Shown here one piece after another: positions 1 through 64,000 of a DNA stretch of 64,000 nt. Source of the stretch: Fibrobacteraceae bacterium. GTDB lineage: Bacteria > Fibrobacterota > Fibrobacteria > Fibrobacterales > Fibrobacteraceae. Position numbers and translations under genes: made by a program. Numbering within the stretch: position 1 is the first letter of the stretch; each line of letters opens with the position of its first letter. Under the pieces are notes generated by a model. That model was not told where the DNA came from, did not search any database, and saw only the letters and a list, made by a program, of their open reading frames with translations. The stretch spans positions 1-64,000 of the forward strand of contig JAGBSH010000029.1 in assembly GCA_017631885.1 (NCBI GenBank), given 5' to 3'.

Positions 1-444
1 ATTGCAGGCGCTTACAGCTACGAACAAGCTTTTATCGTTGCAAAGCGTATTGGGCTTACTATGACAGATATTGAGCAGATGTATCGCAGAGCGGTATTCA
101 ATATTTGTGCTCGAAACCAGGATGACCACACAAAAAACATAGGTTTCCTAATGGATAAACACGGGCATTGGAAACTCGCCCCAGCTTTTGATGTAACCTA
201 CGCCTACAATCCAAAGGGACGCTGGACCGGAACGCACCAGATGACATTCAACGGAAAACGCGAAAATTTTACCCTTGAAGATTTCAAAATTGTGGCAAAA
301 AACGCAGGCCTTGTGCAAGGGCGCTACAAACGTATCTTAGAGCAAGTGCAAGATTCTCTCGCCATGTTCAGAAAACGAGCTAAAGTAAATGATGTTCCAA
401 AGAATTTAATCCAAGAAGTAGAAAAGAACTTATTCAAGTTTTAA
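1..444 (+). CDS. HipA-like kinase, C-terminal part (5' end outside window)
   Basis: The frame is already open at base 1 (reading IAGAYSYEQAF), so this is the 3' end of a longer gene. The visible 147 residues match the C-terminal lobe of HipA-type serine/threonine kinases: the catalytic-loop motif NQDDHTKN, then the metal-binding-like APAFDVTYAYN, then a helical tail. HipA proteins are the toxin half of HipBA toxin-antitoxin systems and phosphorylate a translation factor such as an aminoacyl-tRNA synthetase. The ATP-binding N-lobe and any HipB partner lie outside the window. The internal ATG at 61 is not a natural start because the homology begins before it. Family confidence is good; the actual target is unknown. 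Confidence 0.8.
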   Translation: MAGAYSYEQAFIVAKRIGLTMTDIEQMYRRAVFNICARNQDDHTKNIGFLMDKHGHWKLAPAFDVTYAYNPKGRWTGTHQMTFNGKRENFTLEDFKIVAKNAGLVQGRYKRILEQVQDSLAMFRKRAKVNDVPKNLIQEVEKNLFKF

Positions 445-550
445 TTTTTCTTGAAAAGTCATTTTTAAACTTTTGTTTTATTGAGAAAGAACAAATCTAT
501 TAGCAATTTATTTCATCTATTTTTTGGGCTTTTTGCGACAATTTTTCACA

Positions 551-584
551 AAAAAAATTCTCTCAGGTAACTGAGAGAATTTTC
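551..584 (-). terminator. rho-independent terminator of the AIPR gene
   Basis: A perfect 11-bp inverted repeat (AATTCTCTCAG / CTGAGAGAATT, loop GTAA) occupies 556-581. A run of A on its left reads as a U-tract on the minus strand. It lies 17 bases past the stop of the minus-strand gene at 598. The plus-strand U-tract is short, so it may work weakly for the HipA-like gene as well. Confidence 0.75.
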
Positions 585-597
585 ATCAACTTGAATA

Positions 598-2478
598 TTA
601 CAAGAAGTCTTCTATACCGCCACGGCATTTTGCCCAAGCTGGGTCACGTTCTTCAAGATAATCAAGCATTTTTTCATAAGTTGCAGTGTTACCAAAACCT
701 TTCCACAAACGGCGTTCAACAGATTCGCCAGAATCTTTGTCAATCGTCGTAATGGTATCATAATAAGCCGGATTGTCTTTGAACTTGGAAACAAGAACTT
801 GTTTCAAGTGTTCGCCATAAATCTTAGAAGCATATTTAAGAATAGATTCATGGAAAATCAATTCATTTTCAACAAGGCTTTCAAAATCCTTGATTGGGTC
901 ACCATAAATCAACCAGTGACGCAATGCTAATGCTACAACAAGATCACGAACAGCGCTACGGAACAAGAATTTGTCTTCTAAGCGACCATTCCAGGTAATA
1001 CGTGTGAGTGGGTTATCGTCGTTTGCTTCGATAGATACGCCCTTACCAGGCATAATGTTACGAACTTTAATTTGCAAACGAACAAGTAACTGCCAAGCTT
1101 TTGTATAAACAATAGTTTTGCGAACAAAATCTTTTTCTTTCTTTGGTGAAACCCGCAAGAAGGCACCAAAAGAACGCTGGTAAAGACTTTCTTTATCAAA
1201 AATGCAATCATAAGATTTACTTTCAGAAATCTTTGCATCCATCATAAGCAAAGTTTTAGCAAGTTCTGGACGCATACGAACTTCAAGTTTACGAGTACGA
1301 GCTTTTAAGCGGAAACCGTCTTTATAAACGTAAGTAAAGCCTTCTTCTTGATAACGTTGCCAAATAAAGAACTGCAAGTCATCGGCTGCACGTAAGTGGT
1401 AGCTATAAACCGGGTTCTGGCGGTTATTAGCCATTGTCACCTGACGCAAGAAAGAATCTGCACCAGGGTAAGGAACAACCACTTTTACAAGAACATTTGG
1501 ATTTACAGGATTTTTGCTCTTTTTTGCATATTGTTCATAAGTGAAAAGACTCTGAGCACCGTTAATAATTTTAGGGCGTTCAATCTGCAAAACTTTGCGA
1601 CCATCTCTGTCTTTTAAACGAAGGTCATCACCTGTAAGAGTCATACCATTATGGAAGAATGGGAAATCCGAAGAATCTCCTTCTTTTTCCATTTCTTGGA
1701 AAGCGTCTATCAAAGCAGCATTTGTATGTGTCAAATTTCCAAGATAAGTACGAATATTACTTGAAACAATTGCCATATTGTGCTTTGTTTTCAAGCGTTT
1801 TCCTAAATTCATGTGGTAATCATAAATGGTGCGAATTGGGCAAAAACCAAGGAACAATTCACCATGATCACTTACCATGTGAAGTGGGTTTTCCACCATC
1901 TGGATTTCAAGTTTATCATCAGCAGAACGCAAATCCTTTGTCAAATCGTCATGTTCAGCAATAATTTCAAGTTTTGCTTGGACATCATCTTTCCAAATTT
2001 TCAATTTGCGACGCATGTCTTTTAAGGTGCGTTCTAATTCGGAATCTGTGATATCACGGCTAGCTCTTGTGCGTAAAACCGTAATTTCAAGAGTTTCCAT
2101 GTAAGGTCTTGATGCTGGAGCGTCATCACTTTCTTCATCGCCATCAGCATTGATTTTTACAACATCCCACGGGTCTGCTTCTTCACTTAATGAAGCAAAA
2201 AACGGATTTTTGGGTTCACTTGTTCTGCAAAGAGCGACTCTTAATTGTTTTAAATCTTGCGTTAAGTTTGTAACGACACGTTCAAGTGGAGTCGACTCAT
2301 CTAAAAAGATAAAGAACTCTAAATTACCTTGAGAATACTGAAAACCGTGAAAACAGCCTTCTTCATCTAAGTTCAAATGTCTCAAAGCCTTAATCCGGTC
2401 CGTAGGGTCATTCGGGTTTAAGCTTAAGAGGCTTGCCACGAAAGAAAGCCGACGTTCCTGAGATTTCGTCAATTCCAT
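598..2478 (-). CDS. AIPR-family (abortive phage infection) protein
   Basis: This 626-aa protein resembles the AIPR family, first described from lactococcal abortive phage-infection loci. Visible signatures lie in the middle of the chain: a NIRTYLG-type block, then FFHNGMTL (the family's NNGITI-like block), then PKIINGAQSLFTYEQ (the NG-Q block). The N-terminal 200 residues are acidic and unassigned. I placed the start at the ATG at 2478 because AAGGA sits 7 bases upstream; a TTG seven codons earlier is open but lacks such a site. It stands alone, next to the HipA-like gene. An antiphage role is inferred from the family; nothing in the sequence proves it. Confidence 0.68.
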   Translation of the reverse strand: MELTKSQERRLSFVASLLSLNPNDPTDRIKALRHLNLDEEGCFHGFQYSQGNLEFFIFLDESTPLERVVTNLTQDLKQLRVALCRTSEPKNPFFASLSEEADPWDVVKINADGDEESDDAPASRPYMETLEITVLRTRASRDITDSELERTLKDMRRKLKIWKDDVQAKLEIIAEHDDLTKDLRSADDKLEIQMVENPLHMVSDHGELFLGFCPIRTIYDYHMNLGKRLKTKHNMAIVSSNIRTYLGNLTHTNAALIDAFQEMEKEGDSSDFPFFHNGMTLTGDDLRLKDRDGRKVLQIERPKIINGAQSLFTYEQYAKKSKNPVNPNVLVKVVVPYPGADSFLRQVTMANNRQNPVYSYHLRAADDLQFFIWQRYQEEGFTYVYKDGFRLKARTRKLEVRMRPELAKTLLMMDAKISESKSYDCIFDKESLYQRSFGAFLRVSPKKEKDFVRKTIVYTKAWQLLVRLQIKVRNIMPGKGVSIEANDDNPLTRITWNGRLEDKFLFRSAVRDLVVALALRHWLIYGDPIKDFESLVENELIFHESILKYASKIYGEHLKQVLVSKFKDNPAYYDTITTIDKDSGESVERRLWKGFGNTATYEKMLDYLEERDPAWAKCRGGIEDFL

Positions 2479-2776
2479 AAGTATATCCTTACAAAACAAA
2501 GATTTATAGGGGACATTTTCATGCCTTGCCTAAATTTACAAAATTTTATTCTTGATTAAAAATATTTACTATAGTAATATATAGATGTAAAATTTTATTT
2601 ACACTTCTTTGCTGTAAATCACTTGCTTTAGACTTTTATATCTCTTTTTATTTCAGAATAATAAATCCATTCAAATCCGCTCTTTATCATTTTTTTTCAC
2701 TAAATCTTTTTAAAGCATTGATAAAAATGCTATGATTGTAAGAAATGTTGAATGTTCTTAAGGAAAGGAGACCATC
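2479..2776. other. AT-rich divergent intergenic region
   Basis: This very AT-rich spacer separates the minus-strand AIPR gene from the plus-strand LRR gene and must hold both promoters. I see no hairpin, repeat or short coding frame in it. No confident -35/-10 pair stands out against the low-complexity background. Confidence 0.4.
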
Positions 2777-3529
2777 ATGAATATTTTAGAAATGATTGCC
2801 AAGGCTAAAGAAGAAAAAGCCAAATCCTTAGAATTAAATGGACTTGATTTAAGGATTCTCCCTGATGATCTTTTTGATTTAGAATTTTTAGAAGAATTGT
2901 CTTTAGACGAAAATATGCTCGTAGAAATCCCAGAAGAAATTGGGAACTTAAAAAATTTGAAAAAACTTTCTTTAGGTTATAATGACTTAATGGAACTTCC
3001 TGAGTCTATTGGTAACTTGGAAAACCTTGAAACTCTTTACATCGGGTACAATTCTCTTGATGTTTTACCTGATTCTATCGGCAATCTTAAAAAGTTGAAA
3101 AAACTAAACATTGCTCGCAACCAACTTGTCAGTTTACCTTCTACAATTGCTAATTGGCAAGAAATGGAAAAGTTAAGTTTGCATGACAATTTACTTTCTG
3201 TTTTGCCAGACGCTCTTTGGAAACTTTCTAACTTAAAAAAGCTTTATCTAGACAATAACAGCATTGAATCAATTTCTCCTGCTATTAAAAACATGAAATC
3301 TTTAGAAGTTCTTGTTTTAGCTGGTAACCAACTAAAAGAAGTTCCTGCAGAAATTGAAAATTTAGATTCTTTAAGAGAACTTTTACTTGATAAAAATGAT
3401 ATTGAAACGCTCCCTACATCACTAAAAAATTGTGCCAATTTACAAGTGATTTCTTTGACAGAAAACCCTATTTCTCCGGAACAAGTTTCTGACCTTTCTG
3501 AATGTCTGCATGTCAAAATAGACACCTAA
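2777..3529 (+). CDS. leucine-rich-repeat protein
   Basis: The 250-aa protein is almost entirely leucine-rich repeats of about 23 residues, with the pattern LxxLPxxIGNLxxLxxLxLxxN, roughly ten copies from residue 17 to 235. There is no signal peptide or membrane segment, so it is probably cytoplasmic. The start is well supported by an AAGGAAAGGAG sequence upstream of the ATG. Its stop overlaps the next ATG by one base (TAATG), so it is translationally coupled to an exported S41 protease lipoprotein. LRR proteins bind other proteins; the partner is unknown. Confidence 0.85.
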   Translation: MNILEMIAKAKEEKAKSLELNGLDLRILPDDLFDLEFLEELSLDENMLVEIPEEIGNLKNLKKLSLGYNDLMELPESIGNLENLETLYIGYNSLDVLPDSIGNLKKLKKLNIARNQLVSLPSTIANWQEMEKLSLHDNLLSVLPDALWKLSNLKKLYLDNNSIESISPAIKNMKSLEVLVLAGNQLKEVPAEIENLDSLRELLLDKNDIETLPTSLKNCANLQVISLTENPISPEQVSDLSECLHVKIDT

Positions 3530-4773
3530 TGCAACTTTTAGCAATTTGTGCTTTTATTGCTTTTTGCTTTTTTGGTTGCTTTTTAGATAATCCGGTTGAA
3601 GAAACTCCGGAGCCTACAGAAATTGAATATTGCCATTGGCTTTTAAAAGAACTTTATTTTTGGGACATGCCCAAAAATTCAAAATCTTTTACAGACCCGG
3701 AATCACTTTTCAATGCTGTTGATGACCCTTATACTCGTTATGTTGTTCCTGTTAAAGCTCCAGAATCAGAAGAGTCAACCAATACCAGTTTTTCGCCTGG
3801 TGAAATTGGTATAGAACTTGGTGCTATTATGGGGCAAGACTACCCTTTGATAGCTTACAGAATTTACCCAGAAAGTCCTGCTGCCAAAGCCAATATTCCT
3901 CGCTACGCTGTGCTTATGGAATTGAATGGCGTTTCTTTAAAAGGTGATTTGAATGGTTCTACATATCAACAAACTCTTGCAGAATGCGATTCTGCAATTT
4001 TAACTTATGCAACAGCACAAGATACTATTACGGTTAAACTTTCTAAAGAAAAAATCATTTTGCCTACTGTATTTTTAGACACTTTAAATGAAAAAATTTC
4101 TTGGATTACTTTGAAAGAATTCCGAACAGAAACATTAGATAGAACTTTTGGCACGGTTGGAGAATTGAAAACTATTTTAAAAAATTTAAGCCCAAAAACA
4201 GAAACTCTTGTTTTTGATTTACGCAATAATCCTGGTGGTTCTTTAAAACAATGCTCTGACGCTGCAGATCTTTTTGTAAAAGAAGGTGTTTTATTTTCGG
4301 TTCAAGAAAACGTTCTTTTTTCTACTGGCATAGCAAAGAAAAAAGAACGAATTTATAAAAGTAATCCTGACATTTTTGGAGAAAAATTAAACTTATTCCT
4401 TTACACAAATGCAAGAACAGCCTCTTGTGCAGAAGTATTTGCAATGGCACTAAAAACTGGAAATTCTAAAGCCAAAAGTTTTGGCACAAAATCTTTTGGA
4501 AAAGGCATTGCACAAACTATATGGAAAACGCCTAAAGGTGGAATTGCTTACATAACCAATATGCAAATTTTTGACCGCTTCGGAAAATCATATCATAAAG
4601 AAGGAATTTTACCTGATTTTTCTTGCGATGAAAATGTTTTAGATTGCATTGATAAAGTATTAAAAGCAGAATCAATCCAAGCCAATAAAATTAATTTATC
4701 CACAATAAAATTAAAAGAAAGCAAACAATTGTTTTATGGAGAAGCTTTTGAAGAAGGGGTTATATTCCCTTAA
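3529..4773 (+). CDS. S41 (C-terminal processing) peptidase, lipoprotein
   Basis: A 414-aa tail-specific protease homologue. The N-terminus is a lipoprotein signal (MQLLAICAFIAFCFFGC, lipobox FFGC), so it is likely anchored in the envelope. A PDZ-like segment spans about 95-155. The S41 core follows: DLRNNPGGSL, the presumed nucleophile Ser299 in TASCAEV, and the general-base Lys325 in SFGKG, 26 residues later as the family expects. I chose the ATG at 3529, which overlaps the LRR stop and gives a clean signal peptide; an in-frame ATG at 3502 would spoil it. The family cleaves C-terminal tails of envelope proteins. The substrate is unknown. Confidence 0.85.
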   Translation: MQLLAICAFIAFCFFGCFLDNPVEETPEPTEIEYCHWLLKELYFWDMPKNSKSFTDPESLFNAVDDPYTRYVVPVKAPESEESTNTSFSPGEIGIELGAIMGQDYPLIAYRIYPESPAAKANIPRYAVLMELNGVSLKGDLNGSTYQQTLAECDSAILTYATAQDTITVKLSKEKIILPTVFLDTLNEKISWITLKEFRTETLDRTFGTVGELKTILKNLSPKTETLVFDLRNNPGGSLKQCSDAADLFVKEGVLFSVQENVLFSTGIAKKKERIYKSNPDIFGEKLNLFLYTNARTASCAEVFAMALKTGNSKAKSFGTKSFGKGIAQTIWKTPKGGIAYITNMQIFDRFGKSYHKEGILPDFSCDENVLDCIDKVLKAESIQANKINLSTIKLKESKQLFYGEAFEEGVIFP

Positions 4774-4774
4774 T

Positions 4775-5986
4775 TTATTCAAATCGCAACGCTTCTATTG
4801 GATCTAAACGACTTGCTTTTTTTGCCGGATACCAGCCAAAGAAAACGCCTGTTATAAAACAAACTCCGAAGCTGACTAATATACTTGTCCAAGAAATGCT
4901 CATTGGCCATTCTAAAATTTTCTGAACAAGAGAAGAAGCTAAAACACCAAACAAAATCCCGGCAATACCACCAAAAAGACTAATCAAAACCGATTCAAAA
5001 AGAAACTGTAATAAAATATCTCGTGACCGCGCGCCAAGAGCCATTCTAAGTCCGATTTCTCTGGTTCTTTCTGTTACTGATACGTACATGATATTCATAA
5101 TTCCAATACCACCAACAAATAAACTAATGCCTGCTATTGCCGTTAAAACAAGCGAAAGAATTTGAGATGTACTAGAAACCATTTCAATCATTTCTTCTTG
5201 AGAACGAACTCTGAAAGGTTCTGTAGGTCGCGCCCAGTTTCTTCGTTCTTTTAATATGGATAAAATTTCTTCGCTAGCTAATTCGGCATAACCTTCTTCA
5301 ATGGTGTTTACATATAAAGTTCTAATTTCTGTTGTGGCGTTAAATCGACGCATTACTGTTTTATATGGTGCCAAAATAACTTCGTCTTGGTCTTGCCCAA
5401 AACTCCCAGTTCCTTTGGGTTTTAAAACGCCTATTACTTTTAAAGGGATGCCTTTATAGCGAATAATTTTCCCTAAAGGATTCCCTTCAGGGAACAAATT
5501 TTTTACAATGGTCTGCCCGATAACGCAAACTTTTGCCATTTTATCTACTTGGTCATCAAACATAACACCTGATTCTATTTCATAATTTCTGATTTTTAAA
5601 TAATCAGAAGAAACTCCAGAAAGTTGTACCGGCCAGTTATTGTTTCCAACAACGGCTTGTCCATTTGCACTTACTAAAGGCGAAACAGCATTTATGTAAC
5701 GAGCTTTTTGTAACGCCAAGACGTCTGCTTCTTCTAATGCTTCACGCGATTCATCGGCTCCTAATTGTACCCCACCACGTCGAGCATAATTAGGAGAAAT
5801 GGTCATTGCGTTTGTCCCCATCGCAGTCATTTTTTCACGAATAGAAATTTTTGATCCTTCGCCCATTGCAACCATCGTGATTACAGCAGCGACTCCTATA
5901 ACAATTCCTAAAACAGAAAGGAATGTCCGCATTCTATTTCGAAAAAGTGCTTTAAAAGCGATTCGTGCAAGAGAAAAAAGATTCAA
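4775..5986 (-). CDS. MacB-like ABC transporter permease (FtsX fold)
   Basis: This 403-aa inner-membrane permease has one N-terminal membrane segment (RTFLSVLGIVIGVAAVITMV), a large periplasmic MacB_PCD domain (about 45-245) and three C-terminal segments of the FtsX domain (about 280-390), including the typical ERTREIGLRMALGA block. It overlaps the upstream ATPase gene by 4 bases, so the two are translationally coupled. Together with the adaptor at 6756 it would form a tripartite MacAB-type exporter or lipoprotein/peptide mechanotransporter. The outer-membrane channel is not encoded nearby. The ATPase is a separate chain, unlike E. coli MacB, where it is fused. Substrate unknown. Confidence 0.88.
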   Translation of the reverse strand: MNLFSLARIAFKALFRNRMRTFLSVLGIVIGVAAVITMVAMGEGSKISIREKMTAMGTNAMTISPNYARRGGVQLGADESREALEEADVLALQKARYINAVSPLVSANGQAVVGNNNWPVQLSGVSSDYLKIRNYEIESGVMFDDQVDKMAKVCVIGQTIVKNLFPEGNPLGKIIRYKGIPLKVIGVLKPKGTGSFGQDQDEVILAPYKTVMRRFNATTEIRTLYVNTIEEGYAELASEEILSILKERRNWARPTEPFRVRSQEEMIEMVSSTSQILSLVLTAIAGISLFVGGIGIMNIMYVSVTERTREIGLRMALGARSRDILLQFLFESVLISLFGGIAGILFGVLASSLVQKILEWPMSISWTSILVSFGVCFITGVFFGWYPAKKASRLDPIEALRFE

Positions 5987-6753
5987 AGCAAAGCCTCCAA
6001 ATGTTTTTCTTCTATTGAAGGCGTGTTTTCAAATGCAAGTCTTGCATTTTGAATATTGGTATTATAAGAATCTTTTTGTAAAAGCCCATCTCGTAAAAGA
6101 AGCGTTCTCGAAGAAAATGTGGCTATATCTGGTTCATGTGTTACAAATACAATTGTTTTTCCTTTTGCATTTAATTCTTGGAAAATAGACATTATTTCAT
6201 AACTTGTTTTAGTATCTAAATTCCCAGTCGCTTCATCGGCTAAAATAAGGCAAGGGTCGCCGGCTAAGGCTCTTGCAATAGCTACTCTTTGCTGTTGACC
6301 ACCTGAAAGTTGGTTTGGAAAATGCGACATTCTGTTTGAAAGTCCAACAAGTGAAAGGGCTTCCATAGCACGCTCCTTTCGCTCTTTAGGAGAAATTGTA
6401 GGATTATAAAGCAACGGAAGTTCTACATTTTCAATAGCTGTTGTTCGTGCTAACAAATTATAACTCTGAAAAACAAACCCGATTTTTCTGTTTCTAATTT
6501 TAGCAAGTTCATTTTTTGATAATGATTCAACATGTTCACCATCTAAAATATATTCGCCAACACTAGGTTTGTCCATACAACCTAAAATATTAAGCATTGT
6601 CGTTTTACCAGAGCCGCTTGTCCCCATTATCGTTACAAATTCACCGGGAAAAATATCAAACGAAACACCCCGAAGCGCATGAACTATTTCTTCGCCCATA
6701 GGGAAATGCCGTTGCAAATTACAAACAGAAAGCATGGCTTGCCTATTTGGCAT
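5983..6753 (-). CDS. ABC transporter ATPase, MacB/LolD type
   Basis: A 256-aa ATP-binding subunit with all key motifs: Walker A GTSGSGKTT (about 44), ABC signature LSGGQQQRVAIARAL (about 148), Walker B LILADEATGNLD and an H-loop VTHEPDIA. The DEATGNLD form and MLNILGCMDKP following Walker A are typical of the MacB/LolD/FtsE subfamily. The start ATG at 6753 has AAGGAAG about 5 bases upstream. It lies between the adaptor (2-base gap) and the permease (4-base overlap) in one minus-strand operon. Confidence 0.92.
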   Translation of the reverse strand: MPNRQAMLSVCNLQRHFPMGEEIVHALRGVSFDIFPGEFVTIMGTSGSGKTTMLNILGCMDKPSVGEYILDGEHVESLSKNELAKIRNRKIGFVFQSYNLLARTTAIENVELPLLYNPTISPKERKERAMEALSLVGLSNRMSHFPNQLSGGQQQRVAIARALAGDPCLILADEATGNLDTKTSYEIMSIFQELNAKGKTIVFVTHEPDIATFSSRTLLLRDGLLQKDSYNTNIQNARLAFENTPSIEEKHLEALL

Positions 6754-6755
6754 AA

Positions 6756-7958
6756 TTACTTCCTTTTTTTCCCTGGAGGGCCTGGCATAAATGGACTTTT
6801 GGCTTCTACATTTTTTTGAGGCATTTTTTTGTCTAAAATTTCTTCTCCAATTACTAAAGAATCGCCTTCTGAAATACCAGAAACAACTGCTGTATAAACG
6901 CCATCTGAAATACCTGTTTCTACTGGAACGGGGTTCATTTTCCCATTTTTCGAAAGGAAAACAAGTCCACGATTTTTCTTAGGAATTTTCATTGCCTTAG
7001 GTTTGTCTTTTTCAGGGAAGTTTCTAGGGACAACATCTGTAGAAGCAATATTAGGTTTATACTTTAAAGCTTTTAATGAAACACTCAAAACATTTTGTTC
7101 TTCTTGTGTAATGATTGTGCAAGTCGCTGTCATTCCCGGGAGCAATTTTAGTTCTGGATTTTCGGCTTCAATCACAACTGTATACGTTACCACATTTGAA
7201 GTAGTAACTGGGTTTAAACGAACTTCTTGAACCATTCCATTAAAAGTTTCATCTATAAAAGCATCAACAAAAAATTCGACTTTTTGCCCTGCAGAAACGC
7301 TACCAATATCGGCTTCATCTACAGACGCCATTACTTTCATTTTGGAAAGATCTTTTGCAAGAATGAATAATGTAGGCGCACTCATTGAAGCTGCTACTGT
7401 TTGTCCGACATCTACAGCGCGTTCTAAAACAACTCCGTTAATAGGGCTCTTTATGGTACAATAGCTTAAATTTAATCTGGCTTGAGCGACTTCATTTTTT
7501 GCCCTTTTTACAGACAACTCTGATGTTCTAAAATCGTATTCAGCATTTTCTAATTCTACAGCACTAGCACTTCCGTTTTCTGCTAGTTTTTTTACACGAT
7601 TCAAAACATTACTTTTATAAGAAAAATCATTTTCTGCTGCTTGCAAAGCTATTTCTGCTTGGACTAATGTAGCTTGTAATTTTGATTTATCTAATTCGGC
7701 AAGAATTTCACCTTTTTTTACTCTATCGTTAAAATCTACCCGAATTTTTGCGATATCTCCGGAAACTTGCGTACCTATTTCTACTTGGTCAACAGGTTCT
7801 AAAGTTCCTGTTGCTGAAATCGTTGTACGGATATCTCTTAACGCAACCGTTTCATAAAGTAATTGTGTTTTAGGAGCTTTTTCTTCTACTAAAAAAAACT
7901 TGACTAAAAGGCCAAGCACAACAACAAAAAGAAAAACAAACAAAATCTTTAATTTCAT
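6756..7958 (-). CDS. periplasmic adaptor (membrane fusion protein, MacA-like)
   Basis: First gene of the three-gene export operon. The 400-aa protein has a single N-terminal membrane anchor (ILFVFLFVVVLGLLVKFFLV), a lipoyl/barrel-sandwich domain split around a coiled-coil hairpin (about 60-215, with IGTQVSGDIAKI and SPINGVVLERAVDVGQTV), then beta-barrel and membrane-proximal domains. Such proteins bridge an inner-membrane transporter to an outer-membrane channel. The C-terminal tail is Lys/Pro-rich. It is followed 2 bases later by the ATPase gene. Subfamily MacA is favoured over RND adaptors because of the adjoining ABC genes. Confidence 0.9.
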   Translation of the reverse strand: MKLKILFVFLFVVVLGLLVKFFLVEEKAPKTQLLYETVALRDIRTTISATGTLEPVDQVEIGTQVSGDIAKIRVDFNDRVKKGEILAELDKSKLQATLVQAEIALQAAENDFSYKSNVLNRVKKLAENGSASAVELENAEYDFRTSELSVKRAKNEVAQARLNLSYCTIKSPINGVVLERAVDVGQTVAASMSAPTLFILAKDLSKMKVMASVDEADIGSVSAGQKVEFFVDAFIDETFNGMVQEVRLNPVTTSNVVTYTVVIEAENPELKLLPGMTATCTIITQEEQNVLSVSLKALKYKPNIASTDVVPRNFPEKDKPKAMKIPKKNRGLVFLSKNGKMNPVPVETGISDGVYTAVVSGISEGDSLVIGEEILDKKMPQKNVEAKSPFMPGPPGKKRK

Positions 7959-8047
7959 AACTTTTTTCTTGAAAAAATCTTTAACAACAATCTAAAAATT
8001 TGTTCTGGTTATTAGAATTTTTTTTAGAAATTCTATAATATTAGAGA

Positions 8048-8070
8048 AGCAACCTCGTAAAAAGGTTGCT
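8048..8070. terminator. intergenic stem-loop, probable terminator
   Basis: An 8-bp perfect stem (AGCAACCT / AGGTTGCT) with a 7-base loop lies between two minus-strand transcription units. It follows the lipoprotein gene that ends at 8117 and precedes the adaptor gene. The better T-run (TTTATTTT) is on the plus side; on the minus side the stem is followed by TCTCTAAT. Directionality is therefore uncertain. Confidence 0.5.
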
Positions 8071-8116
8071 TTTATTTTCATTTTTTTTTGAAATTTATTT
8101 ATTTCGCTTGCGTTTT

Positions 8117-9382
8117 TTATTCTAAACGATAAATTTTCACTTCTTTAATATAGAAGGTCCGTTTGTTTTTCCCTAAATTCAATTCAAATCGTGCAAATGG
8201 TGTATTTATGTCTGGAGTAAATTCTATTTCAAAAGAATGCCCTGTTGTCTGCACGTTAACATGTTCTTGGAAACCAACCGTTTCATAAGTAGTATAAGAA
8301 CCTAAACGAGCCGTAATTTCTGTCGCAGAATCTGCCCAAATAGTAAATACACACATGTGTCTTTTACCTTTTACTAATGGAATATTTTCATGTATTAATT
8401 GAACACTATAAGAATAACGCCCAGCTTCTTGAATAGAAACTTTCATAATTCTGTCGGTAGCGTTTTCTTTAATTATTGAAGTATCGCCTACCCCAGAAAA
8501 TTGATTCATAAGAATCCAATCTACTGAACCATCGGAGAAATCTCCGTTAGAAACCGTGTTCACACCTTTTTCTAAAGCAACATCTTCCCAGACATTTTCT
8601 ACATAAGCCGAAAGTGTGTCTTGAGCATTTGTTACATAATCATAACGCAAAGGTTCAAAACTTGGAACAAAGCGGACATTCAAAGAATCCCAAAGAGCAG
8701 CATTTTCGCTGGCATTGAAATAAATAACACCATCATCAGAAATTTCTGCCTTCTGTAAATCTAACCCATCCACAAAATTTCTGACATGGAATACCACTGA
8801 TAAATTGGCTTTATGTTCTTCTACTTTATCAATCTGTGAATAATGATAACGCAAAGAAAGAAGCTGGAAATATGACAAATCGTATTCAAACGGAACATAT
8901 TCTCCATCTACCAAAAGCCGACCACTTATCTGAGAACGGTCTTTTCCGCCAGGAACAAAGAAAACACCTATTTCTTTTAAAAGCCCTTCTTCTTGTAAAT
9001 CAATTTCACTAAAAGCTTCTTCAACTGCAGAATGCTCAGAGAATGATATAGCAAGAGTTTCATCAGGAGCAGTTTCGTAGGGCCATAACTGGAAACCTAA
9101 AACAGGATCTACTGAAACACTTACATAGTAGCTAGAATAAGAGCGGAGTTGTGTCAACACTAATGAGAAGGTATCTAAAAGAACTGGCTCTTCTCCCGCT
9201 TTGGCAAGAGCTTGTGTTTTTTTATCAGAATAGTCAATAGAAAAGTCTGCTGTTAATGCTAATGCTGGGTTTCCAATTTCAATTCCACTCACCTGAGATT
9301 CTGAACTTTCAGACGAACAACCGGGCAAACATAAAGCCGCCGCACCCAAAATGATTCCGGATATAGTTTGCCAAAAACGCAT
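8117..9382 (-). CDS. lipoprotein with carbohydrate-binding-like C-terminal domain
   Basis: A 421-aa lipoprotein with signal peptide and lipobox (ALCLPGC), followed by a short Ser-rich stretch. The middle part (about 30-250) is unassigned. The C-terminal 150 residues resemble CBM4_9/jelly-roll carbohydrate-binding modules: NGDFSDGSVDWIL, a Tyr-rich middle and a final FYIKEVKIY strand. Its ATG overlaps the stop of the upstream TIGR02147 gene by one base (TAATG on the minus strand), so the two are co-translated. It is probably displayed on the cell surface or periplasmic. A ligand cannot be named. Confidence 0.65.
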   Translation of the reverse strand: MRFWQTISGIILGAAALCLPGCSSESSESQVSGIEIGNPALALTADFSIDYSDKKTQALAKAGEEPVLLDTFSLVLTQLRSYSSYYVSVSVDPVLGFQLWPYETAPDETLAISFSEHSAVEEAFSEIDLQEEGLLKEIGVFFVPGGKDRSQISGRLLVDGEYVPFEYDLSYFQLLSLRYHYSQIDKVEEHKANLSVVFHVRNFVDGLDLQKAEISDDGVIYFNASENAALWDSLNVRFVPSFEPLRYDYVTNAQDTLSAYVENVWEDVALEKGVNTVSNGDFSDGSVDWILMNQFSGVGDTSIIKENATDRIMKVSIQEAGRYSYSVQLIHENIPLVKGKRHMCVFTIWADSATEITARLGSYTTYETVGFQEHVNVQTTGHSFEIEFTPDINTPFARFELNLGKNKRTFYIKEVKIYRLE

Positions 9383-10230
9383 TACACTCCTCTTGTCACA
9401 GGGAATAGCTGGATATTAACTTGAATAATATCATCAGCTTCTCCTTCTTCTGCCGAGAAATCTAGCAATTCTTTGCGCATCAATTGTATATGTTTTTTCA
9501 AAGCAGGGAAATCTGAACGCTTTACAGGGAATGTTAATGCAGAAATATCCCTAATTTCTGGGGGTAATGAAGAAATTGCCTCTGCTGCTAACTTAAAACC
9601 AGCATAATGGTAATATTTTACCATTAAATCTTGAACTTCGTCATCTGTTGTGAGTAAAGGTTCTAAACGACGATAACCTTTAGCCGTTTTAACGATTAAC
9701 CCTAATTCTTGAAGTAATTTCAAAGATTCTGCAACTTGAGATGGCGAGAGGTTACCCATTAAGTGTCTTGAAATCCATTCTGGAGCTGGGTTGAAATTTT
9801 TCAAAGAAATCATTTCAAGAATCATGGAATGATACCATTCTTTGAAAATACGGAACTGAGCTTCATCTAAACGGCGTAAACGAGAACGAGGACTTGCTTT
9901 TAAAAGCAATGTATAAAAAGTCTGTTTTTCTTTTTCCGTTTTGGCTTGATTAAAAAACACCAGATTTTCAAAATAAACTGCTCTATGCCCTTCTAAGCCA
10001 AGGCCTGTTATTAATTTTGTTACTGTACTTTTTGTCAGATTCCGCTTACCATCAATGGCTAATTTTAAGTGCGCATGGCTAGAAAGCCCGGCTTTCTGTG
10101 AAAAATACCGTAAACTGAAAGCACTAGATGTACTTTTCTTATAATCGTAATAATCCCGTAAAAATAACCGGTAATTGGTATATTGCAAAACATCTGGTTC
10201 TGCTTCTAATTTCGTCACTTTCTCACTCAT
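9382..10230 (-). CDS. TIGR02147-family protein (Fibrobacter-type regulator)
   Basis: A 282-aa protein that I recognise as the TIGR02147 family, a group characteristic of Fibrobacter genomes. Typical blocks are YRLFLRDYYDYKK near the N-terminus, an HTH-like FSLRYFSQKAGLSSHAHLKL, the TKLITGLGL segment and the C-terminal FPVTRG. Residues 30-80 look like a helix-turn-helix, so a DNA-binding regulatory role is likely but inferred. There is no signal peptide. It is coupled to the lipoprotein gene downstream, which it may control or sense through. Confidence 0.82.
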   Translation of the reverse strand: MSEKVTKLEAEPDVLQYTNYRLFLRDYYDYKKSTSSAFSLRYFSQKAGLSSHAHLKLAIDGKRNLTKSTVTKLITGLGLEGHRAVYFENLVFFNQAKTEKEKQTFYTLLLKASPRSRLRRLDEAQFRIFKEWYHSMILEMISLKNFNPAPEWISRHLMGNLSPSQVAESLKLLQELGLIVKTAKGYRRLEPLLTTDDEVQDLMVKYYHYAGFKLAAEAISSLPPEIRDISALTFPVKRSDFPALKKHIQLMRKELLDFSAEEGEADDIIQVNIQLFPVTRGV

Positions 10231-10308
10231 GCTTATAAAATAGAAGGTTTTTGAACTTCATGGAATGGGAAAAAAGAAACTCTCGTTTACCAAAGAAACC
10301 AAACACCA

Positions 10309-10884
10309 TTATTTTTCTTTTTTATTCAAGTATTTTTCTTGAAAATCGCTAAAAATCAAAGAATAATGGTAAAAATCTTCAAAAGTCCCGTTTACTTTTG
10401 CATATTCTCGTGCAAGACCTTCTTGAACAAAAAAAGCCTTTTCTAATACAGAAATGCTCTTTTTATTAGAAATTGCCACTTCAGCTTCAATCCGATTCAG
10501 CTTAAGTTCAGAAAAGAGAAATTGCAAAAAAGAAGGTAGAACTTCTGCTAAAACTCCTTTTTGACGCGCCATTTGGGAAAGCCAAAACCCAATTGCAGCA
10601 CTTTCGCGTTCTTCAGAAACCCAATAAAGATAAAGAGTTCCTAAAAGTTTATTATCGCTATCAAATACCCCAAACAAGCCGCCGTTCCTTAATTCTGCCT
10701 GTAAAAGATAAGATGAAATATGGTGTTTTAATTGCTCTTTCGTTTTTAAATTTTGATAAACCGGAAAATAATACCATTCAGAATCATCTATCGATTCTTG
10801 TATCGCATTTTGTAAAAATATGGCATCGGCGTGTTCTAATGAACGCCATGTAAAACGATTCGTTTTTCCAAGAAATGAGCGCAT
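10309..10884 (-). CDS. GNAT-family N-acetyltransferase (RimJ/RimL-like)
   Basis: A 191-aa acetyltransferase of the RimJ/RimL type. It has the family's N-terminal TWRSLEHADAIFL segment, a central beta-sheet core (GVFDSDNKLLGTLYLYWV and SAAIGFWLSQ), the acetyl-CoA-binding region around RQKGVLAEVLP, then LNRIEAEVAISNKKSISVLEKAFF. This last block corresponds to the N-x-S-x-x-x-x-E-K-x-G-F block of the group. The substrate could be a protein N-terminus, an amine or an antibiotic; the sequence does not say. It is a single-gene unit, divergent from rarA. Confidence 0.8.
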   Translation of the reverse strand: MRSFLGKTNRFTWRSLEHADAIFLQNAIQESIDDSEWYYFPVYQNLKTKEQLKHHISSYLLQAELRNGGLFGVFDSDNKLLGTLYLYWVSEERESAAIGFWLSQMARQKGVLAEVLPSFLQFLFSELKLNRIEAEVAISNKKSISVLEKAFFVQEGLAREYAKVNGTFEDFYHYSLIFSDFQEKYLNKKEK

Positions 10885-10980
10885 ATATTAATATTAGAAA
10901 AGTGTTTTGAAATTTAAATTTCACTATTCAAGAGTATTCTTTGATTTTACGAAAAGAATCTTTGTTTTTATCTTTATATT

Positions 10981-12282
10981 ATGCCATTAAATGAAATTCC
11001 TTTAGCCGAACGTTTGCGCCCAACAACTCTTGACGAGTTTATGGGACAAAATAAAATTTTAGGGGCTGGGAGTCTTTTAAGAAGAAGTCTTGAAACAGAT
11101 TCTATCCCAAGTATGATTTTTTGGGGGCCACCAGGGTGTGGGAAAACCAGCCTTGCTAATGTTATAAAGAATCAAAGCTCAAAGAAATTCGTTTCTCTTT
11201 CTGCTGTGTCAAGTGGTGTGAAAGATGTGAAAACCGTTCTTGCAGAAGCAAAAGAACCTAATTTACTTAACCCTCATGGGACAATTCTCTTTATTGATGA
11301 AATTCACCGTTTTAATAAAAGCCAACAAGATGCGCTACTTGGTGCAGTAGAAGACGGAACAGTTACATTAATTGGAGCAACTACAGAAAACCCTGGTTTT
11401 GAAGTAAACAGTGCTTTGCTTTCTCGCTGCCAACTTATTTTATTTGCACCACTTCAAGAAGATGAATTAGAAAAATTACTTTTTAATGCTTTACATAATG
11501 ACCCGCGCGGGCTTTGCCGTAAAGATGTTGAACTGACAAAAGAAGTGGCAAAAAAACTTATTGCATTAGCTGATGGCGATGCTAGATTTTTACTGAATCA
11601 ATTAGAATGGATTGTTGCAAGTCTTGGTGATAAAAAAGTTATTGATGAAACTTTTTTAGAAGAAGCTCAATACAAAAAACCTTTGCGCTACGATAAATCT
11701 GGCGAAGAACATTATAACCTTATTTCTGCTTTACATAAATCAGTCCGTGGGAGCGACCCTGATGCCGCTCTTTATTGGTTGCACCGCATGTTAAAAGCAG
11801 GAGAAGACCCACGTTTTATTTTACGCCGTTTGATTCGAATGGCTATGGAAGATATTGGCCTTGCTGACCCCATAGCTCTTTTATTAGCAACATCTGCCAG
11901 AGAAGCTTTTGATTTTCTTGGTGTTCCAGAAGGTTTAATTGCTTTAGATGAAATAACCGTTTACCTTTCTCTTGCACCTAAAAGTAATAGCCTTGAAATT
12001 GCCGGAATGCAAGCCGATTCTCTTATCGAAAGAACAGGAACTTTACCTGTCCCAAGAGCTTTTAGAAATTCTGTGACACAAGTTGGTAGAGCTTTACGTT
12101 ATGGTGAAAATTATAAATACGATCACGATAGCCCTGGAGCATATTCTGGCCAAGATCATTTTCCGATACAATTAAAAGGAACAGAACTTTACCAACCTAC
12201 TTTATACGGGAAAGAAAAAGCACTTGCAGAGCGACTCCAACAATTAAAAGCCCGAAAAGCTGAAATTGAAAAAGGTCATTAA
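10981..12282 (+). CDS. rarA: replication-associated recombination protein RarA (MgsA)
   Basis: A 433-aa AAA+ ATPase of the RarA/MgsA/WRNIP1 family, which acts at stalled replication forks. It opens with PLAERLRPTTLDEFMGQ, followed by Walker A WGPPGCGKTS (about 48), Walker B FIDEIHRF (about 105), sensor-1 GATTENP and the C-terminal tetramerisation domain with SALHKSVRGSDPDAALYWLHRML. The length is normal. It is monocistronic and ends just before a strong terminator. Confidence 0.95.
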   Translation: MPLNEIPLAERLRPTTLDEFMGQNKILGAGSLLRRSLETDSIPSMIFWGPPGCGKTSLANVIKNQSSKKFVSLSAVSSGVKDVKTVLAEAKEPNLLNPHGTILFIDEIHRFNKSQQDALLGAVEDGTVTLIGATTENPGFEVNSALLSRCQLILFAPLQEDELEKLLFNALHNDPRGLCRKDVELTKEVAKKLIALADGDARFLLNQLEWIVASLGDKKVIDETFLEEAQYKKPLRYDKSGEEHYNLISALHKSVRGSDPDAALYWLHRMLKAGEDPRFILRRLIRMAMEDIGLADPIALLLATSAREAFDFLGVPEGLIALDEITVYLSLAPKSNSLEIAGMQADSLIERTGTLPVPRAFRNSVTQVGRALRYGENYKYDHDSPGAYSGQDHFPIQLKGTELYQPTLYGKEKALAERLQQLKARKAEIEKGH

Positions 12283-12287
12283 ATACT

Positions 12288-12315
12288 AAAAGCCTCGAAA
12301 TACTTCGAGGCTTTT
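12288..12315. terminator. bidirectional rho-independent terminator
   Basis: A perfect 12-bp inverted repeat (AAAAGCCTCGAA / TTCGAGGCTTTT, 4-base loop) sits between the stop of rarA on the plus strand and the 3' end of the minus-strand tRNA-Leu gene. T-runs are present on both sides, so it can end both transcripts. Confidence 0.9.
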
Positions 12316-12316
12316 A

Positions 12317-12400
12317 TGCGGATGAGAGGACTTGAACCTCCACGACCTTGCGGGCACTAGAATCTGAATCTAGCGTGTCTACCAATTCCACCACATCCGC
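12317..12400 (-). tRNA. tRNA-Leu (anticodon CAG)
   Basis: On the minus strand the sequence folds as a class II tRNA. The acceptor stem is GCGGATG/CATCCGC with discriminator A. The anticodon stem CTAGA/TCTAG encloses loop TTCAGAT (anticodon CAG, reading CUG). A long variable arm follows, and the T-arm carries GGTTCAAGTCC. The D-loop has GGTAGACA. The 3' CCA is not encoded. Confidence 0.95.
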
Positions 12401-12470
12401 TAGCAAGAATTTAGACTCAAATTTCTAAAAAAAAACTCTCTTTGTCAAGGGGATTTTCAGAAAGAGCGAT

Positions 12471-13166
12471 TCAAAAGATTTCTTGAATAAATTCAAAAAT
12501 CCAACCAGAGCGATTAGTCTGCCAGTAAGCCCAATCATGTTCTCCGAGAGAATCTTCCTTAAGAACGCAACGAATTTTTGGTATTTCACAAAAAGCCCTA
12601 TTCCAAGAAAATGTAATACTGCTAGGATAAAGTCTATCTTTAGCGCCTTGTAAAAAATACCAATGACCTTCTTTTAATTTTGAATAATTTTCAAAATCGG
12701 AAGGTTCTCCTAAAAACTTTAAAAAGCCACTTACAAGCAATCTACTTTTGACAACCCGCTTGCCTAACGCGGAATAAGTAAAAACCCCAAGAGCTCCATC
12801 AGAAACGCCTGCTAGAAAAAGCGTATCTATATTTTTCTTAAATACTTTTTCTAAAGAATCCAATACGTTATCAATTCTTGGAACAGCATCAGGAGAAACC
12901 CAATGATTATTTAAACACGCCGAAGGACTGATTACTGTTACTTTCTTTTTTGTTAATTCGAAAAAATCTTTGCCAGCAATTAAACCTTTATCACAACGAT
13001 TACTAGACATACCACCGTGAAACCAAACTAATACTGCTGCTTTTTCTGAAGGGCTTTTAAAAACACCTGTTGGCAAAGCTACGTCTTCTGCTTTTAAAAG
13101 CGTAGTCAAAAGAAAAAGGAAAAAGAAAACCTTTTTAAAAATCATTACGTTCAAATTTTTCGCCAT
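12471..13166 (-). CDS. exported alpha/beta-hydrolase-fold protein
   Basis: About 231 aa with an N-terminal signal peptide (IFKKVFFFLFLLTTLLKA). The body is an alpha/beta hydrolase: oxyanion-side motif WFHGGMSS, a nucleophile elbow GVSDGA, an Asp in QGAKDRLYP and a late His in LGEHDWAYW. This is the full Ser-Asp-His set in order. An esterase or peptidase activity is therefore plausible; the substrate is unknown. Two ATGs are possible, 13166 (overlapping the upstream gene by 16 bases) or 13145 (6 bases after its stop), and neither has a clear Shine-Dalgarno. Last gene of a three-gene minus-strand cassette. Confidence 0.68.
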   Translation of the reverse strand: MAKNLNVMIFKKVFFFLFLLTTLLKAEDVALPTGVFKSPSEKAAVLVWFHGGMSSNRCDKGLIAGKDFFELTKKKVTVISPSACLNNHWVSPDAVPRIDNVLDSLEKVFKKNIDTLFLAGVSDGALGVFTYSALGKRVVKSRLLVSGFLKFLGEPSDFENYSKLKEGHWYFLQGAKDRLYPSSITFSWNRAFCEIPKIRCVLKEDSLGEHDWAYWQTNRSGWIFEFIQEIF

Positions 13167-13708
13167 GTCATTTTACGAATAAGCGAAACAAAAAAAGCTA
13201 TGGCTACACCAAAAAAAGCGAAACACCAAAAAGCAGAAAACAATACTTGCCGAATATGATAAGCGTATAAAGTGTCTGCTGATAATTTTCCATACGACGA
13301 AGAAATTTCAGAGACAACCCATTCATTTTCAGAAATTCTATAACCATGAATTTCTGAATGTGTTACCCCAAAAGAGCCATCAGGCTTTAATGTCATCGGA
13401 AACCAATACGATAAACTAGCTAAATCTTCTTCGGCTAAATAAAGGTAAAAAGAGGCAGAATCGTCACCATGAAGATTAAAACGAATGCGGTGTCTAGAAT
13501 CTACAAAAGGAAGAAGGCCACCAATACGCCATTCTTTTTCAGTCATAAAACTTGGCGTTCCAAAAAAAACATATTCATCTTCTGTTTGCAAAAAACTCGA
13601 AAACAATGGCTTAACTTGAGCAAACAAAGTAACAGAAACAAAAATACCTATGCCCAAAATAAATAATTGTAAAACATAAGGTATTTTTTTTGGTTTATTA
13701 AAAATCAT
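13151..13708 (-). CDS. unrecognised two-TM envelope protein
   Basis: A 185-aa protein that I cannot assign. It has a membrane segment near each end (about 12-32, LQLFILGIGIFVSVTLFA, and about 150-175, FSAFWCFAFFGVAIAFFV). Between them lies a roughly 115-residue domain, probably periplasmic, with beta-strand character. Basic residues follow the second segment. Its start overlaps the stop of the upstream gene (4 bases, ATGA-type), and it overlaps the downstream hydrolase gene. All three products look membrane-bound or exported, which suggests a joint envelope function. Confidence 0.7.
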   Translation of the reverse strand: MIFNKPKKIPYVLQLFILGIGIFVSVTLFAQVKPLFSSFLQTEDEYVFFGTPSFMTEKEWRIGGLLPFVDSRHRIRFNLHGDDSASFYLYLAEEDLASLSYWFPMTLKPDGSFGVTHSEIHGYRISENEWVVSEISSSYGKLSADTLYAYHIRQVLFSAFWCFAFFGVAIAFFVSLIRKMTWRKI

Positions 13709-14493
13709 CTTTTAACCCGGACATAAAGCAACAATGTGCTAAGCAACATAACTAAAGAGAAAAGATAGAATATTAAAGAAAGTATTGCCCGACGTTCTTG
13801 CATAACCAATTCTCTTGCTTTAAATGACAAAATTAAATCTTCTGCAAAAAGAGAAGCTCTGCTATAATCTAAACGATGCCATAACCTTGCCACTTCTCTA
13901 TTCGTTTTTAATAATTGTTCTAATTCTGCATACAAATCTTCAGAAAGCTCTACCCCTTCTGGTAAAGAAGGCAATTCTCCCACCTTGGCACTATCTAAAA
14001 CATTAAAAATTTCAGCTTTATTAGATAAAGGTGAGTGCCAAAGTTTTTCTATAAAAGCATCACATTCATTAAGCCATTGCCTACGTTCTTTCAAGTATCG
14101 GCGTGTAATTGAAATTTTATTTAAAACTTCTCTATCAAAAGCATCTACCTGAGAGTATTCCGGCATCCAATCGCCTGCGGCACGAAATGTTTCAATAGAA
14201 GTCGAAACAGAAACTGCTATTTCACGCAAACTCATAATACCAGCTTCTATAGCCAAAGAGTCCGCACCTTTATTGTAACGAATTCTATCCATACCTAAAT
14301 GCAACCGAGCATCTAAATATTTGTATTCAGAAAGCGTTTCTATGTAACGAGCATAAACTTCGCCATTTCGGTCTTGAGAGAAATAAAAAAGAATAGTCAA
14401 AGCAAATGTTGTCAAAAGAACAATGACAATCAATGGTGCCCGGATAGACTGACGCCATAACGAAGAAGATTCTTGTTTTACTTTTTTACTCAC
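13705..14493 (-). CDS. unrecognised two-TM protein with coiled-coil periplasmic domain
   Basis: A 262-aa protein with a GTG start. A membrane segment at about 20-40 (APLIVIVLLTTFALTILFYF) and another at about 238-258 (SLIFYLFSLVMLLSTLLLYV) flank a long helical region rich in Glu, Arg and Leu. This topology resembles sensory periplasmic four-helix domains, but no kinase or methyl-accepting domain is attached. First gene of the cassette that continues with 13151-13708 and the exported hydrolase. It is divergent from the MORN_2 lipoprotein with only 33 bases between, so the two promoters must be very close. Confidence 0.65.
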   Translation of the reverse strand: MSKKVKQESSSLWRQSIRAPLIVIVLLTTFALTILFYFSQDRNGEVYARYIETLSEYKYLDARLHLGMDRIRYNKGADSLAIEAGIMSLREIAVSVSTSIETFRAAGDWMPEYSQVDAFDREVLNKISITRRYLKERRQWLNECDAFIEKLWHSPLSNKAEIFNVLDSAKVGELPSLPEGVELSEDLYAELEQLLKTNREVARLWHRLDYSRASLFAEDLILSFKARELVMQERRAILSLIFYLFSLVMLLSTLLLYVRVKR

Positions 14494-14526
14494 ACTTAGA
14501 AAATACTTTTTTCTACCTTATCCCGT

Positions 14527-15708
14527 ATGCCTAGAAATCTTTTTTTATTCTTTTCTTTTGCCTTTTTTTGCGGATGTTTTGAAAAACCTGTTGAAAAAGT
14601 AACAGATTACCACCCAAACGGGGTAAAAAAGACCTCTTTTTGGACTAAGCAAGACGGTTCGATTAGAAAACAAGCTACATGGTATAATAATGGAATTCAG
14701 GAATACGAAATTCCCTACAAAAAAAATAAACCTCATGGAGAATTCACTCGTTGGGATAGTCACGGAAACATTATCGCTAAAGGGACTTACAGCAATGGTC
14801 TTTTAAATGGAGAACTAACAACATTCTTTATTGATAGACGAATCAATTCTTTATCTTACTACAAACACGGAAAAAAAACAGACTCTTGGGTTGAATTTTA
14901 TTTTTCAGGTTCAAAACGCTTTGAAAAGTATTACCAAAATGATTCTGCTACCGGAGTCTGGAAATTTTATCATGCAAATGGGAAATTACAAGAAGAAACT
15001 TCTTGCTTTGAATATGCTGAAAATGGTTATAAAAAAATGTTTGCAGAAAACGGCAAAATGCTTGAAGAATACACTTGTTCTTTTGGCAAAAAACATGGAA
15101 CTTCTAAACAATACTACCCTGGCGGGAACTTAAAAATCAAAGAACATTATCAAAAAAATATTCTACATGGAAACCGCTTTATCTATTTTGCTAATGGAAC
15201 TTTACACAAAGCAGAAAATTGGAAAAATGGCGCTCGTCACGGACTCTGGACAATTCTTTCACCAAAAGGTGATACTCTTTTGAATACTTCTTTTGAAAAC
15301 GGTTCAGGGAAAATACAGGGCTTTGTTCTTTTTGAAAATACCTGGACAAAAACTAGTGACACTTTATTCAATGACAATAAAATTGACAGTCTTTTAACGT
15401 GGGTTGATCTTGATAAAAAAATCCTTCACGAAGAAACTTGGAGTATGGACACTCTGATTTCTCAAAAGCTCTATTACCTTGAACCCCAAAAACAATTAGC
15501 TTCTGAAGGTTCCTTTTCTAAAGGTCTTCCGCATGGAACCTGGCTCAATTATTACCCAAACGGGCAAATAAAAGACAGCCTGAATTATAAAGAAGGCGAA
15601 CGCTTTGGTCACCAAAAAAGATTTGATGAAAAGGGAAATCTCATTTTACACACAGAAGAAGCAGGCAAATATAGCCCAGTACTCTTTCATACAAGCCAAG
15701 AACGATAA
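14527..15708 (+). CDS. MORN_2-repeat lipoprotein
   Basis: A 393-aa lipoprotein (lipobox FFCGC after a very hydrophobic leader) made mostly of about twelve MORN_2-type repeats of 22-24 residues. The repeats carry patterns such as YHPNGVKK, NGLLNGELTTFF, NGKLQEET and YPNGQIKDSLNYKEGERFG. Annotation pipelines often label similar proteins YwqK-family antitoxin, but the export signal argues against a cytoplasmic antitoxin. A structural or binding role at the outer membrane is more likely. It precedes pheS by 20 bases. Confidence 0.78.
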   Translation: MPRNLFLFFSFAFFCGCFEKPVEKVTDYHPNGVKKTSFWTKQDGSIRKQATWYNNGIQEYEIPYKKNKPHGEFTRWDSHGNIIAKGTYSNGLLNGELTTFFIDRRINSLSYYKHGKKTDSWVEFYFSGSKRFEKYYQNDSATGVWKFYHANGKLQEETSCFEYAENGYKKMFAENGKMLEEYTCSFGKKHGTSKQYYPGGNLKIKEHYQKNILHGNRFIYFANGTLHKAENWKNGARHGLWTILSPKGDTLLNTSFENGSGKIQGFVLFENTWTKTSDTLFNDNKIDSLLTWVDLDKKILHEETWSMDTLISQKLYYLEPQKQLASEGSFSKGLPHGTWLNYYPNGQIKDSLNYKEGERFGHQKRFDEKGNLILHTEEAGKYSPVLFHTSQER

Positions 15709-15728
15709 ACTTTTCTAAAATTACCTCT

Positions 15729-16751
15729 ATGAGTGAAAATATAAACAGTTTAAAATCTACCTTTGAAAATGAACTTTCTTTAGTTGATTTAACCAACAAA
15801 GAAGCCGTTGACAATTTACGCGTAAAGTATCTTGGCAAAAAAGGCCTTGTTACCGATTTACTAAAACAAATGGGAACACTCCCAGCAGAAGAACGCCCTG
15901 CTTATGGTAAATTGGTAAACGAACTCAAAGCATTTGTTGCTGAAAAAATTGAACAAGCTATTACAACAGCACAAGAAGCCGAACTCAACAAAAAACTTTC
16001 TGAAGGTTATGTCGACGTCTCTTTACCAGGAAACGGCATTCCAGTCGGAAGCACCCACCCACTTTATGACATTCGTGAAGAAATCATCGACTTCTTTGCA
16101 CAAATGGGTTTTGAAGTTGATTTCGGTCGCGACATTGAAACGGACTGGTACAACTTTGAAGCTTTGAACACACCTCCTGATCACCCAAGCCGTGACATGC
16201 AAGACACTTTTTATATGGACGAAGGTGTTGTTCTCCGCTCTCACACATCTGGCACACAAATCCACTACATGGAAACCCATAAGCCACCTTTCCGCATGAT
16301 AGCACCAGGTCACGTTTTCCGCGTGGATAACGATGCCACACACGCCCCGATGTTCCAACAATGTGAAGGACTTGTCGTAGACGAAAACATTTCATTTGCT
16401 CATTTGAAAGGCGTATTACAACTTTTCATGAAAAAATTATTTGGCGAAAATGTCAAAACAAGATTCAGACCAAGCTTTTTCCCATTCACTGAACCATCGG
16501 CAGAAATGGACGTTTCTTGCGTATTCTGCGGAGGCAATGGTTGCAGACGCTGTAAAGGAACGGGCTGGATGGAAATTGGCGGTTGCGGTTCTGTAGACCC
16601 GAACGTATTTAAAAACTGCGGCATTGATTCTGAAAAATACACCGGCTTTGCCTTTGGTTTTGGACTTGACCGCATTGCTATGCTAAGACACTCCATTCCA
16701 GAAATTTCTTTGTTAACTTCTAACGACCAACGATTCTTAGAACAATTCTAA
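15729..16751 (+). CDS. pheS: phenylalanine--tRNA ligase alpha subunit
   Basis: A 340-aa alpha subunit of class II PheRS. It has an N-terminal coiled coil (about 1-90), motif 2 (RSHTSGTQIHYMETHKPPFRM), FTEPSAEMDV, and motif 3 in GFAFGFGLDRIAMLRHSIPEI. A Cys cluster CVFCGGNGCRRCKGTGW near 260-276 looks like a small zinc site, as in some bacterial PheS lineages. pheT, which usually follows, is not adjacent; an M16 peptidase gene comes next after a terminator. No clear Shine-Dalgarno precedes the ATG. Confidence 0.96.
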   Translation: MSENINSLKSTFENELSLVDLTNKEAVDNLRVKYLGKKGLVTDLLKQMGTLPAEERPAYGKLVNELKAFVAEKIEQAITTAQEAELNKKLSEGYVDVSLPGNGIPVGSTHPLYDIREEIIDFFAQMGFEVDFGRDIETDWYNFEALNTPPDHPSRDMQDTFYMDEGVVLRSHTSGTQIHYMETHKPPFRMIAPGHVFRVDNDATHAPMFQQCEGLVVDENISFAHLKGVLQLFMKKLFGENVKTRFRPSFFPFTEPSAEMDVSCVFCGGNGCRRCKGTGWMEIGGCGSVDPNVFKNCGIDSEKYTGFAFGFGLDRIAMLRHSIPEISLLTSNDQRFLEQF

Positions 16752-16778
16752 CAAGAAATCTACTTTTTATTAAAGGTG

Positions 16779-16807
16779 AAAAAAGATTCCCACTGGGAAT
16801 CTTTTTT
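16779..16807 (+). terminator. rho-independent terminator after pheS
   Basis: A 13-bp inverted repeat (AAAAAAGATTCCC / GGGAATCTTTTTT, loop ACT) with a run of six T at its 3' side lies 27 bases after the pheS stop. Confidence 0.92.
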
Positions 16808-16855
16808 CGTCGACAAAGCTTTTTCTTACAAGCAATAAATTCTATCTTAAGAAAC

Positions 16856-18307
16856 ATGAGATTATTCGCTTTACTTTTCTGTTCTCTTGTAGCATTTTCA
16901 TTTGCTATCAATCTACCAGTTCATAAAGAAGTTTTAGAAAATGGTTTAACCGTTTTAATACACCCAAACAAACAAGCTCCAACAGTAAGTTGCAGACTTT
17001 TTTATGTCACAGGTTCAGTTCATGAAGTTCCTGGAAAATCTGGGCTTGCTCACTTACTAGAACACGAATTATTCAAAGGAACAAAAAAAGTCGGTATCAC
17101 TGACAGCGTAGCTGATGCTCGTTTTATGCAAACGCAAGATTCATTACAAAATTTAATTCGTAACGCTAAAGAAAAAAACGACACGATTTCTTTTAAAAAA
17201 TTTTCTATTGAACACGATTCAGTTTTAAACGAACACAGAAAAATTTTTATTAAAGACGAACTCTGGGGTGCTTACCAAGCTGCCGGCGGCACTGGGCTCA
17301 ACGCTTTTACAAGTGATTTAATGACAGCTTACATTGTCACTCTCCCTAAAAACAAAGTTGAATTATTTTTATGGTTAGAATCTGACCGTATGCAAAATGC
17401 TGTTTTAAGAGAATTTTATGCAGAAAGAAATGTAGTTCGAGAAGAACGCCGCATGCGTTATGATGACAGACCAACGGGCCGTTATTACGAAACTTTCAAC
17501 GCCACTCTTTATGAAGCATTTCCTTATCGCGTTCCAACAATTGGTTGGCCTTCTGACATTGAAAATTTAACTAGAGAACAAGCCGAAGAACATTATAAGC
17601 GCTATTACAAACCGCGAAATGCCATTTTAGTTCTTGCTGGAGATGTTGAAGTCCCTTACATTATGGGAAAAATTAAAGAATATTTTGGGACCATTCCTTC
17701 AGGAGAAGCGTTTCCACCACTTACCATTCGCGACCCAGAACCTGCCGGAGAAAAACGATTTATTGTAAAAAGAAAAGATGCTCCTAACTTAATGACCATT
17801 GCTTTTAAAACTCCAGAAGTAGGTCACCCTCGTTTATTTGCTCTTGACATTGCAGAAGGCGTTTTAAATGGTCGTTCTGGGAGACTTTACAAACGTTTAG
17901 TTGAAGAAGAAAAATTAGCTGTAAGTGTCAGAGCAGCAAACAGCCCTAATAAATACGTCTCTGAATTCAGTATATCGGTTCAGTTACGCCCAGATGCTTC
18001 TTTAGAAAAAGCGGAAAAAATTATTTGGGAAGAATTAGAACGCCTTAAAAACGAACCTGTCAGTTTAAGAGAATTTCAAAAAGTCAAAAACAATTCTTAC
18101 GCTTCTATTGTCCGCAGTTTAAGAGATATGGAAAATGTAGCCACGATGCTTGCTTGGTATGAAATTTTTGGCGATTACAAGATTTTCCTTTCCTGGGCAG
18201 AAAAACTAGATTCTGTTTCTGTTGAAAATGTGCAAGAAGCAGCCAAAGAAACATTTAAAAAAGAACTTTCTGTCAATGGCATTTTACTTGGGACACAAGG
18301 AGAATAA
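16856..18307 (+). CDS. M16 family zinc peptidase, exported (catalytic)
   Basis: A 483-aa secreted peptidase with signal peptide MRLFALLFCSLVAFSFA. It carries the inverted zinc motif HxxEH in HLLEHELFKGT (about 64). The third ligand Glu is in the ERNVVREERRMRYDDRP block about 130 residues later. The second, C-terminal M16 half follows (VLNGRSGRLYKRLVEE). The family degrades peptides in an open chamber made of paired domains. It is followed 3 bases later by an M16-like gene without the zinc motif, as in known M16B heterodimers. Confidence 0.92.
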   Translation: MRLFALLFCSLVAFSFAINLPVHKEVLENGLTVLIHPNKQAPTVSCRLFYVTGSVHEVPGKSGLAHLLEHELFKGTKKVGITDSVADARFMQTQDSLQNLIRNAKEKNDTISFKKFSIEHDSVLNEHRKIFIKDELWGAYQAAGGTGLNAFTSDLMTAYIVTLPKNKVELFLWLESDRMQNAVLREFYAERNVVREERRMRYDDRPTGRYYETFNATLYEAFPYRVPTIGWPSDIENLTREQAEEHYKRYYKPRNAILVLAGDVEVPYIMGKIKEYFGTIPSGEAFPPLTIRDPEPAGEKRFIVKRKDAPNLMTIAFKTPEVGHPRLFALDIAEGVLNGRSGRLYKRLVEEEKLAVSVRAANSPNKYVSEFSISVQLRPDASLEKAEKIIWEELERLKNEPVSLREFQKVKNNSYASIVRSLRDMENVATMLAWYEIFGDYKIFLSWAEKLDSVSVENVQEAAKETFKKELSVNGILLGTQGE

Positions 18308-18310
18308 TGT

Positions 18311-19810
18311 ATGAATAACAAAATCTTTTTGCTTTTAAATTCTCTTGTATTTATTGCTTGTTCTTCTACAACACATCAAACACAAACTTCTACAAACATT
18401 CCTAAACAAGAACCGATTGCTATTGACACTCAAGTAGTAAACAAGAGTTCTCTCCCAAATTCCTACAAAGACATTCAATTTCCGGAATTTAAATACACGG
18501 CACCAGACCCATTAGCGTATCGTGCAGAGATTTCAGAAAATATTATTGGATACATCATTCAAGATTCATCACTCCCGCTTTCTTCTCTCTACGTTATTTT
18601 TGAAGAATCAACAAATCCAAAAACAAAAGAAGAAATTGCTTCCAAAGAATTACTTTCTGGAATGTTCCGCCGTGGAGGCTCTTTAAAAAATTCTGTGCAA
18701 GTAATTGACGATTCTTTAGAATTTATCAGTGCTAGTATTTCTGGAGGTGTTTCTGCTAGAAAATCATTCTTTTCGGTAAACACCCTTTCTAGAAACTTTG
18801 AAGAAACCGCTTTACTTGCAAGAGAAATTTTTACAACTCCTGCTTTTGATTCTGCCAGTTTAGAAATTCAAAAAACAGCTGCAATCACTGCTTATGAAAG
18901 GCGTTACGATACTCCTAGTGCTGTTTTATCTGCGTTAAAAACAAAAGTCAATTACGTTAATTCGCCAAGACTTTGGGATGCAAATTTAGACGAATACAAG
19001 AGTGTATCACAAAAAGAACTCATAAAATACGGCAACGGCTTATTTAACCCTAAAAAAATTATTTTTGCTTTTTCTGGAAACATTTCAAGAGATAGCGCTA
19101 TACAATTTTTCAAATCTTATTTTGCAGATTGGAAAGTAAAAGAAAAGACTGTTATTGATTCTGCAGAAACAATCAAACTGCTACGCAAGCCTGGGATATT
19201 CGCTGTTGAACGCCCAGTAACTCAAGCTAATATTTCATTAAACCAGCCCTTTTTAAAACGCCCACACCCAGATTATTACCCAGCAGCACTTGCTAGTTTT
19301 ATTCTTGGTGGTGGTGGTTTTTCTTCTCGTTTAACAACAAGAATCCGCTCTGATGAAGGCCTTGCTTACAGCGTTTATAGTTCTGTTGGCAATAGTTATT
19401 TTGATACGACTTTAACCACAATTGCTTTACAAACTAAAGCAGAACAAGCCCCTTATGCGATTCGTTTAATTCAAGAAGAAATCCAAAAACTAGCTACAGA
19501 AGGCCCTACAGAACAAGAACTTTTACTGGCGAAAAAAACTTTAATTGAAAGTTTACCAAGCCTTTTTGCTACTCCTGAAGATATTGTTATAAATTTTGCT
19601 GAAGATGAATTTACTGGTAAAAAAACAGACCATTACCTAGAATATGTTCGTGAAATCGAAGCGGTTACAGCAGAACAAATTAAAATAATGATTGCTAAAT
19701 ATTTTGATTTTACTAAAATGACTATTTCTATTGTTGGCCCTAGTGATTCGTGGAAAGGTTTAGAAAATGTTGTAATTTTACCTTTAGACTCTTTGGAAAT
19801 TCGCCCATAA
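18311..19810 (+). CDS. M16-like lipoprotein, non-catalytic partner
   Basis: A 499-aa lipoprotein (lipobox FIAC). It has the M16 fold, but where the zinc motif should be the sequence reads SKELLSGMFRRGG, so it cannot bind zinc. The C-terminal half keeps GGGGFSSRLTTRIRSDEGLA followed by YSVYS, the Arg/Tyr region that in M16B heterodimers is contributed by the inactive subunit to the partner's active site. With the catalytic protein immediately upstream, a two-chain peptidase is likely, with this subunit providing the membrane anchor. The pairing is inferred from family biology. Confidence 0.85.
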   Translation: MNNKIFLLLNSLVFIACSSTTHQTQTSTNIPKQEPIAIDTQVVNKSSLPNSYKDIQFPEFKYTAPDPLAYRAEISENIIGYIIQDSSLPLSSLYVIFEESTNPKTKEEIASKELLSGMFRRGGSLKNSVQVIDDSLEFISASISGGVSARKSFFSVNTLSRNFEETALLAREIFTTPAFDSASLEIQKTAAITAYERRYDTPSAVLSALKTKVNYVNSPRLWDANLDEYKSVSQKELIKYGNGLFNPKKIIFAFSGNISRDSAIQFFKSYFADWKVKEKTVIDSAETIKLLRKPGIFAVERPVTQANISLNQPFLKRPHPDYYPAALASFILGGGGFSSRLTTRIRSDEGLAYSVYSSVGNSYFDTTLTTIALQTKAEQAPYAIRLIQEEIQKLATEGPTEQELLLAKKTLIESLPSLFATPEDIVINFAEDEFTGKKTDHYLEYVREIEAVTAEQIKIMIAKYFDFTKMTISIVGPSDSWKGLENVVILPLDSLEIRP

Positions 19811-20695
19811 ATGTTTAAAAAGAGCTTTGTAATTTTTATCATTTTTTTTGTTTCTTTCGCTTTTGCCAAAGAACCTATTTCGGCTTGCCCCGCCTTACAA
19901 CAATGTCTTGGAGTAACTCCCAAATATTGCTCACCTGAAAATTCAAAACCCAATAAAAAAATCAAATACGACCAAGAATTCTGTGCCCCTTTTAAAGAAC
20001 TTTCTTTAAGAGGACTTTCTTATGAAGACCCTATTGGGAAAATAATTTACACAGAACTTTCAAGTGAATATCGAGTTATTTATGAAAGCAAAGGTACTTT
20101 TAGTGCAACGCCTGCAATGATTTCATTTTTGTTTGATCACATGCCATTTACAGCTGAACTTATAAATGCTTATCAAGAATCTAGCTATAAACTTAAATAC
20201 AACACGCCCGATCAAAAATCTTTTTCAGGCACAAATGGTAGAAGTTTATCAGGAGATTTTATATGGGCTTTACAAGATAGCGCAAGCGTCAAAGAAAAAT
20301 TTAGATATGTTTTTTTAGGTTATGGCAGAGCCAAAGTTTTACGTTGGAGTTTATATGGAACGGCTATAGCGTTTTTAGACATGGACCCAATTTCTGAAAA
20401 TAAAATTGCATACAAATTAAGAGCTGTTGTTTTCCCTGGGAATTCCATTTTAAATTCCATTATGCAAATGAATGTTTTCAAGCATGTTGTAAACGAAAAA
20501 ATCAATCAAATTGTAAAAGATGTCGTTTCTTCAGCAAACCAATTTGCAAAAGGAGATAAAGTTCCTATTCAAACAATTTTCAAAACAAAATCGCCACAAG
20601 AAAAACAAACTTTGGAACTTTTCAAAGAAGTCGTCAATGGAAAACCCTGGACTCTGGGCGATGCTTTAAAAAAGGATAAATCTTATGGAAAATGA
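19811..20695 (+). CDS. exported protein of unknown function
   Basis: A 294-aa protein that starts directly after the M16-like stop. It has a signal peptide (FVIFIIFFVSFAFA), then a Cys-containing segment (CPALQQCLGVTPKYC) that may form disulfides, then an alpha/beta domain with an unusual block RSLSGDFIWALQDSASVKEK and no recognisable catalytic motif. It overlaps trmH by 11 bases. It could be a lipid- or ligand-binding protein, but I do not recognise the family. Probably part of the M16 operon. Confidence 0.6.
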   Translation: MFKKSFVIFIIFFVSFAFAKEPISACPALQQCLGVTPKYCSPENSKPNKKIKYDQEFCAPFKELSLRGLSYEDPIGKIIYTELSSEYRVIYESKGTFSATPAMISFLFDHMPFTAELINAYQESSYKLKYNTPDQKSFSGTNGRSLSGDFIWALQDSASVKEKFRYVFLGYGRAKVLRWSLYGTAIAFLDMDPISENKIAYKLRAVVFPGNSILNSIMQMNVFKHVVNEKINQIVKDVVSSANQFAKGDKVPIQTIFKTKSPQEKQTLELFKEVVNGKPWTLGDALKKDKSYGK

Positions 20696-21341
20696 AATTC
20701 AAACTTTAGATGAATTACTTGCTCAAGTAACTGAGCGGAGAAGAAATCTGTTGCAAGAAGTAGTTTCTAAACGCACCAGACATTTTTGCATGGTTTTAGA
20801 AGATCTCTTTGACCCGCACAATATTTCTGCTGTTATACGTACTGCAGAAGTTTTTGGCTTGCAAGATGTTCATATTATTGAAGAAGCGAACCCCTATAAA
20901 GTCAACAAGTCTATTTTGAAAGGTTCTTTTAAATGGATGTCTCTTTACCTTTACAAGAAAAGAAAAGCTTGTATGGAATCGTTAAGAGCAAAAGGTTATA
21001 AAATTGCTGTTGCAAGCACTAACACCAACAATTCCGTTTTAGATTTAGATTTAAGTACCCCAACAGCTTTTTATCTTGGAAGCGAATTTCATGGTAATCA
21101 CCCAGATACTTTAGCAAACGCTGATTATGAATTCAAGCTTCCTCAATATGGGATTACAGAATCTATGAATGTCTCGGTTGCTGGTGGCGTTCTTATGACT
21201 TATCTTGATGTATTTATGCAAAAAGAAGGTCGAGAAAAATTTACTTTACCACAAAAAGAACAAGAATCTTTGCTTTATTCTTGGTTAGACAGGCATATAA
21301 ATGGCATTGAAAACAACAGTCCTATAAAAAGGATTGAATAA
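20685..21341 (+). CDS. trmH: TrmH/SpoU-family RNA 2'-O-methyltransferase
   Basis: A 218-aa SPOUT methyltransferase. Motif 1 is DPHNISAVIRTAEVFGL, motif 2 is AFYLGSEFHGNHPDTL, and motif 3 is GITESMNVSVAGGVLM, which forms the trefoil knot and S-adenosylmethionine site. An N-terminal RRRNLLQEVVSKRTRH segment and the size fit TrmH, which methylates G18 of tRNA, better than the larger rRNA enzymes. The exact target remains an inference. It overlaps the preceding exported protein gene by 11 bases. Confidence 0.85.
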   Translation: MENEIQTLDELLAQVTERRRNLLQEVVSKRTRHFCMVLEDLFDPHNISAVIRTAEVFGLQDVHIIEEANPYKVNKSILKGSFKWMSLYLYKKRKACMESLRAKGYKIAVASTNTNNSVLDLDLSTPTAFYLGSEFHGNHPDTLANADYEFKLPQYGITESMNVSVAGGVLMTYLDVFMQKEGREKFTLPQKEQESLLYSWLDRHINGIENNSPIKRIE

Positions 21342-21413
21342 AACGCCTTTTATGGCTATCCCTATTTTTTTTATTGTTCTCTTTTAAAAAGAAAAATTTA
21401 GATTTAGAACAAG

Positions 21414-22322
21414 ATGAAGAAAAATTCCTCGCTCTATTTTGTTGTTGGTCTAGTTGTTTTATTAGCCATAGTCATTCTTGTTTTCGGAATGCTCTTTTTG
21501 AATGATAAAGATCCTAGAACCAAATACAATACTTTCTATTTGCGATTCCCGCAAGTTTCCACATTAGCACTAGATGACCCTGTTAAAGTGAATGGTGTTA
21601 AATTAGGCAAAGTTGAAACCATTAAACTTTCTGGCCATCGCGTTACCGTGCGAATCCAACTTCACACCGATGTCAAAATCCCAAAAGATTCTGAAATCCG
21701 CGTTCAAAACATTGGTATTATGGGTGAACGTCAAATTGGTATGATTCTTGGAGACAAAGACGAATATTTCAACCCTAATGATACTATCGTAGGTCAATTT
21801 GATGCTGGTATTGCTGAAGCTTTAGGACTTGCAGGGGAAGTTTGCGACAGCACAATGGTTCTTATACAATCCGTTAAAAATGTTTTAGACAGCACAATTG
21901 CACACCCTGAATTTCAAGGCCGTTTCACAACAATCTTATCTAAAGCAGAAAATATTGAAGATAGACTTATTAAAGTGGTTAAAGAAACAGACCCTCAGCT
22001 CAAGAAAAGCCTTGCTAGTTTAAATGACGCAACAGGTAAAGTCAATACTCTTTTAGACGAGGTTAAACAACCTATAGACAATCTCTTTGCAGGGACCGAT
22101 TCTCTTGTATCAGATGCATCAGTTCTTTTACAGAACTTAGACGACGTGACAAAACGCCTTAACGATTTAACACAGAAACTTGAAACCAAAGATAACACAG
22201 CTGGTATTTTGTTAAATGACAGACAATTGCATGACGATTTAGTCAAGACAGTGCGGTCTGCGGATAGTCTTTTCCGTATTATTTTACAAGACGGCTTAGA
22301 TATCAATGTGGATATTTTCTGA
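21414..22322 (+). CDS. MCE/MlaD-family lipid-transport protein
   Basis: A 302-aa protein with one N-terminal membrane anchor (about 8-29), an MCE domain (about 38-115, LDDPVKVNGVKLGKVETI) and a long helical C-terminus (about 150-290) rich in Leu and Asp. MCE proteins form periplasmic hexamers that carry lipids between membranes, usually with an MlaE permease and MlaF ATPase. Neither is adjacent here. It lies 7 bases upstream of ptsH. Confidence 0.88.
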   Translation: MKKNSSLYFVVGLVVLLAIVILVFGMLFLNDKDPRTKYNTFYLRFPQVSTLALDDPVKVNGVKLGKVETIKLSGHRVTVRIQLHTDVKIPKDSEIRVQNIGIMGERQIGMILGDKDEYFNPNDTIVGQFDAGIAEALGLAGEVCDSTMVLIQSVKNVLDSTIAHPEFQGRFTTILSKAENIEDRLIKVVKETDPQLKKSLASLNDATGKVNTLLDEVKQPIDNLFAGTDSLVSDASVLLQNLDDVTKRLNDLTQKLETKDNTAGILLNDRQLHDDLVKTVRSADSLFRIILQDGLDINVDIF

Positions 22323-22329
22323 GGTATTT

Positions 22330-22602
22330 ATGATTTCGCGTTCATTAGTTGTTACGAACAAATTAGGAATCCATGCTAGACCTGCTGGAATGATTGTTGA
22401 TTTAACCGCTCAAATGAAAAGTAACATTACTTTTATTTTTGAAGGCACTCGAGCAAATGCCAAAAGTATTTTAAATGTGATGATGCTCGCTGTACCTCCA
22501 GGAGCCTCGTTAGACATTGAAATCGATGGTGAAGACGAAGAAGAAGCATTCTGCAAGTTGGAGCAATTATTCAATGACAACTTCAACGAAGAACCAGCCT
22601 AA
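22330..22602 (+). CDS. ptsH: phosphocarrier protein HPr
   Basis: A 90-aa HPr. The phospho-accepting His15 is in GIHARPA, and the regulatory Ser46 is present in NAKSILNVM, so it could be controlled by an HPr kinase. I use the ATG at 22330, which gives the standard HPr N-terminus; an earlier in-frame ATG at 22306 would add eight atypical residues and overlap the MCE gene. No sugar-specific EII component is visible in the window. Overlaps ptsI by 29 bases. Confidence 0.93.
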   Translation: MISRSLVVTNKLGIHARPAGMIVDLTAQMKSNITFIFEGTRANAKSILNVMMLAVPPGASLDIEIDGEDEEEAFCKLEQLFNDNFNEEPA

Positions 22603-24379
22603 ATCAGTGCGCTATGTTATTAACGGATTAGCTACTTCTCCTGGCTATGCCATGGGAAAAGTCCGTAAAATTTCAATTCGAGAATTTTCCATTGTAGAAG
22701 AATTTATCACAGAAGATTCTGTTGAAAATGAACTTAGACTTTTTCAACAAACAATGGAAAAAACATTTAAAGAAATTTCAAAAATTAAAGAATCTACTCT
22801 TGATCGAGTTGGACAAAACGAAGCTAGAATTTTTGACTCTCATTTAATGATGCTCAAAGACCCATCTTTGATGGGACCAATTCTTGACAGCGTAAAAAAA
22901 GAGCATAAATCTCTTCGTTGGTCTATACATGTTGTTATCACAAAACTTATTCAACAATTTGAAAGTATTGATTCTGAAATGATGCGTGAAAGAGCAATGG
23001 ATTTAAGAGACCTTTACAACAGGATTCTTTCCATTCTCGATGATTCAGTCCCAACATTTTCTTCAGAACAATTTTCAGAACCTATTATTTTTGTAGGGCA
23101 CGAACTTACACCAAGCACTTTAATTGGTTTGCCAGCCAATAGCGTTTTAGCGTTTGCTACAGATTCTGGCGGAAAAACCAGCCATGCCTCTATTTTAGCT
23201 CGAGCCATGCAAGTGCCATCTGTTTCTGGGTTAAGAAACATTTCTATTCTAGCTCACGATGGCGATACCATGATTGTAGATGGTACTTTAGGCATTATCA
23301 TTTTAAACCCAAACGAAGAAGATATTGCCGATTACCATAACAAGCAAGATATTTATCGTTTGCAACAACGAGAACTTTTTACCATGCGCCAATTAGAACC
23401 TATGACGCGCGATGGGAAGTTCATTACTTTGCATGCAAACATTGAATTACCTCAAGAAGCTGAAAAAGTCCAGGATTTTGGAGCTACAGGAATCGGCTTA
23501 TATCGTTCTGAATTTTTATTCTTCGGTTCGTCTTTACCTACAAGACAAGAACAATGTGAAGCTTATAAACATATTTTAAATTCTCTTGCGCCAAACCCTG
23601 TTACCATACGCACTCTTGATTCTGGTGGCGATAAACTCGTTTCTGAACTTTCTTTATCAAACGAAGCAAACCCTTTTATGGGCTGGCGTTCCATTCGCGT
23701 TTGTCTTGACCGAGAAGAACTTTTCAAAGACCAATTAAAGGCTTTATTACAAGCTAACGAAAAAGGCAATCTGCGTATATTGTTGCCAATGATTTCTGGG
23801 TTACCAGAGCTTAGAAAATCAAAAGAGTATATAAAAACTTGTTTAGCAGAATTAGCCGAAGAAGGTATTGAATGCCCATCTGTAGAAATCGGCATTATGA
23901 TTGAAGTGCCTGCCGCTGTAATGCAAGTAGAGCAATTAGCGAAAGAAGCTGATTTCTTCAGTATAGGAACTAACGATTTAATCCAATTTACACTCGCTGT
24001 AGACCGAAGCAATGAAATGATTGCAGATATGTTCCAGCCTCACCACCCTGCCATTCTGAATATGATTTACAACACAGTTATAGCCGCTCACAAAGAAGGC
24101 ATTCCTGTTGCTGTTTGTGGTGAAATGAGCGCAGATCCATTCAGCATATTACTGCTTATTGGACTTGGTGTCGATGAATTATCTATGACACCATGGAGCA
24201 TTATGGAAGCAAAAAAAATTATCCGCTCTATAAATTACGAAGATGTAAATGAAATTGCTTTACGCACTCTTCGCTTTGATGATGCAGCAAGTGTTGATTC
24301 ATTTTTACACCAACGTTTTGCCCAAGCCTTTGCTGATTTAGGCATCACGAGCTACGTTCCTGCACAAAAATTAAATTAA
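22574..24379 (+). CDS. ptsI: PTS enzyme I (phosphoenolpyruvate-protein phosphotransferase)
   Basis: A 601-aa enzyme I. The phospho-His204 site lies in GGKTSHASILARAM; the PEP-binding domain has LYRSEFLFF, TLDSGGDK, GTNDLIQFTLAVDR and the active-site Cys block AVCGEMSADP. I chose the ATG at 22574 because the homology begins just after it (VRYVINGLATSPG); an ATG at 22517 would add 19 basic, unrelated residues. It phosphorylates HPr using phosphoenolpyruvate. With HPr Ser46 but no EII genes nearby, a regulatory rather than sugar-uptake role is possible. Confidence 0.95.
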   Translation: MTTSTKNQPKSVRYVINGLATSPGYAMGKVRKISIREFSIVEEFITEDSVENELRLFQQTMEKTFKEISKIKESTLDRVGQNEARIFDSHLMMLKDPSLMGPILDSVKKEHKSLRWSIHVVITKLIQQFESIDSEMMRERAMDLRDLYNRILSILDDSVPTFSSEQFSEPIIFVGHELTPSTLIGLPANSVLAFATDSGGKTSHASILARAMQVPSVSGLRNISILAHDGDTMIVDGTLGIIILNPNEEDIADYHNKQDIYRLQQRELFTMRQLEPMTRDGKFITLHANIELPQEAEKVQDFGATGIGLYRSEFLFFGSSLPTRQEQCEAYKHILNSLAPNPVTIRTLDSGGDKLVSELSLSNEANPFMGWRSIRVCLDREELFKDQLKALLQANEKGNLRILLPMISGLPELRKSKEYIKTCLAELAEEGIECPSVEIGIMIEVPAAVMQVEQLAKEADFFSIGTNDLIQFTLAVDRSNEMIADMFQPHHPAILNMIYNTVIAAHKEGIPVAVCGEMSADPFSILLLIGLGVDELSMTPWSIMEAKKIIRSINYEDVNEIALRTLRFDDAASVDSFLHQRFAQAFADLGITSYVPAQKLN

Positions 24380-24396
24380 GTCTTTTATAGGTTCTT

Positions 24397-26634
24397 ATGC
24401 TGATTCAAAGGTTTTCTTTTTGCCTAATATTTTTCTTTTTACTTTCGTTTTCTTTTGCACAAGATTCTCTAGAGCAAATTCTACCTGAACAATTTCAGAA
24501 TAAAGTTCTCAGACAAACACGCTTAGAAAAAATCTCTCAAGATTCTGCTGTACCTTCTGAACAGAGAGCCTTTGCCAAAGCGGCGTCTCTTTATTATGCT
24601 GAAAAATGGGAAGCAGCCAGTGCTGAATATGAAAATCTGTTAAAAAAAGATTCTCTTGCAGGTGACATTCTTTTACGCCTTGCTGAAATTCAATTGCAAC
24701 TTGGTGACTACAATAAATTAAGACAAATCCTTTTACGTTCTAGTAATTTTTTAACAACGCCATCGTGGGAAAAGAAAGCTTTACTTTTACGAACACAAGC
24801 ATCTCTTTTAGATTCAACTCTTTCCGAAAAAGATAAAGTTGACTCTGCAGCACTTTTTCTAAACAAGTTTTCAAAAAGTAATGAAGCGACCGCTATTCGT
24901 TATCAATATGCAAGATATTCTGAAGCTATTGGAAATAAAAAACAAGCTAAACGCGCTTATTTAAGAGTTCTTGCCGCTGGTTATAACCCAAAAGATTCCA
25001 CATTCAATGCTGTTCGTCGCTTAAGAACAGATTCCGAAGAAGAAACTGTAGAAGAAAAATGGGCTTATTCACAAATTGTTTGTAAAAATGGATCTCAAAA
25101 AGAATGCCTTGAATTGATTGATTCAGTACTCGCTTTAGATTCTTTAAATGCTCCGCAAAAAGATTCTGTTTTAGAAACTCACGAAGATTCTATTTTATTC
25201 AAACTCCCTAAAAGCCATTTTGATTTAGACACTAGAAAAAAAATATGGGAACGGAGAGCTGTCGCCCTTCGAGGAATCGAAAAATTCGATGAATCTTATA
25301 AACAGTTTCGCTTTTTAATTGATTCAGTAGAAACAAAAGCGTTATGGATTCAATCTGCAATAAAACTCTTGCGAAAAGATGAAGAAAAAAATGCCAAAGC
25401 CATTGCTGAATTAGATTCTTTATTAGAAGAAGTTAATAAGTATGGAAATGAAAATGCCAACAACCTTTGGTTACGCGGTTTTGAATTTGAACAAAAGAAA
25501 AAATATGAAAAAGCTATCGCTTGCTATAAAAAGCTATCTCATGCAAAATTCGGTTCTAATAAAAAAAGACAATGGGCTATGTTCCGCATAGGCTTAATTT
25601 ATTTAAAACAAAACCAATACGAAAAAGCAATAGACGCCTTTAGCCAAGCTTCTAAACTTCCATTCACTTGGAGTGCAAGTGGAGCAAGAATGTTTCTTGG
25701 CGATTCTTATTTAGCCTTAGGAAACGATTCTTTAGCTAGAGAAGCTTATTTAGATTGCATAAAAGATTTTCCTTTAGGTTATTACGCTCACAGAAGCCGC
25801 ACAAAACTTCTAGAAGCAAAATTATTAGAAAAAGACAAAATTCCACTTGCAACTGGCAAACCGCTTTCTGAAAACGAAACGGTTCAATGGATAAAAAAAC
25901 AGCAGAAAAAAACAGGCAGTTATTCAGAAGAAACGTTCCTTCAAGTTAAAAAACTTATGGATTATGGGTTTATAGAATCTGCATACCAACTTTTCCAAAG
26001 TGAATATTCTAAAAATTCGAAACGACTTGATTTTTTATATGCTTACGGAAAACTCTTTTTAGAAGCAAACGAAGTAGCACAAGCTTACCGCTTAGCAAGA
26101 GCATTCCAAAATAAAATTGATAGAAAAGTTTTAGCCAATGCTCCAGTTTCTGTTTTGCAATTCCTTTACCCATTACCTTATAAAGAACGCGTTTTTGCAA
26201 AAGCAGATTCTGCTATCGACCCTTACTTTGTCTATAGTGTAATGCGACAAGAATCTATTTTTGATTTTCAAATCACTTCACCTGTCGGCGCTTGCGGATT
26301 ACTCCAAATTATGCCAGCTACAGGGAAAACTCTTGCTGAACTAGAAGGCATAAAAAATTTCACTCCGAACATGCTTTACAATGCTTACTTAAACATTCGT
26401 TTAGGCATTCGTTATCTGATAGACTTAAAACAAGAATATCAAAATGATTACATGTATGTTTTAGGAAATTACAATGCTGGACCAAAACCAACTAAGCGCT
26501 GGCAAAAAGCAGGCGAAGGAGTTTCTTGGGATTTGCGTGCCGAAGACATCAGTTATTGGGAAACAAGAGATTACGTAAAACGCGTTATGGGTAATTATTG
26601 GATTTACCGAGAAATATGGAAAGGTAGCCTTTAA
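24397..26634 (+). CDS. soluble lytic transglycosylase (Slt type) with TPR-like domain
   Basis: A 745-aa exported protein. Signal peptide (FCLIFFFLLSFSFA), then some 550 residues of helical TPR-like repeats, then an SLT domain with catalytic Glu619 in MRQESIFD, GLLQIMPATG and the NYNAGP block. It cleaves peptidoglycan glycan strands with formation of anhydro-muramic acid. The arrangement matches Slt70-type enzymes, although the repeat domain is longer than in E. coli Slt70. Follows ptsI by 17 bases and precedes an EamA transporter by 8. Confidence 0.9.
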   Translation: MLIQRFSFCLIFFFLLSFSFAQDSLEQILPEQFQNKVLRQTRLEKISQDSAVPSEQRAFAKAASLYYAEKWEAASAEYENLLKKDSLAGDILLRLAEIQLQLGDYNKLRQILLRSSNFLTTPSWEKKALLLRTQASLLDSTLSEKDKVDSAALFLNKFSKSNEATAIRYQYARYSEAIGNKKQAKRAYLRVLAAGYNPKDSTFNAVRRLRTDSEEETVEEKWAYSQIVCKNGSQKECLELIDSVLALDSLNAPQKDSVLETHEDSILFKLPKSHFDLDTRKKIWERRAVALRGIEKFDESYKQFRFLIDSVETKALWIQSAIKLLRKDEEKNAKAIAELDSLLEEVNKYGNENANNLWLRGFEFEQKKKYEKAIACYKKLSHAKFGSNKKRQWAMFRIGLIYLKQNQYEKAIDAFSQASKLPFTWSASGARMFLGDSYLALGNDSLAREAYLDCIKDFPLGYYAHRSRTKLLEAKLLEKDKIPLATGKPLSENETVQWIKKQQKKTGSYSEETFLQVKKLMDYGFIESAYQLFQSEYSKNSKRLDFLYAYGKLFLEANEVAQAYRLARAFQNKIDRKVLANAPVSVLQFLYPLPYKERVFAKADSAIDPYFVYSVMRQESIFDFQITSPVGACGLLQIMPATGKTLAELEGIKNFTPNMLYNAYLNIRLGIRYLIDLKQEYQNDYMYVLGNYNAGPKPTKRWQKAGEGVSWDLRAEDISYWETRDYVKRVMGNYWIYREIWKGSL

Positions 26635-26642
26635 GAGGGTAT

Positions 26643-27476
26643 ATGTTATTTTTTGTTCTAACTCTTGGTGCTGCACTTTGTTTTGCAATAGGAAACATCC
26701 TAGAAAAGTCAGGTATTTCTTGTAGTGTCAAAAAAGCTTCTCTAAAGCAACCATTACAATTTTGCAAATACGTTTTAAAAAATTTCCATTGGTGGGCTGG
26801 AATCTGCTTTTCTGCTATAGCAACGATTGGCTATTACATTGCTATGGCAAAATACGATTTAAGTCTTGTGCAACCAATGATGGTTTTAAACCCAGTACTT
26901 ACAGCTCTTTTTGGATTTTGGTTTTTAAAAGAATTATTAACGAAACGAATTGTGGCGGCTATTTTATGTGTTTTAACAGGCTTACTTCTTTCTTCTAAAA
27001 ATGCCGCACAAAATACTGGCACTCAAGATATTTTTTCTCTTTGGATTTTTTGCTTAATTGTTGTAGGCATTGTTTTAATTTTCAGATCTCTTCATAAAGA
27101 CCCAGAAGCTAGCGATTCTTTGATTATTGGAGCGGGCTTTGGTGTTTCTGCTGCTTTTTATAAAAGCCTCGCTATGGATTTTATGCTAGACAATGTAACG
27201 ATTTCTATGTTACCATCTCTTTTAATTGATTTTAGAACTCTAGCTTACATTGTTCTCTATGGCATTGCATTTCTTTATTCTCAAATTGCTTTTACTCGTG
27301 GGCGTGCTTTATACATTATCCCTTTCAGTGCCGCAATAGGAGCTGTTTTACCTATTCTTGCCGGAGCATTTGTTTTTGGCGAAAACTTTCCTATTTCAAA
27401 AATTATTTCGGTTTCTCTCGTTTTGATAGGTTCATTTTTATTCATTGTAAAAAGACCTTCAAAAAAATCCAAATAA
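26643..27476 (+). CDS. EamA/DMT-superfamily transporter
   Basis: A 277-aa membrane protein with about ten hydrophobic segments arranged as two EamA halves, each ending in a conserved F-x-x-E-type loop (GFWFLKELLTK and FVFGENFPISK). Members export or exchange small metabolites such as amino acids or nucleotide sugars. The substrate cannot be predicted. The N-terminal half begins ILEKSGISCSVKKASLK, a longer first loop than usual. It ends before a strong bidirectional terminator. Confidence 0.8.
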   Translation: MLFFVLTLGAALCFAIGNILEKSGISCSVKKASLKQPLQFCKYVLKNFHWWAGICFSAIATIGYYIAMAKYDLSLVQPMMVLNPVLTALFGFWFLKELLTKRIVAAILCVLTGLLLSSKNAAQNTGTQDIFSLWIFCLIVVGIVLIFRSLHKDPEASDSLIIGAGFGVSAAFYKSLAMDFMLDNVTISMLPSLLIDFRTLAYIVLYGIAFLYSQIAFTRGRALYIIPFSAAIGAVLPILAGAFVFGENFPISKIISVSLVLIGSFLFIVKRPSKKSK

Positions 27477-27484
27477 TTTTACGC

Positions 27485-27518
27485 AAAAAAAAGACAAGCG
27501 ATTATTCACTTGTCTTTT
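27485..27518. terminator. bidirectional rho-independent terminator
   Basis: A 10-bp stem (AAAAGACAAG / CTTGTCTTTT, 10-base loop) with A-run on the left and T-run on the right separates the convergent EamA and manC genes. Confidence 0.85.
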
Positions 27519-27543
27519 AAATTTCAGAACAAATATTACGAAC

Positions 27544-28914
27544 TTATGAACGGTTAAAATCGTCTTCTACGCGAATAATATCGTCTTCACCAGTATATTC
27601 ACCAACTTGAATTTCAACAATTACAAGCGGGAGTTTGCCTTCATTTTGCAAACGGTGAACTTCTCCTGCCGGGATATAAGTTGATTCATTTGGGCGAACA
27701 AGGAAAACTTTATTGCCAACCGTTACAGTGGCAGCCCCACTAATCACAACCCAATGTTCAGAACGATGCAAATGCTTTTGAAGGCTAAGACGCTTACCAG
27801 GCTTTACCACAATGCGTTTCATTTTATAACGATCGCTTGATTCAAGCACTGAATAAGAACCCCAAGGGCGATTTACAGTTTGTGGAACTTTTGTCAAATC
27901 AGAGCCAGAAGCATTCAAAGATTCTACAACTGTTTTTACTTTTTGGCTACTTGAAAGTGGAGCAACCAAAAGTGCATCAGGAGTATCCACAATAAGCATT
28001 TCATCTAAATCAATTGTAGCGATAGTTCTTTGAGATCCCATCACCAAAGAATTTTTGGTATTCACAGCAAGGTGTTTAGAATTCAAATTATTTCCATTTT
28101 CATCTAAAGCATATTCACCATGAAGGGCATCAAAAGAACCTAAATCAGACCAGCCAATATCACTTGGAACAACCATGACTTTATCAGATTTTTCCATAAC
28201 GGCATAGTCAATAGAATCAGATGGAATTGCTTCCATATCTTCACGAGCAATACGAATCGCACCATTTTCAGTAGCACGTTCAAATGCTTCTCGTGATGCC
28301 TGTAAAATTTCAGGCGAATACTTTTCTAACTCGGTCAAGAACGTAGAAACCTTAAAGCAGAAAATTCCACTATTCCAATAAAAGTTTCCAGCCAAAAGGT
28401 ATTTTTCTGCAGTTTCGCGATTTGGTTTTTCAACAAAGCGTAAAACTTTTTCACCATTTGCTTCAATGTAACCATAACCCGTTTCTGGAGCAGTTGGTGT
28501 AATACCAAATGTGACAAGGTTTCCTGCTAAAGCAAGTTCTTTTGCGCGAGCAAGAACTTTTCTGTAAGCATCTTGTTTTCTAATAACATGATCAGAAGGC
28601 GAAACAAGAACGATGTCATCTGCATCTAAAGAAAGACAAGCAAGAGCAATAGCTGGCGCCGTATTACGACCAACAGGTTCTAACAAGAACTTCGCTGAAA
28701 AAATTTCTTCTGTTTCAAGTTGATCTTTGGCGAGAAAATATTGTTCTGCATTACTTACAATATATTGCCTATCGCAAACTGCTGCATTCATTTTAACTGT
28801 TCTTCTAAACAAAGAAGAGCCATCAAATAAAGGAGCAAATTGCTTTGGCATTAAAGTTCTGCTAATTGGCCAAAGGCGTGTTCCTGAGCCACCGCAAAGA
28901 ATTAAGTTAATCAT
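27544..28914 (-). CDS. manC: mannose-1-phosphate guanylyltransferase / mannose-6-phosphate isomerase
   Basis: A 456-aa bifunctional type II enzyme. The N-terminal nucleotidyltransferase has the pyrophosphorylase signature LCGGSGTRLWPISR and FVEKP. The C-terminal cupin domain has RPWGSYSVLE, QKHLHRSEHWVV and IPAGEVHRLQN, the metal site of the isomerase. It makes GDP-mannose for exopolysaccharide. I set the start at the ATG at 28914, with GGAGAG 5 bases upstream and 2 bases after the wza stop; an in-frame start at 28941 would overlap wza. Confidence 0.95.
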   Translation of the reverse strand: MINLILCGGSGTRLWPISRTLMPKQFAPLFDGSSLFRRTVKMNAAVCDRQYIVSNAEQYFLAKDQLETEEIFSAKFLLEPVGRNTAPAIALACLSLDADDIVLVSPSDHVIRKQDAYRKVLARAKELALAGNLVTFGITPTAPETGYGYIEANGEKVLRFVEKPNRETAEKYLLAGNFYWNSGIFCFKVSTFLTELEKYSPEILQASREAFERATENGAIRIAREDMEAIPSDSIDYAVMEKSDKVMVVPSDIGWSDLGSFDALHGEYALDENGNNLNSKHLAVNTKNSLVMGSQRTIATIDLDEMLIVDTPDALLVAPLSSSQKVKTVVESLNASGSDLTKVPQTVNRPWGSYSVLESSDRYKMKRIVVKPGKRLSLQKHLHRSEHWVVISGAATVTVGNKVFLVRPNESTYIPAGEVHRLQNEGKLPLVIVEIQVGEYTGEDDIIRVEDDFNRS

Positions 28915-28916
28915 TA

Positions 28917-30038
28917 TTACTCTCCCCATGTCTGTTGCCATGCATCAAAATTCTTACCCGTTAAGACTCCATAGTAAACAGTCTGTACGGTAGGCAAGAT
29001 TTGAGAAATCAGGCGGTTCCATGTTGCAAGTCCAGAAGCATCCACATAAACAATATCTCTTGGTTGCAAAGCAAATCTATCGGCTAACGCTAAAGCAAGA
29101 GCATTTTTTGCATTCAAGTGGAACACATCAATTTGAGATTCATTTGTATTACGAATCACATAAATGGATGCAGCAGAAGCCGTTGTAACTTGCAAGCCAC
29201 CCGCTGTTGCTAAAGCATCGACTAAACTCAATTGCCCTGCACGCAAATTAATTGCAGAAGTTTTAGCGACTTCACCCATTACATAAACTTTTTGCATATC
29301 TAAAGAAGGGACCCAAAGTTGATCACCTGGCTGTAAAAGCAAACGATCCAATGGTAATTTAGAACGGAATGCGCCGTAGTAATCTATTGTATAAGTTTTA
29401 TCACCACGACGAAGTTCAATATGCGAAGCATCGGCTGTTGGGTTCAAGCCACCCACTTCTGCTAGAGCCGAAGGCAATGTCAAAGGTTCTTCTTTCAAGA
29501 AAACATAACCAGGTTTTTTCACTTCACCAGAAACAAAAGCCTTTAAACTATTGTAACCCGTTACACGAACATCAACTTGTGGGTTTGTCAAAATTTTATC
29601 AGAAAGACGCTTTGTCAATTCTTCTCTAAGTTCTTGAGCTGTCATACCGACAACGGAAAGTTCACCGGCGTAAGGGTAAAAAAGTTTACCATCTGTTGTC
29701 ACTTTTTGACCAGCTGGTTGGTATTCACCCATAGGAGATGTTAATTCTGGGTGTTCCCAAACAACAACTTGTACCATATCTAATGGGCCAATTCTATAAT
29801 CTAAAGCCGGAATAGAATCAACAAGTAAATCAGAGATATCTGACTGTGTTCCCTTCTCTGCAGAATCTTTTGAAGTATTTGCCATATTCAAAGATTCTTC
29901 GAACGGGTGCAAGTAAACTTTTACCCCAGCAAATTCCGCTGAATCAGACGGTTCTGACATGCGCATTTGTGGAGCAAGAAAACACCCACTACAAAATAAA
30001 GCCAAAGAAAGAAAAACAAATTTAATCAATGAACGCAT
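28917..30038 (-). CDS. wza: Wza-like outer-membrane polysaccharide export lipoprotein
   Basis: A 373-aa lipoprotein (lipobox LFCSGC). It has the Poly_export domain (YRIGPLDMVQVVVWEHPELT, about 95-190), then two SLBB-type segments (VFVSGEVKKPGY-like and VYVMGEVAKTSAINL) and a C-terminal amphipathic stretch near WNRLISQILPTV that would form the outer-membrane pore. The ATG at 30038 has GAGG 8 bases upstream and a clean signal peptide; longer in-frame starts overlap wzc. It is the export channel partner of the Wzc-like kinase. Confidence 0.9.
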   Translation of the reverse strand: MRSLIKFVFLSLALFCSGCFLAPQMRMSEPSDSAEFAGVKVYLHPFEESLNMANTSKDSAEKGTQSDISDLLVDSIPALDYRIGPLDMVQVVVWEHPELTSPMGEYQPAGQKVTTDGKLFYPYAGELSVVGMTAQELREELTKRLSDKILTNPQVDVRVTGYNSLKAFVSGEVKKPGYVFLKEEPLTLPSALAEVGGLNPTADASHIELRRGDKTYTIDYYGAFRSKLPLDRLLLQPGDQLWVPSLDMQKVYVMGEVAKTSAINLRAGQLSLVDALATAGGLQVTTASAASIYVIRNTNESQIDVFHLNAKNALALALADRFALQPRDIVYVDASGLATWNRLISQILPTVQTVYYGVLTGKNFDAWQQTWGE

Positions 30039-30048
30039 TTTCAAAACC

Positions 30049-32172
30049 TCAATATTTTCCATATTTATAGCCAAATCCATCGGACTTGCTATGCACATAT
30101 TTGTTTATCACAATTGACGGATTCAAAGTTTCCGGAGCTCCCTTAGTAAAGAGTTCCAAACCTTCACGAATTGCATCAATAGAATGCTTATCGTATTCTA
30201 CAACCAATACACCTTGATCAGAATGACGACAAACAAGCATAGCGTCTGTCACAAGCATTACAGGAGGTGTATCAACAATGATAATATCGTATTGAGAGCG
30301 TAAAGTTTCAATTAATTTTGCATACCGAGCACTTCCAAGCAATTCAGCCGGGCTTGCAGGAACTTTACCACAAACAATCAAATCCATATTTTCAACAGAT
30401 GTTGGTTTCAAAGCCGTTTCTAAAGGTGTTGAACCAAGCAAGACTTCAGTTAAACCATTTTCACGTTTAAAACCAAATTCTTTATGCAAACGACCTTTAC
30501 GCAAGTCAGCATCAATTAAAACAACTTTCTTACCCATGCCAGCAAAAAGAACAGCTAAGTTCACAGAAATGAAACTCTTACCGACACCAGGAATCAAACC
30601 AGAAAGTGCTATCACAGAAGCCCTGTCATTATCAAGCATCATAAATTCAAGCGATGTACGCAAAGTGCGAAGTGCTTCAACAGCTACATCATCAGGAGCA
30701 GCAAGTGCTAAAGGCAATGTACCACGAGTTCCATGCGGAACGCCTTTTGGAACTTTTGCATAAACACTAACACCAAGTTCACGTTCAATCGTTTTAGAAT
30801 CTTTAATGCCACTATGCATACGCTTTCTGATTGACACAATTGCAATGGATAAACAAATTCCAAGGAACAACGCTGCCATTCGAATCAGATTCTTTTTCGG
30901 TTTAACAGGTCCAAGAGTCGGCTCAGCAAAATCAATAATCCGAACAGACCCAACTTCACCTGCTGCAACTAAACGAAGTTGCTGGATATTGTTCAACATA
31001 TTCGTATAAAGCAATTTATTTAATTCTACATCACTTGTTAAGCGTAAAACTTCTTGTTGCTTTTCAGGCATTTTTTTCACTTGGCTAGTTGTCTTTGAAA
31101 GTTCTTGACGGAGCTTCATGACTTGATCATCAAGTGTTTTTACTGTTGGGTGTTCTTCATGGAAAAGACGAACTGTAGCCTGACGTTTTTGTTCAAGTTC
31201 TAAAATGCTTTGTTGGAGTTTCATTTGCTTATCAAGCACAATTTTTGTTTCAGCGCCAATATCTGCTGAACCAACTTGGGAACGATATTGGTTTAAAACT
31301 TGTTCTGCTGAATCCAATTTAGAACGAACAAGAGGCAATTGTTCTTCTAAAAATTCAATAGTACTCTTAGCTTCAAGACTTCTCTGTTCTACATTCTGGC
31401 GTTGGTAAGCTCTAGCCACTTCATTTAAAATATAAGCGGCTCTGTCTGGGTAATAGTCTTGGTAAGAAAACTCAAGAATCCCTGTACGCTTTCCCTTTTC
31501 TGTTACGTCAAATACAGACATAAACTTTCCAATCGCTGCCAAGCGGAAAAGCTTTTGTACTTCAAACTTCTGCCCAGCAACCGCGTCCATTCTGCTTGCC
31601 GCAATTTTTACAGGAGCCGTACCTAAAGAAGTTGTATAAGCCACTTCATAATCTTTTCCGACTTCACAATTAGAAAGGATTTCTTTACCTTTAAAATCAA
31701 ATAACGAATAATGAGTGCTATCAAGTGCTTCAACTACCCAAGGTTCTTTTTTATCATCAGGGTCTTCAATAATATCTCTTGGAATTTCAAGGTTACTTAA
31801 TTCCAAACGCCCTTGTCTATGCAAAATTCTATCAACAAAACCAACAGGTTCTACATAGTTTCTAAGCCCTAATGCTTCTACCACTGTTCCAGTAACACGG
31901 CGGCTCTTTACTAGTTCCACTTCTGTCTGCGTAGAAACACCAGAAGAAAACAAAGAGCCTAACTCTCCCATTAAAGAACCACCTTTTGACTTTGATTCTA
32001 TTTGGAGCAATGCATTGACTTCATAAACAGGACGTACCCATTCTGCGGCAAAAAAACCAGCAACGCCCGCAAAAAGACAACAAACCAAAACAATCGGCCA
32101 ATGCAAACCTAAAGAAACCAGTAGTTCTACTAATTCATTTTTTTCATCTTTATTGCTTTTAGCAACAGCCAT
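30049..32172 (-). CDS. wzc: Wzc-like chain-length determinant / BY-kinase
   Basis: A 707-aa inner-membrane protein. It has two membrane segments (about 22-42 and about 435-455) around a periplasmic Wzz domain with coiled coils, then a cytoplasmic bacterial tyrosine kinase. Kinase motifs are Walker A GLIPGVGKSF, Walker A' VVLIDADLRKG and Walker B IIIVDTPPV. The C-terminal Tyr cluster is short (GFGYKYGKY, three Tyr). It controls polymer length and export together with the Wza-like channel, and is presumably reset by the phosphatase encoded just upstream. Confidence 0.93.
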   Translation of the reverse strand: MAVAKSNKDEKNELVELLVSLGLHWPIVLVCCLFAGVAGFFAAEWVRPVYEVNALLQIESKSKGGSLMGELGSLFSSGVSTQTEVELVKSRRVTGTVVEALGLRNYVEPVGFVDRILHRQGRLELSNLEIPRDIIEDPDDKKEPWVVEALDSTHYSLFDFKGKEILSNCEVGKDYEVAYTTSLGTAPVKIAASRMDAVAGQKFEVQKLFRLAAIGKFMSVFDVTEKGKRTGILEFSYQDYYPDRAAYILNEVARAYQRQNVEQRSLEAKSTIEFLEEQLPLVRSKLDSAEQVLNQYRSQVGSADIGAETKIVLDKQMKLQQSILELEQKRQATVRLFHEEHPTVKTLDDQVMKLRQELSKTTSQVKKMPEKQQEVLRLTSDVELNKLLYTNMLNNIQQLRLVAAGEVGSVRIIDFAEPTLGPVKPKKNLIRMAALFLGICLSIAIVSIRKRMHSGIKDSKTIERELGVSVYAKVPKGVPHGTRGTLPLALAAPDDVAVEALRTLRTSLEFMMLDNDRASVIALSGLIPGVGKSFISVNLAVLFAGMGKKVVLIDADLRKGRLHKEFGFKRENGLTEVLLGSTPLETALKPTSVENMDLIVCGKVPASPAELLGSARYAKLIETLRSQYDIIIVDTPPVMLVTDAMLVCRHSDQGVLVVEYDKHSIDAIREGLELFTKGAPETLNPSIVINKYVHSKSDGFGYKYGKY

Positions 32173-32181
32173 AATCTTCCT

Positions 32182-32616
32182 TTATGAATTCTTTATTTTT
32201 TCTACCCAATCCGGCGTAAATTTCTTGATAAAATTCCAAGCAAGCACAAACGCATTTTCTGGCCTACGATAAGGGTCAGGAACATCTACCTTTGCCGACT
32301 CACCATACCTAAAAACTTTACCTTCGAGCCAAGGGTATTTTTGCAAAAGCGAATCTCGTTGACCTGCTTCCATAACAAGCACAAGATCAGCCCATTTTAA
32401 CATATCCATCGTTACTTGCCTTGCTTTATGTGGCGACATATCAATGCCATTTTTTGCTGCTACTTTCATAGCAGTTTCTTCTGCAGGGTGTTCCACTAAA
32501 GCGCCCAAGCCAGCACTTTGAACATTATAATCAGGTCCAAGTGCTTGACGCAACAAGTATTCTGCCGTTGGGCTACGGCATATATTTCCGGTACACATTA
32601 CCAAAATATTCTTCAT
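32182..32616 (-). CDS. wzb: low-molecular-weight protein-tyrosine phosphatase (Wzb-like)
   Basis: A 144-aa phosphatase with the P-loop MCTGNICRSPTAEYLL (C-x5-R-S) and the general-acid loop VPDPYRRPENAF. It is the first gene of the wzb-wzc-wza-manC operon, 9 bases upstream of wzc, and would dephosphorylate the Tyr cluster of the kinase. Confidence 0.93.
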   Translation of the reverse strand: MKNILVMCTGNICRSPTAEYLLRQALGPDYNVQSAGLGALVEHPAEETAMKVAAKNGIDMSPHKARQVTMDMLKWADLVLVMEAGQRDSLLQKYPWLEGKVFRYGESAKVDVPDPYRRPENAFVLAWNFIKKFTPDWVEKIKNS

Positions 32617-32729
32617 ATAAAGGCAAAGTTAAAAAATTACAAACAAACTCATTTCTAAACACCTTTAAAAAAACAAAAGAAATGAATCTAAGCACAAAAC
32701 ATAGTGAACAAAAAAGCAGTTTATGTATT

Positions 32730-32972
32730 GGCTCTGTCAAGCCTTTTTATATGGCTGCGATATATTTTCCGAAAAACTGCGGTTATGCTGCGGTTTTGAC
32801 CTCGGCTCTGTCTAGTCATTCTGTACAGTTACGGAAACGCTGCGAAGTCGAAACCGGCCAAAAACAGCCTAAAAACATCGGTCATGCAGCCGAAAAACAG
32901 TTTTGGAAGGGGCTTACGGATTTGGAAATTTTGCTAGCCGAGCACAAGTGTACAGTTTGACCCGACAGAGCC
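32730..32972. repeat. IS-end / MITE-like element
   Basis: The sequence begins GGCTCTGTC and ends with the inverse GACAGAGCC. A second GGCTCTGTC at 32804 starts a 24-bp block that matches the inverse of 32949-32972 at about 20 of 24 positions, giving an inner 169-bp unit with long imperfect terminal inverted repeats. The first 30 bases (GGCTCTGTCAAGCCTTTTT... to GGCTGCG) recur at 37047. No transposase is encoded. G+C is clearly higher than in the flanks. I saw no convincing target-site duplication. Confidence 0.6.
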
Positions 32973-32975
32973 AAA

Positions 32976-34385
32976 TTACGGGGACTCCGCAGGGACCTCA
33001 ACACCACCTATCAGGAATTCAGAAATTCCGATGGTCTTCGATGACGAACTATTATTTTTACTGAGAAGATAATCACTACCATCTGCAGTGCAGATTATTT
33101 TTTCAATCGTATCGGAATATCCTTTTGAAGTCCATTTATGGCATTCCAGCCCGGAAACATTCGTCGTCACCTTGTAATTTACTACACCCTGATCCGTATA
33201 ACCTTCTACATCCGTATCAAATATATCCCATTGTCCCAACAAGCCTGCATAGTCCGCGATACGCGCAACAAATTCCAGTTGGCTCAAAGTATCATTTAAG
33301 CGTTCATTTTCATATTTCAACCAGGTTTCAGAAGCGTCATCAAACTTAAAGCGATATGAAGTATTTGATTCAAAAGATATCGTGGACGTGTATTTCAGGG
33401 ATGAGGTATAGTAATAATCCATTCCATCCCTATAGAAGGTATTCTGCTGAACATAAATTCCTGGAGATTGTTCATAATAAGTCACCTTAAAGTTTTCCGG
33501 CATTCTGTAATAGGCATAATAGGCAAGGGTTCCATATTCAAATTTCATTTCAAAAGCATTGCCCACGCCAAGTTCATGAATTTTCACCGAAAGTTCATAT
33601 TTATTTTCAATATCCACTTTTTTATACACAGTATCATCTTCCGTTTTATAACCAAATGCTTTGAGAGAATCTCTATATGCAGTCCCAAAGTTTTCTTCCG
33701 TTCCCGCAACCACAAGAAGATTTTTCAGCGAATCAAAATAGAATCCATCGGCTTTTATTTCAGGAAGTTCCACACCCCCATTCTTTGCGCTAAACGCTTC
33801 AGCAGGAAATTCAACAGCGTTCAAATCATAATACTTGATATAGACACTATTTTTGAATTCATCTACATACTTCACAATGATGATTTTATGATCAACATAC
33901 TTTCCGAGATACGGGCCATAATAATTAGCATCCGCCGTCACTTCAAAATTTGAAGCCTTCAGAGAATCCGTATAGCCAAATTCTTCAAAATCCACATCCC
34001 CCCACACCTCATATTGGAATTCTTTGTCGTACAAAGAGCTAAGCCTTTCGAAATGGAAGTCTACGAGATCATCATCGATTGTCAAAGCCGGAACATAATC
34101 CCCACCAAGAACGATCTTCAAGGAGTCCGAAGGCCAAAGGAGACGTTCTTTACTAGAAGACGATTCCTCTTCTACGGAGCTACTGCTGGGCTCGATTTTC
34201 TCCTCGCTAGATGAACTAGACAAAGAATCACTCAATTCACCGCTAGAAGATTCGATCAATTTTTCAGTGTCGCTCGAAGAGGATCCAACATCGTCGGCAG
34301 ATGTTGAACTGGAATCGCCACAGGCAAGAAGCGACAAAGAAGAAGCTACGGCAAAAAGAAATGCGACTTTTTTAAACGAAACCAT
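32976..34385 (-). CDS. serine-rich-linker lipoprotein, function unknown
   Basis: A 469-aa lipoprotein with lipobox LSLLAC, then a roughly 65-residue linker dominated by Ser and Glu clusters (about 22-85), as in Fibrobacter surface proteins. The remaining 380 residues have repeated blocks: DSLKASNFEVTADANYYGPY, and DSLKAFGYKTEDDTVYK about 120 residues later, suggesting tandem beta-rich domains. I do not recognise a catalytic family. It is richer in G+C than the core genes and directly abuts the MITE-like element, so it may have been acquired. Confidence 0.7.
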   Translation of the reverse strand: MVSFKKVAFLFAVASSLSLLACGDSSSTSADDVGSSSSDTEKLIESSSGELSDSLSSSSSEEKIEPSSSSVEEESSSSKERLLWPSDSLKIVLGGDYVPALTIDDDLVDFHFERLSSLYDKEFQYEVWGDVDFEEFGYTDSLKASNFEVTADANYYGPYLGKYVDHKIIIVKYVDEFKNSVYIKYYDLNAVEFPAEAFSAKNGGVELPEIKADGFYFDSLKNLLVVAGTEENFGTAYRDSLKAFGYKTEDDTVYKKVDIENKYELSVKIHELGVGNAFEMKFEYGTLAYYAYYRMPENFKVTYYEQSPGIYVQQNTFYRDGMDYYYTSSLKYTSTISFESNTSYRFKFDDASETWLKYENERLNDTLSQLEFVARIADYAGLLGQWDIFDTDVEGYTDQGVVNYKVTTNVSGLECHKWTSKGYSDTIEKIICTADGSDYLLSKNNSSSSKTIGISEFLIGGVEVPAESP

Positions 34386-34434
34386 TTAAACATTTTTCCT
34401 TTTTTAGATTTTGACACCCTAATATAAATTTATT

Positions 34435-35451
34435 CTAAATCCGTGTCAAAGGAAAGTCAAACTGGATAGAACGCGGAGTTGCAAACTTTTCGAAGGAGAT
34501 TTCGTAGCAGAAATTCTTTTCGTCCACGGCCTTCACGGTTCCTTCGCCAAAGATTTTATGCATCACACGATCACCCTCGGCAAACTCGGCCGAAGGCGCT
34601 TTCTTTACGAGTCCAAGGCTTTCGTCGCTCAAAAATTCGCGGTTGCGATCGATGTTTGCTATGTACGCTTTCGCAACATCGAGAAAATCTTCTGAAATAC
34701 CGCGGACGATATTCAGTCCGCCCATATCCATTTCAAGCAGGAATCTAGACGGATATCGAGTTCCGCTTTCGCCTGCAACGCCGTCTTCGGCATCACTTAG
34801 GCAAAGCACATTCTCGGCGCGGGTAAACGCCACATAGGACAAGCGGCGTTCTTCTTCAAGCTGGATTTTATTCTGCACGCGCTTGACCGGGAAAAAGCCT
34901 TCGTTCAAACCACATACGAATACATATGGGAATTCCAAGCCCTTCGCATTGTGAATCGTCATAAGCTACACGCGGTCTTTTTCTTCCGTGTCTTCGTCGG
35001 TGTTCGTGAACAGCACGATGTTCTGCAAGTATTCATCTAGCGAAGCGTCTTCTTCGTAGTAATTCTCGAATTCCAGAATGCCTTGCTTGCGTTCCGCCAG
35101 ATTGTCAAGGCGATCTTCGTCGCCGTCTAGACGCAGCATTTCTTCGTACTTGGTTCCGCGCAGGATTTTCGCGAGGACTTCGGAGACGCTCATGTCCTTG
35201 TAGCGGGAGCGATACTTTTCAATCAGCTTCACGTATTCCACCACATTGCTTCAAGCCAAGAACCCTTTGCAGTCAAAATCAATCTTTTGATTTTTGTCGC
35301 CGACAGAGGAAAGTTCTGCCTGAGACGAAACATCGGCGGCCACATTGTTCAAAAGACCCGCTTCCGAAACAATTTCAAGCAGAGCTTCGTAGAGTCCGAC
35401 ACCGCGAGCATCGGCAAAGGCTTGCAATGTCGCAATCTTGCGCGGGCAGAA
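34435..35451 (-). pseudogene. uvrD/pcrA helicase remnant with two in-frame stops
   Basis: Read on the minus strand in one frame, this codes for the C-terminal third of a UvrD/PcrA helicase: KIATLQAFADARGVGLYEAL, the LIEKYRSRYKDMSVSEVL region, MTIHNAKGLEFPYVFVCGL, RRLSYVAFTRA, and the C-terminal FAEGDRVMHKIFGEGTV. Two stops interrupt it: TGA near 35250 (after GFLA) and TAG at 34963-34965 (DRV-stop-LMTIHN, where the family has a Tyr or similar). The ATPase half upstream is missing. It is therefore a truncated, decaying copy, not a gene. Confidence 0.85.
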
Positions 35452-35496
35452 CTTAGAGCTTAGAACTTAGACAAAATGCAACCGAACGGTCATTAA

Positions 35497-35512
35497 AGGG
35501 GGGACACCCCCT
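35497..35512. repeat. short GC stem-loop
   Basis: AGGGGG and CCCCCT flank a GACA tetraloop and are followed by CTAACACCCCC. It sits between the uvrD remnant and the AbiE pair. It has no T-run and may be part of a dispersed repeat or a residual terminator. Confidence 0.35.
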
Positions 35513-35540
35513 AACACCCCCGATACAAGGAATTAGTCAA

Positions 35541-36341
35541 TTACAGTGATTCCAAAAAAGTTTCAATACCCGTTGTAATTGTCACGACATCTTCGCCAAT
35601 CCAGTTCTTGTCGCTGGCAGTGAGCCTTTCGATGTACAGCCTATCGGAAAAAATGTTCCGTACCCGCCTTTCCACATCGGCCACTTCGCATTCTCTCATT
35701 TGCTGGTCGCGAAATATGTATGAGTCCAGGCATACGTGCAATTTTTTATAGTCAACATGTTGACCAAGATAGTAGATGTCAAACACATCCTTGTAGCGGG
35801 TTGACAAAGCTCCGAATTTCAACAACGACCGCAACTTTTCGACCAGCATTTGCTCATTGGAATTGACCAACAGATCAACATTCCCGTTGTCAAAGGAAAT
35901 GTCGAAACAATATTCTTCCTGACCGATGTCCAGCTTGGTATGCACGCCCAGATCTATTTTACTTTCCAATTCGCATCCGTCAGAATCCTGAATTCTTACA
36001 CGAACACGTTTACCCTTGTACTCTTGTTGCTTCAGTTCTTCGATATTCCCAAATCTTTTGATACGGATACCGTCCAAACAATTCATCTTCGTTACAAAGT
36101 CATCGATAGCCGCGTCTGTTAAAGGATAACGCAAAAAATCCATGTCCAAATCCTGAGTCGCACGGCGGATATTCCCGGTTTTACTCCGCATGACAACTCC
36201 ACCCTTGACCGTGATTTTACGTTGCAGCGGGCCAACGGAAATAGCCTTTAGAACAATGTCTTGACAAACCTTCGCAGGGGCAGTGATTTCATTATACCCT
36301 TTCTCGATTTCAGCCGCGATTATGCTTTTAAGATTCAGCAC
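35541..36341 (-). CDS. AbiEii-type nucleotidyltransferase toxin
   Basis: A 266-aa member of the AbiEii/AbiGii toxin family. The nucleotidyltransferase core reads KGGVVMRSKTGNIRRATQDLDMDFLRY (G-G and D-x-D motifs), with the later EKLRSLLKFG and RYKDVFDIYYL blocks typical of the family. Characterised members transfer nucleotides to tRNA acceptor ends or other targets. It starts with GTG, whose first base region overlaps the stop of the antitoxin gene (TAGTG), so the two are translationally coupled. The pair forms a type IV-like toxin-antitoxin and abortive-infection module. Confidence 0.85.
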   Translation of the reverse strand: MLNLKSIIAAEIEKGYNEITAPAKVCQDIVLKAISVGPLQRKITVKGGVVMRSKTGNIRRATQDLDMDFLRYPLTDAAIDDFVTKMNCLDGIRIKRFGNIEELKQQEYKGKRVRVRIQDSDGCELESKIDLGVHTKLDIGQEEYCFDISFDNGNVDLLVNSNEQMLVEKLRSLLKFGALSTRYKDVFDIYYLGQHVDYKKLHVCLDSYIFRDQQMRECEVADVERRVRNIFSDRLYIERLTASDKNWIGEDVVTITTGIETFLESL

Positions 36342-36880
36342 TACAGCACCTCCGCTTCCAGTGCCTTCCTAATCATGTCCGATTTCGGCATTTGCGGTAA
36401 ATAGTCCTGCACGAGTTGCATATCCAGATTGTCGATTATCTTTCTGTAGCTTAGGATAATTTCTTTGTAGTAGTCGAAGGGCATGCTTGATTTATTGCGA
36501 ATCAGTTCAAGCAGCGTGCGCTCCCTGTTATACATCGTGACCGTAGTGCCGTTGAAATTTTCTTGCACCGCGCCAAGAAACAGGATATCGCTGTTCTCAA
36601 ATTTCAATACAACGCATTTGTCAGAAATTTTCGCTCCCCGCTCGGCAGCCAAGTAGTATTTCTCCGGAACGGAATCTGTTAGGCCATAATGGTAAAAAGC
36701 GGTGTTCATCGAAAAAACCGCACCGGGATATTTTGCGGAAATCAGCGACACCTCGGAAACGCGCTCGCTCTCGGAATAGAGCCCTTTCGCAACGCGAAAC
36801 AGGCGGCCTTCGACAAGGGCCTTTTTTATCATGTATTTCGAGCCGAATATCTCAATGCATTTGGCGAATGTCAGTATCAT
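36341..36880 (-). CDS. AbiEi-type antitoxin / regulator
   Basis: A 179-aa protein with an N-terminal winged-helix (FGSKYMIKKALVEGRLFRVAKGLYSE) and an AbiEi C-terminal domain (FSMNTAFYHYGLTDSVPEKYYLA, YNRERTLLELIRNK). AbiEi proteins bind their own promoter and neutralise AbiEii. The ATG at 36880 has AGGAAAG just upstream and fits the family start. The frame is also open back to an ATG at 37252 that has its own strong Shine-Dalgarno, so a longer fusion is theoretically possible. Confidence 0.82.
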   Translation of the reverse strand: MILTFAKCIEIFGSKYMIKKALVEGRLFRVAKGLYSESERVSEVSLISAKYPGAVFSMNTAFYHYGLTDSVPEKYYLAAERGAKISDKCVVLKFENSDILFLGAVQENFNGTTVTMYNRERTLLELIRNKSSMPFDYYKEIILSYRKIIDNLDMQLVQDYLPQMPKSDMIRKALEAEVL

Positions 36881-37046
36881 CTTCTTTCCTAAATTCTGTA
36901 AAAACTTTATTTTTACAGAATTATAGTAAAAACATATGTCATTTCGCCAAAAATTCAAGGCTATAAGCCCATTTTCACCCATAAAACCTCCTTTGGTGGA
37001 CAAGCAAAAACCACCAAACAATGAACACTTGCGCACTAAATATAAT

Positions 37047-37077
37047 GGCTCAGTCAAGCCTTTTTTATATGGCTGCG
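37047..37077 (+). repeat. second copy of the IS-end sequence
   Basis: GGCTCAGTCAAGCC followed by a T-run, ATATGGCTGCG. It matches the first 30 bases of the element at 32730 with one substitution and one extra T, in the same orientation. The rest of the element is absent, so this is a lone or truncated end. Confidence 0.7.
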
Positions 37078-37252
37078 GGTTAACTGCATTGTACACGACA
37101 AGGACTTCCTGTGTGTGCGGGGAAAAGTAAATGTCTCCGTTTTGTACCCATGCAACCCACTTTTTCTCTTTCTGTTTTACATATATTTTCCTGATGCACT
37201 CCGCGATTTCCGTGATGTACATTTCATGGTATCCCAAAACTCCGCTGGACAT
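37078..37252 (-). pseudogene. 5' fragment of an unrecognised gene, cut by the IS-end repeat
   Basis: An ATG at 37252 is preceded by GGAGGAAAC, one of the best ribosome-binding sites in the region, and opens a sensible coding frame (YHEMYITEIAECIRKIYV, KKWVAWVQNGDIYFSP). After about 58 codons the frame enters the repeat at 37077 and loses coding character. The original gene was evidently truncated there. By chance, the frame stays open through to the AbiEi antitoxin, giving a 303-codon reading frame. Confidence 0.5.
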
Positions 37253-37728
37253 GTTTCCTCCAAGTGGAAAAAGGTTCTATTTAAATAATTTTTTGCGTAT
37301 AATTTATGTCCACACTTTATAGTAGCCAAGGTCCTTCAGCACGAGCTATTGCCCCTCCCCAATCGCAGTACAAATTGAGTACAAATGTGGGGACAACAGA
37401 TGAAGTTGACTTCCTGCTATGCTCTTTGTATATTTATCCCTGTATTACGACAATCCCTGCGACAGTCGGCATAGGCCTTGCGACCCGTACGTGCATCCGC
37501 GGTGGGGTTCATCAACTTTCTTGTTGATGTTGTTGGATAGCTGATAGGAACACGACCTATTCGAGCGTGCTCGCTAAGGCGGGTACCAGGTAATGTCGGG
37601 GAAAGCCCCCGCCAACAGCAGAGCAAGAGCATCCCAAATCAAATTACAGCCCCTAAATGCGCCCGCAGAGCAGACGCATTTAAATTTTTTTAACGCATTT
37701 GCATGTATTGTGCGAATAGAGGATTTTT
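37253..37728. other. GC-rich intergenic region without a convincing gene
   Basis: This 476-base gap holds the divergent promoters of the 37252 fragment and the ORF6N gene. It also holds a GC-rich core (about 37440-37650) with stem-forming pieces such as GGCGGG...CCCGCC. Open frames of about 70 codons exist on both strands of the core but lack ribosome-binding sites and look like composition artefacts. A structured RNA or decayed mobile sequence is possible. A direct repeat ACGCATTT lies at 37674 and again about 20 bases on, before the ORF6N start. Confidence 0.4.
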
Positions 37729-38739
37729 ATGGCACGAAAAAGTAAAAATTCCGAAATTGTGGCGGGAAATCCGCTGATTGCAACAGGCGTAGAGAAAATG
37801 ATTCTGGTCATTCGTGGCAAGCAGGTCTTGCTTGACAGAGATTTGGCTACGCTATACGGTGTGGAAACAAAACGCATCAAAGAACAGGTTAAGCGCAACA
37901 TTGAACGTTTTCCAGAAGATTTCTGTTTCCAGCTTAGTGAATCCGAATTTTCAGATTGGAGGTCGCAAATTGCGACCTCCAATGCAGACAAGATGGGGCT
38001 ACGCTATGCTCCATTCGTCTTTACAGAACAGGGGGTAGCGATGCTGTCATCTGTTCTAAAAAGCGAATCCGCTATTAGAGTAAATATCGCCATTATGCGG
38101 GCGTTTGTTCAGCTTCGTCACTACATGATGGGAAGCGAAGGTGTCGTTAACCGCCTTGTCCACGTGGAAAGCAAAGAAATTGAGCAGGATCGGCGCCTTC
38201 TTGAACATGACCATAAAATAGACTCACTTTTCGAGGCTATGGACCGCAGAGAAACTGAACTCCAAAAGGTCATGGAAAATTTCATTGATCCCTCGACTTT
38301 TAGGCATTTCTTGATTTTAAACGGGCAAAAGCTGGATGCCGACATCGCCTATACGCAGATTTACAGCATGGCGAAGAAGTCTATCATAATTATCGATGAT
38401 TATATTGGGGTCAAAACACTCGACCTTTTACGCGGAATCGCCAAAGGGGTTTCCGTAACAATCTATAGTGATGAAAATGGTTATGAATCGTTAACTGAAC
38501 AGATTCAGAAAGATTTCTTGAAGGCTCGCCCTGATGTTAAATTCAACAAGAGAAAAACGGAAAAAAAGTTCCACGACCGCTACATTTTTCTAGACTACGG
38601 ATTAAAAGGCGAAAAGCTTTTCCACTGCGGAGCCTCAAGCAAAGACGCTGGCAATAAAATCACCACCATCATGCAAATTGAAAATACTGAAATTTATCAT
38701 ATACTGATGGAAAAATTGGCAATCAATCCTCGTTTATAA
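37729..38739 (+). CDS. ORF6N-domain protein with PLD-like C-terminal domain
   Basis: A 336-aa protein. Residues 20-125 form an ORF6N domain (VIRGKQVLLDRDLATLYGV, VKRNIERFPEDFCFQLSESE, APFVFTEQGVAMLSSVL), a DNA-binding module of phages and mobile elements. A coiled coil (about 140-190) leads to a C-terminal domain with FHDRYIFLDYG and HCGASSKDAG, like the phospholipase-D-type half-motif. It is preceded by AGAGG. It overlaps the convergent SLOG-like gene by 17 bases. A 29-base palindrome lies inside its coding sequence. A regulatory or defence role is likely but unproven. Confidence 0.82.
   Translation: MARKSKNSEIVAGNPLIATGVEKMILVIRGKQVLLDRDLATLYGVETKRIKEQVKRNIERFPEDFCFQLSESEFSDWRSQIATSNADKMGLRYAPFVFTEQGVAMLSSVLKSESAIRVNIAIMRAFVQLRHYMMGSEGVVNRLVHVESKEIEQDRRLLEHDHKIDSLFEAMDRRETELQKVMENFIDPSTFRHFLILNGQKLDADIAYTQIYSMAKKSIIIIDDYIGVKTLDLLRGIAKGVSVTIYSDENGYESLTEQIQKDFLKARPDVKFNKRKTEKKFHDRYIFLDYGLKGEKLFHCGASSKDAGNKITTIMQIENTEIYHILMEKLAINPRL
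37955..37983. repeat. 29-base near-perfect palindrome inside the ORF6N gene
   Basis: Two 14-base arms (ATTGGAGGTCGCAA and its exact inverse) are separated by a single base. The arms encode the SDWRSQIATSNAD stretch, a segment where ORF6N proteins vary. In RNA it would form a very stable hairpin, and in DNA a possible cruciform or protein-binding site. Confidence 0.9.
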
Positions 38740-39130
38740 TACTGTATGGTTTTCCCATTTCCTTTATACGGCGGATGTTTTCGCTAGTACCTTTACTTTT
38801 TCCGTCCCAAATCATGAGAGCCTGGTCGCAATCGCAAGCCATTTGTATATCTTTAACATAATGGAATGCGCTCCCTGTAAGGCCTTTGGCGACTTCTGCA
38901 CAAGAACGCACTTTTGCTCCCGTAACAAAATTGTTTCTTGGCGATTCACCACTGCAATAGATAGTTACGTTGCAGTACCCCTTGGATTCCAAATATTTTT
39001 GTACTGCCACGTCAACGCCGTAGCAATCGCCGATAAGAATTTCATCGTTGTTTTTGACGAATTGTTCAATTAATATTTTTGCTAAGTCTGGCAACTTTGA
39101 AATGGATTTTGATCCGGATATAAATTTCAT
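38723..39130 (-). CDS. SLOG-like (nucleotide-binding Rossmann) protein
   Basis: A 135-aa protein with MKFISGSKSISKLP at the N-terminus, then ILIGDCYGVDVAVQKYL and ALMIWDGKSKGTSENI. The GS-x-S, GD-x-x-G-x-D and WDG-x-S-x-GT motifs are those of SLOG/TSLOG domains, which bind nucleotides or derivatives. It has a strong AAGGAGG ribosome-binding site and follows the alpha/beta hydrolase gene by 9 bases, so the two form an operon. SLOG proteins occur in nucleotide-signalling defence systems, so a sensor role is a possible reading. Confidence 0.65.
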   Translation of the reverse strand: MKFISGSKSISKLPDLAKILIEQFVKNNDEILIGDCYGVDVAVQKYLESKGYCNVTIYCSGESPRNNFVTGAKVRSCAEVAKGLTGSAFHYVKDIQMACDCDQALMIWDGKSKGTSENIRRIKEMGKPYSIINED

Positions 39131-39139
39131 AGAGCCTCC

Positions 39140-39745
39140 TTATAGAATTATTGATTTTATTAGCTCTAGCAAGTTAAAGTTGTCTTTTGAAAAATGATGG
39201 TCTTGCCCAGGAATGATGGAAATACGGACATTTTCGCGTTCGTATAATTTGAGGAGCCCCGCCAAACGAGCCGATGGATCAAGGCTTCCGAAAACGAAAG
39301 CCATTATTTCGCCTGTGAATTCCTGAGTACATCGACATAATTTTATCGTGTTGATCATAAGCGGCGGATTGATTAACAAAAAACGGCTAACTTGCGGAAA
39401 TGAAGCGTATCTCAAACATCCGATTGATGCCCCTTTTGACATTCCCATGAAATAAATTTTAGTTGTATCAGTGATTTCAAATTCCGATTGAACTATTTTG
39501 GCGAATTGTGCTATTTGGTCTATTTCAACCGATGGTGTGGATGCACATACAACTGAAAATCCAAACTTGTCTCGCAATTCGCAGGCTAGTTTCAAATACT
39601 TGTTCTGGTAACCATAAATAGAGCCGTCTTGGCCTGTTTTAATTAGAAATATTTTCTGACGGTCTCTGCTAAAAACGAAACCGTAATCAATACGAGAATT
39701 TTCGCAGGATTTGACTAAATCAAATGTTAATGTTGTACGATTCAT
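39140..39745 (-). CDS. alpha/beta-hydrolase-like protein
   Basis: A 201-aa cytoplasmic protein without a signal peptide. It shows a nucleophile elbow GMSKGA, a later Asp in FGSLDPSAR and a His in IPGQDHHFSK, so a Ser-Asp-His triad is complete. The first half carries a YGYQNKYLKLACELRDKFGF helix typical of the fold. The start at 39745 has AAGGAAA upstream. It is co-transcribed with the SLOG-like gene. The substrate is unknown, and I know no described pairing of these two proteins. Confidence 0.6.
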   Translation of the reverse strand: MNRTTLTFDLVKSCENSRIDYGFVFSRDRQKIFLIKTGQDGSIYGYQNKYLKLACELRDKFGFSVVCASTPSVEIDQIAQFAKIVQSEFEITDTTKIYFMGMSKGASIGCLRYASFPQVSRFLLINPPLMINTIKLCRCTQEFTGEIMAFVFGSLDPSARLAGLLKLYERENVRISIIPGQDHHFSKDNFNLLELIKSIIL

Positions 39746-39785
39746 AATGTTTCCTTTTTATATCCAAAAATTAAACTTTCTCTAT

Positions 39786-40042
39786 GACAAATAATGACAT
39801 GATTTGGAGAATGGTGAAAAGAAAGGCGAGTAGTTATTGATTTTCCACAGCAACGCCCCTCCTGGCTGATACACGATAATTTCATTCTTTTCTCCTTCCC
39901 CTGCAGACATGCAAAAAAACTACGAAACTTTAAAATTTAAAAATTGCTCATACGAGCATTAATAATATCAGCTCTATAAATAGCTATTATCAAGAGACTG
40001 GACGAAAAATTTCACAATATATAAATCATGACATTATTTGTC
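39786..40042. promoter_or_regulatory. inverted pair of 20-bp sites in a divergent promoter region
   Basis: GACAAATAATGACATGATTT at 39786-39805 recurs inverted at 40023-40042 with one mismatch. The first lies about 40 bases upstream of the hydrolase start on the minus strand; the second lies 70 bases upstream of the start at 40112 on the plus strand. This symmetric placement suggests one regulator acting on both divergent units. Alternatively they are the termini of a 257-bp MITE. The DNA between them is AT-rich and non-coding. Nothing else was seen in this 366-base gap. Confidence 0.55.
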
Positions 40043-40111
40043 GCAATAAAATAGTAATTTTAGCGAATAACGCTTTTACGAAAAAACTTAAAAGTTTGCA
40101 AAAATGGAGCC

Positions 40112-40786
40112 ATGATGACTAAAATTTTATCTTGCGCACCGCAGTGGGATATCCTTGAAAAATTCTATACCGTTTTCGATAAAGGTCGCAAATGCGGCTG
40201 CGTTGAACAATGGCACAAAGAAATGCCAAAGAGTAGGCTCGAACAGGAATTATTCATAACTAAAATCCACACCGAATTTTTGAATGACCGCCGTGAAAAA
40301 CTGAACAAGGATTTCCGCTGGACATTCACGAATATGAAAAAGCTCATCACGATTGATCAACGAATCCGCGAGCTCAACAACGAAATCAGCCACACCTTCA
40401 ACAACATAAAAAAGGATATCGCCGGACTTGTCGCACAAAATCATAAGTGGTATAAAAAATACGAACTCGAAGCTGAAATTTGTCCCGCAAACAATTGGAG
40501 CATCGCTGGCGAACATGAATACATCAGCGATTTACTTTTCTGGTATGCCAATTGGGATTCAATCAACATCTTGGCAAATACAAACGAAGACAATCATGAA
40601 AACCACAAAGCATATAACATTCCGGCTTGTAAACAAATGATGCTTATAGACAAGTTTGTCGAAGATGGTGTTACTTGGGAACTCGATACATTGCTCTACG
40701 ATACCGATGCTAGCCTATACAGTTTCTGGGATATTGTGCGGTTTCGACCGAAGCAATTTGAAGTGAGATACAAGCTGAATTTTTAG
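40112..40786 (+). CDS. unrecognised cytoplasmic protein
   Basis: A 224-aa protein that I do not recognise. It has no signal or membrane segment. The N-terminal half is helical and charged (SRLEQELFITKIHTEFLNDRREKL), followed by a coiled-coil-like stretch (about 65-110). The C-terminal half is rich in Trp, Tyr and Asp. Two Cys lie close together in RKCGCVEQ. The ATG follows GGAG. It is 16 bases upstream of another unrecognised gene and probably co-expressed with it. Confidence 0.6.
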   Translation: MMTKILSCAPQWDILEKFYTVFDKGRKCGCVEQWHKEMPKSRLEQELFITKIHTEFLNDRREKLNKDFRWTFTNMKKLITIDQRIRELNNEISHTFNNIKKDIAGLVAQNHKWYKKYELEAEICPANNWSIAGEHEYISDLLFWYANWDSINILANTNEDNHENHKAYNIPACKQMMLIDKFVEDGVTWELDTLLYDTDASLYSFWDIVRFRPKQFEVRYKLNF

Positions 40787-40802
40787 AAAAAAGCGAGGTA
40801 CT

Positions 40803-41462
40803 ATGAGAGGACGATATATTTATCAGCTGACAGCAACGATACTGCCGAATGGGCTGGGCAATGACACCGTTGACCATGATCTGGGGATTTTCACGTCGCT
40901 ACGCACTGCCGAAAAAATCCTGCGAGATTATGTCGAGAGTGGAAATTTCTATTGCCCGGTCTATAGTTTTTCCATCATGTTCTTGCCCGTCAATGACGAT
41001 CTGGAATATGAATCCGAGCGGCGAATCAACGTCTATTCGCCCGATGGCAAATTGCAGCTTTCTGAATTCAACATGATGTCCTGTAACGGAGCGTGGAGTA
41101 AAAATCTAAATATAGACCTTCGCGCCGTCATCGACACCGGTCCCAGCAAAAAGCCCTATTTCACGCTGTACAACCATTGGCGCCGAGGACTTGCGACCAA
41201 GTGCGCGCGCATCTCCTTTCTGGAACCCAAATACGAACTGGGCACCTCGTATAACAAATCCGTCTGGTTCCTGGACGACAAGGAGAAAAAGATGCTCATG
41301 AAGTTCTTGAAAACAAAATCCAAGAGCATTTTTAGCGGCAACTGCATAAACAACTGGATGCGCATCATCGGGGCGTTCAACAACGAAGTCCAAGGAGACG
41401 AGGACAGCCGCATTCTGCCCTACGATTTGCCTATCCCCAATTACAACAAACTAGAACCGTAG
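40803..41462 (+). CDS. unrecognised cytoplasmic protein
   Basis: A 219-aa protein with a good GAGG site before the ATG. It opens with beta-strand character (RGRYIYQLTATILPNG) and a DLGIFTSLRTAEKIL segment, then a basic middle, and ends PYDLPIPNYNKLEP. There is no export signal and no familiar catalytic motif. G+C is high compared with core genes. The partner gene at 40112 and the shared accessory context suggest a mobile or defence-associated function, but this is not supported by any motif. Confidence 0.6.
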   Translation: MRGRYIYQLTATILPNGLGNDTVDHDLGIFTSLRTAEKILRDYVESGNFYCPVYSFSIMFLPVNDDLEYESERRINVYSPDGKLQLSEFNMMSCNGAWSKNLNIDLRAVIDTGPSKKPYFTLYNHWRRGLATKCARISFLEPKYELGTSYNKSVWFLDDKEKKMLMKFLKTKSKSIFSGNCINNWMRIIGAFNNEVQGDEDSRILPYDLPIPNYNKLEP

Positions 41463-41478
41463 TGAAAACTTTCCTTAT

Positions 41479-41583
41479 GGGCGTTCCCCTGGCGGGTCGG
41501 GCCATACTCGCACGCCGCCAGCGGCGCGCTCACCGAGCCTTGCTTACGCAAGTCTCGTCCCTTCAGGTAACTGTCCCTAACGC
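41479..41583 (+). repeat. 105-bp dispersed repeat, copy 1
   Basis: Starts GGGCGTTCCC and ends GTCCCTAACGC. The inner parts CGGGC(C/T)ATACTCGC and GCTCACCGAGCCT are shared with a second copy of identical length at 57214. A GC-rich palindrome (CGCCGCCAGCGGCG) lies in the centre. It follows the stop of the unrecognised gene by 16 bases. It is far richer in G+C than the surroundings. It could be a REP-like or terminator-associated element. Confidence 0.8.
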
Positions 41584-41720
41584 GATTCCGCTAAGGCAAC
41601 AAGTTTTTGTGAAATTGGAAACCTAACGTTTAACGCAAAAGCATTCTAATTTGGATTCTTTGATGTGTTTTTAGTAAAAATGAATATAGATTTAGCAGAA
41701 AAAAGAAAAGGAGCAAAAAT

Positions 41721-42620
41721 ATGACAAAAGACGAAGCGAAAAAAACACTTCATGATTTCTACCACAAGTATATTGGGAACAAGTCACCAAGTGTAGAGGA
41801 AGATGAGGTTGGCGAATCGTACTATATTAATGTTGCAAAATCGCAGGATCAATCGAATGAAATCACTATTGATTTATGGCTTGAGGATTTCAAAGATAAG
41901 GGTGGAAAACGTCTTTCAATTCATCTTTGTTACAAAAATCAAAAAATGTATAGAAATGATTTTGGTGCTGGAATCATTGATGCATTCAAAAAAAACTATC
42001 CTGAAGAATATAACGTAAAAATACCTCCTGAAAACAACAAATTATGTTATCAACATAACGAAGAAAGTAAATATTACTTTGCTGGCGTATATATTAATTC
42101 TAATGATGAAGTAAACTCTTTGAGTATATTCTTCGAAAATGAAACAGTTAAATCAATCATAAAGGGATACGTCATTGTTTCTAACGAAAAAAATGGAAAA
42201 ATAACCCAACGTTTTCAACAAATCCTAGCCCGCGTTGGGCAAGGCGAGTACCGAGAGAAACTTGAAAAACTATGGAATAGCGCTTGTGCTGTAACCGGTT
42301 GTAATATTAGAGAGGTTTTAAGAGCCAGCCACGCCAAGCCATGGAAAGACTGTAATGAAGAACAGCGTCTTGACGGATACAATGGCCTGCTTCTTTCCGC
42401 CAATTACGACGCCTTATTTGACAAAGGATTGATTTCTTTTTCGCCACTTAATGATGGTTGGAAAATAATGATGTCTTCGTCAATAGACATATCTCAATTG
42501 GAACTTCTTGGAATCAATGAAAACGACTATTTAAAGCCATCTGATAAACAAAAACTTGAAGAGAAAGAAAAAATAGATGAATTTCTCAAATATCACCGAG
42601 AGCACATTTTTAAGAAATAA
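41721..42620 (+). CDS. HNH nuclease-domain protein
   Basis: A 299-aa protein. The C-terminal third is an HNH_2-type nuclease domain: WNSACAVTGCNIREVLRASH, AKPWKDCNEEQRLDGYNGLLLSANYDALFDKGLI, with a split zinc-finger-like Cys pair and catalytic His. The N-terminal 160 residues are unassigned and acidic. Such proteins are usually restriction-type or phage-defence nucleases. A strong AAAGGAG precedes the ATG. It is AT-rich again, unlike the preceding accessory block. No methyltransferase partner is adjacent. Confidence 0.8.
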   Translation: MTKDEAKKTLHDFYHKYIGNKSPSVEEDEVGESYYINVAKSQDQSNEITIDLWLEDFKDKGGKRLSIHLCYKNQKMYRNDFGAGIIDAFKKNYPEEYNVKIPPENNKLCYQHNEESKYYFAGVYINSNDEVNSLSIFFENETVKSIIKGYVIVSNEKNGKITQRFQQILARVGQGEYREKLEKLWNSACAVTGCNIREVLRASHAKPWKDCNEEQRLDGYNGLLLSANYDALFDKGLISFSPLNDGWKIMMSSSIDISQLELLGINENDYLKPSDKQKLEEKEKIDEFLKYHREHIFKK

Positions 42621-42691
42621 ATTTGATTTTCAATCATTTCCTTTGAAGATTAGTACAAAATGTGAAAATATCGGATGATCTCTAATATTTG

Positions 42692-42995
42692 CTACTTAAT
42701 TTTTAGATACCACTTCCCCCGATAGGTTCTACCATCGGGTTTTTCTTTTTTTTTTCGATCTTCTATTGGTGATTCTTTTTGGGGATCGTATATTTTTAGA
42801 GTTGTTCTATTTCATTTTGCCTCTATCCAATACCAAATTCCTGTTTTGGAATTGTATCGAACGGCCACTAAATTCAGTTTTTCAATATTATCCCAGGAAG
42901 AAAAATAAGATCGTCAGCCGCTATTTTTAAGGCCATTTCCCGCATAAAAGACATTGATTGCGATGCCAAAAGCTGTTTTTTTTCGATTATACAGA
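42692..42995 (-). pseudogene. decayed reading frame downstream of GH9
   Basis: On the minus strand the pieces SMSFMREMALKIAADDLIFLPG, then (frame shifted) EKLNLVAVRYNSKTGIWYW, then after an in-frame TGA, LKIYDPQKESPIEDRKKK and DGRTYRGKWYLKIK follow one another up to a TAG at 42692. The composition looks coding, but one frameshift and one stop break it. I do not recognise the family. Confidence 0.35.
42718..42760 (+). terminator. probable terminator after the HNH gene
   Basis: CCCGAT and ATCGGG pair around an inner GGT/ACC stem, followed by a long T-run with one C. It is 98 bases past the HNH stop and oriented to end its transcript. It overlaps the decayed minus-strand frame. Confidence 0.7.
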
Positions 42996-43000
42996 TTAAC

Positions 43001-44695
43001 CTAGCAACAACTTTCAAAATAAAGTGCAGCCACAAGAGGAGCGTTCCAGTTAATTGCTGTTTCATTACTTGCAAAAGATACGCGTTCATCGGTATACGAG
43101 AAGCCTGGTTGTGGGCCAGGATAATGCGGAAAGCGATGCAAGTCCTGGCGATCGGCATTGATTCCGCCAGCAACTAGTCCAGGAACAGGTTCATCAATTC
43201 CGTCAGAATGGCTGATTCTGTGGTGTAAAAATTTCGGAGAGCTCCAAGCAGAGCCTGTTACAAAGCAACGATCAACAGGGTTTTTGCCAAAAATAAAATC
43301 AAGCATTGTCTTTGCGCAGTTCACATAAGACAAAGAAGGAGCCCAACTATTTACCAAAAAGAGCGTAAGTGCATGGTTTGCCACATCGCCATTAGAACCC
43401 CAAACAAACCGCCGAATCGCAAGATGGTAAGCATCTTCAAAAGCAAGGCGCACAATATCATCGGCAACAGTTTTCAAAGCATTACGCGCTTTCGTCTGCA
43501 AATCAAGGTCATAAGATTGCAATGCAAGAGCTATCCAACCAAGATTTTGCGTATCACGCCAGTCTAATCCAAGCGACGGAGGGCATTTTTCCATATCGAC
43601 AAGAATTAAATCTCTCAAGTTTTTCAACGAACTATTTAAAACATTCTCGCTTTTTACACCTTTGCAAATTTCCCGAAAAAGCATGGCGCGAGCCCAGAAA
43701 AATTCATCGTCATAGCGTTCATCGCCATAGCCGCCACTCCCTTCAGTATTATGTGGGTAAGTGACATCAGGATTATTTAAAGCCCAAATATATGCCTGAA
43801 TGGCAGCTGTAAGACATTGTTCTGCAAAAGTTGAATCCACATTCTTGAATACGCGATGCGCTTCTGCAAGAGCCCCGGCAAAATTAAGCGTTGAAGTTGT
43901 GGACTTACCTAAAATCTGGCGTTTCTGCGCTTCGTCAGATTCAGTTGGTGTCACAAAGCCATCCCAGCGAATGGGAGAAACCTTGAAAAATACTCCGCCA
44001 TCTGTATCTTGCATCCGCAAAAAGAATTCCAGTTCAAAACGAATTTCATCAAGAAGATTTTCACGAAATAAAGACAAGTCTAACGAATTATTTGCTGCAG
44101 AATCTATGTTAAATTCGCTTTTCCGTTTTTCTGTAAATTCTGCCACAAGCAAAAGTGTTGCAACCGAAACACCACCATTCACGATATACTTGCCGTAGTC
44201 GCCGGCATCATACCAACCACCATGAGCATTCCATGAGCCTTTACGATTCATGCTCGGGTGAAATTCTATGCAATCATCTAAATGGGCTTTTGGCCTAGCC
44301 CACTTCCCGGCCTTATCTGCAGGCAATTCTACACCACTACGTTGAAAATAAAACGACTTGAGTGTCAAAAAAAGCAAATCAGGCAAAATGTTATCTGCTA
44401 TTTCAAAAGAATGGGTTTCCGCAAGAATTTTCCCGCTATCATTTACGCGAATTTTGAACTTGCCTTTCATTTTTAATGCAGAAAAATCGCCTTTCCACAC
44501 CCATTCATCGGTATAAGAGCAAACAGTCTTTTCAGACATTTGCCCTGAATACATGACAAAACCATTTTCTGAAACAATATCAAAAGCTGGCATCACTCCT
44601 TTTACAGATGCCAATGTGGAATCGGCCGCCAATAAGAACACTTTTGGCGAATTCGGAGCATATCCAACATGATTATAACGGACTTTAAAATCCAT
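43001..44695 (-). CDS. glycoside hydrolase family 9, no signal peptide
   Basis: A 564-aa GH9 enzyme. An N-terminal Ig-like CelD_N domain (VRYNHVGYAPNSPKVF, about 4-95) precedes the (alpha/alpha)6 barrel with GGWYDAGDYGKYIVNGG (catalytic base Asp, about 165), the His block PHYPGPQPGF-SYTDER and the catalytic acid Glu near 547 in SNETAINWNAP. The homology begins at residue 4 and the codon two before the ATG is a stop, so no signal peptide can be added. It should act in the cytoplasm, for example on cellodextrins or other imported oligosaccharides. Family members are endoglucanases or exo-acting enzymes. Confidence 0.9.
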   Translation of the reverse strand: MDFKVRYNHVGYAPNSPKVFLLAADSTLASVKGVMPAFDIVSENGFVMYSGQMSEKTVCSYTDEWVWKGDFSALKMKGKFKIRVNDSGKILAETHSFEIADNILPDLLFLTLKSFYFQRSGVELPADKAGKWARPKAHLDDCIEFHPSMNRKGSWNAHGGWYDAGDYGKYIVNGGVSVATLLLVAEFTEKRKSEFNIDSAANNSLDLSLFRENLLDEIRFELEFFLRMQDTDGGVFFKVSPIRWDGFVTPTESDEAQKRQILGKSTTSTLNFAGALAEAHRVFKNVDSTFAEQCLTAAIQAYIWALNNPDVTYPHNTEGSGGYGDERYDDEFFWARAMLFREICKGVKSENVLNSSLKNLRDLILVDMEKCPPSLGLDWRDTQNLGWIALALQSYDLDLQTKARNALKTVADDIVRLAFEDAYHLAIRRFVWGSNGDVANHALTLFLVNSWAPSLSYVNCAKTMLDFIFGKNPVDRCFVTGSAWSSPKFLHHRISHSDGIDEPVPGLVAGGINADRQDLHRFPHYPGPQPGFSYTDERVSFASNETAINWNAPLVAALYFESCC

Positions 44696-44939
44696 GGCCT
44701 AAGAATAATTTTTTTAACACCCTAATAATTAATAGAATAAGCCAATTCCGTATACAAAAATAAACAGAAGGCTAAATGAAGACTCTAGTCAAGATTATAA
44801 ATTATTGGCAAGCCCCATTCAAAAAGGACTAATAATTAATTTATTTGTAAAAAAACTATCCAGTAAACATTTTTATTCAGTTCTCTTTTCACTATAAACA
44901 AAAACAGAATATATTACGAATAATGTTTTTGAGGTGTAT

Positions 44940-46754
44940 ATGAAAGCAAAATTCATTTTAGCATTAGGGCTTGCCTTGTTATCTACTGAAGCCTTCAGTT
45001 CTGTTTATTACGTCGCAGTCGATGGAAGCGATTCTAACGCAGGGACAAAAGAAAAACCCTTTGCTTCTCTCAATAAAGCAAACGAAGTCGTTAGTGCTGG
45101 CGATACCGTATGGATTCGTGGTGGTGTTTACGATTTGCGTGATACTATTTATTTTCCACGATACAAAATGACAGCAGCCATTATCTTAACAACAAGTGGA
45201 GAAAGCGATAACAATCGCATCCATTATTTCGCTTACCCTGGAGAACGCCCTATTTTTGATGGTGCTAACCTTCCTGTTGCAGCGGGTTATGATAAAAGTG
45301 ATGGCACACCACAAGGCGCTATGTACACTTCGCCAATTGTGATTTCAGCGAAATACTTACACTTAAAAGGCTTTGAAGTTCGTAACACCCCGATGAAATA
45401 CAATTCAAATTCAGGCATATTTCTTTATGCCAGTAAGCATATCTTTTTAGAGTATATTGACAGCCACCATAATGCAGGTCCTGGATTTTTTGCAAATGAT
45501 GGTGCACCAGATGGAGGCGGACATATCTTTTTGAATTGCGATGCTCACGATAACTATGACCCAACTGGTTGGCAAGGCGATGGCGAAAACGCTGATGGTT
45601 TTGGCGCTCATTACCAAGAACCAGGCAGTGGCGATACTACTAAATTTATTGGCTGCCGTTCTTGGTGGAATAGCGATGATGGTTTTGATTTTATTAACCA
45701 AGAATTCCCTGTAGTCGTTGAAAATTGCTACGCCTTTGGTAATGGTTACAGTAATTACGGAAAGGGAAACCCTCCTAGAGGTAATGGCTATGGTATCAAA
45801 ATGGGTGAAAGTACACTAGGCGGTGGCAAACATCTCATCAAGAATTCTGTTGCCTGGAAAAATAAATCTTCTGGCTTTTATGCAAACTACACTGGAGTTG
45901 GCAGCACTTGGATTAACAACACCTCTTATAAAAACGAAGACAGAGCTTTTAACATGGCTTCAACGCTATTTGATTCTGAAGGTAACCGCCTTGCTGAAGT
46001 GGCTCCATTGACAGGAGACAATGCTCACGTATTAAAAAACAATATTGCTTTCCCAAATAAACTTTCTCAGATAGGAACTTGTTGGGAATACATACCATCT
46101 CAAGGTATTGATAGAGATGTAGAATGCCCAGCAGGTGAAAATAATACATGGAATTTAAAAATAGATTTAACAGAAAACGATTTCATGAGTGTTGATGACC
46201 CTAGTATGACAGTTACTGGGCAAGACCTTTCAAAACTTCCTGGCATTCTTGGCCCGCGTAAGGCTGATGGTAGCTTACCCGATGTTGATTTCTTAAAATT
46301 AAAAGAAGGCAGTCAAGCCATTGATAAAGGTGAAAATATTGGATTACCATTTGCTGGTAAAGCTCCAGATTTAGGCGCTTTTGAATATGGAATGCCTGTA
46401 TCAAGTAGTTCTAGTGCAAAATCAAGTTCATCTATGGCTGCTTCAAGTAGTTCTCAAGAAAAATCTAGTTCTTCTCAAGTTGAACCAAACAGTTCTAGCG
46501 CTGAATCAAGTTCTTCTATGGAAGACTCAAGCAGTTCTAGCGAAGACCCGGCCGCCATTGCAATAGGGCTTAATAGTTCTCTTGAAACATTCCAAAATGC
46601 AACTGTATTTGATTTACAAGGGCGCTATTTAGGGACATTGCAAGCAGAACAATTACGCGATAATATGGAAACTGCTCTCCGTAAAAAGTTCAAAAAGTCA
46701 GGCGCCTACATTGTGCGCTATGGCAGCAACTTGCAAAGAATAAATCTCAAATAA
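44940..46754 (+). CDS. secreted PL9-like pectate lyase with Ser linker and sorting-type C-terminus
   Basis: A 604-aa protein: signal peptide (ILALGLALLSTEAFS), then a right-handed beta-helix (about 22-480) with YYVAVDGSDSNAGTKEKPF and GENADGFGAHYQEPGSG, FIGCRSWWNSDDGFDF. The latter matches the catalytic region of family 9 pectate lyases. A Ser-rich linker (about 485-530) joins it to a roughly 60-residue C-terminal domain (TVFDLQGRYLGTL to YIVRYGSNLQRINLK) resembling type IX sorting domains. The ATG at 44940 has GAGG upstream; a GTG two codons earlier is less likely. It degrades polygalacturonate-type pectin if the assignment is right. Confidence 0.82.
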   Translation: MKAKFILALGLALLSTEAFSSVYYVAVDGSDSNAGTKEKPFASLNKANEVVSAGDTVWIRGGVYDLRDTIYFPRYKMTAAIILTTSGESDNNRIHYFAYPGERPIFDGANLPVAAGYDKSDGTPQGAMYTSPIVISAKYLHLKGFEVRNTPMKYNSNSGIFLYASKHIFLEYIDSHHNAGPGFFANDGAPDGGGHIFLNCDAHDNYDPTGWQGDGENADGFGAHYQEPGSGDTTKFIGCRSWWNSDDGFDFINQEFPVVVENCYAFGNGYSNYGKGNPPRGNGYGIKMGESTLGGGKHLIKNSVAWKNKSSGFYANYTGVGSTWINNTSYKNEDRAFNMASTLFDSEGNRLAEVAPLTGDNAHVLKNNIAFPNKLSQIGTCWEYIPSQGIDRDVECPAGENNTWNLKIDLTENDFMSVDDPSMTVTGQDLSKLPGILGPRKADGSLPDVDFLKLKEGSQAIDKGENIGLPFAGKAPDLGAFEYGMPVSSSSSAKSSSSMAASSSSQEKSSSSQVEPNSSSAESSSSMEDSSSSSEDPAAIAIGLNSSLETFQNATVFDLQGRYLGTLQAEQLRDNMETALRKKFKKSGAYIVRYGSNLQRINLK

Positions 46755-46772
46755 ATTTGTTCTATAAACTTG

Positions 46773-46798
46773 CTCTAGCTCAATAAATTGAGCTAGAG
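46773..46798. terminator. bidirectional terminator
   Basis: An 11-bp perfect stem (CTCTAGCTCAA / TTGAGCTAGAG, loop TAAA) followed by TTTTATTTTT separates the convergent pectate-lyase and phosphotransferase genes. Confidence 0.85.
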
Positions 46799-46800
46799 TT

Positions 46801-48468
46801 TTATTTTTCTTTTAAATTTTTCTTTAACAAATAACTTTCATAAACTAGATGACCAGATATTTTATCTATCTCTTTATTAAGAGAATCTAATCCCATTTTT
46901 TCTACAAGTGTTTTTTCTTCGCTAAAAAGATCCGTACCTAAACCGAGTTTATTGCCTTTAATACTAAATCCCATTGCACTTAGAATTGTTGGAAACATAT
47001 CTATATCAGAAAAACGACGCTTTTCTTCTACACTTGGAATTTTTGAAACATTTATAAAAATATTAACCCATTTTCTATCTGGAAAATCTTTTACCAAACG
47101 AGTTCCCATAAAACGATGATCACCAAAGATTACAATAGAAGTATTCTCATAAAAAGTTTTTGACTTTAAAGAAATTAAAAATTTATCTAATTCTCTTGAA
47201 ACACACCGCGCCGTAACTTTGAGTTGTTCGTCTGCATCTTTTTCATTTTCAATTTTTATACAATCTGGGTCATACATCCCATGAGGTGCGTGCGTATCTA
47301 TCGTAAAAAATGTTAGCGAAAATGGTTCAGAAATTGTATCAAGAATTGTCGTTGCAAATTTAAATGCATCTTTATCTTGAACTGTTTTATAACCTTGATT
47401 CTTTATAAGAGTTTCAACATCTAAATCAAGGCGTTCTATTAAATCTTCTGGACCATACACTTCATCTACTTTTTGGTCAATAACAAAATTTCGGAATTGA
47501 TTATAAAGTCCTGGATTCCCTTGAAAGAAAATTTGTTTATATCCATTTTCATTTAAAATTTTATAAAAACTTTTATAATAATGTAATATCGGAGTATTTC
47601 TATAATTCACTATATGTGGTATTCCTAAAGAACGCGTATGCATTGTCGTAAATGTTGATGTTGATCCACTTGCATCTAAACCGCCACCAATATGGCTCTC
47701 ATGTTTCCCGAAACTTATATTTTCTTTGGCTAATTCTGTAATTTCAGGGATAAGATTACTATCTTGATTTCCTCCGTGTTCTTTATCTGCAAAAGTAGTT
47801 TCAAGCGATTCCAGGTATATTAAAATCAAATTTCGTTTTTCTTCTGGCAAAGTAATTTTAACAGAATCAGGATTAACATAATTTTCAACAAAGAACTTTG
47901 AATAAGAAGATTGCTTTTCTGGTTCATTGCTTAAAATATATATGTAATTAAGTACTGGAATATCAATGAAAACAAAAACTATTGTAGTTATAAAATACAT
48001 TCCTATAAAAGCCAATCTTTTTTTTGTACTATTCAAAAGAACATAAACAAAAAGTAAAAGAATAATTGATACTACAGCAGTTTGTGGAATTGTCGTTTCT
48101 AAATATTGCTTAACCATCAAATACGCAAAATCATCAAATGGTTCTTGCAAAGTAAGTAAAACCATATTTGCATCATTAAGAGGAAATGTATTTAAAGCCC
48201 AAATGATTCCCGCTCTTAAATGAATAACAAAAAACAAAAGTATAACAACAAGTGGAATATGCGAAATTTTAAAATAATCTTTCTTTTGATAATTCTTTGT
48301 TAAATAGTTCAAAATAAAAAGCACTAAAAACGAAACAATAACTATCGGAGAAATTGTAAAAGGCTTTATTTCAAAAAAATAATGTAACACTACAAAAGTA
48401 AGGCATTCTTCTATTGCAATTATTTTCAAACATAATATGATAATCTTTTTCAATTTATTATTTTGCAT
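46801..48468 (-). CDS. LtaS/MdoB-like membrane phosphotransferase (sulfatase fold)
   Basis: A 555-aa protein with about five membrane segments in the first 180 residues, then a sulfatase-fold domain. Features are LILIYLESLETTF (first metal ligand), the presumed nucleophile Thr in GSTSTFTTMH, FFTIDTHAPHG and IVIFGDHRF (metal ligands). This layout is that of lipoteichoic acid synthase and MdoB-type glycerol- or ethanolamine-phosphate transferases, acting on the outer face of the inner membrane. In a Gram-negative it would modify glycans or lipopolysaccharide. I prefer the ATG at 48468; a GTG two codons earlier is possible. Confidence 0.85.
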   Translation of the reverse strand: MQNNKLKKIIILCLKIIAIEECLTFVVLHYFFEIKPFTISPIVIVSFLVLFILNYLTKNYQKKDYFKISHIPLVVILLFFVIHLRAGIIWALNTFPLNDANMVLLTLQEPFDDFAYLMVKQYLETTIPQTAVVSIILLLFVYVLLNSTKKRLAFIGMYFITTIVFVFIDIPVLNYIYILSNEPEKQSSYSKFFVENYVNPDSVKITLPEEKRNLILIYLESLETTFADKEHGGNQDSNLIPEITELAKENISFGKHESHIGGGLDASGSTSTFTTMHTRSLGIPHIVNYRNTPILHYYKSFYKILNENGYKQIFFQGNPGLYNQFRNFVIDQKVDEVYGPEDLIERLDLDVETLIKNQGYKTVQDKDAFKFATTILDTISEPFSLTFFTIDTHAPHGMYDPDCIKIENEKDADEQLKVTARCVSRELDKFLISLKSKTFYENTSIVIFGDHRFMGTRLVKDFPDRKWVNIFINVSKIPSVEEKRRFSDIDMFPTILSAMGFSIKGNKLGLGTDLFSEEKTLVEKMGLDSLNKEIDKISGHLVYESYLLKKNLKEK

Positions 48469-48574
48469 ACGCACACCGTATTTTTGTTAATTTATTCAAA
48501 CATATACTTCTTTTATTTTACTCTAATAATAAAAAAATATATTTAAGGAATCAAATTTTTTGAATGAGGCAAAA

Positions 48575-50230
48575 ATGAAACATTTAACTTTGACCGGAAT
48601 ATGGGTTGTATTTGGTATTATTTTTGTCGCTTGTGGTGATAGTGAAAGTTCAGCCAATTCTGTTGGCGAAGAAAACAACGATTTAGTTGAAGAAGTTTCT
48701 AGTTCTTCAGAAAGTGTTTTAAGTTCTTCTGAAATTTTTCTGAGTAGCTCCTCTGTTAATGTTCCAGCAGATTCAGAAGTTGTTTTAAGTTCTTCATCAA
48801 TAGGAAATTCTTTAGATTCTAGCGAAGAAATTCCTGATACAACAAAAATTTCTTATTCACTTAAACCTTTTAGTGGCCCACTTTCAAATCCACACAAGGG
48901 ATTCACGGTGCCAACTGGTGGTGCTTGGACTTTTGTTCCTGAATTTGAATATGGCCCTTATGGCTCGTTGAATAACAAAGCGTGGGACCTGGTCTCTTAT
49001 GGTTCTGGTTACCAACAGTGGAACAAACTAAACCCAGCAAAAGGTGTTTACGATTGGAGTGAATTGGAAAAATTGCTGAACGCACTAGCTGAACACAACA
49101 TGACCTATGCTTTACGCGTATTGCCTTATACACCTTCCTTTATTAAAAGCGATTTTCCTCCTGAAGAGGAATACGACTGGACTCCGCCTTTTGTTTATGA
49201 AATGGGTGCAAAGAAAATGCAAATTAACTTACGAGGAACAGATTTCCGAGCCTATGCTCCTATCTGGGACGATACTATCTATATTCGAGCAGCCAAAGAA
49301 TTTGCAAAAGCACTTGCTGAAAAATACGATGGCGACCCACGTATTGAATACATAGATGTTCGCACTTTTGGGGAATGGGGTGAATGGCATACATCCCATA
49401 TACTAGGGAGCGAAATGCCTGCTGATTCCGTTTTATTTGATATGTTGGATTACTACGCATCTGTGTTCAAGAAAACCCAGCTAGTGTTACCTTCTAATGG
49501 TTTTGGAGAAGTCTATACACATGCTCTTAAACTAGGCATTACCAAGCGAGATGATGGCTTTATCGGTATTCCTGGCAGACCGGATACCTTATTGCGAGCC
49601 TATGAGGCAAATTTACCCACCATTGCAGAAAACATTGCCGGTTATAGGACAATGTTGGACTATGACGACCTTATTCCTGGAGGGAGCCAAAAGTGGACTG
49701 CGGAACGTTGGGTTGATGCTATTACAACAGCTCACTTGACTTACTATGTACTAGATCAAGACAACGATTGTGGTTACCATTTTTACAATGACAACAAAGC
49801 TCTTGCAGATTCTATGTCAAAAGTGATTGGTTATAATTTCAGAATTTCTAATGCAGAACTTTTAACCATTACCGATTCAAAAAGCACAACGAATACGCTA
49901 AACATTACTGTTAAAAATACAGGTGTTGCGCCTTGTTTCTTTGATATTTATATGGTAGCTGAATTTGTTGATAGTTCAGGAAACGCTCTTGAACAATTAG
50001 GCGAAATAGTTTCAATAAAGAAAGGAACTTTTAAAGATGAAATGGTAAAAGAAATTTCTTTTACTTCAACAATACCAGCAAGGTTATCAAATGTGGCTCA
50101 GATGCCTGGCGTTTTTGTTGCTCTTTCAATTTATGAAAGTGAAGAAGCATTTAAAGCTGGGAAAAATCCAACAGTTCGCTTTGATAACGATGGCATTCTA
50201 GAAAACAAAAAATTGCTATTGAAAGAATAA
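48575..50230 (+). CDS. lipoprotein with DUF4832-like, TIM-barrel glycosidase-like domain
   Basis: A 551-aa lipoprotein (lipobox IIFVAC) with a Ser-rich linker (about 25-90). The main domain starts LSNPHKGFTVPTGGAWTF and has the TIM-barrel-like WNKLNPAKGVYDWSELEKLL and RTFGEWGEWHTS. It ends in an Ig-like region (NTLNITVKNTGVAPCFFDIY). This matches DUF4832-containing proteins linked to polysaccharide use. The GEWGEW Glu residues resemble those of beta-glycosidases, so hydrolase activity is plausible but unproven. The ATG at 48575 has GAGG 5 bases upstream. Confidence 0.7.
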   Translation: MKHLTLTGIWVVFGIIFVACGDSESSANSVGEENNDLVEEVSSSSESVLSSSEIFLSSSSVNVPADSEVVLSSSSIGNSLDSSEEIPDTTKISYSLKPFSGPLSNPHKGFTVPTGGAWTFVPEFEYGPYGSLNNKAWDLVSYGSGYQQWNKLNPAKGVYDWSELEKLLNALAEHNMTYALRVLPYTPSFIKSDFPPEEEYDWTPPFVYEMGAKKMQINLRGTDFRAYAPIWDDTIYIRAAKEFAKALAEKYDGDPRIEYIDVRTFGEWGEWHTSHILGSEMPADSVLFDMLDYYASVFKKTQLVLPSNGFGEVYTHALKLGITKRDDGFIGIPGRPDTLLRAYEANLPTIAENIAGYRTMLDYDDLIPGGSQKWTAERWVDAITTAHLTYYVLDQDNDCGYHFYNDNKALADSMSKVIGYNFRISNAELLTITDSKSTTNTLNITVKNTGVAPCFFDIYMVAEFVDSSGNALEQLGEIVSIKKGTFKDEMVKEISFTSTIPARLSNVAQMPGVFVALSIYESEEAFKAGKNPTVRFDNDGILENKKLLLKE

Positions 50231-50273
50231 GTGAAAAGAATTTATTTTATTTAATTTATTTGTAAATATATTT

Positions 50274-51821
50274 ATGAAAATTATGAAAAATCACAAAAAC
50301 CTTAAGAAACCTTTTACAAGACAGCTTCTCTTTTTTATGGCTTTCTTGTTTCTTTTTTCATTTGTCATTGCAGACCCTCCAAGCAATTTTAGCGGTTGGG
50401 AATTAGTATTTGAAGACAATTTTGATGGTTCTTCTTTAGACAAGTCCAAATGGAATCCAACATATAACTGGGGGCACACGCACAACCACCGCGCTTACTG
50501 TGTAGAAGAAAACGTAAGTGTCAAAGATGGAAAACTTATTATAAAAGGCGAAAACAAACGCCACCCCGACGCTCCTGCAACAACAACAAGTGGCGGCGAA
50601 ACTCATTCTCTTGATTACACAAGTGGCGCCATTGACACTAGAGGGAAATTTGAATTCAAATATGGCTATATCGAAGGGCGTTTCAAAGCACCATGGCAAC
50701 TAGGAACATGGCCAGCTTTTTGGACATTACAAGATGGCTGGCCTCCAGAAATTGATATTCTTGAAATTCCTGCTTCTCGTTACCAACACCACTATTATTT
50801 GCATTACACAGACCCAAGCTGGTATAATGAACATGGCTCTGCCTGGGATCATGAGAAATCTTTTGGCGGTCATAAAGACGATAACGTAGACCGTTCCGCA
50901 GACTTTCACACTTATGCTGTAGAATGGGACGAAAGCAACTTGAACTTTTATTTTGACGATAAAAAATTTGCAAGTTATAATCGCCCGACAGAAATCAAAC
51001 AACTAGATAAACAATACATCATTATCAATTTAGCTATTGGTGGTTGGGCAGGCAACGACATAGAAGTTACTGCAGAAAACCCCGCTTATTACGAAGCCGA
51101 TTGGGTTCGTGTGTGGCAAGCAAAGCCAGCAAAACCAGACACAGTCCGCATTATGTCAATGAATTTTGGTTCATGCATGGTAAAAACTGAAGAATCAACT
51201 CTTGCACTAGGTGATTGTAATGGAGAAAACGCCATAGCCATTATCACACAATTATCTTCTAGTTCATTTCGCATAAATTTTGGAGATGTTGTTTTAGAAA
51301 TTCCAAACGAAAAAACAGATGCTGGATTAGATGCCGGCTTGTATAATTGGAATGGTGGCAATCATCAAAAAGTCGTAATTGAAAAACAAGATGGTTATGA
51401 CGGCTCTGTTGTCCGTATGAAAATGCAACATAGTAACATGTATTTACGAGCAACAACTGATGGCGAACGCGTTATACAAAGTTGGAATGACGATTGGACC
51501 TGGAATCAAATGTGGCGATTACTTGAACCTACTAACGATTCTTTGAAAGAAGATTCTTCTACTAGCAATTCAAAACTTGGAAACATTTCAAATACCTACG
51601 AAACGTCTATACACCAAGCCGGAGAAAATCTATTTATAGAACTCGGTAGCCATTTCGTTAACGGCGCCACCATACGTATTCTTGATTTACATGGCCGTGA
51701 AATAATACAACGTCAAACTTCTCATTCAATGGTTTTTGATATACGCCCACTTTCTAGCGGCATTTACCATATACTACTGAGCGATGGCAAACAAAAAATT
51801 CTAAAACGTTTCCGTAAATAA
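50274..51821 (+). CDS. secreted GH16 beta-glucanase with lectin-like and sorting domains
   Basis: A 515-aa protein: signal peptide, then a GH16 jelly-roll (about 40-285) with GYIEGRFKAP, the catalytic EIDILE (nucleophile Glu159, acid/base Glu164) and NLAIGGWAG. A beta-trefoil-like, ricin/CBM13-resembling region (about 290-425, MYLRATTDGERVI) follows. The C-terminal 75 residues (ATIRILDLHGREI to SSGIYHILLSDGKQKILKRF) resemble a type IX sorting domain. Likely substrates are beta-1,3-1,4- or beta-1,3-glucans. No clear Shine-Dalgarno precedes the ATG. Confidence 0.9.
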   Translation: MKIMKNHKNLKKPFTRQLLFFMAFLFLFSFVIADPPSNFSGWELVFEDNFDGSSLDKSKWNPTYNWGHTHNHRAYCVEENVSVKDGKLIIKGENKRHPDAPATTTSGGETHSLDYTSGAIDTRGKFEFKYGYIEGRFKAPWQLGTWPAFWTLQDGWPPEIDILEIPASRYQHHYYLHYTDPSWYNEHGSAWDHEKSFGGHKDDNVDRSADFHTYAVEWDESNLNFYFDDKKFASYNRPTEIKQLDKQYIIINLAIGGWAGNDIEVTAENPAYYEADWVRVWQAKPAKPDTVRIMSMNFGSCMVKTEESTLALGDCNGENAIAIITQLSSSSFRINFGDVVLEIPNEKTDAGLDAGLYNWNGGNHQKVVIEKQDGYDGSVVRMKMQHSNMYLRATTDGERVIQSWNDDWTWNQMWRLLEPTNDSLKEDSSTSNSKLGNISNTYETSIHQAGENLFIELGSHFVNGATIRILDLHGREIIQRQTSHSMVFDIRPLSSGIYHILLSDGKQKILKRFRK

Positions 51822-51828
51822 ACCTGAT

Positions 51829-54800
51829 TTATTTACGGCTAACGCCAGGGCCTTTTATTATACTATGCCCATGCCCAGCTGAGTCTAATTCCAGTTTTTG
51901 GTTAATACTATCAATAACTGATTCCACATGAGTGATAATGCCTAGCATTTTCCCTTCGCGTTGTTGCGCTCTAAGACAAGTCATTACATCTTCAAGAATA
52001 TCATTGTCTAAAGTTCCAAAGCCTTCATCCATAAACAAAGACTCCACCCGAACATTACGACTTGCAAAATCAGCAATACCTAATGCAAGTGAAAGACTAA
52101 CTAAAAATTTTTCTCCGCCCGACAAATTGGATATGATGCGAGGCTTATCAAATTCTGCATCTTCAATTTCAAAATTCAAATTGCCTTTTGCAACAAGCCT
52201 AAACCTATCTTTTACAATTTGCAAATGTTTATTTGCTAATTTAAGCAAAGATTTAAAAGTAAGACCTTGCACAAAAGTGGCAAAATCGCTACCATCTTTA
52301 ACGCCAAACCAATCTCCCATTGTATTCCAGCGATTCAATTCTGCTTGCTTTTTATCTAACTCATCTTTTACTTTTTGCAATTCACTTGCTTTTTCTTTAT
52401 AAACTTTTATCCGTTCACGAAGAGCACCAGAAGATTCTTTCAATATTCCAAGCTCTTGATTTGCCTTTTCCTTTTCTTCTTGAAGCATTTGCAAAGGCGT
52501 TTCATCAGAACGTTCTGCGTTTACTTTTTCGAAATCGTCTTTTGCCGTTTGGTATTTAGTGTTAGCAGAAAGAATTCGTTCATCTACATTTTTCTTTTCA
52601 TTTTTTAATTTCCCAAATTCAGATTCTGGCAACAATGCAGCTTTAAACGCAGATTCATCAACAAAACCTTTTGCCTTTATTGCCTTCATGAAATCTTCAC
52701 CAGAAATCGCAATAGCATTTGCAATACTCTCAAGTGATTTTTCAAGAGATTCTATTTTTGTTTTCAATTCATTACAATTATTTTCTGCCAAACGGCACTC
52801 TTTATCGGCCTTTTCAAACGCTGCTAAAGCCTGAGATTTCTTTTCATTTGCAGCCTTTGAAACGTTTTCAACATCTTCTTTGCCAAATTTTTCAAACCGC
52901 AATTGTTGAAGTTCTTCTAAAGCATCAGTAGCTTCTAAAAGCTTTTTTGACTCTATTTCAAAAGAGGATTCTTTATCTTTTAAATTTTGACCATAAGTTT
53001 TCTCGTTATTATAAGCCACATCCAGTTTATTTGAAAAATTTTCAAGCAAAGTTTGGTTTTCATTAAACTTTTCCAAGCGCCTTTTTAAAGATTCTAAAAT
53101 ATCAAAAGCTTTTTCTAATTCAAACTCTACCCAAGGTTTCAAAAGTAAATTAAGGGTTTCAACGGCACTTGTTTTCTGTTTTAAGATAGACTCTAAATTT
53201 TCAGTTGCTGATTTTTCTGCAAGCGTTGCACTATTCTTTTGAATTTCATACCCAGCAATTTTATTTTCAACTTCTTGAATTTTTTGCTTTAATACATTTA
53301 TCTTTTCAGCAACACTACTTACACAAGATTCATCAACCAAACTATTCTTAACCAAAGCACAAGCCGGGTGTTCTTTAGAGCCACAAACCGGGCATTCTTT
53401 ACCTTCTTCCAAATACTTCTGGATTATATCTGTAAGAACAAGAATATCATTTTTAAACAATTCATTTTGCTCATTTAACAATTCTTGTTTTTGTCCCAAA
53501 CTGATTTTTAGATTTTCTTCAGCACGTTCAAAATCTTTTGCCGCAATATTTTTCTGTTCATTAGCGCATTTAAAATCAGAATCTAAATTCCCAATATTTT
53601 CAAGAATCATTTCACTTTGAATAAGAATTTCTTTTAAATCAGCATCTTTTGCATTCGCTTGTTGAAACTCTTTTAATGCAGCAACTTGCTTTTCAAATTT
53701 CTGGATATCTTCTTTTATTTTTTGCAAGTTTTCTTTAACAGCATTAAAATCTTTTTCTGCTGTATTTTTCCGATTTTCTAAATCATCTTTCTTGGCTTTT
53801 GCATTTTTCAAATCTTGATCTAGTTTTCGGACATCATTCCAAAGCGGTTCATTTTTACAAACAAAATCTTCTGCAAAAAACTTTTCTTGTTCTGCTTTTA
53901 ACTTTTCTTCACTTGCTATTTTCAAGTTTTCACTTGCCTTTGGAAAATCTTTTTGCAAATTATCTAAATCATTTTTAGTCTTCTTTTCAGAATCACGACA
54001 CCCTTGTAATTTTTCAAATAGTAAATGACAAGCATTTGCCTTTTCCGCATTCAAATACAGTGCATTTTTTTCAGCAAAAGCCTCTTGCTCAGTTTTAGCA
54101 TTTGCCAATTCTTTTTCAGCCAGATTCAACGCATTCAACGATTTATCCATCAGAGAACGCCAATTAATTCGCTTTTCTAAATCAGTTTTTTTAAGTTCAA
54201 GATTTTTTTCATTTTCTGTATTTGCAACAAGCTGTTTTTCATCTTCAGCAATTTCTTCTGCTTTAGGCATAGAATCATTTAAAGCATCAAATTTTGTTTG
54301 AACATTCTCTTTTACTCTTTTAGCTTCACTTTTATAATCGCCAACTTTTTGCGCAATACGGCGATACTTTTCTGTCCCATTTAATTTTTCAAGAATCCCA
54401 GCACGTTCTTTTTCATCGCTCTCTAAAAATTTGCTAAACTCCCCTTGAGCAAGCAATATGGAACGACAAAATTGAGAATAATCCAACTCAATAATTTTTG
54501 CATTAAACTTACCTAATTCCTCATGTGCACCAGTTCCGCCTTCAAACAATTTTTCATTTGGATTTTCTAAGCGAAAAACGCAACCTTGTGCTCTTTGCAA
54601 ATTACCACTTGCTTTATCACGTGCCTTGCGTTGGCTCCATTCAGAAACAAAAACTCCTTTTTTACAAGAATAAGTAATGCGAGCATAACAAGACCCTTTA
54701 TCAGAAGTCATAACCGCATTACCATTTCCTCCATCATAAATAACGCCTTGCCTTGGCGTTTTCCCATAAAGGGCAAGCGTAATCACATCTAGAATACTTG

Positions 54801-54936
54801 TTTTCCCAATACCAGTTTTACCGCTAATCACAAAAAGGCTATGATCCGATTCCTGATACGAAGGATCCGTAAAATCAATACACCATTCCCCCGCAAGACT
54901 ATTAATATTTTCAAATTCAATTTTTAAAATCTTCAT
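51829..54936 (-). CDS. sbcC: SbcC exonuclease subunit (Rad50-like ATPase)
   Basis: A 1035-aa SMC-like ATPase: Walker A SGKTGIGKTSILDVI (about 37-50), Q-loop AQGEFSKFL, two long coiled coils around the zinc hook CPVCGSKEHPAC (about 510), signature LSGGEKFLVSLSLALG and Walker B LFMDEGFGTLD. With SbcD it forms the MRN-like nuclease that opens hairpins and processes double-strand breaks. I set the start at the ATG at 54936, which has GAGGGGGTG upstream and lies one base after the sbcD stop; a longer in-frame start overlaps sbcD. Confidence 0.95.
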   Translation of the reverse strand: MKILKIEFENINSLAGEWCIDFTDPSYQESDHSLFVISGKTGIGKTSILDVITLALYGKTPRQGVIYDGGNGNAVMTSDKGSCYARITYSCKKGVFVSEWSQRKARDKASGNLQRAQGCVFRLENPNEKLFEGGTGAHEELGKFNAKIIELDYSQFCRSILLAQGEFSKFLESDEKERAGILEKLNGTEKYRRIAQKVGDYKSEAKRVKENVQTKFDALNDSMPKAEEIAEDEKQLVANTENEKNLELKKTDLEKRINWRSLMDKSLNALNLAEKELANAKTEQEAFAEKNALYLNAEKANACHLLFEKLQGCRDSEKKTKNDLDNLQKDFPKASENLKIASEEKLKAEQEKFFAEDFVCKNEPLWNDVRKLDQDLKNAKAKKDDLENRKNTAEKDFNAVKENLQKIKEDIQKFEKQVAALKEFQQANAKDADLKEILIQSEMILENIGNLDSDFKCANEQKNIAAKDFERAEENLKISLGQKQELLNEQNELFKNDILVLTDIIQKYLEEGKECPVCGSKEHPACALVKNSLVDESCVSSVAEKINVLKQKIQEVENKIAGYEIQKNSATLAEKSATENLESILKQKTSAVETLNLLLKPWVEFELEKAFDILESLKRRLEKFNENQTLLENFSNKLDVAYNNEKTYGQNLKDKESSFEIESKKLLEATDALEELQQLRFEKFGKEDVENVSKAANEKKSQALAAFEKADKECRLAENNCNELKTKIESLEKSLESIANAIAISGEDFMKAIKAKGFVDESAFKAALLPESEFGKLKNEKKNVDERILSANTKYQTAKDDFEKVNAERSDETPLQMLQEEKEKANQELGILKESSGALRERIKVYKEKASELQKVKDELDKKQAELNRWNTMGDWFGVKDGSDFATFVQGLTFKSLLKLANKHLQIVKDRFRLVAKGNLNFEIEDAEFDKPRIISNLSGGEKFLVSLSLALGIADFASRNVRVESLFMDEGFGTLDNDILEDVMTCLRAQQREGKMLGIITHVESVIDSINQKLELDSAGHGHSIIKGPGVSRK

Positions 54937-54937
54937 A

Positions 54938-56209
54938 TTACACCCCCTCTTTGTTTTCTGTTTCAACTTCTTCAACAACTTTATTAAAAAGAGGCAAATA
55001 CTCTTCTAAAATTTTCTGAAGGTCATCATTCATTTCTGTCACACCTTTTTTACTCATTAAAAGGCGTTTAAAAATTTCTTCATCATTCAAAACATCTACC
55101 GAATCAAGAAAATCATCTGAAAAATCATTGGCAAAAAGAGCAACAGCTCGATTCACTTTTTTACTAACAATTTCAAAAGGAGCATTTTCTAAAACAGACG
55201 CAAGCGACTCATTAATATTTACCCCTGGCGTATAATCGTAAACGATTTCTATTTTCAAAGGTCTATCAAAAGTTTCATTTTTCAACTGGCGTAATTCAGC
55301 AACAATACTTTCAATAGAACCAGAAATTCGTTTAAAAGCAAAATACTGTGGCGTTTCAATTTTTTCAACAACCGGTTCTTTCCCCTTTTCTAAATCAATC
55401 GCTAAAACATAATGCGGGATATTCACTTCATCAAAACCAAGAACAAATGGCGAACCAGAATAACGCACCTTTGGATTTTTAGCCACCATTGTTGAATAAT
55501 GAATATGGCCAAGCGCCACATAATCAAAGCCCTCTGGAAAAACAGAAACAGGAATTGTCCCTAAATTACCGACAATATCACGCAAACCATGACCTTTCGC
55601 ATCTTTCCCTTCATCATTTTCTGGCCTACCTTCTAATTTAGAAGCATACAAATGCCCTGTAGCCACAATCGGAATGTTACGCCCAGCTCGTTTCTTTTCT
55701 GCCGCTTCATAAACAGCACTATACAAACCTTCAAAAGAATTCTTAGCAAAATCTTCTGCTTCATTTGTTCTAAAACGACGAAGTTCCGTTTCACGCACAT
55801 AAGGAACAGCCGCACTAATACCAATAACATTCCCAGATTCATCAGTCAATTCTTTAACCAAATCTTCTACAGAACGTTCCCCAAGAGAACCCACCATCTG
55901 GATATTAAAAGCTTCTAACAAATCCCGCGGAGCGTCTAGCAAAACGCCAGAATCATGGTTACCGCCAACAAGAACAATATTTTTACAACAAGTATCAAGT
56001 AAAGAAGCCAAAAACTGAAAATACTGCTTACGAGCTTCAACAGAAGGCGTAGCCGTATCAAAAATATCGCCAGAAACAACAAGGCAATCAGCAGACAATT
56101 CAACAATACGCTCTTTAAGCCATTTCAAAAATTGTTTTGATTCTTCTGTCCTATCCATATCGTGCATGGAATTACCCAAATGCCAATCTGCCGTATGTAT
56201 CAGTTTCAT
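54938..56209 (-). CDS. sbcD: SbcD exonuclease subunit (Mre11-like)
   Basis: A 423-aa metallophosphoesterase nuclease with all family motifs: HTADWHLGNS, VVSGDIFDTATPS, GGNHDSGVLL, ATGHLYASK and ALGHIHY. It is the nuclease of the SbcCD complex. The ATG at 56209 has AAGGTG upstream and gives the standard MKLIHTADWHLG start; the upstream in-frame extension of 21 residues is unsupported. First gene of the two-gene operon. Confidence 0.95.
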   Translation of the reverse strand: MKLIHTADWHLGNSMHDMDRTEESKQFLKWLKERIVELSADCLVVSGDIFDTATPSVEARKQYFQFLASLLDTCCKNIVLVGGNHDSGVLLDAPRDLLEAFNIQMVGSLGERSVEDLVKELTDESGNVIGISAAVPYVRETELRRFRTNEAEDFAKNSFEGLYSAVYEAAEKKRAGRNIPIVATGHLYASKLEGRPENDEGKDAKGHGLRDIVGNLGTIPVSVFPEGFDYVALGHIHYSTMVAKNPKVRYSGSPFVLGFDEVNIPHYVLAIDLEKGKEPVVEKIETPQYFAFKRISGSIESIVAELRQLKNETFDRPLKIEIVYDYTPGVNINESLASVLENAPFEIVSKKVNRAVALFANDFSDDFLDSVDVLNDEEIFKRLLMSKKGVTEMNDDLQKILEEYLPLFNKVVEEVETENKEGV

Positions 56210-56295
56210 TTTCACCTTCTTATAAATCTTAAAATAATCACCAAATATAAATATAGCCCCAGCTTTTGACAAAAAATGTCAAAAACAAAAATTCT

Positions 56296-57192
56296 TCACT
56301 TTTTTTTCATTTCAGCAAGAACCATCCCAGCCACAATTGCAAAAGCCCCGACAACACCCAAAAACGTAATGCGTTCAGAAAGCGCAACAACCGCTGTAAT
56401 AATAGTCACTAATGGAATCGCATAAATGTAATTACTCGCCAAAACCGTTCCAAGTTGTTTCAAAACTTTATTCCAAATCAAATAACCAAACAAAGAAGAA
56501 AAAACCGTCAGACACAAAAAATTAAGACTCACAACTGGTAGAGCAAAATTACTCCAAGGAATCGGAGACTTTTCGACCAACATAATAGGTAGAGAAGTCA
56601 GCATACCATAAAAGAAAACTTTCCGCGTAATAAAAAGTGTCGAATAAACGCCATTCAACTTTTTAATCACAAGCGAATAAATAGTCCAAACTAACGCCGA
56701 ACCAAAAGCCAAAAAATCGCCCAAAGGAGAAACCTTCAAAACAAACTTTCCATTCAAAACCACAAGCACCATGCCCACAAACGTCACAAGACAACCCAAA
56801 ACCTGCCGTTTACAAAGGCGTTCCGTTTTATAAATAATCCCGCCAAAAATCATAATCAAAAGCGGATTTGTGCAAACAATCAGCGAAACATTACTCGAAG
56901 AAGAAAGCGTAAGCGCCGTATTCTCTGTCCAAAAATAAAGCGTGCAACCCGTAACCCCACAAACAAACAAAATCAATTCATGCTTAAAATTTTCACACCG
57001 AAACTTTCGATGACAAGCCAAAAGCAAAATCAAATACGTCACCACAAAACGAAACGTAAAAATCTGCACCGCCGAAAAATCATAGCCCAGCAAAACCTTA
57101 GTGCTAACAAAACTCGTTCCCCAAAACACAATCGTAAAAAGCGCCAAAAGGTGCCAAACAGAACTTCTCGAATTTTGACTAACAATTTTCAT
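56296..57192 (-). CDS. EamA/DMT-superfamily transporter
   Basis: A 298-aa membrane protein with ten hydrophobic segments in two EamA halves. It has the family's IVFWGTSFVSTKVLL opening, TENTALTLSSSSNVSLIVCTNPLL and the second-half GYLIWNKVLKQLG. These transporters export small metabolites. I chose the ATG at 57192; the reading frame continues upstream into the 105-bp repeat, and that part is not gene sequence. It is unrelated in detail to the EamA protein at 26643. Confidence 0.85.
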   Translation of the reverse strand: MKIVSQNSRSSVWHLLALFTIVFWGTSFVSTKVLLGYDFSAVQIFTFRFVVTYLILLLACHRKFRCENFKHELILFVCGVTGCTLYFWTENTALTLSSSSNVSLIVCTNPLLIMIFGGIIYKTERLCKRQVLGCLVTFVGMVLVVLNGKFVLKVSPLGDFLAFGSALVWTIYSLVIKKLNGVYSTLFITRKVFFYGMLTSLPIMLVEKSPIPWSNFALPVVSLNFLCLTVFSSLFGYLIWNKVLKQLGTVLASNYIYAIPLVTIITAVVALSERITFLGVVGAFAIVAGMVLAEMKKK

Positions 57193-57213
57193 TGCCCAAA
57201 AAGATAGTAATTC

Positions 57214-57318
57214 GGGCGTTCCCTCGGCTTCGTTACGCACTACGCCAAGGTCGGGCTATACTCGCTACGCTCACCGAGCCTATCGTCTCAGGCCCCAAGG
57301 GGTCACTATCCCTAACGC
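57214..57318 (+). repeat. 105-bp dispersed repeat, copy 2
   Basis: Begins GGGCGTTCCCT and ends CTATCCCTAACGC, the same length and ends as the copy at 41479, with shared inner blocks CGGGCTATACTCGC and GCTCACCGAGCCT. The middle differs (an extra ACGCACTACGCC segment, and GGCCCCAAGGGG in place of the other palindrome), so the copies are modular relatives. It lies just upstream of the EamA start. Confidence 0.8.
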
Positions 57319-57334
57319 AAAAGGAACAAAAAAA

Positions 57335-57545
57335 CTAGCCTTTGCAAGGCAAAAAATAATATTCGTCTAAAGAAGACTTTTGAATTCCGATTCGTTCTAT
57401 ATTGCAATCACCTAGAACAGTTCCAGTTAATTTTTTCCCATTGATAATTCCTGGTAGCCTATACTTTTCGCCATAAGCGAACTATTCAAAAAGGAAAATC
57501 ATCGTTTTTAATGGTCATGACTGTTTTTTGCGAAATTTTAGACAT
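57335..57545 (-). pseudogene. small decayed reading frame
   Basis: On the minus strand an ATG at 57545 opens SKISQKTVMTIKNDDFPF and stops. A shifted frame then continues with FAYGEKYRLPGIINGKKL and DCNIERIGIQKSSLDEYYFL to a TAG at 57335. The pieces look like one short protein broken by a frameshift. Family not recognised. Two copies of TTTTAGACATAGA (57536 and 57577) overlap and precede its start and could be an operator. Confidence 0.3.
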
Positions 57546-57617
57546 AGATTGCCTAACGTGTCTAATTTTTGTGATTTTTTAGACATAGACTATCTAGCAT
57601 ACTTTTTCCTTTTCGGG

Positions 57618-57790
57618 TTATTTATCCTCTACATTTGGCTGATTTATAAACAAGTCTATTAAACGCTGATTGATATAGTAGTTGGTTTTTCCCAACTTTT
57701 TCTTTATTCAACAACCCCATTTTTACCAACTCATCAAGGTATTTTGCCGCAGTAAGGCGATAGACCTCGAGATCACGGACAATATACTCA
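57618..57790 (-). pseudogene. Fic-family C-terminal winged-helix remnant
   Basis: The minus strand encodes YRLTAAKYLDELVKMGLLNK, EKVGKN, then after a one-base shift YYINQRLIDLFINQPNVEDK and a stop at 57618. This is the C-terminal DNA-binding-like tail of Fic/DOC-type adenylyltransferases. The frameshift and the loss of everything upstream, including the Fic core, mark it as a relic. Confidence 0.6.
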
Positions 57791-57985
57791 ATCTATTTTG
57801 CTCCAAAAGCCGTTCTTGTCAGCCCCCTACCAATTTAACATGCCTACTGCTTGTAGCTTCTTAAGATTTGCTACAATACTCTTGCGCGAAATGCCGATTT
57901 TTTTTAGAAAGTTCATCCAAAGTGACATGCGGATTTTTCTTGATTTTCAACGGCTTTCAAAATCATCATCACTTTATTTGTGCAC
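57791..57985 (-). pseudogene. winged-helix remnant (AlbA_2/ATPase-type C-terminus)
   Basis: The minus strand reads MMILKAVENQ, then shifted NPHVTLDELSKK, then shifted again IGISRKSIVANLKKLQAVGM, LNW-stop-GADKNGFW. This is the usual C-terminal helix-turn-helix of AlbA_2/HATPase-type putative DNA-binding proteins, broken by two frameshifts and stops. It abuts the Fic remnant and reaches the promoter of the XRE gene. Confidence 0.55.
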
Positions 57986-57997
57986 TATATAGCGTGG
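57981..57997 (+). promoter_or_regulatory. candidate operator, copy 1 (upstream of XRE gene)
   Basis: TGCACTATATAGCGTGG lies 55 bases upstream of the XRE regulator start. Its core CTATATAG is a perfect palindrome flanked by CAC and GTG, so it suits a dimeric HTH protein. The exact 17-mer occurs again at 61725. A half-site GCACTAT follows at 58005. An att-like direct repeat is an alternative explanation. Confidence 0.65.
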
Positions 57998-58052
57998 TAA
58001 AATATTGCACTATTTATATGTTTGAAGAAAACCTATCAATCGCATTTACTAT

Positions 58053-58550
58053 ATGTCTCTTCAACAAAATATTGGCATTGCCTTAAAAGTTCTACGCGCA
58101 GAAAAAGGAATCTCTCAAGAAAAACTTGCCCTTGAAACTGGTATTGGCAGGCGCTACATGAGTGATATTGAAAATGGGCGTAGAAATATTTCTCTTGAAA
58201 TTATTGAGAAACTATCTGATTTTTTTCAGATGAGGCCCAGCGATTTTCTTCTAAAAATTGAAAACGCCATGGTTTCACCTTTAACACTTGATTCTTTAAA
58301 AGAATACCTTTGCGCAAGAGGCTACGAAGAAACAATTATTCTAGAATCTCCCGATTACCTCTCTGCAATTGTCGGAATCAGTGACGATGCTCGTATTATT
58401 TACGATTACGAAAAAATGGTAAAATTTCTAATGATCTCTGAAGGTATGGATTACGAGGAAGCGATAGAATTCATTGACTTCAACACACTTGGAGCACTGC
58501 CTTATATGGGCGAGAAACGGCCAATAATTTTGAATCGAATTGAGGGGTAA
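58053..58550 (+). CDS. XRE-family regulator with C-terminal domain
   Basis: A 165-aa protein. Residues 5-62 form a Cro/C1-type helix-turn-helix (GIALKVLRAEKGISQEKLALETGIGRRYMSDIENG, written here in two overlapping parts: GIALKVLRAEKGISQEKLAL and ETGIGRRYMSDIENGRRN). The C-terminal half (DDARIIYDYEKMVKFL, EEAIEFIDFNTLGALPY) matches a small domain found beside defence genes. It resembles restriction-controller (C) proteins in position and size. The stop is 2 bases before the helicase start, so the two are co-translated. Two identical candidate operators suggest it regulates both this operon and the gene at 61818. Confidence 0.85.
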   Translation: MSLQQNIGIALKVLRAEKGISQEKLALETGIGRRYMSDIENGRRNISLEIIEKLSDFFQMRPSDFLLKIENAMVSPLTLDSLKEYLCARGYEETIILESPDYLSAIVGISDDARIIYDYEKMVKFLMISEGMDYEEAIEFIDFNTLGALPYMGEKRPIILNRIEG

Positions 58551-58552
58551 AT

Positions 58553-61500
58553 ATGTTAAAAACGGGATTGTATGAACAAGTCATAAACGAAGCCCTATCC
58601 AAGGAAATGGATACATCCAAACAACTTTATGATTGCAGAGAAATTGACAAAACAGAATCTCCTCAAATATTATCAAAATACCTTTCCGAAATCATAGAAA
58701 AAGGGTTATCCCATTTTCCTAAAGACGATACAGAAAAACGCCTTGAGCTCACCAACAAGATTGTTTCTGTAATCACGGAAGCAACCGATGACAAAGATTT
58801 CAACAACTTGCGAGTTAATCAAAAGCCCGAACAACTTTTTGCCGTCGCAAACATACTAAATAATGCAGGAGCAATAAAGCAACAGCTTTCAATGCCACGG
58901 CCAGAGACATCTCTAGTTTCTAGTTCCCTTTTTACGGGCGCAGGGCATGAGCCGCAAATGATGACAGAAATCAAGAAGGAAATCGCATCAGCGGACAAAA
59001 TTGATTTTTTAGTATCCTTTATTAAGTGGAGTGGACTCGTTCTAATTTATGATGAACTGAAAAAATTCACAGAAATGGGCGGAAAACTGCGCGTTATAAC
59101 AACTTCATATATGGGCGCAACAGATTTAAAAGCCATCATAGAACTAAACAAGTTGCCAAACACAGAAATAAAAATATCCTACGACACGGAACGCACCAGA
59201 CTTCATGCGAAATCATACATTTTTTATCGCAATACCGGATTTTCAACCGCTTACGTTGGATCTTCTAACATATCCAACGCCGCAATGACTAGTGGACTAG
59301 AATGGAATTTAAAAATTACTGCACATGACCAGCCGCATACTATCAGAAAAATCAATGCAACTTTTGAAAACTATTGGAGTAGCACAGATTTTTCATTATA
59401 CACAGAAGAAGATGAAAATCGTTTGTTAGAGGCACTAAAGGCCGAAAAACATATCTCCAATCTAGAAGGCGACTACAGCTTTGATATACGGCCTTTTTCC
59501 TACCAGCAGGAAATTCTTGACAAACTTTCTGCAGAACGCCAAATAAGAAACCATTTCAAAAATCTTGTTGTTGCCGCAACGGGTACTGGGAAAACTGTCA
59601 TATCGGCTTTTGACTACAAACGCTTTAAACAAGAAAATAGCCACACTAGGTTATTGTTTGTCGCTCATAGAAAAGAAATCCTTAAACAAAGCATTAAGTG
59701 TTTTCGGGGAGTTCTCCATGACGCAAATTTTGGAGAACTGTTTTTTGGAGGTACAACGCCCAATAGCCTAGATAATTTATTCATATCCATCGAAACATTT
59801 AATTCGCAAGAACTGGACAAAAAAACATCTTCAGATTTTTACGATTTCATCATTATTGATGAATTTCATCATGCCGCAGCGCCAACATACCAAAGACTTT
59901 TAGAATACTACAAACCTAAAATTCTGCTAGGACTGACAGCTACACCCGAACGGATGGACGGTAAAAACGTTCTGTCCTATTTTGATAATCGAATTGCTGC
60001 TGAGATTCGTCTTCCAGAAGCGATTGACCGAAAACTGCTATGCCCATTTCATTATTTCGGTATTACCGATGAAGTTGATTTACAAAGTGTAAAATGGTCA
60101 CGTGGAGGGTACGACAAAACAGTTCTTTCTAATGTTTATACTGGAAACGATCTACGTGTAATCCTAATTTTGGAACAATTAAAAAAGTACATCGCAGATA
60201 TGGAAAAAGTCAAGGGTCTTGGCTTCTGTGTTTCGAAAGAACACGCCGAATACATGGCCCAAAGGTTCAACAAATCAAACATTCCCTCAATCGCATTAAC
60301 TGCAGACAGCGACAAAAACGAACGTGATTCTGCGCAAGCAAAGATTGCTGCGGGAGATTTAAAATTTATCTTCACTGTCGATCTTTACAATGAAGGGGTT
60401 GATATTCCTTCTATAAACACCGTCATGTTCCTGAGACCTACAGAAAGCTTGACAATCTTTTTACAACAACTTGGACGAGGTTTACGACTTTGTGACGGCA
60501 AAGATTGTCTGACGGTTTTAGATTTCATTGGGCAAGCACACACTAAGTATAACTTTGAATCAAAATTTGCAGCACTTTTAGGCAATACCAAGCGCAAAGT
60601 TATAGACGAAATCAAAAGCGGATTCCTAGCACTTCCAAAAGGGTGTTATATTCAGCTTGAAGAAAAGGCGGAACGGTATATTCTTGACAACATCCGCCAG
60701 GCTGTAGGAACAAAAAAAGCAATCATATCAAAGATCGCATCCTTCAGCGAAGAAACGGGGAAATGTCCATCCATTTCCGAATTTCTCGATTATTTCAATC
60801 TAGAACTTGATTCTATCTATTCAAGTGGCAGAAGTTTTACAAGATTATGCGTTGAAGCCAAGGCTAAAGAAAATTTTTCAGAAGAAATAGAAGATGTTAT
60901 AACAAAAGCCCTACCTCGCCTTTCTTTTATGGATTCTCATCGATTCATAGAGTTTATCATTGATTATCTACCCAAGATAAATGATTATACCATCAATGAT
61001 TTTAGTGAAATGCAACAAAAAATGTGGCAAATGCTACAATTTACTATTTGGCAAAAGCCATATGAAGAATGTGGATTCAATAACCTTCTAGAAGGATTCC
61101 GTAAAATTGCAAATGCTCCCACAATGATGAATGAAATTATTGATTTACTGATGTACAAATATGAAAAAATTGATTTTATCGATGAACCTGTTCCTGTAAA
61201 TTTTGAATGTCCACTTGATTTACATTGTAGTTACACAAGGGACCAAATTCTAGTAGCTCTCGGCTTTATGAAACCGAATTCTTTACGTGAAGGAGTGAAA
61301 TATTTTGAAGACAAAAAGATTGACGTATTTTTTGTAACATTGAATAAATCTGATAAGGATTATTCTCCGACAACGATGTACAACGATTACGCCATCAATG
61401 ACGAATTATTTCATTGGCAGAGTCAAAGCACAACGTCCGCTCAAAGCAAAACCGGTAATCGATATGCAAATCATATTCAAATGGGATCAAATGTGATGTT

Positions 61501-61669
61501 ATTTGTTCGTGAATACAAAAAAACAAAATTAGGGACTGCGCCCTATACATTTTTAGGATTGGTGGATTATGTCAGTTCAGAAGGTTCAAAACCGATGAAT
61601 ATAATTTGGAAACTAAAAAAGCCAATTCCAGCAAAATATCTAAAAACAAGCTTAGTAATCGCTGGATAA
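58553..61669 (+). CDS. PLD-nuclease / DEAD-like helicase / DUF3427 protein
   Basis: A 1038-aa multidomain protein. N-terminal region about 130-270: a phospholipase-D-like nuclease module with LHAKSYIFYR and YVGSSNISNAAM. Middle (about 310-680): superfamily 2 helicase with Walker A VAATGTGKT (about 342), DEFH box IIDEFHHAA (about 435), GLTATPERMDG and motif VI QQLGRGLRL (about 638). C-terminal part: DUF3427 with RDQILVALGFMKPN, YNDYAINDELFHWQSQS and NVMLFVREYKK. Similar proteins occur as solitary restriction or phage-defence factors. A GAGGGG site precedes the ATG. Likely role: recognise and cut foreign DNA with ATP-driven translocation. Confidence 0.9.
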   Translation: MLKTGLYEQVINEALSKEMDTSKQLYDCREIDKTESPQILSKYLSEIIEKGLSHFPKDDTEKRLELTNKIVSVITEATDDKDFNNLRVNQKPEQLFAVANILNNAGAIKQQLSMPRPETSLVSSSLFTGAGHEPQMMTEIKKEIASADKIDFLVSFIKWSGLVLIYDELKKFTEMGGKLRVITTSYMGATDLKAIIELNKLPNTEIKISYDTERTRLHAKSYIFYRNTGFSTAYVGSSNISNAAMTSGLEWNLKITAHDQPHTIRKINATFENYWSSTDFSLYTEEDENRLLEALKAEKHISNLEGDYSFDIRPFSYQQEILDKLSAERQIRNHFKNLVVAATGTGKTVISAFDYKRFKQENSHTRLLFVAHRKEILKQSIKCFRGVLHDANFGELFFGGTTPNSLDNLFISIETFNSQELDKKTSSDFYDFIIIDEFHHAAAPTYQRLLEYYKPKILLGLTATPERMDGKNVLSYFDNRIAAEIRLPEAIDRKLLCPFHYFGITDEVDLQSVKWSRGGYDKTVLSNVYTGNDLRVILILEQLKKYIADMEKVKGLGFCVSKEHAEYMAQRFNKSNIPSIALTADSDKNERDSAQAKIAAGDLKFIFTVDLYNEGVDIPSINTVMFLRPTESLTIFLQQLGRGLRLCDGKDCLTVLDFIGQAHTKYNFESKFAALLGNTKRKVIDEIKSGFLALPKGCYIQLEEKAERYILDNIRQAVGTKKAIISKIASFSEETGKCPSISEFLDYFNLELDSIYSSGRSFTRLCVEAKAKENFSEEIEDVITKALPRLSFMDSHRFIEFIIDYLPKINDYTINDFSEMQQKMWQMLQFTIWQKPYEECGFNNLLEGFRKIANAPTMMNEIIDLLMYKYEKIDFIDEPVPVNFECPLDLHCSYTRDQILVALGFMKPNSLREGVKYFEDKKIDVFFVTLNKSDKDYSPTTMYNDYAINDELFHWQSQSTTSAQSKTGNRYANHIQMGSNVMLFVREYKKTKLGTAPYTFLGLVDYVSSEGSKPMNIIWKLKKPIPAKYLKTSLVIAG

Positions 61670-61724
61670 TTTTTAACAATCTTTTAAGTCTTTCTATAAA
61701 TAATTTATTGTCTTAATTAAAACA

Positions 61725-61741
61725 TGCACTATATAGCGTGG
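61725..61741 (+). promoter_or_regulatory. candidate operator, copy 2 (upstream of SRA-like gene)
   Basis: An exact second copy of TGCACTATATAGCGTGG, in the same orientation, 76 bases upstream of the start at 61818. The 148-base gap between the helicase and this gene contains no other feature, and the site implies the downstream gene has its own promoter under the same controller. Confidence 0.65.
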
Positions 61742-61817
61742 ATCAAAAACAACATAAAGTATACCTTTACAAAGACAACTGCAAATGTGGTACAACGATC
61801 TTTGAAAAAGGGATAAA

Positions 61818-62261
61818 ATGTTTTTTGAAGAAGGTGATTGGATTGATAAAAATACTATCAAAAAAGTTTTCAATCTAAAGGGATACGCAAGAGGCATAAA
61901 TGCATCTAAAGCACAAAACATTATTGTATGTATTTCTGCAGAAAATGGTCCAAGTAACCCTTATATTGACAAGTGGTATCATAATGACGAGTATGATGGT
62001 ATTCTTTATACAGGTGAAGGACAACAAGGGGATCAGAAACTTACAAGAGGAAACGAAAAACTAGCTGCTAAAGGGAAAGCTCATTTTTTTCGGAAAGTAA
62101 AACAAAAATATTTATACTGTGGGGAATTTCTTCTAAAAGAATATAAAAAAACAACGGAAAACGATATTCGTGGGTTACCAAGAATTGTTTTTAAATTTAA
62201 TATGAAATATAGCGGTAACCATTACTCAGAAAAACTGAGAAAAGAAATGAATGAATTATAA
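61818..62261 (+). CDS. SRA-like (modified-DNA reader) domain protein
   Basis: A 147-aa protein. The block ILYTGEGQQGDQKLTRGNEK, then KKYLYCGEF-like YLYCGEFLLKEY, follows the SRA/YDG pattern (Y-T-G-x-G...DQ...L-x-x-G-N...Y-x-G-x-Y/F) of proteins that flip out methylated cytosines. The N-terminal 50 residues are unassigned. It starts after AAAGGGA. The same frame continues after the TAA at 62259 for another 30 codons of helical sequence, so the present stop may be a recent nonsense change. It is probably the target-recognition partner of the helicase module. Confidence 0.6.
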   Translation: MFFEEGDWIDKNTIKKVFNLKGYARGINASKAQNIIVCISAENGPSNPYIDKWYHNDEYDGILYTGEGQQGDQKLTRGNEKLAAKGKAHFFRKVKQKYLYCGEFLLKEYKKTTENDIRGLPRIVFKFNMKYSGNHYSEKLRKEMNEL

Positions 62262-62328
62262 ATAGAACAAATATTAAATAAATTATCAGAAAAAGAATTA
62301 ACTGATTTAATAAACAAAATAAGAAAAA

Positions 62329-62649
62329 CTACCCATCCTCCACCAACACCATAACATCATTCTCCTCAAACACTTCCCCAAACGCTTGCTCATAACAATT
62401 TTGCAATGCCATTTTCAAATCGCAATTTTCTCTAAACAAGACCATTCCACTATCCAAACACTCCATGTCCAGTTCGCCATCAATATCAATGCATTCCGGC
62501 TTAAATGTTGACCAGAGACAATAATCAACGTATCCTTCCCGGATGTCTTCTTTAAGAAGGTTGTCACCTGTGCCGGCCTGGATTTTCAGGAAGGCGTTTT
62601 TGCTCTTGATCCACGCGAGTATCGCACCGCTGAACGTGTCTTTTCCCAT
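62329..62649 (-). CDS. unrecognised small protein
   Basis: A 106-aa acidic protein (MGKDTFSGAILAWIKSKNAF at the start) without a signal peptide or a known motif. The ATG at 62649 has GGAG 5 bases upstream. An open frame continues further upstream to 62775 but lacks coding character. It converges with the SRA-like gene and overlaps that gene's possible C-terminal extension. Confidence 0.55.
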   Translation of the reverse strand: MGKDTFSGAILAWIKSKNAFLKIQAGTGDNLLKEDIREGYVDYCLWSTFKPECIDIDGELDMECLDSGMVLFRENCDLKMALQNCYEQAFGEVFEENDVMVLVEDG

Positions 62650-62875
62650 AAGGTCTCCGAAGAATTTTGAAAATAATATCGTTATACACATAAATGTATT
62701 TATAACGAGCTTTGTATTTAGCAATACAAGCCGAGGTATCTCCACCTTTTTTGTGAGTTTCACGAATGCCAGCAAGCATAGCTGCTTATCAAACGCACAA
62801 CCAATATAAATTTGTTTTTCACAAAAACAACCTAGAGAATTTCCCTATTTAGATTTTGCTATTTTCTAGTTGCTT

Positions 62876-63259
62876 ATGAAAAGGATTGAAGTAGTTGCAG
62901 GCATTATCAAAAGTGGCGAAAAGATTTTTGCGACAGAGCGCGGTTATGGCGAATTCAAAGGGTTCTGGGAATTTCCTGGCGGTAAAATAGAAGCTAACGA
63001 AACTCGCGAACAAGCACTTGTTCGCGAATTAAAAGAAGAACTGGCTGTTGAAATAAAAGTTGAAAATTTTCTCTGCACCATAAACTACGATTACCCCTCT
63101 TTTCATTTAACAATGCATTGCTTTTATTGCTCTATCGTTAAAGGCGAATTAACTTTATTAGAACACCAATCAGCTAAATGGTTAAAAGTAAACGAATTAG
63201 ATTCTGTTAAATGGTTACCTGCCGATATTGAAGTGATTGAAATTTTAAAAACACATTAA
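62876..63259 (+). CDS. NUDIX hydrolase, MutT-like
   Basis: A 127-aa NUDIX enzyme. The signature GGKIEANETREQALVRELKE continues with E, matching G-x5-E-x7-RE-x2-E-E-x-G/A. The size, WEFPGGKIE and the C-terminal WLPADIEVIE fit 8-oxo-dGTP diphosphatases of the MutT type, which clean the nucleotide pool. I chose the ATG at 62876 (a TTG two codons earlier is open). Confidence 0.88.
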   Translation: MKRIEVVAGIIKSGEKIFATERGYGEFKGFWEFPGGKIEANETREQALVRELKEELAVEIKVENFLCTINYDYPSFHLTMHCFYCSIVKGELTLLEHQSAKWLKVNELDSVKWLPADIEVIEILKTH

Positions 63260-63265
63260 CTTTTA

Positions 63266-63550
63266 CTAGAATTTTCCAAGGCTAAAGCCTGCATAAAAAC
63301 CAGGCCACCACCTTGCTTTATGTTTTGCATTTCCAAAATCATCGTGATAATTTCCTAATGGTTTAAGTAGCAACTTATCTAAATACCCTAAAGAGGTAAA
63401 GTTCAGCGTTGCGCCTACAGAAAGGCCGATTCCTTTACACAATTGATATACATAGCCTAAGCGCCCACGATGGTGAAACCCTGCTTCTGAAGTGTTGTGT
63501 TCACTATATTTTCTGTTTACTTGTAAGAATGTGTATTCTATATTAAACAC
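63266..63550 (-). pseudogene. C-terminal fragment of an outer-membrane beta-barrel protein
   Basis: About 94 residues with alternating hydrophobic strands, ending GFYAGFSLGKF with a terminal Phe, as in outer-membrane beta-barrels. The frame is open only eight codons further upstream, to a stop at 63569-63571, and there is no ribosome-binding site or signal peptide. It is most likely the leftover 3' end of a larger gene. The GTG at 63550 is not a convincing start. Confidence 0.5.
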
Positions 63551-63699
63551 CCAAAGAGGTAAAAAGTGTTACTTTAAAAAAAATATCCATTATGGATATT
63601 TTGAGTTTACCAAAATATTACAATTAATTTCAGTACCATTTCATAAAAAAGCTGTCTAAAAATATAAATTCCATATAACTTTTTTTTGGGAGTTTTCGC

Positions 63700-64000
63700 A
63701 TGGGAAAAAAAATCTTTCATTCTGCTGTTATTTCTTCAGCAATTATTGCTCTTGCTTCTAGCATGAGTTTTGCCCAAACCGCAGAAATCGCCGATTGGGC
63801 TGGTTTCCGTAAAGCTGCAACCTCTTTTACTTTTGATGATGGTGCTCCAAGTCATGTAAGTGACGGTGCGCCGACATTTGATAAATATGGTTATAAAGCT
63901 ACTTTCCATTTGGTCACAAATTGGAACCCTAACTGGAGCGGGTTTCAGACTTTGGCAAATAATGGTCATGAAATTGCAAGCCATAGTTCTTCTCACCCAA
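63700..64000 (+). CDS. polysaccharide deacetylase (CE4), 3' end outside window
   Basis: Start of an exported enzyme: signal peptide (SAVISSAIIALASSMSFA), then the CE4/NodB fold with motif 1 FTFDDGAPSHV (metal and catalytic Asp) and motif 2 HEIASHSSSHP (metal-binding His residues). It removes acetyl groups from xylan, chitin or peptidoglycan. The ATG at 63700 has GGGAG upstream. The coding frame runs off the window end after 100 codons. Confidence 0.88.
   Translation, partial: MGKKIFHSAVISSAIIALASSMSFAQTAEIADWAGFRKAATSFTFDDGAPSHVSDGAPTFDKYGYKATFHLVTNWNPNWSGFQTLANNGHEIASHSSSHP

Follow-up and report, generated by a model that had tools for sequence, protein, structure and literature searches.

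A predicted SauUSI-like restriction enzyme with an XRE regulator and a separate, box-linked SRA protein at a variable locus of a Fibrobacteraceae bacterium

Organization of the locus

The window, by which we mean the whole 64,000-nucleotide stretch of Fibrobacteraceae DNA analyzed here, carries three forward-strand open reading frames whose extents agree exactly with an initial annotation made from the letters alone: an XRE-family regulator gene, a 1038-codon gene that follows after a gap of 2 bp and, 148 bp beyond the end of the latter, a 147-codon gene (Table 1). The PLD, SF2 helicase, DUF3427 and SRA-like motifs read in that annotation were all recovered by Pfam and fold comparison. The 17-bp repeat listed as boxes 1 and 2 had been overlooked.

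Table 1. Features of the locus in window coordinates
Feature	Coordinates	Strand	Basis or remark
XRE-family regulator, 165 aa	58053..58550	+	ORF list; Pfam HTH_3 at aa 11-64
SauUSI-like ATP-dependent type IV restriction enzyme (predicted), 1038 aa	58553..61669	+	7clg, PADLOC PDLC03659, alignment A1
PLD nuclease domain (H218-x-K220, GSSN 236-239)	58982..59377	+	Pfam, alignment
SF2 ATPase/translocase (GTGKT 344, DEFH 436, LTATP 461, QQLGRGLR 638)	59486..60490	+	Pfam, motifs
DUF3427 including SRA-fold target recognition domain	61091..61636	+	Pfam, alignment to SauUSI, PMC7913695
Box 1, TGCACTATATAGCGTGG, putative XRE operator with CAC-N8-GTG arms	57981..57997	+	55 bp before XRE start
TGCACTATTTATATG, second related element, XRE promoters only	58006..58020	+	Upstream-region alignment
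Box 2, exact copy of box 1	61725..61741	+	76 bp before SRA gene
Stand-alone SRA-domain protein, 147 aa	61818..62261	+	Pfam, predicted fold, orthologues
MutT/NudG-like NUDIX gene (PADLOC PDC-S07), conserved chromosomal flank	62870..63259	+	Pfam, PADLOC

The 1038-residue protein resembles SauUSI

In the 1038-residue protein Pfam placed PLDc_2 at residues 144-275 (E 2.6e-10), ResIII at 312-467 (E 3.5e-38), Helicase_C at 541-646 (E 1.6e-13) and DUF3427 at 847-1028 (E 2.5e-27), and the same protein matched the PADLOC mREase_IV model PDLC03659 (E 1.4e-236) and, over residues 135-1011, the SauUSI structure PDB 7clg (E 2e-91). Like SauUSI, it combines in one polypeptide a PLD nuclease, an SF2 ATPase, a coupler and a C-terminal DUF3427/SRA target recognition domain (TRD), with the PLD (HxK, GSSN) and Walker motifs unbroken. 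The C-terminal TRD of SauUSI corresponds to DUF3427 in Pfam (PMC3874153) and has an SRA fold, in which a flipped 5mC was modelled in a pocket of Y831, F841, I842 and W868 with D858 touching the base (PMC7913695). Our alignment pairs SauUSI residues Y831, F841, I842, D858 and W868 with Y917, F927, V928, D945 and W955, respectively, such that five of six named pocket residues are identical or conservatively replaced (Y, F, I/V, D, W), and the DNA-inserting M829 corresponds to V915. Homology identifies the protein, with little doubt, as a type IV SauUSI-like restriction enzyme that is presumably 5mC-dependent, which supports the earlier proposal of a modification-dependent restriction module. With an SRA-fold DUF3427 and kept pocket residues, however, the cutter very probably includes its own modified-cytosine reader, and the initial premise that separate chains do the reading and the cutting does not hold for this enzyme. 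Nor is the system undescribed, as had been suggested, since its main enzyme falls within the named and structurally solved SauUSI family.

This family is widespread, with at least 585 stretches confirmed among the 595 listed from genome contigs, and the window enzyme is overall closer to the PADLOC PDLC03659 subfamily than to PDLC03658. Its N-terminal 100-130 residues (window 58553-58950) have neither a counterpart in the S. aureus SauUSI alignment nor a Pfam match; the extension is present throughout alignment A1 of this subfamily.

A stand-alone SRA-domain protein

The 147-residue protein matched SAD_SRA (PF02182) with E 8.4e-4 and 19.6 bits, under the curated cut-off of 30.7, and its orthologue at locus L196 exceeded that cut-off (E 8.5e-10, 39 bits). 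AF2 run on the single sequence gave a pLDDT of 32; an alignment of 24 viral homologues was needed for a confident model (pLDDT 89.6, pTM 0.85). Foldseek matched this model to ScoMcrA (E 3.4e-7), to the SRA domain of SUVH5 (TM 0.69/0.72) and also to the MspJI SRA domain and UHRF2, and the PYxDxW and YTGxG..GDQ motifs are conserved in the family. Structure prediction, proposed earlier as a check on the separate SRA-like protein, yielded an SRA fold; as modelled, the protein is a true stand-alone SRA protein, and it proved to be conserved and linked to the box. It shares 35% identity with the SRA portion of SRA-HNH enzymes from Lactobacillales, and no HNH domain was found within its 147 residues.

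Of the 168 genomes of the phylum, five contain an SRA gene, the window genome being one of them; protein identity is 39-50%. Searches of plasmids, phages and viral contigs with a single sequence or a narrow alignment returned distant SRA-HNH or AAA-fused matches, or nothing; a broader SRA alignment led to 31 viral loci, and in nearly all viral-contig relatives the domain is joined to an HNH or PD-(D/E)XK-type part. In one other phylum, sampled by a small set of 17 genomes, the search gave no match.

A 17-bp box precedes both the XRE and the SRA genes

The 17-bp sequence TGCACTATATAGCGTGG is found in identical form upstream of the XRE gene and of the SRA gene, and a genome-wide count with a 15-bp core and up to 2 mismatches allowed revealed no third site. 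When the upstream regions of XRE orthologues from relatives (57-73% identical) were compared, 16 of the 17 XRE loci, or all full-length orthologues examined except one, had the box between -63 and -70 relative to the XRE ATG; at L151, where XRE is 57% identical, the pattern gave no box at the usual spot and a variant is visible farther upstream. The controller role first assigned to the XRE protein is supported. The element TGCACTATTTATATG, conserved in the aligned XRE promoters, is possibly a second half-site or a -10 region. All four other SRA genes likewise have a box upstream, including that of L199, where the XRE and SRA genes diverge. Zero-mismatch boxes were confined, among the 201 genomes searched, to those with this XRE: two boxes were present in G000, G151, G161 and G163, the second upstream of SRA; in G166, the fifth SRA genome, the second box, also upstream of SRA, is degenerate by eye; and the ten other XRE genomes with a box, all without SRA, have one each. 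It is highly likely from this distribution that XRE and SRA are co-regulated through the common box.

The description of the regulator as a C-protein-like repressor stood in part. As with the C proteins of type II R-M systems, an XRE-type HTH regulator lies upstream of a restriction enzyme gene and is associated with a promoter box, but no partner methyltransferase was recognized among the genes adjoining the module (the single C5-methyltransferase found in the genome is on another contig), the window XRE is, at 165 residues, distinguished from C proteins by an extra C-terminal part, and repression is something we infer. XRE orthologues occur in 18 of the 168 genomes of the phylum, this genome among them. 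The C-terminal ~90 residues (EEAIEFIDFNTLGALPYMGEKRPIIL, window 58317-58547) have no Pfam match and are a possible sensor domain; in G148, locus L215 matches this part of XRE only.

Relatives pair the regulator with different effectors

SRA adjoins XRE in all five SRA-bearing genomes, each of which is among the 18 of 168 with XRE (hypergeometric ~8e-6, calculated by hand with relatedness ignored). The effector that accompanies XRE varies. It is a SauUSI-like enzyme in the window and at L202, a SauUSI of another subfamily together with a NUDIX gene at L153, L154 and L157, a McrB/McrC-like or LlaJI-like pair at L152, L155, L156, L199, L200 and L201, and a Schlafen-group-3 helicase protein (PADLOC PDC-S41) at L151, L196 and L197, while at L198 the SRA gene directly abuts another McrB/McrC gene pair. 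SRA was found with four effector settings and is absent from most XRE cassettes, SauUSI ones among them. The synteny first proposed as a check, a DUF3427 helicase gene beside a small SRA gene, failed: an adjacent SRA gene was seen at none of ~85 SauUSI-like loci elsewhere, and a related SRA gene anywhere in the genome was found in only 1 of 50 SauUSI-like-bearing genomes, which leaves the SRA-SauUSI pairing unique to the window. Varied effectors, and an SRA gene found in four settings but beside no other SauUSI, instead indicate that the unit of conservation is XRE and its box with an optional SRA gene, the nuclease being changeable.

Two proteins that occupy the effector position of an XRE/box cassette, at L150 (7322-8632, 436 aa) and L158 (8302-9702, 466 aa), have no Pfam match; that of L158 matched a PADLOC type II REase model (1.7e-18). 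Both are candidate new restriction effectors by virtue of this position.

Chromosomal site and the NUDIX neighbor

In the same-genus genome G001 this site, bounded by an EamA-like transporter gene (88% identical) on one side and the NUDIX gene (96% identical) on the other, holds ~11.5 kb of other cargo with a related XRE in it. The region at window ~57240-62480 thus behaves as a variable defense locus. We did not accept the NUDIX gene at 62870 as a certain member of the module and kept it outside, because this flank persists in a same-genus genome that lacks both SauUSI and SRA.

A NUDIX gene is nevertheless the directly coupled same-strand neighbor of SauUSI-like genes at 24 of 83 loci (13 upstream, 11 downstream; L026, L027, L029, L039, L052, L053, L055, L057, L062, L075, L080, L083, L084, L086-L088, L090-L093, L096 and L100-L102), against a background of 2 of 301 other long ORFs at the same loci (Fisher p 1e-15, relatedness not corrected for). 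It also abuts or overlaps the SauUSI-like gene at L010, L153, L154, L157 and L202, and the coupled NUDIX was PADLOC PDC-S07 in all eight scanned. E. coli NudG hydrolyses 5-methyl-dCTP according to O'Handley 2001, as cited in PMC5389931; profile scores did not separate a NudG-like from a MutT-like function. The coupled NUDIX may remove 5-methyl- or 5-hydroxymethyl-dCTP and so guard against self-restriction, or may starve phages of modified dCTP; a testable idea is that it prevents the host chromosome from taking up modified dCTP, which could for example be salvaged when foreign DNA is shredded. No paper on SauUSI and NUDIX as a gene pair was found in the open-access literature.

A 148-residue ORF without a Pfam match is located at window 62329-62775 (reverse strand) and again at L150 (4846-5292). 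In G001 a portion of this segment (62422-62662, 91%) is present as two copies that flank a RhuM-like gene, which suggests a duplication at the cargo boundary.

A model for the module and its alternatives

We consider it moderately probable, on the sequence comparisons above, that the locus encodes a transcriptionally controlled type IV restriction module directed at modified cytosine, in which XRE and its box govern a SauUSI-like cutter and an auxiliary SRA reader. XRE would bind the box and repress both promoters, its own included, thereby limiting a toxic nuclease in a host whose own DNA probably contains 5mC, as the C5-cytosine methyltransferase of a LlaJI-like R-M locus in the same genome implies (L250, contig C27, 3802-8207; with a McrB-like AAA protein and a RE_LlaJI protein). 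Upon derepression, for instance at DNA entry or infection, XRE, SauUSI and SRA would be made together; the SauUSI TRD would flip 5mC or 5hmC, the ATPase would translocate and a PLD dimer would cut, while SRA in trans would mark modified sites or widen the target range for whichever effector is present. XRE could instead be an activator. The role of SRA as a trans reader of modified cytosine is, on our reckoning, slightly less likely than not. Several points weigh against the model as a whole: the main effector already has a reader, so that cutting does not require a second; SRA is absent from most XRE cassettes and from all other SauUSI loci; and only two genera supplied the five SRA genes, so that the events are few. 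More tentatively, we propose that one XRE repressor and operator together with a diffusible SRA reader, acting as trans sensor or self-shield, may serve interchangeable and unrelated effectors (SauUSI, McrBC/LlaJI-like, Schlafen-helicase PDC-S41).

One alternative is that a single gene provides plain SauUSI-type restriction under a repressor of its own, SRA being an unrelated passenger that captured the box and contributes nothing. A single SauUSI polypeptide suffices for activity (PMC3874153) and the SRA-SauUSI pairing is confined to the window, but a passenger would not be expected to keep both the box and its adjacency to XRE in five of five SRA genes that have diverged to 39-50% identity and sit among four effectors, and we regard this explanation as rather unlikely. 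A further step down, and decidedly unlikely, is a function of SRA as shield or antidote that covers host 5mC sites from the SauUSI-like enzyme or McrBC, hence its co-induction. Such a protein would have to be co-regulated with its toxic partner, host 5mC is made probable by the LlaJI-like methyltransferase, and the window SRA lacks the nuclease domain to which its viral-contig relatives are nearly always joined; most XRE cassettes, those with SauUSI included, nonetheless do without SRA, and SauUSI targets need not include LlaJI-type sites.

Two further explanations concern single elements of the locus. The likeness of the 147-codon gene to SRA-HNH enzymes, and the frame past its TAA (IEQILNKLSEKELTDLINKIRK), which resembles an SRA-HNH linker, hint at a broken 5′ remnant of a McrA-like SRA-HNH gene. 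We ruled out a truncated pseudogene because the orthologues of L198 and L199 stop at the same position (YPEKLA..M..F, then stop), as does the frameshifted gene of L197 (G161) when read past its frameshift; the gene has also retained its box, and a remnant is highly improbable. Equally improbable is that the repeat, instead of being an operator, is a recombination or attachment site on either side of a mobile XRE-SauUSI cassette. The two copies do flank this cassette exactly, and the locus is variable, as the other cargo of G001 between the EamA-like and NUDIX genes attests, yet the box is always promoter-proximal, at its usual distance from XRE and upstream of SRA even in the divergent L199, and a single copy is all that most XRE loci possess.

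Relation to known systems

None of SauUSI, SRA domains, McrBC or C-like regulators is new in itself, and the usual description of a type IV enzyme is that of a single, unregulated unit in which reader and cutter are fused. SauUSI-type enzymes cut 5mC/5hmC DNA with two sites in an ATP-dependent manner. Relative to SauUSI, the window enzyme has its ~100-130-residue N-terminal extension, an XRE operon and an extra SRA gene. The SRA protein resembles the SRA-HNH enzymes (ScoMcrA, TagI, Lactobacillales and viral) in its YTGxG..GDQ.L...N type and predicted fold and differs from them in having no fused nuclease and in being encoded by a separate, box-controlled gene. McrBC/LlaJI-type systems hold the same effector position in the XRE cassettes of relatives, where the window instead has a SauUSI-like effector. 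BrxR/CapW and RptR offer a likeness, a small regulator tied to a restriction or defense operon, without sequence-based membership. In the open-access literature we found no paper in which a free SRA protein is brought together with an XRE operator and a type IV enzyme.

A conserved operator-like box thus links several unrelated effectors with an SRA reader encoded on its own, which makes two questions testable: whether modification readers act in trans, and how modification-dependent restriction is silenced in hosts with 5mC. The occurrence of PDC-S41 as an effector of the XRE cassette also points toward what this candidate defense protein may do. Its N-terminal part appears PD-(D/E)XK-like by eye at L151, L196 and L197, and SRA is present at two of these loci, which hints at a possible modification dependence of PDC-S41.
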